From positions 1 through 33,709 of IMG/VR virus record IMGVR_UViG_3300032173_000021: a stretch of 33,709 nt of DNA. One strand, written 5' to 3'. The notes under the pieces are model-generated. The model was not told the origin of the DNA. It saw only the letters and a program-made list of their open reading frames with translations, and did no database searches. This document shows, one piece after another, positions 1-33,709 of this stretch. How positions within the stretch are numbered: the stretch's first letter is position 1; each line of letters starts with the position of its first letter. The position numbers and the translations under genes are program-made. Source of the DNA: a virus.

Positions 1-268
1 TAACCTGAGCGGGCACGACCGCCTGCCAGTATGTTGAGGAGGTGTCGCTGCTGCCGGAGCCGTAGCCGGAGCCGTAGCCGGAGCCGTCGCCGTAGCCGGA
101 GCCGGAGCCGTCGCCGTAGCCGGAGCCGGAGCCGAAGCCGTCGCCGTCGCCGGAGCCGTAGCCGTCGCCGGAGCCGCCGCCGTAGCCGCCGCCGTAGCCG
201 GAGCCGTAGCCGAAGCCGTCGCCGGGGCCGGAGCCGCCGCCGTAGCCGGGGCCGTAGCCTATGTCCAC
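1..268 (-). CDS. Gly-X dipeptide-repeat protein, partial (runs off left edge)
   Basis: The minus strand is open from a GTG at 268 to the window edge, giving about 89 codons. After a three-residue start it encodes about 34 consecutive Gly-X dipeptides, where X is Tyr, Ser, Asp, Gly, Phe or Pro, followed by a non-repetitive Ser/Thr-containing stretch that continues out of the window. Every Gly codon is GGC and nearly every X codon ends in C, so the DNA is a GGCNNC hexamer array. A GGAG lies 8 bases before the GTG, and the start overlaps the end of the preceding gene by 10 bases, as expected for translational coupling. I do not recognise the family. Such composition suggests a flexible or fibrous segment, but that is inference. 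The opposite strand would encode Arg-Ser repeats and lacks phage-like context. Confidence 0.55.
   Translation of the reverse strand, partial: MDIGYGPGYGGGSGPGDGFGYGSGYGGGYGGGSGDGYGSGDGDGFGSGSGYGDGSGSGYGDGSGYGSGYGSGSSDTSSTYWQAVVPAQV
53..259. repeat. Hexanucleotide tandem repeat, GGCNNC on the minus strand
   Basis: About 34 imperfect copies of a 6-base unit lie in tandem. On the minus strand each is GGC plus a variable codon ending in C (TAC, TCC, GAC, TTC, GGC, CCC). Two longer sub-patterns, Gly-Tyr-Gly-Ser and Gly-Ser-Gly-Asp, recur. Copy number in such an array can change by slippage, and read assembly here is error-prone. Confidence 0.9.
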
Positions 269-591
269 GGCCCTTTCTCCCAGCGTTGTACCGCTTCTCG
301 TGTCATTTCCATCAATGCATCAACATTGTTAACGGTCAGCGAGGGAACCGCTGGGCCAATCTTTGAACCTGCGAGTGGGCCGGTCGCGGCTAATCCCAAC
401 ACACCCTTCACGGTTTCAGGCCAAAACACGCACATTCGCGCATTCTTGAGCGTCATTGTCTCCTCCAGCTTCGCCTGCTGCACGTAGCCGAAGAATACGC
501 CACGATGCGATGTCGTGATTACTACTGGTGTCATGTTTTCCACATCCGCCTCCCTTTCTGCTTGCTTCACCTTTCGCTGTTCAGAACTCAT
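259..591 (-). CDS. DUF6948-like small phage protein
   Basis: This 110-residue protein has a charged N-terminus (residues 1-20) followed by a compact domain. It contains VVITTSHRGVFFGYV near residues 23-37, a TLKNARM motif and the pattern TGPLAGSKIGPA. These match my memory of small phage proteins placed in DUF6948, whose function is not known. The ATG at 591 overlaps the stop of a small upstream frame (ATGA), and a GAGGAGGGG run just before it is a strong ribosome binding site. Its end overlaps the GTG of the Gly-X gene. The family name is from memory and not checked. Confidence 0.75.
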   Translation of the reverse strand: MSSEQRKVKQAEREADVENMTPVVITTSHRGVFFGYVQQAKLEETMTLKNARMCVFWPETVKGVLGLAATGPLAGSKIGPAVPSLTVNNVDALMEMTREAVQRWEKGPWT

Positions 592-712
592 TTCCCCTCC
601 TCTTCTCGAACGTGGGCGAGCCGGACCGTCACGCGGGCATCACGGTGCGAAATGCGATAGCCCGGAAGCTTGTCGACGCGCGAGTGGTCGTGGCCTTCGT
701 ATCGGATTTCAC
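588..712 (-). pseudogene. Small gene after dnaB, frame broken by one base near its start
   Basis: A GTG at 712 overlaps the DnaB stop as GTGA and is preceded by GGAGG, but its frame closes after 27 codons. The frame shifted by one reads RYEGHDHSRVDKLPGYRISH and onward through VTVRLAHV to a TGA at 588-590 that overlaps the ATG of the next gene (ATGA). The distance from GTG to that TGA is 125 bases, one short of a multiple of three. One extra A in the AAA right after the GTG would give a single 41-residue protein with proper junctions at both ends. Either this sequence lost a base or the gene is damaged. The product is not recognised. Confidence 0.5.
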
Positions 713-2097
713 GATTCCTCCGATGACAGTAAGTCCCCTTGGCGCTTTGAGCGCCTAGGATTTTTCGGCTCTGCCTCGTTCGGCGGGAACTCCTCTGGTG
801 CTTCCTCGAACTGAAGCATATCCAAATTAAACTTTGCCTTCATGTGCCCGATCTGGCCGTGGCGGAATTTCAGCACGTAGATGTCGGCATCGCACTCGGT
901 CCCCGCTTTGAGAGACTGCACAAATTCCCGATGAACGAAAATGATGATCGTGGAGTGCTTGCTCTTGGCGCCGCTTCCGTAGATCGAGTCCAGCGTCGGT
1001 CGCTTCAGGGCTTGCTCGTTCGGCGCCTTGCGGAGTTGCGAAACCATAATTACCGGGCACCGCAACTCAATGGCCAAGGACTTGGCCCCGATGATGAGGT
1101 TCCTCTGCTGTTCGAGTTCATCCTTCCCTGGTGCCACCACGAGCTCGTCGTAGTCGATCATCACGAAGCCGATTGTTCCGTGCTGGCGTTTGTATCGGCG
1201 CGCGGCTATGCGGATCTGCGAAAGGGACAGTTCACCATCCAAGATCCGGCACTCTGAGCACATCTTTACCGCAGCATCCGTCAACGCACGCCAATCCTCA
1301 GTGCTCAGCTTTTCTGGCCGGCGTAGCTTCCAGTGCGGGACTGCTGCTTGCGTTGCCAGTGGTCTTCCCGCTACTTCCGTGTCAAACATTTCGGCAGAGC
1401 AGTAGAGACCGTGAAGCCCATCGCGGCATCCTCTTCCGCGGTGTTGCTCAGCAAAGATCGACTTTCCGACACCGGACCGGGCCGTGAGAGTCATTACCTC
1501 TCCCGCGCGCACGCCCCCTGTAATTTTGTCGAGTGCAGCCACCCCAGAGAATAGCCGTGGACCCGTGGGGGATTCCAGTTCGCGCAGCAGATTTGTCGCT
1601 GCGTCCCTGTAGCTTTTTAGTTCTCCCTTCGCCGTTGCTGCCTCAAGAGCCAGTCGGATGATCCCGTCTGCTGCAACGTCCAGCAATCCCTCAGCTTCTT
1701 CTCCAGATTCCAACGCACGCTGCTGAATGCTCTGAGACCAGTACGCCAGCTTGCGTAGGAGTGACTTCTCTTTGACGATCTTGGCGTAGAATTCCACGTT
1801 CGTTACGCGCGGCACGCCATCAACCAACTGAGCTAGGTACGCTGCTCCCCCAGCGCCCTCTAATTCCCCCCGCCTACGAAGTTCTTCCATCAGCGTGACG
1901 GTATCCACCGCCTGCCTCTGATCGTGCATTTCGCAAACGCGCTCAAAGATTCGTCGGTGCTGGTCAACGAAAAAGTCCTCGGCATCCACGCGCTGTTTGG
2001 CTTCGTCGATGTATCGGTTGTCGAGCAGGATCGCCCCGAGTACGCTGCGCTCAGCTTCAACGTTGGCTGGCAACGATTTTCCCAAGGTGTCCATCAC
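709..2097 (-). CDS. dnaB: DnaB-type replicative DNA helicase
   Basis: This 462-residue protein has the family layout: an N-terminal DnaB domain (about 8-110) and a RecA-like ATPase domain (about 180-430). It would unwind the phage DNA at the fork as a ring hexamer. Walker A is ARSGVGKS (206-213), the SLEM-like motif is SAEM (234-237), Walker B is VMIDYDE (312-318), and an HRE and a FRHG motif fit the usual C-terminal ATPase elements. Residues about 218-231 do not fit the family, whereas the +1 frame there does (see findings). It starts GTGATG; the GTG (2097) or the ATG (2094) could serve, and the upstream stop overlaps both. The charged tail after 435 is not conserved in the family. Confidence 0.92.
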   Translation of the reverse strand: MMDTLGKSLPANVEAERSVLGAILLDNRYIDEAKQRVDAEDFFVDQHRRIFERVCEMHDQRQAVDTVTLMEELRRRGELEGAGGAAYLAQLVDGVPRVTNVEFYAKIVKEKSLLRKLAYWSQSIQQRALESGEEAEGLLDVAADGIIRLALEAATAKGELKSYRDAATNLLRELESPTGPRLFSGVAALDKITGGVRAGEVMTLTARSGVGKSIFAEQHRGRGCRDGLHGLYCSAEMFDTEVAGRPLATQAAVPHWKLRRPEKLSTEDWRALTDAAVKMCSECRILDGELSLSQIRIAARRYKRQHGTIGFVMIDYDELVVAPGKDELEQQRNLIIGAKSLAIELRCPVIMVSQLRKAPNEQALKRPTLDSIYGSGAKSKHSTIIIFVHREFVQSLKAGTECDADIYVLKFRHGQIGHMKAKFNLDMLQFEEAPEEFPPNEAEPKNPRRSKRQGDLLSSEES

Positions 2098-2903
2098 TCA
2101 GGTATGTCCAGTTCGCGCACGCCTTCTTCCACTTGGTCAGCACCCATCTCTTGCGCCTGCTTCTTTCCCTCACAAATCTCCGCCCCTTCGGTGAACAGGA
2201 AATCCTTGGGGGCAAATTGATTGCTTTTCAGCCTGTCCGATCCGCCGCGTCCAGAGGCCCACTCGTCCAGAGCGGCCAGCACCACCGGCTCACCGAATCG
2301 CTCACAGAGTTTTCCGTAGCCTTCTACCAACCGCTTCTGGCGTCCTGGGTGTCTGCCAGCCACGGCATAGTACCTAGTGGCGAAAATCTTGTAACTCCCG
2401 GGTTCGTTCTGTCCGACCGTTTCACTTTCGGGACGCTCCCCCTCTTCTGTTCTTTTCTTATCTGTATCTGTACTAGTAAAGAAGAGAGGCTTCTTGGGAA
2501 TGGGTGGGGATTGTTCCGTGATGTTTCCGTGATCGTTCTTTTTCAAGCAACCCCTTTTACCGCATCTCTCAACAAGCGCCCTTAGTAAGCTAACCTTTGC
2601 CTTTTCAACGTATTGGTACTCATACCACTTAGGGAACCAAATGATAGTTTCTCCGCGTATTTTACAAGAACGGATAGTCTCAGTGTGGACAACCTCCTGC
2701 CTCCACTTTTCCAGATCGCTGGGCTTTACATCGTTGTCGTATGGGAAAATGGTCGCCTTAAGCCATGCGCCTGATCCTTTGAGGTATCCTTCGTCGTCTG
2801 CGTTAGAAATCATGCCAAGTACGAATAGCCGCTTCTCCCGAGAGAGGCGACTGATTGGCTCTGAGGTCCAGAAGTTCGGATCAATCGTTCGTTTACGTGC
2901 CAT
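2094..2903 (-). CDS. Replication initiator or helicase-loader-like protein
   Basis: This 269-residue protein begins MARKRTIDPNFW, followed by a short helical domain with LSREKRLFVLGM and SNADDEGYLKG. That N-terminus is typical of phage replisome organiser (DnaD/O-like) winged-helix proteins. The middle (about 130-165) is a low-complexity charged and Ser/Thr linker. The C-terminal part (about 170-250), with YYAVAGRHPGRQKRLVEGYG, is helical and could contact the helicase. The ATG at 2903 was chosen over an in-frame start 20 codons upstream because GAGGAG lies 6 bases before it and the upstream part overlaps another small frame. It lies directly upstream of dnaB with overlapping stop and start, which supports the role. 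Confidence 0.75.
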   Translation of the reverse strand: MARKRTIDPNFWTSEPISRLSREKRLFVLGMISNADDEGYLKGSGAWLKATIFPYDNDVKPSDLEKWRQEVVHTETIRSCKIRGETIIWFPKWYEYQYVEKAKVSLLRALVERCGKRGCLKKNDHGNITEQSPPIPKKPLFFTSTDTDKKRTEEGERPESETVGQNEPGSYKIFATRYYAVAGRHPGRQKRLVEGYGKLCERFGEPVVLAALDEWASGRGGSDRLKSNQFAPKDFLFTEGAEICEGKKQAQEMGADQVEEGVRELDIPE

Positions 2904-3042
2904 TGGTTGCTCCTCGGTAGAATCCACCAAGATGCTTGGGCGGCTCACATCGGCAGACGGCACCGCACTTCCTCACGAAGCAACCCATGAGGTATTTCTG
3001 AAGCCATCGCGGAAGAGTCCTTGCGCGTTCCCGAACTGGCAT
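2893..3042 (-). CDS. Small Cys-containing protein (49 aa)
   Basis: The ATG at 3042 directly abuts the TAG of the zinc-ribbon gene. AGGAG within the end of that gene gives a binding site about 7 bases upstream. The product is basic, with cysteines clustered in CFVRKCGAVCRCEPPKH, and it could bind a metal. It ends by overlapping the first codons of the initiator-like gene by 11 bases. The tight spacing on both sides is the main support. I do not recognise a family, and chance is possible at this length. Confidence 0.45.
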   Translation of the reverse strand: MPVRERARTLPRWLQKYLMGCFVRKCGAVCRCEPPKHLGGFYRGATNGT

Positions 3043-3225
3043 CTAGTCTCTCCTGTGACGGACCTGGCTCTGCTCCCGCTGTTCCCGCTGTTCCCGCTTC
3101 TTCTGGCGACATCCCTTGCATCGCTTCGGCTGGTCTAGGTTTTTGCGACCGTAGAAGTCCTGCTCGTCCGCTGTGAAGATGAACAGATTCCCGCAGTCAA
3201 CACATTCCAAGTCGAGGTCACGCAC
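3043..3225 (-). CDS. Zinc-ribbon protein (zf-trcl type)
   Basis: This 60-residue protein has the probable zinc-ribbon layout: CVDCG at 8-12, the conserved FIFTADEQDFYGRK stretch, and CKGC at 36-39, giving four zinc-binding Cys. The family's role is unclear; it often sits in small nucleic-acid-associated proteins. A tail of Arg-Glu-Gln repeats comes from a 9-base tandem repeat at about 3073-3100. The start is GTG at 3225 with AGGAG 7 bases upstream. That binding site lies inside the end of the truncated methyltransferase frame, so the gene was read through or joined to it at some time. Confidence 0.8.
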   Translation of the reverse strand: MRDLDLECVDCGNLFIFTADEQDFYGRKNLDQPKRCKGCRQKKREQREQREQSQVRHRRD

Positions 3226-3228
3226 AGT

Positions 3229-3387
3229 CTAACTCCTTTGAACATAGAGTTTCAACTTTGGCCAGTGACTAGCCAGCACCGCCCTGCAAAATGCTTCCTT
3301 CTCTACCGCCCAGATCGTTTCGATCCCCGCCCGCTCGAACCCCAAATCAAACCCGCCGATCCCCGCGAACAGGCTTCCGTGTCTCAA
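3229..3387 (-). pseudogene. Truncated C5-cytosine DNA methyltransferase, N-terminal fragment
   Basis: A 52-codon frame begins at a TTG (3387) preceded by GAGG at 5 bases. It reads [20 protein letters not shown] if TTG starts it, then [24 protein letters not shown] is motif I (S-adenosylmethionine binding) of C5-cytosine methyltransferases, and the VEKEAFC segment fits motif II. The frame then stops at TAG after a few non-matching residues. Motif IV with the catalytic Pro-Cys, the target recognition region and motifs VIII-X are absent, and I could not find them in other frames nearby. As it stands it cannot methylate DNA. It is either a decayed gene or a recombination joint. Confidence 0.7.
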
Positions 3388-3394
3388 CGCTTCC

Positions 3395-3877
3395 TCAACA
3401 TCTCCCGCACCAGGGAACCTTGACGAGTTTATCGTTCACCATGCGCTCGATCAGCAGCAGCGGGCGGCGCCGCACCCCGCAGCCAAAACACCGCGCGCCG
3501 GTCCAGACCCGCGCATCGATGCGACAGTTGATTCCACGTTTCAGTTCGAGTCGCACCTCGCGTTCGACCGGAGTGAGCGGCCGCTTCTGGCCCTGGTAGT
3601 AACCAAAGCGATTCGACGCGTAGAGCTTCGTTCCGCATCCGCAGAGACAGAAACGGGGTCGCGGCCGCGCGGCGCGGTAGGCCGCGCGCTGGCGCGCGCG
3701 TTCCGCACGGAGAAAGTCGGGGCTCAGGCGCAGGCGACGCATGCGCAGACGGTCGTAGCGTCGTTTCCAGCCGGGCAGCTTCCAGCAGCCCGGGAATGGC
3801 CGCGGGAGCCCGGCGACATGGATCCGGTAGACTGCTGGACGTCCTGTGGTGCAGCGCCGGAATCCGCGCGCGCTCAT
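3395..3877 (-). CDS. Putative zinc-finger protein (160 aa)
   Basis: The protein is strongly basic, with an Arg-rich N-terminal half (residues 1-75). A CLCGCG cluster follows at about 77-82, with [16 protein letters not shown] after it, a pattern seen in small phage zinc-binding proteins near HNH-type genes. The C-terminal part has CFGC (130-133) and CGRC (157-160), which could form a zinc ribbon. No HNH catalytic histidines are visible. The ATG at 3877 has GGGAGG 6 bases upstream and is the first gene after the 38-base element and a leader stem-loop. It may bind DNA or RNA, but the exact function is unknown. Confidence 0.65.
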
Positions 3878-3894
3878 TTCGAACCTCCCTGCAG

Positions 3895-3916
3895 GGGCGA
3901 ATCTTTAGGTTCGCCC
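3895..3916 (-). promoter_or_regulatory. Stem-loop in the 5' leader of the 3877 gene
   Basis: GGGCGAA and TTCGCCC form a perfect 7-base stem around an 8-base loop. It lies between the 38-base element and the GGGAGG ribosome binding site. There is no T-run, so it is not a typical terminator. It may stabilise the message or affect translation. Confidence 0.45.
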
Positions 3917-3921
3917 GGGCG

Positions 3922-3959
3922 ATTCTAAATCCGCAATCGAACAAATCCTAGAGTGAAAG
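3922..3959 (-). promoter_or_regulatory. 38-base repeated element, copy 1 (candidate promoter)
   Basis: This element is identical over 38 bases to positions 25160-25197. Read on the minus strand it starts CTTTCACTCTAGG and ends GCGGATTTAGAAT. TAGAAT resembles a -10 box, with no obvious -35 at 17 bases. It fills the gap between two genes and faces the 3877 gene. Confidence 0.6.
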
Positions 3960-3960
3960 A

Positions 3961-5448
3961 TCATGACTCGCTCTCTCCAGGCTCGCGCCCAAACAGCGAC
4001 GACTCTTCCCTCCCTGAACCAAGAGCTTCTTGGGCAGAGGGGATCTTAGCCTTCGGCGGTGCCATCGGGCGCTCTACCTTTGCCGGCGCTCTGTCAGAGT
4101 CCACCTGTATCGCCGGGATTCCGTCGTCCTCCCACAACGCTTTTCCGCACTTCGTTATCCGCACGAGCTGGTGGAACTCTCCGCCCTGCTTCCCAGGTTT
4201 CGGGTTGTACTGAAATTCGCACTCCAGACCAACTGAGCCGTCGAGCAAAGCAAACAGGTTCACAGTCTGTCCCTCGATGCGCTTGCCGGTCTTCGGATCA
4301 TGAATGAGCGGAATCGAATAGTTGTTGTAGGTCCACAACCACCGAACATGCCCTTCCACCCTGACCTTGCGGTAGGGAGAGCCGTTGCTGGCCGTTCCGG
4401 GTTCGACAAGTTGGAGTTTCCCGCGCACCTTGAGCGGAGTCCCCTCGTCTTGGCTCTCCGATGTCTGATTACCGGACTTCGTTTCCGCCGTTGTGACGGC
4501 TTGCGGCTCGGGTGCGACACCGTTTTTCTTTTTGTCGGATTTGCGCTTCGGTTCCTTCGGCGGTGCTACGGGTCGATCTTCTTCTCCAGGGTAGAACTCT
4601 GGCTGCATTTCCTTCGCGCGCTCTGGTTCGTCAGGTTCGATATACTCCACCTTCGTCCCTGTGCCGAGAGCCTTGCGGCTGGCATCGAAAGCCAGTGCCG
4701 GCGCCGTAGCGTCTGCCACCAGTGCCCGAACGTTCGTCCCCGGAATCTCAAGCGAGACGGCAAAGATAGTCGTGGTGTGCTTCTTCCCATCCTTGCCCGC
4801 GTAACTCGTCTTCTCTGGTCGCACCACAAGCTGCGCTCGAATTCCCGCCAGCCGACCGAAAAGGTTCTGCAACTGAATCAAGGAAGAGTGAATCTGGCGG
4901 ATTGACCGATACCCTGTGGTGTCGAACTTCCACACGCCGCCGAGTTTGGGCACCTCAGCCAGCATGAAGTGGAGAACGCCGTTCGGCTTGCACGGCTTTC
5001 CTGGCCCAAGGTCGGGGCATCCTTCCCCGCACGGCTCCCAAGGTTCGCCCTCTGGGTGCGCCTGCGTCCTGCGAATGGCCACAAGGCCGTTTCCATGGCA
5101 GACGCACTCTGTAGCGCGCCACCAGGCCATCTCCGTGCGAAACACAACGTCTGGGTCGTCGTCCAGCAGTACGATCCAGACCGCTCGGCACTTGTCGGTG
5201 TAAAACTTGGTCAACTCCTGGTCGCATTCCCACTCGTGCGTCTGCTCGTTCTTCTTGCGGAACAGGAAGTGGTCCGACTTCGACGGTGCTGTGGTTTTCC
5301 CAGTGCCGCCACACTTCTTGCACGTCGGCCCTTGGTGGCCTTTGCAGGGGCGGGATACGACCTCCCCAATGGCGAGTTTGCCCACAATCGCAAGGCGCTG
5401 AATCGGCGCTTGGGTTTCCTTGTCGTGCGTGATCCCGTAAATGCTCAT
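3961..5448 (-). CDS. Gp3-like protein (recombination directionality factor-like)
   Basis: This 495-residue protein has an N-terminal two-thirds resembling phage proteins grouped with the phiC31 gp3 directionality factor. Support comes from the start MSIYGITHDKE, a treble-clef-like C-x7-C-x2-C-GGTGK cluster (35-50), and the pattern FMLAEVPKLGGVWKFDTTGY followed by a hydrophobic beta stretch. Residues about 290-340 are a charged linker; a C-terminal domain (about 345-460) is beta-rich. gp3-type factors switch serine integrases to excision, but many relatives occur in phages with no known integrase and are unexplained. Start: the ATG at 5448 follows GGGGGGAACT; a TTG 11 codons upstream is less likely. 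No integrase is in the window, so a real directionality role is unproven. Confidence 0.6.
   Translation of the reverse strand: MSIYGITHDKETQAPIQRLAIVGKLAIGEVVSRPCKGHQGPTCKKCGGTGKTTAPSKSDHFLFRKKNEQTHEWECDQELTKFYTDKCRAVWIVLLDDDPDVVFRTEMAWWRATECVCHGNGLVAIRRTQAHPEGEPWEPCGEGCPDLGPGKPCKPNGVLHFMLAEVPKLGGVWKFDTTGYRSIRQIHSSLIQLQNLFGRLAGIRAQLVVRPEKTSYAGKDGKKHTTTIFAVSLEIPGTNVRALVADATAPALAFDASRKALGTGTKVEYIEPDEPERAKEMQPEFYPGEEDRPVAPPKEPKRKSDKKKNGVAPEPQAVTTAETKSGNQTSESQDEGTPLKVRGKLQLVEPGTASNGSPYRKVRVEGHVRWLWTYNNYSIPLIHDPKTGKRIEGQTVNLFALLDGSVGLECEFQYNPKPGKQGGEFHQLVRITKCGKALWEDDGIPAIQVDSDRAPAKVERPMAPPKAKIPSAQEALGSGREESSLFGREPGESES
4463..4477. repeat. 15-base palindrome copy (13/15), GTCTGATTACCGGAC
   Basis: It lies inside the Gp3-like gene, in the low-complexity linker. 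It differs from the consensus GTCCGATTATCGGAC at two positions. Confidence 0.6.
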
Positions 5449-5497
5449 AGTTCCCCCCAGTGAATCCACTCCCAGTACCAACGATTCCGACTCATGG

Positions 5498-5725
5498 CTA
5501 CTCCTTCTCTTCTTCCTTCCTGTGGGACTCGAACTGGCCCTTCACCCAGGCAGCAAAGAACTTGCCGACCGATTCCGCCTCCAGCATCGCAGCGTGGACT
5601 TCGGGGGGAACCTTCTGGTAGACGTGAACGGCACCGTTGGCGAACTCGATGTGGAGTTCTTTCAGTGCAGCATCATAGCCAACTGATGTTAGAAAGCTGG
5701 ATGTGACAGGCGTGCGTTCCATCAC
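5498..5725 (-). CDS. KTSC-domain protein
   Basis: This 75-residue protein matches the KTSC pattern: TSSFLTSVGYD near the start, a beta-hairpin LHIEFANGAVHVYQKVPPEV, and a C-terminal helix with ESVGKFF. KTSC domains are small and common in phages and bacteria near nucleic-acid enzymes. A lysyl-tRNA synthetase link named the family, but the function is not established. It begins GTGATG overlapping the stop of the previous gene. GAGG lies 7 bases before the GTG, which favours the GTG at 5725 over the ATG at 5722. It ends just before the Gp3-like gene. Confidence 0.85.
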   Translation of the reverse strand: MMERTPVTSSFLTSVGYDAALKELHIEFANGAVHVYQKVPPEVHAAMLEAESVGKFFAAWVKGQFESHRKEEEKE

Positions 5726-6429
5726 CGCACCGCCTCACTCTTTTCCTGGTACACGCGGACGCCTGGGAGTTTGAGTAGCGCCTTCTGCGCACGCGCCATT
5801 GCATTCAAGGCCGATCCGTCGAGCTTCAACAGCCCGAGCAACTCCGGTGTCTTGGCGATGTGCTTGACCAAGAGCAGGAAGTTCTTGCTCTCTGGCGTCA
5901 TTAGCGCGGCTTTCCAGGTCGTGCGGATCGAGACTCCTTCGGTCTTGACCACCGTGGGTGCCGCGGCTGGCGGTGGCGCGATGCTGGGCGACTCCACGAT
6001 GGCATCCACATCCTCCGGTGCCGCGCCCGATTGCTCCGCTGCGGTAGCCTCTTGGAGCTTGCGCTCTTCTTCCTGTTTCCGGGCTTCTTCATCCAGCCGG
6101 CGTTGCTCTTCCCTGCGCTTCTGCTCCTGGACGGTGAAGTAGGTGATGCGCTTGGCTTCGAGCAATTTGTCGGCCTCGTCCAGTGGAGCAACAAGGGACT
6201 TCTCTGCGTCCACGATAGCCTGCCACGCTTCCTTGGCCTTTTTCTTCAGTGGTTCGTGGTACTCGGTGATGCTGTTCCGCCAAGGCTTGACCACTTCCCG
6301 GCGAATGCGGCCGGCCTCATCGTAGGTCGGTTGGTCCACGATCTGAAACGTCTTGGCCTGGTCCAGCAGCACCATAGCCTTGTCCTTGAATTCCCGCTCC
6401 TTCACGGCGAGTGCGGTATCCTCGGGCAT
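5722..6429 (-). CDS. Coiled-coil phage protein next to the nuclease gene
   Basis: This 235-residue protein has a long helical, charged region (about 60-130) with EEQRRLDEEARKQEEERK, then a Pro/Ala linker (about 140-165). A C-terminal domain follows with IRTTWKAALM and ALNAMARAQKALLKLPGVRV. That C-terminal signature recurs in uncharacterised phage proteins beside exonuclease and recombination genes. The ATG at 6429 has GGAGGAACGA directly upstream and was preferred to an ATG 15 codons earlier that overlaps the neighbour. A role in recombination or DNA end handling is suggested only by position between the nuclease and the KTSC gene. Confidence 0.7.
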   Translation of the reverse strand: MPEDTALAVKEREFKDKAMVLLDQAKTFQIVDQPTYDEAGRIRREVVKPWRNSITEYHEPLKKKAKEAWQAIVDAEKSLVAPLDEADKLLEAKRITYFTVQEQKRREEQRRLDEEARKQEEERKLQEATAAEQSGAAPEDVDAIVESPSIAPPPAAAPTVVKTEGVSIRTTWKAALMTPESKNFLLLVKHIAKTPELLGLLKLDGSALNAMARAQKALLKLPGVRVYQEKSEAVR

Positions 6430-6446
6430 TCGTTCCTCCAGAGAAT

Positions 6447-6998
6447 TTACTTGGTTCTTTCCAGTCGTTTGCACACACGAAGCGCAGCCAGAAAATCATG
6501 GCAGTCTTCGCGGTAATCCTCAGTCTTGAACCACTTGATCTTGTACGTCCCATCGGGCATGAGTCCCACGCCAACCCGGTCGAAGATGGCTGCTGGGTCC
6601 AGCGCGAATCCGTAGGCCGCAAGCTGTAGCGCCACTTCGTCCACCACAAGACCAGTCTCACTCGACTTCCAATCGACCAGGGTGCGGCGAATGCCGCGGA
6701 CGCGGCCTTCCAGATCAAGCGTGCCCTGATAGCCGTAGACAGGATTTGACACATGGCACTCGACGAGCTCCACCTTGAATTCCGTGTCCCGTAGGAATTT
6801 CTGGGCCGCCCGAACGTAGCCGACTTCCTCTTCGTCCACGCTTTTCCAGTCCAGGTCGTTGTCGGCAAGGAAGGAGATTGCTCGATGTATCCTAGACCCT
6901 CTTTCTTTAGCTTGCTCAGATGCCCACCTGAAATCGTAGAGTCCGAGCGTGGAGAGAACGGCGGTCACATGGGGAAGGTTGCTGTTGGCTTCAGGCAC
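6447..6998 (-). CDS. PD-(D/E)XK family nuclease (RecB/Cas4-like exonuclease)
   Basis: This 183-residue protein has the core of a PD-(D/E)XK exonuclease: E80 in VECHV, D95 in GYQGTLDLEG, the D109-W-K111 motif in LVDWKSS, and Q125 in QLAAYGFAL. These are the metal- and DNA-binding positions of this fold. The length is typical of a stand-alone phage exonuclease domain. It would degrade or process DNA ends for recombination or replication. The start is GTG at 6998 with CGGAG 6 bases upstream. It belongs to the early unit that begins with the XRE regulator. Confidence 0.85.
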   Translation of the reverse strand: MPEANSNLPHVTAVLSTLGLYDFRWASEQAKERGSRIHRAISFLADNDLDWKSVDEEEVGYVRAAQKFLRDTEFKVELVECHVSNPVYGYQGTLDLEGRVRGIRRTLVDWKSSETGLVVDEVALQLAAYGFALDPAAIFDRVGVGLMPDGTYKIKWFKTEDYREDCHDFLAALRVCKRLERTK

Positions 6999-7020
6999 GC
7001 TAGGCTCCGGCTTGCTTCAG

Positions 7021-7158
7021 CTAACGATGGATTATCTTCGCTACTTCCCAGGCCAGTTTCCAAGAGATTCGGTCATCGCAGCGGTACGGCTTCGGGATGC
7101 TCGGTGCGTCGAATTTCCGCCACACGATGCGGCAAAACAACCAGATGCGTCGAATCAT
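7021..7158 (-). CDS. Small basic, Trp-rich protein (45 aa)
   Basis: An ATG at 7158 preceded by GGAG (4 bases) opens a 45-residue frame, MIRRIWLFCRIVWRKF and onward, ending IIHR at a TAG at 7021. It has five Trp, many Arg/Lys and an amphipathic C-terminal helix, and no known domain. It fills most of the 182-base space between the XRE regulator and the nuclease. It could be a short host-takeover or membrane-associated peptide. The support is binding site, spacing and composition only. Confidence 0.5.
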   Translation of the reverse strand: MIRRIWLFCRIVWRKFDAPSIPKPYRCDDRISWKLAWEVAKIIHR

Positions 7159-7174
7159 AAGGCTCCGGCTTCTT

Positions 7175-7189
7175 GTCTGATTATCGGAC
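7175..7189. repeat. 15-base palindrome copy (14/15), GTCTGATTATCGGAC
   Basis: It overlaps the stop codon of the XRE-type regulator gene; the TAA lies in the palindrome. Confidence 0.75.
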
Positions 7190-7402
7190 GTGGCTCAAGA
7201 ATTCACGAACATAGAACTCGGTCATTTTGGAAACGCGTACTCCACGTTCAACCTTCCAGAGCGTCGTGTCACTGACACGATAGCCGAGCGCCTGCATCGC
7301 GCGGGACGCATGGTTCAAGCTCCACTGTCTCTTCGCCCTCAGCCTAAAGAGGATTTCCCCCAGGCTTCCGTTTCTGTTGTTTTTTGTGTTTGCTTTCTTC
7401 AC
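7181..7402 (-). CDS. XRE-family helix-turn-helix regulator
   Basis: The protein of 73 residues (from the GTG at 7402) carries a HTH_XRE domain: LGEILFRLRAKRQWSLNHAS is helix 1-2, followed by SDTTLWKVERG, the usual recognition helix and turn. It is one domain with little else, so any dimerisation must use the short C-terminal helix. The frame is open to a GTG at 7471, but a good promoter (7438-7410) lies inside that extension. Transcription from it would begin almost at 7402, giving a leaderless start. If the longer form is used, the protein has 96 residues. It stands at the head of the early unit and is the obvious candidate to control it. Confidence 0.8.
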   Translation of the reverse strand: MKKANTKNNRNGSLGEILFRLRAKRQWSLNHASRAMQALGYRVSDTTLWKVERGVRVSKMTEFYVREFLSHVR

Positions 7403-7517
7403 GCGACTGATGGTAGGCTTCTCCTGGTTGGCTGTCAAGTGAAAAATAGAGGGGCTGTGCGAATTCCTCACGAGACGATGGCGGCCTGGTTGCGGCAGAC
7501 AAAGAGACTCTGTTTCT
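7403..7517 (-). other. Intergenic control region between lysis and early units
   Basis: This 115-base stretch separates the endolysin stop from the XRE gene. It holds the TTGACA/TACCAT promoter. Near 7500 a weak AGAGA/TCTCT hairpin could be a poor terminator for the structural and lysis transcript. I see no other gene here. Confidence 0.5.
7410..7438 (-). promoter_or_regulatory. Sigma70-like promoter for the XRE/early unit
   Basis: On the minus strand TTGACA (7438-7433, perfect -35) is followed by a 17-base spacer and TACCAT (7415-7410, four of six for -10). The expected start of transcription is at about 7403-7402, on the GTG of the XRE gene. It is the best host-type promoter I found in the window. 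Confidence 0.6.
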
Positions 7518-7934
7518 CTAGGCGAAGAACTCGTGCTTCCCGAAGGAAAGAACGTGCGGGTGCTCGATGGATTTCCTCACAATGTTCTCCACAAACCATC
7601 CCGATGTCGCCGTCTTGGGGTTGTAGTAGTAGAGAGCTCCGTGGGTTGGATCGTCACCAGTCGCATTGTAAATCTCTGCCGCAAGATCAAGGATGTCTCT
7701 ACCCTGCTGACTGTGCGGATCAATCCATTTCGTTAGCTGACCATCTCCGGGGACGGAAATGGACGTGAATTGGTTCTTTCCACTGATGACTTCGTACCAA
7801 GATTTTCCCCATGCGTTCTTCCGGTTTCGGATGACGTGCCCGACCAACCGCATCCCTTCGATGCCTTCGCCAGCCGCTTCTCGGAAAAGCACCAGAGCAA
7901 GCAATGCGATGTTGTAGGCGTCGAGTAGTGTCAT
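7518..7934 (-). CDS. Endolysin, SleB-type cell wall hydrolase
   Basis: The 138-residue protein fits the Hydrolase_2 (SleB) family: REAAGEGIEGM at 18-28 has the expected catalytic Glu, then GHVIRNRK, GKNQFT, and DPTHGALYYYNP (about 95-107) with a C-terminal H-x-F. The family cleaves the glycan strand of peptidoglycan, mostly as lytic transglycosylase. A hydrophobic stretch at 8-17 overlaps the fold and is not a clear signal peptide, so release probably needs the membrane proteins encoded just upstream. The ATG at 7934 overlaps the preceding stop (ATGA). It is the last gene of the long structural and lysis unit. Confidence 0.88.
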   Translation of the reverse strand: MTLLDAYNIALLALVLFREAAGEGIEGMRLVGHVIRNRKNAWGKSWYEVISGKNQFTSISVPGDGQLTKWIDPHSQQGRDILDLAAEIYNATGDDPTHGALYYYNPKTATSGWFVENIVRKSIEHPHVLSFGKHEFFA

Positions 7935-8389
7935 GATCCGTTCGTCTTTTGGAATGGGGGCCAGGTCTTGCCCCTCATCCCAGACAAGTAAATCAGCACT
8001 CGCTCAGAAAACATTACTCCGAGAAGAACCCAGATCCAAAACAAACGGTCAGAACTTTGCTGAGCGATCTTGGCCAGCGTCTCAAGAGTGGTGATTCTGC
8101 TTTCCATCGTCACTTGCCACCTCTCGATATTCGTGAGTCTGGCGTCAACCTTGTCAATTTGCCGCTGCTGGTAGGTGTCGGCCTTGTCGTAAGGACTGTC
8201 CTGCTGGACTGTCCCAAGGGCGGTGCTTGGCGTTGTGATGGCAAGGCCGATGGCTCCCATCGTCGCTGCGAAATAAGCAAGACTCATCACTCTCTCAAAG
8301 CCGAACATTGTACTCATGGTTCGTAGACCATACAGCAGAAATCCCAAACTTAGGATGAACACCACAGCCGACCAGGTAACGTGTGTCAT
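7931..8389 (-). CDS. Membrane protein with coiled coil, lysis-block (holin or spanin candidate)
   Basis: This 152-residue protein has two hydrophobic segments near the N-terminus (about 7-24 and 33-52). A helical coiled-coil region (about 68-112) follows, with RQIDKVDARLTNIERW, and a third segment (about 115-135, LFWIWVLLGVMF). Both ends overlap neighbours by four bases. Lying directly before the endolysin, it is a good candidate for a holin or for a protein that links the membranes during lysis. I cannot choose between these from sequence alone. Confidence 0.6.
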   Translation of the reverse strand: MTHVTWSAVVFILSLGFLLYGLRTMSTMFGFERVMSLAYFAATMGAIGLAITTPSTALGTVQQDSPYDKADTYQQRQIDKVDARLTNIERWQVTMESRITTLETLAKIAQQSSDRLFWIWVLLGVMFSERVLIYLSGMRGKTWPPFQKTNGS

Positions 8390-8727
8390 GTCGCACTCGG
8401 TGGCGGGTTCCCGTTGCCCAAAGCCCGCACGGAAGGATAGGCTTGCACCACCAGATGCCGCACATTCAGCGCGCCAACCTGGCCGATCAGCGCCACGCCC
8501 AACTTGTAGTAGCGCCGGAGATTGTTCTGGTAGAGCGCAGTAACTTTCGGGAAGTCCCCGAAGAGCGCCGCCACCCGGCCATCCACCGCCTCAACTGGCG
8601 GGAGTGCGGCATGGACCAGCGAGGCGTAGAACACCCAGCCTTTCAGGAACTCGACCACTTCGGTGATCGTCAGCCCCCCGAGTGATAGCGTCAGGCCAAG
8701 AAGCGCCACAAAGATCAAACTCATCAT
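8386..8727 (-). CDS. Small membrane protein of the lysis block
   Basis: This 113-residue protein starts with a strongly hydrophobic segment (MSLIFVALLGLTLSLGG), then a second hydrophobic/helical stretch (about 25-45) and a soluble tail with RRYYKLGVALIGQVGAL. The ATG at 8727 is favoured: AGGAAGG lies 6 bases before it, and a GTG lies one codon earlier. Its stop overlaps the next start. Position between the internal-virion genes and the endolysin suggests a holin-like role. No specific holin family is recognised. Confidence 0.55.
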   Translation of the reverse strand: MMSLIFVALLGLTLSLGGLTITEVVEFLKGWVFYASLVHAALPPVEAVDGRVAALFGDFPKVTALYQNNLRRYYKLGVALIGQVGALNVRHLVVQAYPSVRALGNGNPPPSAT

Positions 8728-8742
8728 CACGAGCCTTCCTTT

Positions 8743-8757
8743 TTCCGATTATCGGAT
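8743..8757. repeat. 15-base palindrome copy (13/15), TTCCGATTATCGGAT
   Basis: The inner 13 bases match the consensus perfectly. The stop codon of the 1639-aa gene (TAA) lies inside it. Confidence 0.75.
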
Positions 8758-11700
8758 CTGTGCTGTAGTTCCTCCGGCTTCACGCTTGGCGATGATGTCT
8801 TCGCGGGCTTGCTGCCCTGCTTCAGAGAAGATACCACGAATCAGGATCTTCTTTTCCTCGTTTGTGGTGTCCTTGTAGTAGGGGTCCCGCAGCATGTTCG
8901 TCAGCCATTCCTTTGCCAGCGCCCCGCGCACTTCTTGGTACTCGCCGTATTCCTGCGCGGTCATATCAACTTCTTCATCGCCGATTCTCATTTTCTTTGA
9001 AGGTTTCCCGAAAGCTATTCCCAGCCGTGTAAGTTCCTTTTCAACTTCCCCACCCTTTACTCGGGAGACCTGAACTGGGGACGCAAACTTTCGCAGGAAT
9101 CCGCCCTCTCGCTCCTGTGGTTGGCCGAAGACACCGCGAACTGGGGGCAGTTCTTTGCTCAAGCCGGGAATGCGTGCTTTGAAAGATTCACCCACCGTTG
9201 TTGCAGTTCGCAGGTAGGGATCAGTAGCACGCGCTGCTTCTGCTAGCACGTTTGGAACGGCGGTCCCCATGATGCCTGACAACCACTTTCCACCATACCG
9301 CTCCGGGTCCGACACGGCCATTACTACGTCTGAGATGCCGCGCAAGAACGTCTTGTTGAGAAAGTTCTGCGTCACCGAGAACGAAATCTTCCCCGCCAAG
9401 TCGCGCTGGGTCATTTCGTCCTTCTCGTCAAACGTCTCGTAGTAGTCAGCGGACAAACCCAACACAGTGCCCAGTGGTTCCAACCGACCGTAAGAGTAAT
9501 AGTTGTCGCCCACCTTCACGCTGTAGGGTTGCCAGCCAGTTTCGTACAATGCCCGCTTCTCGTTTGGATCGCTCGGCCCACCACCCGTGATCTTTCCTTC
9601 CGATGCCAGCATGACTACAGCAGCGCCAACCATTGAACCAACAAGAGGTTTCGTTATCGCCGCTGAGAGTTCACCACCCTTCAGCGCCGTTCCCGCCCGA
9701 GACTGCTTGTAAAGAAGGTGGAGAAGTTCAATCGGCGTTCGCTCAAAACCGTACTTGGCGATATTCAAAGGCGTCCGCATGAACGGCACGATATACCGGA
9801 TCGGCCAAGATTTTGACCGCACGCTTTGGAGTGCTTTCCCCACCGGGCCGAGTTCCTGGTTGAAAGTGCGGTAGAACATTTCCGCGATTGACGCCTCATG
9901 CTCTGGGCCAGCTTCAGACTTCACAATTTCCGCGATGCGGTTGGAACGCGCCTGTCCAGTTAGCCCTTCCTTGACGGCCACACGGTAGGCTTGGGCATAC
10001 TTCGCCGCGCTGTAATTGAGAGCCTTGAAGAAGTCGTCCTCTGCAACCAGCGCACGACCTGGACTTCGGATGGCCTTCCCGATTTTCCCAGGAATCGCCT
10101 TGGTCTGCGCTTCTTCCATTTTGGCATGGCCCATCGACGTTTCGTGCTTCCAAGCCTTTGCCGCATCCACTACCGCATTTCGCCAGCCCGCGATGGTTCC
10201 GTACACGTCAGCAGCAGCTTCGCCCATGAACCGCTCTTGCTGGGTCCCTGTGAATTTTGCGCGCAGGAAGTCGATTCCGCCTTCGGCGAACCGCTCGAAT
10301 GGGGTGCTGAGTTTCACCAGCAGGTTCGACGTGGTGTTCACAAGATGCGTTTTTGGGCTGCTCAGTAGCGCATTGATCCATGCCTCGTAGATCATGTCAG
10401 AGATGCCAGGTTCCGCAGCGCCTTTGATGGCCACTCCCAGTTCACGCAGTTTTTTCACCACAGCATCCGGCACAGGTTCTTGGTAGGCACGAACCGCACG
10501 ACCAGCGGCACGACGGGTAGGTTTGTATTCTTTCTCAACGAACTGCTTGAACGATTCCTCGGCTGCGGACAGCAGTTTAACCATCCGAGGAGTACCAGAC
10601 TTCTTGGCCATTTCGCGGATTCTGCTCATTTCTGTATGCAAGACCAGCAGTTGCGCGTTCACGTTCTTGACCATCGCCTCAGAAACCTTGCGGGTAGGTG
10701 TCGGGCGCCCCTCGTGCTTGATTCCCGTGCGAACTTCTTTGGGTTGGAGAGTTCCAGTTTCTTGGATGTTCTCCATCTGGTCGGCAATCAATTGTGCCTG
10801 CTCAGTCAGCTTCGTTCCGAAGTCGGCGATCTTCTCGGATACCACTTGCATCTCTGGCGTCGTTCCCATCCGAGCCTCTGCCTCAGCCATCGGGCCTTTG
10901 GGTGCTGGCGCGAACCGAGCTTTCAGTCCAGATAGAGCTCGCTTCAGTGTTCCCTTCGCCTCTTGTCCCAAGAATTCCACGTCCTTGGCCAACTCAGGGA
11001 ACGCACGGCGCAGCATCCCGGGAGGTGGCACGCCAGCCACCGAGAACATGCTGGGTTCCTCACGCTCTCTCAGAATTGCTTCGCGTGCGGTGTCTTCGTC
11101 GGCTTCAAGGCCAGACTTACGCAGCGATTCCATCTTGGCTTCGATCTGCTCTTGAGACGGTTGGTTGAGCGCACGCTTCGCTGTCTCGACCGGACCGAAC
11201 ATCTCTTTTTGCGGCGCCGCTTCCGTTCCGCGGAACAGTGGCGAACCTTCGATTGCCGCACCCTTTTGCTGGACCGGAGTCCGCATCTGCTCACCCATCT
11301 GCTCGGCCTGGGTACGGCCCAAGGCTTCCTTGGCGCGCTCGACGACATCTTCCATGCCCGGAAAGATAGCCTCTTCTGCGGGCGGTACCTCCGGCGCGGG
11401 TGCCTCTAGTGGCCTCAATTCAAGTGGAGGAGCGCCCGCTGGCTGCATGGTGGGGCTTTGGGCTGTCCTCGGTCGGCCTTCTGTGGGACCAGCGGGCTGC
11501 TCCACAGGACGTTCGCGTAATGCCTGTTTCAGTGTCGGTTCCTGACCCATCCCCAAACGCTTCTGAATCTCACCAACCTGCTTTTCAAGGCGCGCGGCCT
11601 CGGCCATCAACGCACGCTCGGCGCGCACAAGGTTCTTGGGGATTTCCTTCCCCTCTTTCCGCATCTTGGCGATTTCCCTGACCGTGCGCTCGAACTTCCG

Positions 11701-13668
11701 GCGTGCGGATTGCACCTTCCCCGCCGTGTCCATCATCTCGACCAGCGCATCGGTGAATCCGCGCTCCATCTTGAATCCCAGCCCGAGCGAAAGCTGCTGC
11801 TGCGCCATCGGTGCCAGCGTATCAATCGCCTCAGAAAGTTTCGCCGGCGTGATGTCGTAGACCTTGATGAAATTGTCGAAAATCTCCATCTGGATTTCGG
11901 GTGATAGTTTGTGCTTGCCCGCAGCTTTTCCCAGTGCGGTCGCCAGTGGCAGTTTGAACGTCCCGTCCGCAACGTAGCCTTTCAGGGCTTCGGGCAGGTT
12001 GTTGAGGGCGAGCCGGTCGGTGACGGTGGATTCTTTGATCCCGCCGTAAAGTTTCCCAATGTCGGCCGTGCTCCGACCATCGCTAACGTCAGCCGCAAAT
12101 GCCTTAGCTTCCGCGATGGGAGATAGAGGGACCGGTTGCGAGTTGGACCGCCGAGCATAGTCCATCGCCTCCTTTTCGGTGCCGCGAAACTCGTTGACTG
12201 GAACTTCTTCGATCCCTGTGCGGCCGGCCGCTTCGAGTCTGTGATGGCCAGCAATCACATAGGCCCGTCCATCCTTCGGGTCTCGCCAAACCGTGAGCGG
12301 CTCTTTCGGGTCGTAGCCTTTCTCCGCCATCTGCTCGCCGATCCACTGTACCCGGCCCTCAGAAAGACCTTCCCGCGGCTGGAACCTTTGCGGATCGGTC
12401 GCCAAGTCCGACAATCGGACAAGCACCGGAGCCTCTGCCGGACGGCCCTGAATGGCTGCTTTTGCCACCTTAACAGGCTCAGGGACGGGCTGAGCGGCTT
12501 GGGCAGGTGGTAACGGCTTAACCGGAGGTTCGGATGCGGCAGGCACCGCCGTGGGCGCAAGAGGCTGCTCTGTAGGGGCAGGAGCGGCCTCACGAGGCGG
12601 TCGCACCTGGCCCTGGGAAGGTTGAACAGGTGGTGCCGGAGGCCGCTCCAACTCTGGCGCTGCTTCTGCCGTGGGGAGGACTGCGGGAATCCCTTTGCGG
12701 CGCGCTTCTTGCTCTGCCAAGGCTCGGCGCACTGTATCGAGCGTTTCGGCGGTAACTGGGAATTCGGGCTGACCAGCTTCCCGGCGCAACATCTCCTTCC
12801 AGTCACTCTGAAATCTACGTTGCGAGATTGCGGCGGGCTTACCTGGAATCGGCGCTTCTTGAACTGGGGGTTCTTCCAGTCCGGGTGGTGCTGGTTCGGC
12901 AACCAATTCACTGGCAGGGGCTTGTGGCGATCTTGCCGCTTCTGCCTCGGCTTGGAGTCTCGCACCTTTAGCCAACCGTGCTGTACGAATAGCTCTCGGA
13001 CCTTCGGCAACCCCTCTTGTCATTGCCGCGGCCATTGCGGGACGTAACAACGCAGCCTGTACCTCTTCGGGGCTCGGAGAAGGTAGAGCTTTCTCGCTTT
13101 CGGGGTAAATCAGTGAGCCAGCGGATCTGCTCAGCGTGCGAACGTCTTCGGGAACGCCAGAGAGCGCTTCGGCTGCGAACGGTGCTATGAGGTACGGTGC
13201 GGCTGCTGGTTCAACTCCAGACGCAATCGTGGCCGCCAACCCCGCCGGAGTTTGCAGGAAATCCAAGAACCCGGCACCCGTCTTGGCGATGTCCCGCACG
13301 GCACCAGCAACCCTGCCTTGGGTCTTGGCTCGGGCCTCGCGCTCCTCGACCGTTTCACCACGCCGCTGAGCGGCCGGCAATGTCGTCTTTTCAACGAACT
13401 GGGAAATTGTTCCTTGGCCAAGCTGCTCGGAGATGGGCTTCGTCAAAAGAGGTCCAACTGCATCCAGCGCCTTGGCCACCAGCGGGTGTCTTTCATCGAA
13501 TCCTACGGCCGGCTCCATCGCTAGGTTCGGATCGGTGCGTGCCGCATCTGCCGCCGCTTTTGCCCGAGCGATTGTGTCTGGCGGCTCCTCTACTGACCGC
13601 TCACGGATTCCTCCGAGTGGACGCTCACGGATTGGTCTTTCTCGAATTGGATTTGCAGCCGTCGCCAC
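8749..13668 (-). CDS. Giant internal-virion-type polyvalent protein with ParB-like domain (1639 aa)
   Basis: This is the largest gene in the window. Residues 1-250 are Ala/Arg-rich and helical. Residues about 250-410 are a Pro/Ala/Glu linker. Residues about 416-600 form a ParB-type domain: VRLSDLATDP, then AYVIAGHHRLEAA (the GxxR box) and a helical DNA-binding part. Long helices follow at about 640-900. A C-terminal region (about 1090-1500) has INALLSSPKTHLVNTTSNLL, FMRTPLNIAKYG and YSYGRLEPLGTVLGL. These are signatures I associate with large polyvalent phage proteins (LPD38-like) thought to be packed in the virion and injected. The start is GTG (13668), overlapping the previous stop by one base. 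The DNA-binding role of the ParB part is inference. Confidence 0.75.
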   Translation of the reverse strand: MATAANPIRERPIRERPLGGIRERSVEEPPDTIARAKAAADAARTDPNLAMEPAVGFDERHPLVAKALDAVGPLLTKPISEQLGQGTISQFVEKTTLPAAQRRGETVEEREARAKTQGRVAGAVRDIAKTGAGFLDFLQTPAGLAATIASGVEPAAAPYLIAPFAAEALSGVPEDVRTLSRSAGSLIYPESEKALPSPSPEEVQAALLRPAMAAAMTRGVAEGPRAIRTARLAKGARLQAEAEAARSPQAPASELVAEPAPPGLEEPPVQEAPIPGKPAAISQRRFQSDWKEMLRREAGQPEFPVTAETLDTVRRALAEQEARRKGIPAVLPTAEAAPELERPPAPPVQPSQGQVRPPREAAPAPTEQPLAPTAVPAASEPPVKPLPPAQAAQPVPEPVKVAKAAIQGRPAEAPVLVRLSDLATDPQRFQPREGLSEGRVQWIGEQMAEKGYDPKEPLTVWRDPKDGRAYVIAGHHRLEAAGRTGIEEVPVNEFRGTEKEAMDYARRSNSQPVPLSPIAEAKAFAADVSDGRSTADIGKLYGGIKESTVTDRLALNNLPEALKGYVADGTFKLPLATALGKAAGKHKLSPEIQMEIFDNFIKVYDITPAKLSEAIDTLAPMAQQQLSLGLGFKMERGFTDALVEMMDTAGKVQSARRKFERTVREIAKMRKEGKEIPKNLVRAERALMAEAARLEKQVGEIQKRLGMGQEPTLKQALRERPVEQPAGPTEGRPRTAQSPTMQPAGAPPLELRPLEAPAPEVPPAEEAIFPGMEDVVERAKEALGRTQAEQMGEQMRTPVQQKGAAIEGSPLFRGTEAAPQKEMFGPVETAKRALNQPSQEQIEAKMESLRKSGLEADEDTAREAILREREEPSMFSVAGVPPPGMLRRAFPELAKDVEFLGQEAKGTLKRALSGLKARFAPAPKGPMAEAEARMGTTPEMQVVSEKIADFGTKLTEQAQLIADQMENIQETGTLQPKEVRTGIKHEGRPTPTRKVSEAMVKNVNAQLLVLHTEMSRIREMAKKSGTPRMVKLLSAAEESFKQFVEKEYKPTRRAAGRAVRAYQEPVPDAVVKKLRELGVAIKGAAEPGISDMIYEAWINALLSSPKTHLVNTTSNLLVKLSTPFERFAEGGIDFLRAKFTGTQQERFMGEAAADVYGTIAGWRNAVVDAAKAWKHETSMGHAKMEEAQTKAIPGKIGKAIRSPGRALVAEDDFFKALNYSAAKYAQAYRVAVKEGLTGQARSNRIAEIVKSEAGPEHEASIAEMFYRTFNQELGPVGKALQSVRSKSWPIRYIVPFMRTPLNIAKYGFERTPIELLHLLYKQSRAGTALKGGELSAAITKPLVGSMVGAAVVMLASEGKITGGGPSDPNEKRALYETGWQPYSVKVGDNYYSYGRLEPLGTVLGLSADYYETFDEKDEMTQRDLAGKISFSVTQNFLNKTFLRGISDVVMAVSDPERYGGKWLSGIMGTAVPNVLAEAARATDPYLRTATTVGESFKARIPGLSKELPPVRGVFGQPQEREGGFLRKFASPVQVSRVKGGEVEKELTRLGIAFGKPSKKMRIGDEEVDMTAQEYGEYQEVRGALAKEWLTNMLRDPYYKDTTNEEKKILIRGIFSEAGQQAREDIIAKREAGGTTAQIR
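12406..12420. repeat. 15-base palindrome copy (13/15), GTCCGACAATCGGAC
   Basis: It lies at the start of the ParB-like domain of the 1639-aa gene. It is identical to the copy at 20849-20863. Confidence 0.65.
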
Positions 13669-14942
13669 TATTGCACTCGAACGTACTTCCTCTGAAGTGC
13701 AGATGCCACGTCATCCGGGTGAACCTCGACAACCATTCCATTGGGCTTCTGCATTTTTACCCAGCCAGTCTCCGCCTTCTGCTGTGGGGACTTCCCAGGT
13801 TGCTTCACTTTTCCACCTGCGGCTGCGGCGGGTGCCGCGGGCTTTGCGGTCGGTTGCCCCGGTTGTGTGCCATATCGAAATGGAATCACATCCGCTCCCA
13901 TAGTCGCAAGTTCGTTCTCATAGGCGTTCTGCGCGGCCTGCTTCCGTTGATTCAAAACATCTGTGTTTTTGTAGAAGCCACGTTTGCGCGGATCACGGAA
14001 GTCATCTTCGGCTTCCCGTAAGGCGGCATCTTTCCTGCGAGCAGCGTCCAGTTTTGCCTTGTTGATTGCCCGCTCGTCAACACCACCCGTGCGAATCCCT
14101 GCCAGCCGAGCAAGGTCAGCATTTCTCTTCTTCAGTGCCTCGTTGTAGTCGCCTCCCGCAGCCTTTAGGTACACGTCCCACTCGTTCACCGTCGTGTCTT
14201 CGCGTGGCTCGGCTCCTTTCAGCCCGCGGTCTTTTTCTATTTCCTGTCCTTGGGCGTCGAGGTACACATCGATCAGGTGCGTGCCATCCGGCATTTTCTT
14301 CGAGTAGGAACGAACCGGAGTCCCAGCCTGCCGTGCTTCCCGTTCGGTCGTTTCCTTCTTCTCCATCCCGAAGCGTTCGGATTCGCGCGCTTCTCGGGAA
14401 GCCCCGGTTTCCAACTCGAACTGCCTGCGCTCGGCTTCGGCCTCGCTTTCTGCTTTCTTCCGCTTGCTGCCGTAGGCTTGCAAGGCTCTGCGGTACGGGT
14501 CTTGCAACATCCAACTCGTTGTCTGATACGGAACGCCCGCTTCCACGGCACCCGGCCCAAAAGCTGACAATGCTCCCATCGCCAGGGCTGCGAGCAACAT
14601 CTTTTTGTTAGGCGGAAACTGTTCGGCCGTTGGTTCTTCTCCTATCGCCTGAAGTGCTTCCATCTTCGGGAACCGACGTGGCTGTGCTGCTGTCCGATTA
14701 TCAGATGTTAGCGGCGTTTGAGTACCCTGATCAGGAGCTTGGAAAAAACCAGCCGCAGGAACTCCTCCACCCAAGTAGTCTCCTGCCCCAAGATCTTCTT
14801 CTGGCATCGCGGCTGGCATTCCTTCCGCGCCGCCAAGAAGATCTTTCATGTTCCCGTAGAAAGGAATCCGCGGCTTCCTTCGCGTTGAAGGAACGAACGG
14901 TGGCGTGCTGAAATCAGAATCGAAGTAATCGGAAGCTGGCAT
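13668..14942 (-). CDS. Probable internal virion / injected protein (424 aa)
   Basis: The N-terminal 100 residues are low-complexity and Gly/Pro-rich. A short hydrophobic stretch follows (about 113-135, LLAALAMGALSAFGPGAVEAG). Residues about 150-205 are a charged coiled coil, and residues about 290-340 are helical and basic. A Pro/Ala linker leads to a short C-terminal domain with KMQKPNGMVVEVHPDDVASALQ. This layout, and its place beside the 1639-aa and 166-aa genes, resembles the ejection-protein blocks of podoviruses. No specific family is recognised. The ATG (14942) abuts the stop of the PAPS-reductase-family gene. Confidence 0.55.
   Translation of the reverse strand: MPASDYFDSDFSTPPFVPSTRRKPRIPFYGNMKDLLGGAEGMPAAMPEEDLGAGDYLGGGVPAAGFFQAPDQGTQTPLTSDNRTAAQPRRFPKMEALQAIGEEPTAEQFPPNKKMLLAALAMGALSAFGPGAVEAGVPYQTTSWMLQDPYRRALQAYGSKRKKAESEAEAERRQFELETGASREARESERFGMEKKETTEREARQAGTPVRSYSKKMPDGTHLIDVYLDAQGQEIEKDRGLKGAEPREDTTVNEWDVYLKAAGGDYNEALKKRNADLARLAGIRTGGVDERAINKAKLDAARRKDAALREAEDDFRDPRKRGFYKNTDVLNQRKQAAQNAYENELATMGADVIPFRYGTQPGQPTAKPAAPAAAAGGKVKQPGKSPQQKAETGWVKMQKPNGMVVEVHPDDVASALQRKYVRVQ
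14692..14706. repeat. 15-base palindrome copy (13/15), GTCCGATTATCAGAT
   Basis: It lies in the N-terminal low-complexity part of the 424-aa protein, where it encodes TSDNR. Confidence 0.7.
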
Positions 14943-15755
14943 CTATCCCTCCCGCCCGATGTAGCCTGGGACTCCTGGCTCAATGTAGTGAAGTTGCCCG
15001 CTGATATTCGGGATCTCGCAGCCCATCATCGGACAAAACACACTTGGCCCAGAATCCCTGTCCATACAAAGCGTACACGCATGGAACCAGTCTGGGTTGC
15101 CCGAAATGTCTGCGTGCTCTTTGAATCCATTGTTGCGGTTGTAGCGAGACTCGTGAACCGGCACTCCAAACTTTTCGTGGTACTCCCAAATATCAGCATC
15201 CGTGAAGTGCCGCAAAGGGAAAGCATAAGCCGGCGCTCCGTGGTTGATATTGATGTCCACCCGCAGCGGGATTGGCCCAACAATCGGGTCCACGTCGCTG
15301 CTCTTGTGACCTACAAAAACCACGTCCCACGGAAACACGAAAGTCCCGGTCGGTTTCAGGTACAGGTCTTTGTAACCACAGAGAAAATCCTTGCCCTCTT
15401 CTGGCTCACGAATCCCTGTAGGCAGATAGGCCGTTTTCACCTGTCCTACCTGATACCAATTCACGATCTCCATCTTCCCGTTGTTCTTGACGACCGAAAC
15501 CGACGTGGGTTGATAGTCATAGACCGTGTAGCCGTTTTCGAGAATCACGCGATTGGCGAAGGCATACTTCTCTGGCGAGAACGGCTCTCTGTGAAAGAGA
15601 ACGGGCAGTTTCTTCCTTGTACGCTTCAGGAGATCAAGCATCACCATCGAGTCTTTTCCGAAGCTCGACATGACCACCGGATTGCTGAATCGTTCTGTTA
15701 CCAGACCGATCAACCAGTTGGCGTGCTCGATTTTTTCCTCAAGCGTTTTCATCAC
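14943..15755 (-). CDS. PAPS-reductase-family (PP-loop) protein
   Basis: This 270-residue protein belongs to the PAPS reductase/PP-loop ATPase superfamily. The SSFGKDS loop (30-36) binds the phosphates, and the PLRHFTDADIWEY segment (about 180-192) is characteristic. Four cysteines sit near the C-terminus: C227-x2-C230 and C241-x4-C246, possibly an iron-sulfur or zinc site. The ECGxH tail with the catalytic Cys of assimilatory PAPS reductases is absent, so classical sulfate reduction is doubtful. Related phage proteins and DndC-like proteins act in sulfur transfer or DNA modification. It starts GTGATG overlapping the previous stop and sits between virion genes, an unusual place. Confidence 0.85.
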   Translation of the reverse strand: MMKTLEEKIEHANWLIGLVTERFSNPVVMSSFGKDSMVMLDLLKRTRKKLPVLFHREPFSPEKYAFANRVILENGYTVYDYQPTSVSVVKNNGKMEIVNWYQVGQVKTAYLPTGIREPEEGKDFLCGYKDLYLKPTGTFVFPWDVVFVGHKSSDVDPIVGPIPLRVDININHGAPAYAFPLRHFTDADIWEYHEKFGVPVHESRYNRNNGFKEHADISGNPDWFHACTLCMDRDSGPSVFCPMMGCEIPNISGQLHYIEPGVPGYIGREG

Positions 15756-16252
15756 GCGATGAGCGCAGGAATAACAGCAGCACCAATTTGCGCTCCGCCT
15801 CCGATTAGGCTACCAGCCAGACTTCCACTCTGCCCGCTACCAGCCCCAGGAATTGTTTGTCCGTAAAGCCCCGCACGGGTCTGATAGAGTGGCTGCAACA
15901 ACCCAGCCCGCATGAGAGCTCTGTTGATTGGCTCTTGAGCAAACTGACTTTCCAGTTCTGCTCCGCCCTGCGCTTTCTCGCGCGTCCGCTGTAGAGCCAA
16001 CTCAGAAAGTAGCTCTGGATAAGCCGCTGTCGATCCCGTAGAAGTGTACCGGCGAGTCGCTTCGTCTTCCGCAAGCTGGTAGCCGATATCAGTGCCACCA
16101 AGTCGTGCGCGACGGATCGCCGATTTTTGCTCAGGAGTGAGATCAGATGGTATTTTGGAGAGTTCCCCGGTGATCTGATTCTCAAAGCCAGTCATCGCCG
16201 AGAGGTTTTGACTCCTTGCGGCTTCGACGGCTGCTTTTTCTGATCGGCCCAT
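15752..16252 (-). CDS. Small internal virion-type protein (166 aa)
   Basis: This protein is helical and polar (residues 1-120), with a Gly/Ala-rich hydrophobic C-terminus (AGSLIGGGAQIGAAVIPALIA) that could cross or enter a membrane. T7 gp14-like inner core proteins share this size, composition and order, but I see no sequence signature that proves relation. The ATG at 16252 is chosen because GAGGG lies just before it. An ATG 30 codons upstream would overlap the GNAT-like gene. It shares its stop with the start of the PAPS-reductase-family gene. Confidence 0.6.
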   Translation of the reverse strand: MGRSEKAAVEAARSQNLSAMTGFENQITGELSKIPSDLTPEQKSAIRRARLGGTDIGYQLAEDEATRRYTSTGSTAAYPELLSELALQRTREKAQGGAELESQFAQEPINRALMRAGLLQPLYQTRAGLYGQTIPGAGSGQSGSLAGSLIGGGAQIGAAVIPALIA

Positions 16253-16259
16253 TATACCC

Positions 16260-16703
16260 TCACTCTTCCCGGCTCTTCCAAATCGGTCGATAGAACATCT
16301 TGAACGTCTTGTGACCAGGAGTGAATCCCAAGACTTCTGCAAACTCCATCATATTCGGCTTTGCGACTGGAATGAAAGCGTGAACGTCATCTATCCCGCC
16401 CAACTTCAGGCTTCGCAGATCGTGGTCCCGCAGTTGAAGCCCAACCGTCGCCGGTGCGATGAGTCCACGAATCACTTGCGCCTGGTTCGGTAGTTCTGGA
16501 TTCACCACCAGTACGGCCTCTGTGGTGATGCGAAAGAAAATCGCTACGTCCGCTTTTTCCTGTCCGTTTTGCCCCACAATCCCCAGCACTGTGCAAGGGT
16601 CTTTCTCAGGCAACGGAAGATCAGCGATCTCCGCCAAGCCCATCTCGGCATAGAGCGCCTTCAGACGCTCAGAATCGGTCGGCAGATAGAGACGGTAGCG
16701 CAT
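16260..16703 (-). CDS. GNAT-like acetyltransferase-fold protein
   Basis: This 147-residue protein has a GNAT-like layout: a starting strand and helix (MRYRLYLPTDSERLKALYAEM), a central strand pair with VAIFFRITTEAVLVV, and a final segment GFTPGHKTFKMFYRP typical of the last beta-alpha-beta part. The acetyl-CoA loop (Q/R-x-x-G-x-G/A) is not clear, so it may be a non-catalytic virion version, as proposed for some podovirus proteins between tail and core genes. The ATG at 16703 lies one base after the previous stop. Confidence 0.6.
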   Translation of the reverse strand: MRYRLYLPTDSERLKALYAEMGLAEIADLPLPEKDPCTVLGIVGQNGQEKADVAIFFRITTEAVLVVNPELPNQAQVIRGLIAPATVGLQLRDHDLRSLKLGGIDDVHAFIPVAKPNMMEFAEVLGFTPGHKTFKMFYRPIWKSREE

Positions 16704-16704
16704 A

Positions 16705-17424
16705 TCAATCTATGAAAAACCGTCTTGGGTCTCCTCCACTGGGACTCTCTGAAGGTGGCATTCCCGAAGGCGTTCCTGTTGCGGCTCCGCCCGTGGCGCC
16801 ACTGGCCCCGGTGCCACTCGATGAGCTGTCAGCACGACTCCCCGTAACCTGGTCCCCGGAAATCAGAAGGTTTGCATAGACCGTCACGGTTGCGCTGAAG
16901 GTTGCGGCGTTGGCCATGCACTCGATGTCAATTCCTCGCGCCGAGTTGGGGATCGAGAGCAGGGTCAGAACACCGTTCGCTGCGAGTGTGTTGCTGTAAA
17001 TGTTCGTGCCCTGAATCTTGAGACGAACAGCCCCGTCCCCCGTCACAACTACATTGAATTCTAGCTTCCGCGTGTTGGCTGGCGGGATCAGCAGAATCTC
17101 TTCGACCACTGTGAATGTTCCGTTGGTCGTGCTGCCTGTGTATTCCACAGGGAGCCGCAGCAACCCGCTCAGACCGTTGATCGGCGCCGCCCATCCATTT
17201 TCATCCGTGCCAGATACTTTTTGATAGAGCGATTCCCCTAGCAGCGGGTCTGTTGGGATGTAGAGCGTCCCGGGTAGCGCCGCTACCTCTCCGTTCGGCT
17301 CTCCCTGTCCCTTAATGATGGGCACGGCGTTAATCGCCCCGACGACCTTACGCAAAGTCTCGTAGAGATACGGCTCTGCGGTTGATTTCAGTTCTTCGAG
17401 TTCGGGAATGATAAGTTTCCCCAT
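16705..17424 (-). CDS. Tail-fibre or virion surface protein (239 aa)
   Basis: The N-terminus is helical (KLIIPELEELKSTAEPYLYE). A neck-like stretch follows with GTLYIPTDPLLGESLYQKVS (about 52-72), a pattern common in phage fibre proteins. The main domain (about 90-200) is beta-rich, and the C-terminus is a Ser/Gly/Pro/Thr-rich tail. The ATG at 17424 is preceded by GGAGG (9 bases) inside the end of the tailspike gene and was chosen over a start 57 codons upstream that would overlap that gene. It probably attaches to or caps the tail structure; no exact family is known to me. Confidence 0.6.
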   Translation of the reverse strand: MGKLIIPELEELKSTAEPYLYETLRKVVGAINAVPIIKGQGEPNGEVAALPGTLYIPTDPLLGESLYQKVSGTDENGWAAPINGLSGLLRLPVEYTGSTTNGTFTVVEEILLIPPANTRKLEFNVVVTGDGAVRLKIQGTNIYSNTLAANGVLTLLSIPNSARGIDIECMANAATFSATVTVYANLLISGDQVTGSRADSSSSGTGASGATGGAATGTPSGMPPSESPSGGDPRRFFID

Positions 17425-17426
17425 TA

Positions 17427-20400
17427 TCAAATGCCTCCAGTATGACAAGCTATTTTGAATGATTCGCCATTTGAAGGTGTACCTCCAAAGGTCAGCACAA
17501 GCGAAGTAGCCGTCTGCGTCGTGGTAGTGAACGTGATGGTCGGCTGGTTGGCGTATTCCTGCCGCACGCATACCCAAATTGGCGCAGTAGTCCAAGTCCC
17601 ATCCTTCGGCGTGTAGGTGATCGTCGGGCTGGCTCCCTGTCCTGTTCCTGCGCTGGTCACGACGAACTCAAAGAATTGGTCAACGCCGCGCACAGAGCCG
17701 ACACTCGCTGTCGTGCCCCATCCCGCCGAGAGCGCGAAGTCGCCTGCGACGAGGGCGGTGCCTCCTGATGCTTTAATGCGAGCGAGATTCAGCCTCCCAC
17801 CAGCATTTGTCGCATCTCCGTTGCGGAGTGTAACTTCTCCCAAGTCGAGGAAGAATGTTGTCCCTGCTGTACCAGTCCGCAAAGAACTTCCGCTTGCCAG
17901 ATAATTCACACCAGTTGATGAGTTGTTTGTAGATGTGTTGGAGATAGTAGAACCAGATTGAAAGAACGGATTGATAATTTGCAAATCGTACACGGAGTTG
18001 TCGGCATTGACCGATACTCCACCAGCATGGCTGTGTCCGGGGTTAATCAGCGTGACCTTGCCTATGTTTCGTAGGAAGAAGCCGTTTCCCTCTACTGCTG
18101 CTGCTGTCACAACGACCGTCAGTCCGACGGCTGTAAAGGTGTTTCCGGTCCTATCAATATGGAATGAATATGCCGTTGCGTCCGTTCCCTGTTCGTGCCG
18201 GCAGTTGAGAATTGAAATTTCGTGAGACGATGTACTCGGGGCACCCCCGTCCACCCAATACAAGAAACGCTTTCCGCCTGCTACGGTTACATGGTCTATT
18301 TCGAGGTTCGTGACGGAGATATTCGTGCCAATCGTGATACCGTTGTAGGCGCTTCCGGGATACAATTCTAAATTTCGGAGGGTAATAAAGTCGGCGTCAA
18401 ATCTAGGCGGATTGTACGGGTTCTTATTGATGAGGATAGGTTGATCAGCAGACAGATTCATCTCTTCGAGCAAAATGAAGTCTTGCCCTTGAATGTCTAC
18501 GCCTATTGATCCGTGGCCGATTCCGTTCAACATGTCTATATTGAACAGATGAACTTTTGAGCCATTGATAATCTGAATAGCAGTAAACCCTGTCGTATTG
18601 TTCCCTGCATCAATGGCGAACCCCCCGATAGAAACGAAATATGTGATGGCGGAGCTTCCGGAATCAACCTTAAAGATAGGCGCGGTTCGCGTAGCGGCAA
18701 CAGCGATGGCGGGAGTCCATCGACCGAATGTCACGACATGTTGCTTGCTGTTAGAAATAGTAACCGTAGTTGTCCCGTCATCTCCGTATTCGCCCAAAGG
18801 ATTTCCGTTGATTGGGACGAGCACCACTATACCGGGGCCATTGGCAAGAGAATCTACGGCAGCCTTAATTCCCGCAACGCTCTGCGCGTACTTCACCCCA
18901 TCCACGAAGATGATATTATTCACGCTCGCTGTGCGTATCTTTGGGTACGAAAGCGTTTGTCCTGGCAATCCACTCACTTCTCCGACCGATGCCGTGTTCG
19001 GGTAACTTGCCAGATTCAAGGCAATCTCTGCTGCTTCGTTGTCAGACACCACACCAGCCGGGATGCGGAAAAGAACCGGCCCATAGAAGTCTATCTCACC
19101 CGCACTGTTCGGGACGGAATGTCCCAGGAACTGCAACAAGATATTGCCGCCAGCGCTGGTTCCAATCTTCGCCCAATTAGAGCACCATACCCAATCGTCG
19201 AGCTGGCCCTTAATTGCCGGTCCACAGTACGCTTGTGCGCCACCGTTCGTAAACTTGTAGGAATCACTGCCAGTGCTTAGAACCACCGGATATTGTTGAA
19301 CGGCTCCACTGTGCGTTCGGAACCACACACCGTAGATGAAGATGTCGCCCAGTGCGGCAGTCTGCGTGCTGAAGTAAAAACGCGGCCCCGCGTAGTAACC
19401 ATTGGCGTTGACCACGCGAGCAGCACCAGCTGTTCCATCAGGACTATCAATTCCAGTCGTGATGGTCACATTGCTTCCGCCCCAGTTCCAGCCATCAGGA
19501 TACGTCCCGCCAGGGTTCGTGATTGCAAGATTCGCGTAGCGAACAGCTACGGGCGGGAAGTTTCTCCGTGAAGCATTGATTCGAGCTTGGAGTGTTGGAT
19601 AGCCGCCACCCCATCCACCGCCAAAGAACCCTACTCCGCGCGTTCCTGCCGGAGTTGTCGTGGCGTTTTGGTCCTGAGCGGGATATTGACCCACCACAGT
19701 TGCTGGCCCAACTACGGCGGCGGTTGCCCCGCTTCCGGCGGCCCCGTTTACCCACACAGCACTCGGTGGACCTTCCCCATCCACTCGAACAGCGGGAACG
19801 GCTACGGTGTAATCAGCCAGTTGGATATTTTCTAGCCGTGCAAATCCGTAGCCATTTGTGTTTGTAAACCACACACCGGGCGCGTCATTTGCGCCACCGC
19901 CCTCTACTGTCCAATCCGTTACAAATAGAGACCACGCAGCAGTCGGCCTAAACTTGATACCTCCGCCACGCGTACCGATGCTGTTCGTCACGTAAATCAA
20001 CCCGGTCGAGTATACACTCACAGGGTCAATGAGCAGACCTGCGTGTTTATCGCTGGACGAAACCTCGGCGGAATTTCCTGCGATGGTGCAGTGGTCAAAC
20101 CAAATCCAAAAGGAGCCCGGTCCAATCTCAACCCCCGGTCCATTTCCGGCCACTTGGTTAAGATTCCACGAAATGTTATGGAACTCGAAGCCCGCAGATG
20201 CGCCCAACGCACCTGTCTTCGAGCCATCTGAGTCAATACCAATCGTCATAAACCGACCGGGGTATTGAACTTGGATATTTGACATAGTAATTCCGACGTT
20301 CACTCCAGAGAATCGGAACGTCGGATACGCAGGGTCTTGGGACGGAGCGAAAATTAAAGCCTTCGACGGGCCGTGCTCAAAGTTGCCGTGGAAGTCGCCC

Positions 20401-20903
20401 GTACCAATGATATTAAGTGCCTTCTGCTGACGCCAACCAGCCGGGGGGCTGGCATAGTTTGGGTCGCTGGGCCCCACCATCCAGAGTCCAGCGTAAGAAG
20501 GGGTACCGCCGAAATTCACGTGAGTGCCCGGCGGTGTGTGAACATAAATGGTCCCGCCGTTAGTAAGAGCGTCTACACAAGCGAGAAGCGTCTGCTTGGC
20601 GAGGGTGAATGAAAGTCCGGATGCTGCATCGTTCCCGTCTGGATGCACAAAACAAACTGCATCGCCCACATTGAAAATCGCCCCCCCCATGCAGGAAGCC
20701 ACCCCACCAATCCTCTGGCGTATACAGCCGAGATCGGAGTTGTACCACATATCCCCGTTGGCGAAGGTCATCATGCCTTCTTGCGCCGTGGTTAAAGGAA
20801 CCAATTCCAACTGAGCGATACGTGTTGGTCGTATGGTCTGCGCTTGAAGTCCGACAATCGGACAACCCAGAATGAGTGCGGCGATGAACAGTGTGCGTCT
20901 CAC
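17427..20903 (-). CDS. Tailspike with pectate-lyase-like beta-helix and N-terminal signal peptide (1158 aa)
   Basis: The GTG at 20903 has GGGAGGG 4 bases upstream and begins MRRTLFIAALILGCPIVGLQAQ, a clean bacterial export signal. The in-frame extension to 21089 overlaps the previous gene and is rejected. After a short adaptor-like segment (LTTAQEGMMTFANGDMWYN) come two parts with right-handed beta-helix character. The first, about 100-450, contains IWFDHCTIAGN. The second, about 660-1000, has repeated short Asn/Gly-rich strands such as LFNIDMLNGIGHGSIGVDI. The middle (about 470-640) looks like a carbohydrate-binding beta-sandwich. The C-terminus is a small beta domain. It probably binds or degrades surface polysaccharide. 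A signal peptide on a tail protein is unusual. Confidence 0.75.
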   Translation of the reverse strand: MRRTLFIAALILGCPIVGLQAQTIRPTRIAQLELVPLTTAQEGMMTFANGDMWYNSDLGCIRQRIGGVASCMGGAIFNVGDAVCFVHPDGNDAASGLSFTLAKQTLLACVDALTNGGTIYVHTPPGTHVNFGGTPSYAGLWMVGPSDPNYASPPAGWRQQKALNIIGTGDFHGNFEHGPSKALIFAPSQDPAYPTFRFSGVNVGITMSNIQVQYPGRFMTIGIDSDGSKTGALGASAGFEFHNISWNLNQVAGNGPGVEIGPGSFWIWFDHCTIAGNSAEVSSSDKHAGLLIDPVSVYSTGLIYVTNSIGTRGGGIKFRPTAAWSLFVTDWTVEGGGANDAPGVWFTNTNGYGFARLENIQLADYTVAVPAVRVDGEGPPSAVWVNGAAGSGATAAVVGPATVVGQYPAQDQNATTTPAGTRGVGFFGGGWGGGYPTLQARINASRRNFPPVAVRYANLAITNPGGTYPDGWNWGGSNVTITTGIDSPDGTAGAARVVNANGYYAGPRFYFSTQTAALGDIFIYGVWFRTHSGAVQQYPVVLSTGSDSYKFTNGGAQAYCGPAIKGQLDDWVWCSNWAKIGTSAGGNILLQFLGHSVPNSAGEIDFYGPVLFRIPAGVVSDNEAAEIALNLASYPNTASVGEVSGLPGQTLSYPKIRTASVNNIIFVDGVKYAQSVAGIKAAVDSLANGPGIVVLVPINGNPLGEYGDDGTTTVTISNSKQHVVTFGRWTPAIAVAATRTAPIFKVDSGSSAITYFVSIGGFAIDAGNNTTGFTAIQIINGSKVHLFNIDMLNGIGHGSIGVDIQGQDFILLEEMNLSADQPILINKNPYNPPRFDADFITLRNLELYPGSAYNGITIGTNISVTNLEIDHVTVAGGKRFLYWVDGGAPSTSSHEISILNCRHEQGTDATAYSFHIDRTGNTFTAVGLTVVVTAAAVEGNGFFLRNIGKVTLINPGHSHAGGVSVNADNSVYDLQIINPFFQSGSTISNTSTNNSSTGVNYLASGSSLRTGTAGTTFFLDLGEVTLRNGDATNAGGRLNLARIKASGGTALVAGDFALSAGWGTTASVGSVRGVDQFFEFVVTSAGTGQGASPTITYTPKDGTWTTAPIWVCVRQEYANQPTITFTTTTQTATSLVLTFGGTPSNGESFKIACHTGGI
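20849..20863. repeat. 15-base palindrome copy (13/15), GTCCGACAATCGGAC
   Basis: It lies within the signal-peptide coding part of the tailspike gene (CPIVGLQ). Confidence 0.65.
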
Positions 20904-20914
20904 AAATCCCTCCC

Positions 20915-21208
20915 TCACGGGGTCACGTACATGCAATATGAAAGCTTGGAACCGGCCGGCGCCGGCGCACCTAAAATCACTCGGAACCCAAGTTTGAAAT
21001 CTGTCTTTCCTGGTAGTGGCTCTACCCCATAACTCGTCAGGAAATTCAAGACGATCTGCGGCACGACGTCCACGCTGATAGAGGTCCACGCTGTGGGGAT
21101 CGTCACGTCTACTTCCGTAGCCCCAGGTGCGATAGCGACCAGCGATGCGCCAGCGTAGCGAGTTGCCTCAAGAAACTTCCGTGCCTTGATTGGTAGTTTC
21201 GGCGCCAT
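20915..21208 (-). CDS. Small structural-type protein (97 aa)
   Basis: This is a compact, beta-rich protein with a basic N-terminus (MAPKLPIKARKF) and a C-terminal stretch VILGAPAPAGSKLSYCMYV. Composition and position between the nozzle-like and tailspike genes suggest a virion or tail accessory protein. The ATG at 21208 abuts the previous stop, and the end is 11 bases before the tailspike start. No family is recognised. Confidence 0.6.
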   Translation of the reverse strand: MAPKLPIKARKFLEATRYAGASLVAIAPGATEVDVTIPTAWTSISVDVVPQIVLNFLTSYGVEPLPGKTDFKLGFRVILGAPAPAGSKLSYCMYVTP

Positions 21209-23806
21209 CTACGTTACCCCCTGCTTGGCCCAAGCCTTCGTGTAAATTCTCAGACGCTTGCACTGAAAGAACGCACCTACCGCATTCGTCCCGAAGCGCA
21301 GCCGAGCCCGGTCAGTTTCGAGATTCGCCTGCCTTTCAACGTCCGATGGCGGCCCAGCAGCAAGGGTGATACCCGTCAGGTTCGCCACCGCCACATCATT
21401 CATCCCGCGGATACTCGAAGTGAATGTACCAGAACCGGAGACAAGGAACGCCGCGCCGCCGTACAAGTCGGTGCCACCCTCTCCCTGCCTGACGTAGGCG
21501 GTCTCGTAGAAACTATCGATGGCATGACCGTAATCATCCGTTCCAGCGTTCTCGACAATCGCTCCGAACGCCCCGTTGACCTCAATGGCGAAGTAAAGAG
21601 CTTGTCTCTTGGTTGAGGTCTCAAGACAGATCGAAGCGTGAACGCCAAGCAAATTAGCGTCGGCGTTGAAGTAGTCTAGTCCCCACTTGCGATCACCCTC
21701 TTCCCATCCTTGCGAATAATCCAGAATGATCGCGTGACGCGGCTTGATGTCTGCATCCAGTGGCACAAAGAACATGACGATCTCCTTCTCCGGGTCAATG
21801 AGCGTGTGAATCTTCTCGGAGACGTTCCAATTGATGCGGTTCCAGGTCGTCTGAATCTCCTGACTGAGTTTCAATCCTGTCGGTCCGCGGAACATATAGG
21901 CACCCGCCCGGGACGCCGTGATGATGAATTCCGAAGTCAGGTCAATCGCATTCGGAGAGGCGGCACCAGCTTCAGAATCGGCCAAACTCGTCGGCCAGAG
22001 TGATGGCGGGCTAATTCCGTCATCCTCAGTGGTATGAGTCGATCTCTCCTTGAAAACGTAGAAGTAACTCCTGTGCTGTACGCCGGCCACAATTCTCTGC
22101 CCGTCATCTTTTTGGATGACCACGAATCCGTTGATGCTGTCGAAGCGGTCAGCATTCTCTGGATCGGAAATCCGCAGCACGGAAGCATCGTACTTGATGT
22201 TCGTGGGCCATACTTGGATGCGGTCAATTTCCACATAGTCGCCAGCATTGAAGTTGATTCCCGCGACACCTTTGACGTACACCCGAAGCTGAAGATCTGG
22301 GGGAATGACCGCCAATTCAGACGTGAGAACCGCAGAAAACTCTTTGTACTTGGTGCTGAACCCAAAGTTCACCGGATCGAGCGGGACTTCTATCCCATGG
22401 GTATCCACGCCGGTTCCAACCACGTCTACTACCATTTTGCAGAAGTTCGGAGTGAATGCCGCAGAAAGTCGGGCTCGAATGGACACAGAGTAGGACGTGT
22501 TCGGCAAGAGTTTTGTGGCCGCTTCGGGGTTGCCAATTTCTCCCGTGTCCACAACGGCGTTTGCACCAGTGATTCTCCAACAGTCTCCGGCAAATCCAAG
22601 TGCGCTTTTCGCTCCGCCCGCGAATCCCGCCCGCTGTCTCCAGCCAAGCGGTTCCCCGCCCGTGGCGAACCCCCCGTCGAAGTCGAGATTCAGCATCTTG
22701 ACCGTGTTCAATCCACCGAACGCCACGATCCTCTGGTTATACATCGCAATTCCAGCCTGGTCGGGCAACCTGAAATTTCGGCTGTAGCGATTGTAGTTCT
22801 CTCCCTGCAACAACTCCGAGTCCGTGAAATTCAAGTCGAATGTAGTACTCGTGTTATCCGGTACGCGGAAGCGTGGGAGAAAGAAAAAGTTCTCCTGATC
22901 CCCTGAAGCGCCAATCGCAATCCTGCGTGCGACGACGTAGCTTGGCCCTGTGGGAAGCGCGCTGAAAGCTACTCCGGTAGCTCCTGCGCTTGTCCATTTC
23001 CCGGCTGGGCTACGCTCGGTGATGTAACCAGAGCGTGTCTCGAAAAGAACGATGAACTGATGGTCCCCAACCTCGATTTCGCCGACGCAGGTTGCCGTCC
23101 CCCCGCCACTGGTTGTATCCGCCCCCGCGTTCGCGTAGGTAAAAGTCACTGAGTCGATCACGTCCACGATGAGAACCACGCCGTCGAATGTGGCATCGGT
23201 GACGCCCGCAATCGTTACGGTCTGGTCGGCTACCATTCCGTGCGCGGTTGTGGTCTTGATGGTTGCCACGTTAGACACGCGCACTGCACCATCCGGTGCC
23301 GCAGCGATGGTCTTCGCTGGGGGAGCACCATCAATGGCAGATCCGGGAGCGGCTGGTCCGCTCGGCGCCAAATGGTCAACATTTGTACCGTCATAGCTGC
23401 GAACGGGCGCTCCAGGAACCAATCCAGCACCATAAAAAGACTCGTAGATCCGATTGAACGCCAACACGGACTTCATCATCGAAGTGGGATTCGCAACCCC
23501 CTCTTTCAGCAAGAGCATCTGCGCGCCAGAGTCGATATACAAATCCCCGAGAGCGTCTAAAGAAAGCAGGCTTTTGTTCCCAAGGTTGTTGATGAATTGT
23601 GCGAGCCCGTACTGGCCGTTGAGAGAGATATTGCCGGTATCTTTGGTGAACCGATTGGTCAGTCCCGGCCGGGTCTCCACTGAACCCGGCCTGAAGCGCA
23701 CATTTTGGAGGGAAGGCGACCATCCGCGCGGCACGTCCACGTCACGGACGAACGTGTATAAGCCCGCAAGTCGGTCAATAGTCTTTTCAACGAAGCTTTC
23801 AAACAA
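21209..23806 (-). CDS. Large beta-rich tail protein, nozzle/stabiliser-like (865 aa)
   Basis: The N-terminus has FVRDVDVPRGWSPSLQNVRF followed by RPGSVETRPG. I associate this pattern with podovirus tail proteins that follow the adaptor (T7 gp12 / P22 gp10-like nozzle). An inserted Ig-like repeat (about 165-240, VSNVATIKTTTAHGMVADQT) precedes a large beta-propeller-like body. The body contains QRIVAGVQHRSYFYVF, LWPTSLAD and repeated aromatic strands. The C-terminal part has SGSGTFTSSIRGMNDVAVAN. The start is TTG (23806) with GGAG 6 bases upstream; no ATG fits. It probably closes the portal channel with the adaptor. This is inference from order and pattern. Confidence 0.65.
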   Translation of the reverse strand: MFESFVEKTIDRLAGLYTFVRDVDVPRGWSPSLQNVRFRPGSVETRPGLTNRFTKDTGNISLNGQYGLAQFINNLGNKSLLSLDALGDLYIDSGAQMLLLKEGVANPTSMMKSVLAFNRIYESFYGAGLVPGAPVRSYDGTNVDHLAPSGPAAPGSAIDGAPPAKTIAAAPDGAVRVSNVATIKTTTAHGMVADQTVTIAGVTDATFDGVVLIVDVIDSVTFTYANAGADTTSGGGTATCVGEIEVGDHQFIVLFETRSGYITERSPAGKWTSAGATGVAFSALPTGPSYVVARRIAIGASGDQENFFFLPRFRVPDNTSTTFDLNFTDSELLQGENYNRYSRNFRLPDQAGIAMYNQRIVAFGGLNTVKMLNLDFDGGFATGGEPLGWRQRAGFAGGAKSALGFAGDCWRITGANAVVDTGEIGNPEAATKLLPNTSYSVSIRARLSAAFTPNFCKMVVDVVGTGVDTHGIEVPLDPVNFGFSTKYKEFSAVLTSELAVIPPDLQLRVYVKGVAGINFNAGDYVEIDRIQVWPTNIKYDASVLRISDPENADRFDSINGFVVIQKDDGQRIVAGVQHRSYFYVFKERSTHTTEDDGISPPSLWPTSLADSEAGAASPNAIDLTSEFIITASRAGAYMFRGPTGLKLSQEIQTTWNRINWNVSEKIHTLIDPEKEIVMFFVPLDADIKPRHAIILDYSQGWEEGDRKWGLDYFNADANLLGVHASICLETSTKRQALYFAIEVNGAFGAIVENAGTDDYGHAIDSFYETAYVRQGEGGTDLYGGAAFLVSGSGTFTSSIRGMNDVAVANLTGITLAAGPPSDVERQANLETDRARLRFGTNAVGAFFQCKRLRIYTKAWAKQGVT

Positions 23807-23834
23807 CGCACTCTCCCCTTAGTCCGCTGTCAGA

Positions 23835-24290
23835 CTAGAGCGGAGAATCGTCTCCATCAATGACGTAATTCACCATCACGTCGATGTGAGTCGCCGTGTC
23901 GAGCGCGCCGCCCGTCTTGTTCGCCGTGATGGCGGTGTTCAAGTCATTGTCCACAAACGACGCACCGCCCGCCAGAATCGACGTATTGGCATCGCCGGCG
24001 CGAACCAACGTATTTTGCGTCAAGGCCGCGATTGCGACAGCGAGCAATTTCACTGACGCTCCTGCTTGGGTGGCGAGAATATCCACGGTGGTGGCGGTCC
24101 CTGCCGCACCCCCAATGGCGATCATGGCCATGTCCACGATGCGGTACTGACCGCGCCGCAGCGCCGGAAGCAACTCTGCCCCTGCGTTGATCTGCGCGAC
24201 CGTGAACCGCGTCCGAACATTCCACAGCACGTCGTTGTTGCTGAGTTTCTTTTCTTCCGCTTCAACACGCTTGTGCGTGACTCGTGCCAT
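23835..24290 (-). CDS. Head decoration-like virion protein (151 aa)
   Basis: After a charged N-terminus, the domain FTVAQINAGAELLPALRRGQ, then YRIVDMAMIAIGG and a repeated Ala/Thr strand pattern, ends with THIDVMVNYV. This belongs to a common set of uncharacterised phage virion proteins, often encoded near capsid or adaptor genes. A decoration or cement role is likely but not shown. The ATG at 24290 overlaps the previous stop by one base, and GGAGGG lies 7 bases upstream. Confidence 0.65.
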   Translation of the reverse strand: MARVTHKRVEAEEKKLSNNDVLWNVRTRFTVAQINAGAELLPALRRGQYRIVDMAMIAIGGAAGTATTVDILATQAGASVKLLAVAIAALTQNTLVRAGDANTSILAGGASFVDNDLNTAITANKTGGALDTATHIDVMVNYVIDGDDSPL

Positions 24291-24484
24291 TAGCTTCCCT
24301 CCTGTGTTTTGACTTCTTCCAACTTTTCAACCTTGCCCGGATCGAAACAGACGGTCGGCTCGTACTGGCCATCTGGCGCATCAAGGCTGATACTCGCAAG
24401 GTCCGCATAGGCGTACTTCACGATGCCCGTCAGTTTGACTCGATCACCACTCTTCAACTCGATACCCTTGGCATCTTTGGCCAT
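24290..24484 (-). CDS. Small beta-barrel-like protein (64 aa)
   Basis: The sequence ELKSGDRVKLTGIVKYAYAD, with SISLDAP and PTVCFDPGKVEKLEEV, reads as a small beta-barrel (SH3- or OB-like). The ATG at 24484 has GAGGTG about 7 bases upstream; a start ten codons earlier overlaps the adaptor gene too far. It ends one base into the decoration-like gene. It could be a small connector or DNA-associated protein; no family is recognised. Confidence 0.6.
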   Translation of the reverse strand: MAKDAKGIELKSGDRVKLTGIVKYAYADLASISLDAPDGQYEPTVCFDPGKVEKLEEVKTQEGS

Positions 24485-24485
24485 G

Positions 24486-25142
24486 TTAGCACCTCGCGCT
24501 GAATCTTTTCCCACGCCGCTGGATGAACTGCTCGTTCTGGACGATATGCGAAATCAGGTTATCCAGTTGTGTGCCTCCCATGTTCGCCATCAGGTCCACT
24601 TGGCCCACTTGCCCGCGACGAGCATAGGCGTCCATCGCCGTGAAGTATGCTAGGGCTTCCACCACATTGTCCATCAGGATGTTGCTACTGGTCCCTGTCG
24701 GATCGGCCAGCAACCCGAAGTACGTCAGTTGCAACAAGCCGCCTTGGGTACATTTGTTCGTCAGAATCGTTCGACTGCGCCAAGCCCAGTAGATGACTCG
24801 ATCCGCTTGGTTCGCACTGAGTTCATTCGACGGGACTGCTACCCTCCGCTCGACTTCCTGCCATTCCTCCGAAGTGTTCAGGCGCCATTCGAGTTTCTCT
24901 GGCTGGTAGAGGTCGGCTGGCAAAATCGCTGTGATGTCCGATGTCCCCAAAACGTAAATTAGCCCCGTGGCAACTTTTCGGAACTCGACCGTGGAATACT
25001 TGGCGATCTCCGAAAAGACACGGTTCTGGGCGTTGCTCAGATGCGGCAGGAGCGTGGTGATATTCCAATACTGTGCGCCCGAATCATTCAAAAGCGCCTG
25101 AGCGCGCGAAAGGACATCACTGTACGTTCTGGTCGTCGCCAC
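24486..25142 (-). CDS. Head-tail adaptor candidate (218 aa)
   Basis: Residues 1-50 (TYSDVLSRAQALLNDSGAQYWN, then LLPHLSNAQNRV) and later LVEALAYFTAMDAYARRG are all-helical patterns seen in phage head-tail connectors such as P22 gp4-like or T7 gp11-like adaptors. It comes before the nozzle-like gene, which is the expected order. The start is GTG at 25142 with AGAGG 4 bases upstream. The 38-base element ends 18 bases before it, so the gene is probably first in its transcript. The exact family needs structural comparison. Confidence 0.6.
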   Translation of the reverse strand: MATTRTYSDVLSRAQALLNDSGAQYWNITTLLPHLSNAQNRVFSEIAKYSTVEFRKVATGLIYVLGTSDITAILPADLYQPEKLEWRLNTSEEWQEVERRVAVPSNELSANQADRVIYWAWRSRTILTNKCTQGGLLQLTYFGLLADPTGTSSNILMDNVVEALAYFTAMDAYARRGQVGQVDLMANMGGTQLDNLISHIVQNEQFIQRRGKRFSARC

Positions 25143-25159
25143 GGTGCCTCTCTAAATAC

Positions 25160-25197
25160 ATTCTAAATCCGCAATCGAACAAATCCTAGAGTGAAAG
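25160..25197 (-). promoter_or_regulatory. 38-base repeated element, copy 2 (candidate promoter)
   Basis: This is a perfect 38-base match to 3922-3959. Its minus-strand end TTTAGAAT lies just before GTATTTAGAGAGGCACC and the GTG at 25142. If TAGAAT is the -10, transcription would start about 12 bases before the start codon. It fills a 90-base gap with no other feature. Confidence 0.6.
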
Positions 25198-25232
25198 CTA
25201 AATACGCGGCTGATATTTCTATCTGTTCTCTC

Positions 25233-26114
25233 CTACGTCGCAGTTACTGTTTCGTCCTTCTTTCCCTTCTTGCCCACCACGACTTCTGCGGGCACGGGTG
25301 TCGGCGTCTGATCATTGGATAACGGCGGCAAGCCGCACGCTACCCGATGAATGGGCGGAACCTCAGACAGCTTGACCAAGCCGAACACCAATGCCTTCGG
25401 CCAGTCGTGAATCGCTTGGCAGGTTCCGCACTTCGCGGTGCCCTTCCGCAGCAACGCCCCGCAGATGCAGTGGAAATTGTCGGTCATCTCCGACTGCGCG
25501 GCTGGATTGACGAGTGCCCACTCAGGAAGTGTCGGGAGTTGCCGACGCCGGTACATCCGGTCGGCCACCCGCCGAGCCTGATCCGTCACTTGGCGGTCGC
25601 CGAGCTTCTTGTACCACTTGTTCGTCTCCATGATGATGCTGCGCTCCCACTTCGCGCGCTTTGACATCGCTCGTGACAATTCCTCATCGGTCGGCTCGTC
25701 ACCCTCGATGGCAATAATCCCCATCGGACCGAAGGCGCGCTCGATCTCGTTCGCCACCTGCACAGCACGGATCGGGACGGCCACACTCAGGATGTCGGGA
25801 ACTTTCTTCACCCCGAAACGGTCATGGCTTTCCTGCGCCGGGTTTTGGTTGTAAGTCACAGCCTCAACCACTTCAAGCATGATGTACCGGATGCCGTTCT
25901 TTTCCCCTACCGAAGCGTAGGAGAGCATTTCTCCCACAGGCTGATCGTCTTTGCGGTGCTCCACGGTCATCGCCCGAACCTTTTCTTCGGGGGTGTCGAT
26001 CCCAGGAATCTCGTACCGGCCAGGATGCACGTTCGGCACGTAGAACTCGATGGCGGTCGGTTCTTCGTGGACCGAAATTACCCTCGCCGTCTCCAACTTA
26101 ATCTTCAACGCCAT
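25233..26114 (-). CDS. Unknown protein with a zinc-ribbon-like Cys cluster (293 aa)
   Basis: The N-terminal part (1-110) is beta-rich, with HPGRYEIPGIDTPEEK and YIMLEVVEAVTYN. The middle is helical, with RRVADRMYRRRQLPTLPEWA. A CICGALLRKGTAKCGTC cluster at about 215-231 offers four Cys for zinc. The end is a Pro/Lys-rich tail. It is encoded between the capsid and the adaptor, so a virion role is likely, but I cannot name it. The ATG overlaps the previous stop by one base. Confidence 0.6.
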   Translation of the reverse strand: MALKIKLETARVISVHEEPTAIEFYVPNVHPGRYEIPGIDTPEEKVRAMTVEHRKDDQPVGEMLSYASVGEKNGIRYIMLEVVEAVTYNQNPAQESHDRFGVKKVPDILSVAVPIRAVQVANEIERAFGPMGIIAIEGDEPTDEELSRAMSKRAKWERSIIMETNKWYKKLGDRQVTDQARRVADRMYRRRQLPTLPEWALVNPAAQSEMTDNFHCICGALLRKGTAKCGTCQAIHDWPKALVFGLVKLSEVPPIHRVACGLPPLSNDQTPTPVPAEVVVGKKGKKDETVTAT

Positions 26115-26830
26115 TAGGTGTTCCTTTCTCGGATTAGATCCGATGTCAGAATCTCGTTCCCATGTCGGCTTTTTTCACCAGGTACGCTGTACGCCTCACC
26201 ACCAAACGGACGGTGCATGACTTCCTTGACGAGTTCGAGGGTCCCTTCCCGCTGTTTCTGCTGCTTCTTTGCGAGTTGATACTTGATGTCCCGCGACCTC
26301 TGTGCACGCTTGGATTGCAAAACGGCATTCGCTCCGTGCTGCGCGAGCATCACCATTTCCTTCATGGCGCGGAGCCGGGGGATGATCTGCTCCACCACCA
26401 CTGGCAACACGTTCGTCAACGGCACCTGCGTCTGGGGATCGATGAAGTGCATCACGCAGGCGTAGGTTCCCTTGCCGTAGTCTTCGCCAATGTAACCTTC
26501 CATCCTCGTCTGGCCTTCAGCTAGTTCAAGGCTTGGACTCGGTGGTTCCCAGGAGAGCAAGTGATAACTGCATTGGTTTTCGTGCCAACAAACTGGCAGC
26601 TTCCATGGCTCTAGGGTCGGACAGTCGCATGACCAGTCCATCGGATTCGTCTTGGGGCAACTCGGCAGGTGCTTGCGTGCAAGTCCGTGATTGTCATCTG
26701 CGGCCCAGGTCACGCGGTACAACGGCATCCCTTCGCAGTCTCCAGCCGAACGGAGCAAAAGTTCGTTGATCGCAAGCTCTTCAGCCTGCGTCAGCCGTGT
26801 ACCCCCGATGATGATTGCGCTGTCGGTCAT
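26114..26830 (-). CDS. Cys-rich unknown protein downstream of the capsid gene (238 aa)
   Basis: The ATG at 26830 begins MTDSAIIIGGTRLTQAEELA; the in-frame extension upstream overlaps the capsid gene and is rejected. Residues about 56-90 contain six Cys and several Trp/His (CPKTNPMDWSCDCPTLEPW and on to CWHENQCSYH), a possible metal site or disulfide core. The C-terminal third is helical and basic (RAQRSRDIKYQLAKKQQKQR). It is not recognised. It may have a head-associated role, from position. Confidence 0.55.
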   Translation of the reverse strand: MTDSAIIIGGTRLTQAEELAINELLLRSAGDCEGMPLYRVTWAADDNHGLARKHLPSCPKTNPMDWSCDCPTLEPWKLPVCWHENQCSYHLLSWEPPSPSLELAEGQTRMEGYIGEDYGKGTYACVMHFIDPQTQVPLTNVLPVVVEQIIPRLRAMKEMVMLAQHGANAVLQSKRAQRSRDIKYQLAKKQQKQREGTLELVKEVMHRPFGGEAYSVPGEKSRHGNEILTSDLIRERNT

Positions 26831-26839
26831 GGTTGTGAG

Positions 26840-26862
26840 GCGGGGAGATCGCTCCCCCCCGC
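26840..26862 (-). terminator. GC-rich stem-loop just after the capsid gene
   Basis: GGGGAG and CTCCCC pair around a 4-base loop, and flanking GGC/GCC bases may lengthen the stem. It lies 12 bases after the capsid stop. There is no T-run, so full termination is doubtful. It may slow or stabilise the message so that capsid protein is made in excess. Confidence 0.4.
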
Positions 26863-26873
26863 CCTTGGTTTTG

Positions 26874-28130
26874 TTAGATATTGTCGTACCCACTCGGCAG
26901 CTCAAGATTGGAGATGTAGCCGTTGGCCACTGGGTTGTCCACGAAAATCTGGCCCATCCAGATGATGTAGAACAGGATCGCCGCAGTGGGCGACCCGGTG
27001 GTGGAGTCATACGGGCGGTAGGTGATCTGCCCGCTCTTTTTGTCGCGCAGGAAGTCCACGGGATGCGACTCTGCGCGCCCGAACGACTCCATGTTCAGGA
27101 AGTCGATTCGGATACGGGAAGCGTGGATGTCCACCTGTTGCTTGACACCCGCCATGCGCTGATCTCCATACAGCAGGTCAACGGGCTCATTGGACGAACC
27201 CTTGTTGATCTCGGAAACCAGCACTGCCAGTTCCTCGTAGGCCGCTTTCTGGGCCGGGTGCAAGTGGGCCAGAAGGGACTTGGGATTCACCGTCCCGGCG
27301 CGCTGAAGGATCTTGTTCAGCACGAGTCGAATCGGGGGAGTGGTCAGCGCGTTGTTGCTCGCGTTGACGTTGTGCGCGCGAATGGCCGGTTCCGCAGCGC
27401 GGGAGAAACCAAGCCAGCTTCCGGTCGCGGCACTGCTGACGTGGTACGGAATTCCGAAATACCACGCTGGGGTCGCGCCCGAAAGTCCTTCGGGCAGGAT
27501 GTTGTACCCCTGGACTGCGCCGGGGTCGGCGTCCACGGTGATGGTGTTGTTCGGGTGGTCAATCGTGACGATGGTGGCCTCTCCGACCTTGGTACCCAGG
27601 TTCGCCGTGTAGACAGAAATCTTCTGCCCTTCACGAAGCAACTGGGTGTAGAACGGTCCGGTCATCGTCCAAGTCGTGCCCGCGACACCACCCGTGGCGA
27701 TGGTGGCCAGAATTCCGTCTCCAGCCGTCTGCATCCACGCATTCAACTGCGTGCGTGTTTCCTCCATCGCGCGAGTGACTTCCTGGGCCAGCAGGTTGAC
27801 GATTGCCTTTTCGCCTTCCGTCTCCGTCTGGATCAGCGCGTCCTCGTTGATTTCCACCGCGGTACGCATCGCAATCGGAGTCAGAACGGCCTTGTCGTAC
27901 TTGGTCGCTGCGCCGCGACCGAGCGCGCCGCCCGCCAAACTCACCGCACCAGACCGGGAACCCGGGCGGATCATCAGCGGAACGCGCATTTCGCGGCTTG
28001 AAACCTTTTGCACGTCGCGTGTCTTGATCTCGTTCCAAAACACGTCGTTGATGTGGAACAGTTTTGCCAGTGGCTTGCCCTTCACTTTTTCGAGTTGCAG
28101 GGCAACCACATCAGCAGTCGTTTGAGGCAT
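26874..28130 (-). CDS. Major capsid protein
   Basis: This 418-residue protein has the features of an HK97-fold capsid protein. There is an N-terminal helix, a strand region with VPLMIRPGSRSGAVSLAGGA and KYDKAVLTPIAMRTAVEINE, and a long spine helix region (about 100-135) with QEVTRAMEETRTQLNAWMQT. A beta domain follows (160-240). The C-terminal part (about 280-380) includes HPAQKAAYEELA and ESHPVDFLRDKKSGQITYRP. It follows the scaffold-like and portal genes, the standard order. The ATG at 28130 has AAAGGA upstream. The family assignment is by pattern and context. Confidence 0.8.
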   Translation of the reverse strand: MPQTTADVVALQLEKVKGKPLAKLFHINDVFWNEIKTRDVQKVSSREMRVPLMIRPGSRSGAVSLAGGALGRGAATKYDKAVLTPIAMRTAVEINEDALIQTETEGEKAIVNLLAQEVTRAMEETRTQLNAWMQTAGDGILATIATGGVAGTTWTMTGPFYTQLLREGQKISVYTANLGTKVGEATIVTIDHPNNTITVDADPGAVQGYNILPEGLSGATPAWYFGIPYHVSSAATGSWLGFSRAAEPAIRAHNVNASNNALTTPPIRLVLNKILQRAGTVNPKSLLAHLHPAQKAAYEELAVLVSEINKGSSNEPVDLLYGDQRMAGVKQQVDIHASRIRIDFLNMESFGRAESHPVDFLRDKKSGQITYRPYDSTTGSPTAAILFYIIWMGQIFVDNPVANGYISNLELPSGYDNI

Positions 28131-28159
28131 TGTTTTCCTTTCTTCAGAGATTAGCGGGA

Positions 28160-29521
28160 CTAACTCCCACGCATGATCTTCGCCAAGTCCTCAACGGCAT
28201 CGTTCCTGCTGATGTAGCCACCCGGTTTTGTCGGCGCCGGTGTTCCCGCCGAAAGTTTCCCAGGAGTGCCAGTTGCGGCAGGTTCTTTCCGCGCTCCCGC
28301 TTGCGCGCGGATTCCCGCCTTTTCCTTTTCCTTGCTTACGATTGCGAAGCCAGCCTCTTTGAGAAGCCGGTTCACAATCCCTGGTGCAATCGACCTGACT
28401 CGCTGTTGGAGATGCGCGACGATTTTATCGTGCAACTCCGGGCCGCGTCTGCCCGATCTCTGTAGCTGCTGGAGGCGCGTGTTGAAAATCTGCGCGCCAG
28501 GATCATTCCTGTCGTCCAGCGCCGAAATTATTTCGTCCCTTGCAGATTTCGCCACCATCTTCATCAAGCCAGGATTCTTCGCCAGTGCTGTGGCTGGCTG
28601 GAGGCGCTCAGTGATGAGTTTGTCTGTCCAGGAACTCATCTCTTTCTGGATTCCTGCGGTAAACTCTTTCTGGCGTTCGGCCTCAAATGCCTTCTTCTCG
28701 GTCTCAAACTCCTCGCGCTCCTTGGCAAAACGAGCATCGACTGGCTTTGGCTTGGCTCCCGCTGCGTCAGCCATCTCTCCGCCACCCAGCGTGAATCCCT
28801 TCAGCCCCAGGCCGGCACCCACCACTTGCAGCATCGCCGTGAATTCTTCGGGCTTCAGTTGAACACGAGCAGCGGCGCCCGCAAGAATCGTGGGATCAAC
28901 GTCCTTGGATTCAAGAATGCTTCCCAGAAACCGAGTACTCGCCGCTTCAATGAGTTCGGCGTAGTGGCCTTGCGGCTGTCCAGTTTCCGAATCCACATCC
29001 TCGTCATAGAGAAAATCGAGTAGGGATTCTTTGCCATCTCGGTCGCCGTAGTAATTCTGGTCGATCTCGGCGAGTTGGAGCGCATCCTTGTGCGCCTCCT
29101 TGGCCACGGCCACGGTCGGAAACATCTTGTTCATTTCCGCCGCACGGAAAAACTGGTAGCGCAGCTTTTCGTTCCCAGCTTGCTTCAGGAATTCTTTGAG
29201 TTGCGGGCTGTCCCGGTAGAGTTCGACGAGGCTCTTCTCTTCGGCCTCAGACTGAGCCTTGGCGATCCGCTCCTGGATCGTCTCTTCGGTGACTTCTTCC
29301 TTTGCAGGCTCTTTCTCTGCGCCGGGTTCGGGAACTTCTTCCTCTCCAGGCTCGGCGACTGCTTCCATTCCGGGTTCAATGGCTTCGGTTTCGGTGGTGA
29401 CTTCGGGTGGGGTTACTTCTTCGGTCTCTGTTGAAAGATTTTCCGAGGTCTCCGCCTCAGACGTTTCTGTACCGCCTGCAAGGGCCGATGCGAATTCGGT
29501 GACTTCTGCTTCTCCTGCCAT
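28160..29521 (-). CDS. Scaffold-like protein (453 aa)
   Basis: Residues 1-90 are very acidic, with many Glu/Thr/Pro, typical of capsid scaffolds. Residues 90-270 are helical, with RIAKAQSEAEEKSLVELYRD. A charged coiled coil at about 265-300 (REEFETEKKAFEAERQKEF) follows, then more helix and a basic, Gly/Pro-rich C-terminus ending AVEDLAKIMRG, which could bind the capsid protein. AGGAG stands 7 bases before the ATG. It lies between portal and capsid, where scaffolds are encoded. No protease domain is visible. Confidence 0.75.
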   Translation of the reverse strand: MAGEAEVTEFASALAGGTETSEAETSENLSTETEEVTPPEVTTETEAIEPGMEAVAEPGEEEVPEPGAEKEPAKEEVTEETIQERIAKAQSEAEEKSLVELYRDSPQLKEFLKQAGNEKLRYQFFRAAEMNKMFPTVAVAKEAHKDALQLAEIDQNYYGDRDGKESLLDFLYDEDVDSETGQPQGHYAELIEAASTRFLGSILESKDVDPTILAGAAARVQLKPEEFTAMLQVVGAGLGLKGFTLGGGEMADAAGAKPKPVDARFAKEREEFETEKKAFEAERQKEFTAGIQKEMSSWTDKLITERLQPATALAKNPGLMKMVAKSARDEIISALDDRNDPGAQIFNTRLQQLQRSGRRGPELHDKIVAHLQQRVRSIAPGIVNRLLKEAGFAIVSKEKEKAGIRAQAGARKEPAATGTPGKLSAGTPAPTKPGGYISRNDAVEDLAKIMRGS

Positions 29522-29613
29522 AGTGTTCTCCTTCGCTCTGAATTTACGTCCAAAAGACGAGCGGAACTTTTAGGACGGTTGGCGAAGACTTCAGGCGGGA
29601 TTGGCGGTCTGTT

Positions 29614-29628
29614 ATCCGATTATCAGAC
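29614..29628. repeat. 15-base palindrome copy (13/15), ATCCGATTATCAGAC
   Basis: It lies directly after the portal stop, in a 108-base gap that is otherwise without a gene. Confidence 0.7.
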
Positions 29629-29629
29629 T

Positions 29630-31792
29630 TCAAGCTGATGCTGGGCTCGGTGGTGCTTTCGGCTTACCCGGACCAGCAACCGGCTGTGGTGCCATTGCTT
29701 GCGCTTCTTGCACTAACTGCCTCTGCTTCTGCCGCAAAAACTCTTCGTGGGCAACTCCGTGGGCAATTACGTTCTGGTAGCCCATCTGATTATCGCGCTT
29801 GGCCTTGAGTCCATCGGCCGATACTGCCCACTCTTTGACGGCTTGGATGTGCTCCTGATGGTTGTCCTCGAACTTCCCGATTTGGATCGAGGGCATAATA
29901 GCACTCAGACCGTCTGGCGTGTCAACAACTTCCGGTTGGCCTTGGAGTAACTGGCGTATCTCGATGAGTTGTTTCGTCCGATCATCCTCACGAGGAATGA
30001 AGAGTTCGCGCAAGCCGAGCATCGCTTTGCCGTAGGCCATATTGTTGGTGTGACCCAAAATCTCTTGGATGAACGGATCGTTCCCGGACATCTCCATCAA
30101 CTTCAGGAAGATAGCTGATTGCTGTGTCCAAAGCTCAGGGAACGCTTCATTCGTCTCGGGATAGGCTTCAATCTGCCCCTTCAGGTTATCGACCAGAATC
30201 TCTCTGCCTTCGTACTCCCCGTTCTGCCCATGAACCGTGTAGGCCACGTCATCGGCCTCGCTCTTGGCCCACTCCCGGATGCTCTTGACCATGATGTTGG
30301 CCCATGCGGTTCTCATGTGCAGCCACGGACCATACATCTTTCCGAGTGCTTGCTCTCGATCAGCAAGATAGGTGGTGGGTTTCAGGCTTTGTTCAGTTCC
30401 TCCTGAAATGGTTGGAACCGCTCCAGTGACCGTCTCTCCCTTTTTCTCCAGACGGCCGCTCTGCCCGAACACTTCGCTGGCAATTTGTCCTGGGCGGGAT
30501 TCGTAAACCAGGTTTCCGAGCGGCATGTTTATCGGTGCTTTCACTCCATAGATGTTCCCAGGAACCCGCGACTGTCCGGCCAACGCATTCACATTCAGGA
30601 AAGCAGAATTGATGAGTGTGCCCTGGCCGGCTGCGGAGTATTCCACCCACTCCATGATGAAGTTTTCGAGTGTGTTGATGCGCTTATTGATGGAGATTGC
30701 TGAACTTCCCAGCGCCGGCTTATACATCCCCGGCCCTTCGTGGGCATGAACGAGTTCCCAGTGATCGTCCATGCTTTCGTCGCGCACATCGAGCAACTTG
30801 TCGGTCGCCATCGCTAGGTAGGCGCCAGTCGGAAATATTTCCTTCAGCCTTTCGCTGTACTTCTTGCCCTGAGTGTCTTCGCCCTTGACCATCTCGAACG
30901 AGGCTGGCCGCAACCAGTAGCGTTTCAAAGTCGCAAGGTTTTTGTTCCCTGCAGAGTAGTAGATGTTCGTGGATTCGTTGAGCAGTAACCGGGCGTAGCG
31001 GTCATAGTCGCCCGAGCAGGATGTCCCGCTTCCGCCCTCGCTCGCGCTTGCTGCGCTTCCGGTCCCTTCAATTCCTTCCGCACGCTTCCCGTAGGTGTGG
31101 AGAAGTTGCGACTTGTGGACTTCGTTGTGAAGCCCAAGGTAGGGCATGTCGGGCTGATCTGAAACCCACGGCGGCAATCGGAGTTCGAGCCCGCCGTGAA
31201 TCGAGATTACCTGCTGGCCCTTCGCCGTCTTCACTGTGGCCGTAACCTGCGGAACTTCGCCCATCTCTCCAGGAACAAAATCACCCTCTGTCAGTTCTCC
31301 CCCACAGTGCGGACAGGTCATCGTCGCCGCATTCTGCATGGGAACTTCGCTGTAGCAACTCGGGCACTCGAAGCGGTCTTCAGAGAGTTTGGTCGGCACC
31401 ATCGAAATCTGGTCAACGTCTCGGAAACCGAATCGTTCCCCGTCTACCAGGTAGCGGGTGTAGACTCCGCAGATCCCGTGGGTATACATCAAGTAGGCGA
31501 TGCGGAGATTCAGGAGAGACACGCGGTTCTGACGCTCCATGAGCGGAGCCAAGTCAGTAGCCGAACGTGCCGCAATAATGTCCAGTTCCTTGCGATAGTC
31601 GCTGGGGAAGAAACGAGTGGTAGGAATCTTCTGGCCAAGCACAGAAATCAGCGTCCAGCCCCAAGCGCGATAGAGGTTCGTTACGAAATCGAACCTCTGT
31701 CCAGATTCGCCAACCTTCTCACGGATGTTGTCCCAGGTGATCGGGCGCCAGATGTCGAGCTCGTGGTCCCAATAATTACGTTGCGCGTCTTT
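29630..31792 (-). CDS. Portal protein, main body (N-terminal part cut off by in-frame TGA codons)
   Basis: The frame is open from AAA at 31792 to the TGA at 29630 (720 residues). It reads KDAQRNYWDHELDIWRPITW, then FVTNLYRAWGWTLISVLGQK, the usual portal N-terminal region. A GTG at 31642 is the first start inside, but it would delete about 50 conserved-looking residues. The body includes a zinc-ribbon-like insertion (ECPSC and CPHCGGEL) and the helical stretches expected for a portal crown. The C-terminus is Pro/Ala-rich. The portal forms the dodecameric channel for DNA packaging. Upstream, TGA-CGA-TGA separates it from the same-frame 83-aa piece. Confidence 0.75.
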   Translation of the reverse strand, partial: KDAQRNYWDHELDIWRPITWDNIREKVGESGQRFDFVTNLYRAWGWTLISVLGQKIPTTRFFPSDYRKELDIIAARSATDLAPLMERQNRVSLLNLRIAYLMYTHGICGVYTRYLVDGERFGFRDVDQISMVPTKLSEDRFECPSCYSEVPMQNAATMTCPHCGGELTEGDFVPGEMGEVPQVTATVKTAKGQQVISIHGGLELRLPPWVSDQPDMPYLGLHNEVHKSQLLHTYGKRAEGIEGTGSAASASEGGSGTSCSGDYDRYARLLLNESTNIYYSAGNKNLATLKRYWLRPASFEMVKGEDTQGKKYSERLKEIFPTGAYLAMATDKLLDVRDESMDDHWELVHAHEGPGMYKPALGSSAISINKRINTLENFIMEWVEYSAAGQGTLINSAFLNVNALAGQSRVPGNIYGVKAPINMPLGNLVYESRPGQIASEVFGQSGRLEKKGETVTGAVPTISGGTEQSLKPTTYLADREQALGKMYGPWLHMRTAWANIMVKSIREWAKSEADDVAYTVHGQNGEYEGREILVDNLKGQIEAYPETNEAFPELWTQQSAIFLKLMEMSGNDPFIQEILGHTNNMAYGKAMLGLRELFIPREDDRTKQLIEIRQLLQGQPEVVDTPDGLSAIMPSIQIGKFEDNHQEHIQAVKEWAVSADGLKAKRDNQMGYQNVIAHGVAHEEFLRQKQRQLVQEAQAMAPQPVAGPGKPKAPPSPASA

Positions 31793-31798
31793 TCATCG

Positions 31799-32050
31799 TC
31801 ACCAGAACAATTCCGCTTCTAAAAACGCCCGAATGTAGTATCTCCAAGTCGAGTAACTCTCCGTCTCGAAATCTTTCACCAACTGAATGAGTTTCTTTTC
31901 GAGATCGCTATCGAGACCTGGCATCAACTGTTTCGGTTCGTCTGCGCCCTCAATTTCTTGGGCGACAAAATCTTTCTGTGCCTCACGGCCCAGAAGATCA
32001 GCGGAATTGCTCTGTTCTGTGGCAAATGCTGATGTGGCCACTCGTTTCAC
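31799..32050 (-). CDS. Portal N-terminal piece, or separate small gene (83 aa)
   Basis: The start is GTG at 32050 with GAGG 7 bases upstream. The product ends DFETESYSTWRYYIRAFLEA, then ELFW and TGA. Its C-terminal helix reads as the first helix of a portal (pattern W...l...l...fW), continued in the same frame by KDAQRNYWDHELDIW after nine bases. I think it is the true N-terminus of the portal, giving about 803-807 residues in all. If the interruption is real, the two parts are made separately or by readthrough. Confidence 0.6.
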   Translation of the reverse strand: MKRVATSAFATEQSNSADLLGREAQKDFVAQEIEGADEPKQLMPGLDSDLEKKLIQLVKDFETESYSTWRYYIRAFLEAELFW

Positions 32051-32083
32051 CCCCCTTCCTCGCTAGTAGCGCCAAAATCATCT

Positions 32084-32473
32084 CTAACTCCCGTCTCCGT
32101 TCGATTTCACGGGCTCTTCGGGTTGGGATTTGCTAGCTTCACGGTCTCCGTTGATCCGCCTCTGGAGCGATTCTCTTTCCAGTTCGTCGGCCAAGCGGAA
32201 GTTGCTGACCTTGTTTTGTTGCTCTGCGATGGCCCTGGTGGTCTCAACGATGTTCGGCATCTGCTCATTGATTCCGTAGCCGGTGGTCAGCCGCATCGCG
32301 CGGTCAAACAGAATGTCGCGCTCTTTGCCGATCTTCTCGTTCTCATCTTCCAGCCGACGCACCGTTTCCTGAAGACCCAAGACAGTTTCCTCCAGCCGCG
32401 CCACACTGGGGAATAGTAACGAGAGCCAAGATTTCCTTGCCCGATTATCGGACGTGCCGATGTCAACTCGCAT
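32084..32473 (-). CDS. Small coiled-coil protein before the portal (129 aa)
   Basis: Residues about 25-60 (VARLEETVLGLQETVRRLED and on) form a clear coiled coil. A helical domain follows with LTTGYGINEQMPNIVETTRAI, and the tail is polar and unstructured. The ATG overlaps the previous stop by one base. A palindrome copy lies in codons 7-11 (TSDNR). It might be a small packaging or virion assembly factor, by position; the family is unknown. Confidence 0.6.
   Translation of the reverse strand: MRVDIGTSDNRARKSWLSLLFPSVARLEETVLGLQETVRRLEDENEKIGKERDILFDRAMRLTTGYGINEQMPNIVETTRAIAEQQNKVSNFRLADELERESLQRRINGDREASKSQPEEPVKSNGDGS
32439..32453. repeat. 15-base palindrome copy (14/15), GCCCGATTATCGGAC
   Basis: It lies at the N-terminus of the 129-aa protein, where it encodes TSDNR, as in the copy at 14692. 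Confidence 0.7.
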
Positions 32474-32685
32474 TAGTCACGGTTCCTTGAGGATGGTAGG
32501 TGGTGGGCGATCTTCTTGCGCTTCCGCAAACGACCCAATGTCTGAGCGAGATTGGCCTCTCTCCCTAGCGTACCGCCTGCGTGTTTTTCCTTCTGTGCGT
32601 AGGCACTCGTGCTCATTCCCGCACGCTTCGCCTTGGCCGAGAACGCTCCTGGGTGTTTTATCGCTCCTTTGATCCAGTTGGCCAT
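32473..32685 (-). CDS. Small basic phage protein (70 aa)
   Basis: It starts MANWIKGAIKHPGAFSAKAK and contains a helical basic part RLRKRKKIAHH. Similar short proteins with an NWI-GA-KHPGA start are common near portal and packaging genes of tailed phages; the function is unknown. GGAGACTGAAC lies before the ATG (32685). The C-terminus HLPSSRNRD is shared with the next gene upstream. Confidence 0.7.
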   Translation of the reverse strand: MANWIKGAIKHPGAFSAKAKRAGMSTSAYAQKEKHAGGTLGREANLAQTLGRLRKRKKIAHHLPSSRNRD

Positions 32686-32687
32686 GT

Positions 32688-32912
32688 TCAGTCTCCTCGG
32701 TTCCGCGATGACGGCAGATGCATTCGCTTCACCTTACGCCGTGTCTTTCCTCTTTGCAAGGCCCGAGCATACTTGCTGCGCTTCCCCGGAGACAATTCCA
32801 TGATCCCCGCATGAGCACTCTCGGCACTCAGTCCCTTCGGGGCATTTCGGGCCGTGTGATGAGCGATGGCCTGCATGAGACCGTACTGGGCTGGGCTAAC
32901 TATTTTCGGCAT
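32688..32912 (-). CDS. Small basic phage protein (74 aa)
   Basis: It starts MPKIVSPAQYGLMQAIAH, a start I associate with small phage proteins near packaging genes, then has a basic part with KRSKYARALQRGKTRRKVKR. The C-terminus HLPSSRNRGD matches that of its neighbour at the protein level although the DNA codons differ. It could bind DNA or a packaging protein; this is inference. Confidence 0.65.
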   Translation of the reverse strand: MPKIVSPAQYGLMQAIAHHTARNAPKGLSAESAHAGIMELSPGKRSKYARALQRGKTRRKVKRMHLPSSRNRGD

Positions 32913-32924
32913 CGTTCCCCCTAC

Positions 32925-33353
32925 TTATGGCTTCTTTGCCGGCCCCTCGGGGTCGCTAGTCACTATCCACCACCCGCTATCCGCTTCTTCCGGCGGGATG
33001 GGCCTTCCCCGGCGAATGGTGGGCTTCGTTCCAAGCCAGACTTCGAGCACGTTGGAGTTCACGGATTCAATACCGTCCTCATCCACCGCGCGCGCGACGT
33101 AGAACCACCGTCCGCTGCCGGGCGTATCTGAAAACGTCAGGAGAATAATCGGCGCGGTATTCACTTTGAGGCACGTCTCGTCGGTAATCCCTACCTCTCC
33201 CTGCAGTCCGCATCCCTCCGCAGTCTCTGTGCGGTACAGGTTGTAAGTCACCCCCGGTGTGGAAGAGGCATCCCACGATATCGAGACGTTCTGTGCTGCA
33301 CAGGTGAGCGGTAGAAGCACGTCCAGCGCCACGAGGAGCGCAAATCGTTTCAT
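32925..33353 (-). CDS. Secreted fibronectin-III-like protein (142 aa)
   Basis: A signal peptide is clear: MKRFALLVALDVLLPLTCAAQ, with probable cleavage after Ala-Ala. A single fibronectin type III-like domain follows (about 22-108), with VSISWDASSTPGVTYNLYRT and WFYVARAVDEDGIESVNSNV. The C-terminal tail is Pro-rich and charged. Such domains in phages are often on virion surfaces, but here the export signal points to the cell envelope or outside. The ATG overlaps the previous stop (ATGA). The role is unknown. Confidence 0.7.
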   Translation of the reverse strand: MKRFALLVALDVLLPLTCAAQNVSISWDASSTPGVTYNLYRTETAEGCGLQGEVGITDETCLKVNTAPIILLTFSDTPGSGRWFYVARAVDEDGIESVNSNVLEVWLGTKPTIRRGRPIPPEEADSGWWIVTSDPEGPAKKP

Positions 33354-33709
33354 GGGTTGATGATCCTTCGCCGGGCGGCAGAGGCTGCGCCGCCAGCGGC
33401 CTTGTAAGCGGCCATAACCACCTGGATTCTTGTCAGCGACTCGTCTAGCGTTCCGTCGGCCTGGTAAGAGCCGGTGGAACTAACAATCCGCTCCTGCCAT
33501 TGTGCCGTGTCGCCGTCGTATGTCTGATGCACTTCCGTGGCGGGATATGTCCAACCGGACCCCGCCGTCCCGGTGACTGATGCGCTAAATCCTGTTCCCC
33601 AGATGCCAATCAGCAGGTCGTCGGCATTGGTGGTCGAAACCGCCGTGGAGGTATAATCCGTGGTGCTCGTGCTCGTGTTCCCTATTCCGACATCATAGGC
33701 GCTCGCTGT
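33350..33709 (-). CDS. C-terminal end of a Ser/Thr-rich surface-type protein, partial
   Basis: The frame is open to the right window edge (119 residues visible). It contains many Ser/Thr, then STTNADDLLIGIWGTGFSAS, and ends with ESLTRIQVVMAAYKAAGGAA and a short basic tail. The pattern of a beta-sandwich strand followed by a QVVMAAYKAA strand occurs in bacterial secreted proteins next to fibronectin-III domains. The true start lies outside the window; the GTG inside (33532) is not taken as start because the frame continues without a break. Confidence 0.6.
   Translation of the reverse strand, partial: TASAYDVGIGNTSTSTTDYTSTAVSTTNADDLLIGIWGTGFSASVTGTAGSGWTYPATEVHQTYDGDTAQWQERIVSSTGSYQADGTLDESLTRIQVVMAAYKAAGGAASAARRRIINP

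Follow-up and report, generated by a model that had tools for sequence, protein, structure and literature searches.

A tailspike-like protein with a predicted Sec signal peptide in the virion operon of a putative podovirus-like phage

Introduction

Tailspike depolymerases, such as P22 gp9, the Klebsiella K1 and K2 enzymes and the CBA120 TSPs, are the described phage proteins closest to the one presented here (the spike). The spike resembles them in its β-helix (Z scores of 12–15), in its place in a virion operon and in a C-terminal domain that it shares with the conventional tailspike L129, but it has a Sec signal in place of the tail-binding domain and a CBM-like module after the helix. A tailspike-like β-helix with an export signal is found in WceF of Pantoea stewartii, which also acts on exopolysaccharide; WceF differs in being the product of a bacterial biosynthesis-operon gene, in having a Tat signal and in not belonging to a phage (PMC7949094). 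Sec-exported phage endolysins are also known (Lys44 of the Oenococcus phage fOg44 and the SAR endolysins; PMC6116005). These are, likewise, proteins of the lytic cycle that use the host Sec pathway, but they are lysis enzymes, whereas the spike is a spike-type protein of a virion operon, and other phages have whole blocks of such genes. Phages of Porphyromonas gingivalis carry genes of unknown function with Sec signals that expose an N-terminal Gln (PMC10367356); unlike the spike, these have not been reported as tail spikes, and the host phylum is Bacteroidota. Tunturi 1, a podovirus-like isolate of Tunturiibacter psychrotolerans (Acidobacteriota; PMC11924767), is a cultured phage in which a block of large tail-module genes (gp12–gp17) carries signal peptides, although no sequence similarity to the spike was detected.

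In the open-access literature that we searched, no paper described signal-peptide tailspikes as a trait that recurs among phages. It is taught that tailed phages assemble in the cytoplasm, and a phage gene with a signal peptide may be regarded as bacterial in origin. In one study the absence of signal peptides was taken as support for phage origin (PMC6199706).

The virus and the spike gene

The DNA analysed, referred to as the window, is the whole stretch of 33,709 nucleotides of IMG/VR record IMGVR_UViG_3300032173_000021. This 33.7 kb record, a single contig from an uncultured virus of bacteria, encodes a helicase, a replication initiator, exonucleases, a cell-wall hydrolase, an internal virion protein, an SU10-like adaptor, a capsid protein and a portal; a scan of the whole window for tRNAs found none. 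The spike gene (17427..20903, minus strand) encodes a tailspike-like, presumably exported protein of 1158 residues and lies in the virion operon. Also on the minus strand are a small fibre-like protein without a signal peptide, downstream of the spike (16705..17424), a segment of which is similar to part of the signal-peptide spike L115 (E = 4e-4); a tail/virion protein that is conserved in the virus group, has no signal peptide and serves as a syntenic marker (21209..23806); the major capsid protein, a marker of the group (26874..28130); and the putative portal, which is identified by its place and its relatives and was used to find the virus group (29630..31642).

The initial annotation favoured a GTG start with GGGAGGG and gave no strand. 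The start is confirmed as the GTG at 20903–20901 on the minus strand, followed by 1158 open codons; in minus-strand order the sequence runs through the TGA stop codon of the upstream gene (20917–20915), the Shine–Dalgarno sequence GGGAGGG (20908..20914, 4 nt before the GTG), ATTT and the GTG itself. A start further upstream might have buried the hydrophobic N-terminal segment. The alternative GTG at 20918 still keeps the signal peptide. In the long extension from GTG 21089 codon usage is of the non-coding kind (log-likelihood −6.5), and the gene that it overlaps has coding usage (+15.6); the segment is therefore not buried. Within the gene there is an ATGATG at residues 44–45, which is the sole basis for the idea of a dual start with a cytoplasmic form.

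The signal peptide

The N-terminus of the spike, MRRTLFIAALILGCPIVGLQA↓QTIR (the arrow marks the predicted cleavage), is a classic Sec/signal peptidase I (SPase I) peptide. The n-, h- and c-regions of a Sec signal peptide can be recognized in VRRTLFIAALILGCPIVGLQA↓QTIRPT: the n-region is positively charged, the core is hydrophobic and the SPase I site reads LQA↓Q. The signal is thus assigned to residues 1–21 (20841..20903, minus strand), with predicted cleavage at LQA↓QT, from its score, the codon usage and the signal peptides of homologues. Scores were obtained with a home-made predictor that uses charge, the hydrophobic core and the residues at −3 and −1, and not with SignalP. The spike scores 5.23, and a score of at least 5.0 was reached by none of 390 internal start codons from genes of the same window. 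No 15-residue stretch of the protein is more hydrophobic than the one in the signal (mean KD 2.63). A check for further transmembrane segments picked up one other hydrophobic stretch, residues 922–939 (mean KD 2.15), which is β-strand-like by sequence. The clean signal peptide ending LQAQ that the first reading described therefore stands, and export, as its likely consequence, is supported at the level of the sequence.

The window encodes a second signal-peptide protein (32925..33353, minus strand). It begins MKRFALLVALDVLLPLTCAA↓QNVSISWD..., appears Fn3-like by inspection and has two mature Cys residues. Both window signals follow the Q-rule, with Gln at +1 after the SPase I site.

Fold and domains

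The spike body has no match in Pfam, PHROG or NCBIfam or among PDB sequences. The Pfam family Pect-lyase_RHGA_epim (PF12708), which matches L115, L124 and the group member L011, gave no match above the cut-off for the spike. Residues 60–660 were modelled with AlphaFold using four sequences (three added, from two relatives), and the fragment was compared with known folds using Foldseek and VIA-align. The pLDDT is 70–83 across much of fragment residues 180–340 but just 49.6 overall, so the assignment of the fold is better than its details. Residues ∼79–422 (19638..20669, minus strand) are predicted to form a right-handed parallel β-helix with the phage tailspike/depolymerase fold, based on the model, on the structural matches and on homology to L130. 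This region is similar to the DpK2 tailspike (PDB entry 7lzj; Z = 15.2, 4.0 Å over 247 residues), the K1 lyase (PDB entry 7w1c; Z = 15.2, 3.1 Å over 219 residues), the P22 tailspike (Z of about 12) and the bacterial protein WceF (Z = 12.6). Residues ∼450–615 (19059..19556, minus strand) match CBM4/22-like modules (PDB entry 2wys; Z = 9.8, 2.9 Å over 141 residues), suggesting a carbohydrate-binding jelly roll of this type, and are homologous to part of L115 (14107–18402).

A probable second β-helix is tentatively placed at residues ∼655–960 (18024..18941, minus strand) from the sequence pattern; single-sequence AlphaFold on the whole spike (pLDDT 34) gave no reliable model, including for this region. 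The C-terminal domain, residues 1036–1158 (17430..17798, minus strand), is common to the signal proteins L124, L125 and L126 and to the unsignalled tail proteins L127 and L129. Residues 22–78 match no Pfam, PHROG or NCBIfam profile, and the signal peptide sits where a tail- or virion-binding domain is usual. Of the β-helix domains proposed initially, the one at residues ∼79–422 is upheld by a model of moderate confidence that matches phage tailspikes, with no profile match. With this right-handed parallel β-helix body, as modelled, and with its location in the virion structural operon, the spike appears to be a tailspike-type protein that would bind polysaccharide and probably degrade it.

Relatives of the spike and of the virus

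Whole-protein searches found no direct relatives of the spike in viral contigs, INPHARED or the PDB. A search of 396 Acidobacteriota genomes gave two domain relatives, and domain alignments built with these two matches (A4 and A5) then reached viral contigs. One viral protein, L130, is 31% identical to spike residues 85–617 (E = 4e-38); it starts with the signal MRRIVLLLLFFGSFVGTARG↓Q behind the Shine–Dalgarno sequence AGGAGG and adjoins another signal-peptide gene. Another, L131, is 2133 residues long, begins with a signal peptide and matches the spike twice (25–28% identity). In an Acidobacteriota genome (G283, locus L115), a siphovirus-type tail module with a neck protein and a λ-J-like tail protein stands directly before two adjacent signal-peptide genes, and the CBM domain of the spike has its homologue in the second. 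The body homologues that can be read to their start (L130, L131 and L115) have a signal in all three cases.

The C-terminal domain recurs at 52–69% identity in L124, L125 and L126, all with signals. It is the only part that L127 and L129 have in common with the spike; both are without a signal, and the N-terminus of L129 is that of a conventional tailspike. In genome G031 a protein with this domain and a signal (L116) stands alone among host genes. Judged from these sequences, the C-terminal module moves between spikes with a signal, spikes without one and a secreted protein of the host. That such a host protein exists by itself with this domain makes exchange with host genes plausible, even if the signal is no relic.

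Searching with the portal gave 74 viral loci and Granulicella mallensis; the capsid gene is present in 64 loci, and the capsid alignment (A2) was too diverse for scanning. Portal relatives occur in two Acidobacteriota genomes, and in the second a single contig carries both the portal and a signal-peptide spike; no signal-peptide spike was found near the Granulicella prophage portal. These relatives suggest that the virus has an Acidobacteriota host. Several loci of the group have signal-peptide tail-type genes, including the spikes L011 and L015, and in the contigs of the group that were examined such a spike gene lies between the capsid and the adaptor/tail genes. Neither the portal nor the L015 spike has a match among cultured phages.

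Another spike family of the virus group, A3, comes from viral contigs and has no detectable sequence relation to the window spike. All 20 of its 20 members have a signal, followed in every case by QG[ST]RKDD. The signals are 15% identical between divergent members, compared with a mean of 67% over the first 100 mature residues of the family, yet they are always hydrophobic (minimum core KD 2.50); this is expected from selection on function rather than on sequence.

In Tunturi 1, using the annotated starts, signal peptides are present on gp12, gp13, gp14 (the annotated tail spike), gp16 and gp17. All of the large spike-like genes are thus signalled and there is no obvious unsignalled receptor-binding protein; the core head and tail proteins, and likewise the terminase, portal, capsid and internal proteins, have no signal peptides. 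The main text of PMC11924767 does not mention these signals. The tail proteins of Tunturi 3 and 4 have no credible signal; the trait, though common, is therefore not universal. The virion genes of SU10, P22 and KP34, taken as controls, gave a single weak signal match (1/39). The recurrence of signals on tail proteins suggests that these viruses deliberately export tail components from the host cytoplasm.

Cysteine content and the +1 residue

The median Cys content per 100 residues is 1.79 for the mature signal proteins and 0.64 for other virion proteins. The number of mature Cys residues, counted over non-redundant clusters found automatically and having at least two Cys, is even in 19 of 23 signal clusters and in 20 of 45 large non-signal clusters. 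Two of the odd signal cases appear to be errors in the cleavage site: gp12 has 20 mature Cys at a better site, and in L039 a lipobox Cys was counted. Predicted secreted Granulicella proteins have an even number in 27 of 36 cases, and the window spike has ten mature cysteines. Gln is found at +1 in 31/35 phage signals and in 31/60 predicted secreted Granulicella proteins, the phage count being biased upwards because the script sought a site followed by Gln, whereas the one used for Granulicella took no account of the +1 residue. The Cys and +1 data are partly related by descent, which weakens the statistics. The +1 pattern resembles the Q-rule of Bacteroidetes (PMC5837995, PMC10653852), which has also been noted for P. 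gingivalis phages (PMC10367356). We read the Cys and +1 Gln patterns as signs of genuine export, and they suggest that the phage signals match the way in which the likely host phylum secretes its proteins.

Discussion

We consider it likely that the spike is made as a Sec precursor by a podovirus-like phage, that its signal is functional and under selection, and that the trait recurs in the virus group and in other Acidobacteriota phages. The host SecYEG would export the precursor, host signal peptidase I would cut it at LQA↓QT and the protein would fold outside the cytoplasm, probably with disulfides. The spikes may then stay in the periplasm or on the cell surface until lysis frees the particles, and join the virions at that point. 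We know of no established route by which a Sec-exported protein reaches a tailed phage assembled in the cytoplasm. Attachment at lysis is nevertheless the fate that we find most likely, at about an even chance, and it is favoured by the location in a virion operon, by the lack of an obvious unsignalled spike in Tunturi 1 and by the tailspike C-terminal domain.

The alternative that we take most seriously, although we think it less probable, is that the protein leaves the cytoplasm during infection but never becomes part of a virion. It could then trim the exopolysaccharide of the host or of neighbouring cells to free progeny, or coat receptors against readsorption or superinfection. Cleavage would remove the end that usually anchors a spike to the tail, and the window also has the small fibre-like protein without a signal (16705–17424). 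There are precedents for secretion: WceF of Pantoea, matched by the model at Z = 12.6, is Tat-exported and acts on the exopolysaccharide of its own cell (PMC7949094), and L116, a secreted host protein that stands alone, has the C-terminal domain of the spike. Against a free enzyme or blocker, viruses of the group have the spike gene within the virion operon, the conventional tailspike L129 carries the same C-terminal domain, and Tunturi 1 has signals on all of its large spike-like genes and no obvious unsignalled receptor-binding protein.

The other explanations concern the signal itself and are much less probable. The initial annotation suggested that it might be left over from the capture of a host secreted β-helix enzyme, its role now lost. 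The chromosomal secreted relative of the C-terminal domain (L116) and the host-like character of the signals, with Gln at +1, are what such an origin would offer; we nevertheless regard it as very unlikely, since the signal is kept in homologues at 25–31% identity and in 20/20 members of A3 despite 15% identity between signals, and the enriched, mostly even cysteines suggest continuing oxidative folding. The signal of the spike looks, from its sequence and those of its relatives, functional and conserved. The lipobox-like string ILGC, also pointed out at the outset, does exist and LILGC has the residue pattern of a lipobox, such that signal peptidase II would cut before Cys14 (LILG↓C) and anchor the spike in the membrane. 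However, Cys14 lies in the middle of the hydrophobic core rather than at its end, the SPase I site LQA↓Q with Gln at +1 comes after it, and the string is not conserved, the homologues L130, L131 and L115 having SPase I sites; we rejected the assignment as a lipoprotein, which we hold to be most improbable. Just as improbable is a start that has been misassigned, with the true one at GTG 21089 or at the internal ATG (residues 44–45, behind AAGAAGG), giving a protein without a signal or two forms. The ATGATG does have a purine-rich stretch immediately 5′, but the GTG at 20903 has the strong Shine–Dalgarno sequence, coding usage begins there while the upstream extension is non-coding, and homologues also begin with signals, L130 behind a strong Shine–Dalgarno sequence of its own.

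Returning to the Sec-exported spike, a broader reading is possible, though we would lean somewhat against it: phages of Acidobacteriota-like hosts may systematically make their receptor-binding spikes as Sec precursors. Such spikes would fold and acquire their disulfides beyond the cytoplasm and would not attach to virions until lysis, which would make the final step of assembly extracytoplasmic. With the cultured phage Tunturi 1 and its host, the question can be tested directly. In soil virus surveys, genes for exported spikes could be mistaken for host-derived auxiliary enzymes. If there is a conserved class of exported spikes, it would mean either a new, extracytoplasmic last step in phage assembly or a dedicated secreted depolymerase arm of infection.

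The window gene at 16705-17424 (-) encodes a segment similar to residues ∼900-947 of the signal-peptide spike of L115, a locus in an Acidobacteriota genome (E = 4e-4), which suggests that spike modules may be distributed over separate genes in the window. In the viral contigs L124 and L125 the spike homologue is followed by several signal-peptide genes in series, and these runs resemble the block in the cultured Acidobacteriota phage Tunturi 1. A standalone secreted protein that shares the C-terminal domain of the phage spike is encoded on a host chromosome (Acidobacteriota genome G031, L116:2101-4407); its gene, which adjoins that of a shorter signal-peptide protein, is possibly a domesticated spike or a source gene.

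The virion module of the window also contains a PAPS-reductase-like gene (14943-15755, -). Another window gene (8749-13668, -) encodes an internal-virion-type protein of 1639 residues (phrog_6651), of which residues 415-585 make up a ParB-like domain (phrog_1033, E = 4.8e-25). Upstream of the portal gene lies that of a small Fn3-like protein (32925-33353, -), with predicted signal cleavage between LTCAA and QNVSISWD and two cysteines in the mature chain. Further small proteins bearing signal peptides occur in the comparison loci L025, L028 and L031. Pro- and Cys-rich proteins of ∼275-380 residues, with N-termini that are lipoprotein-like or of signal type, are encoded upstream of the portal in L002, L003, L039, L040 and L042 and are possibly related to the envelope or to lysis.

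In 400 kb of Granulicella mallensis (L132-L151), 31 of the 60 predicted Sec signal peptides have Gln at +1; the 'Bacteroidetes Q-rule' may thus extend to Acidobacteriota as well.
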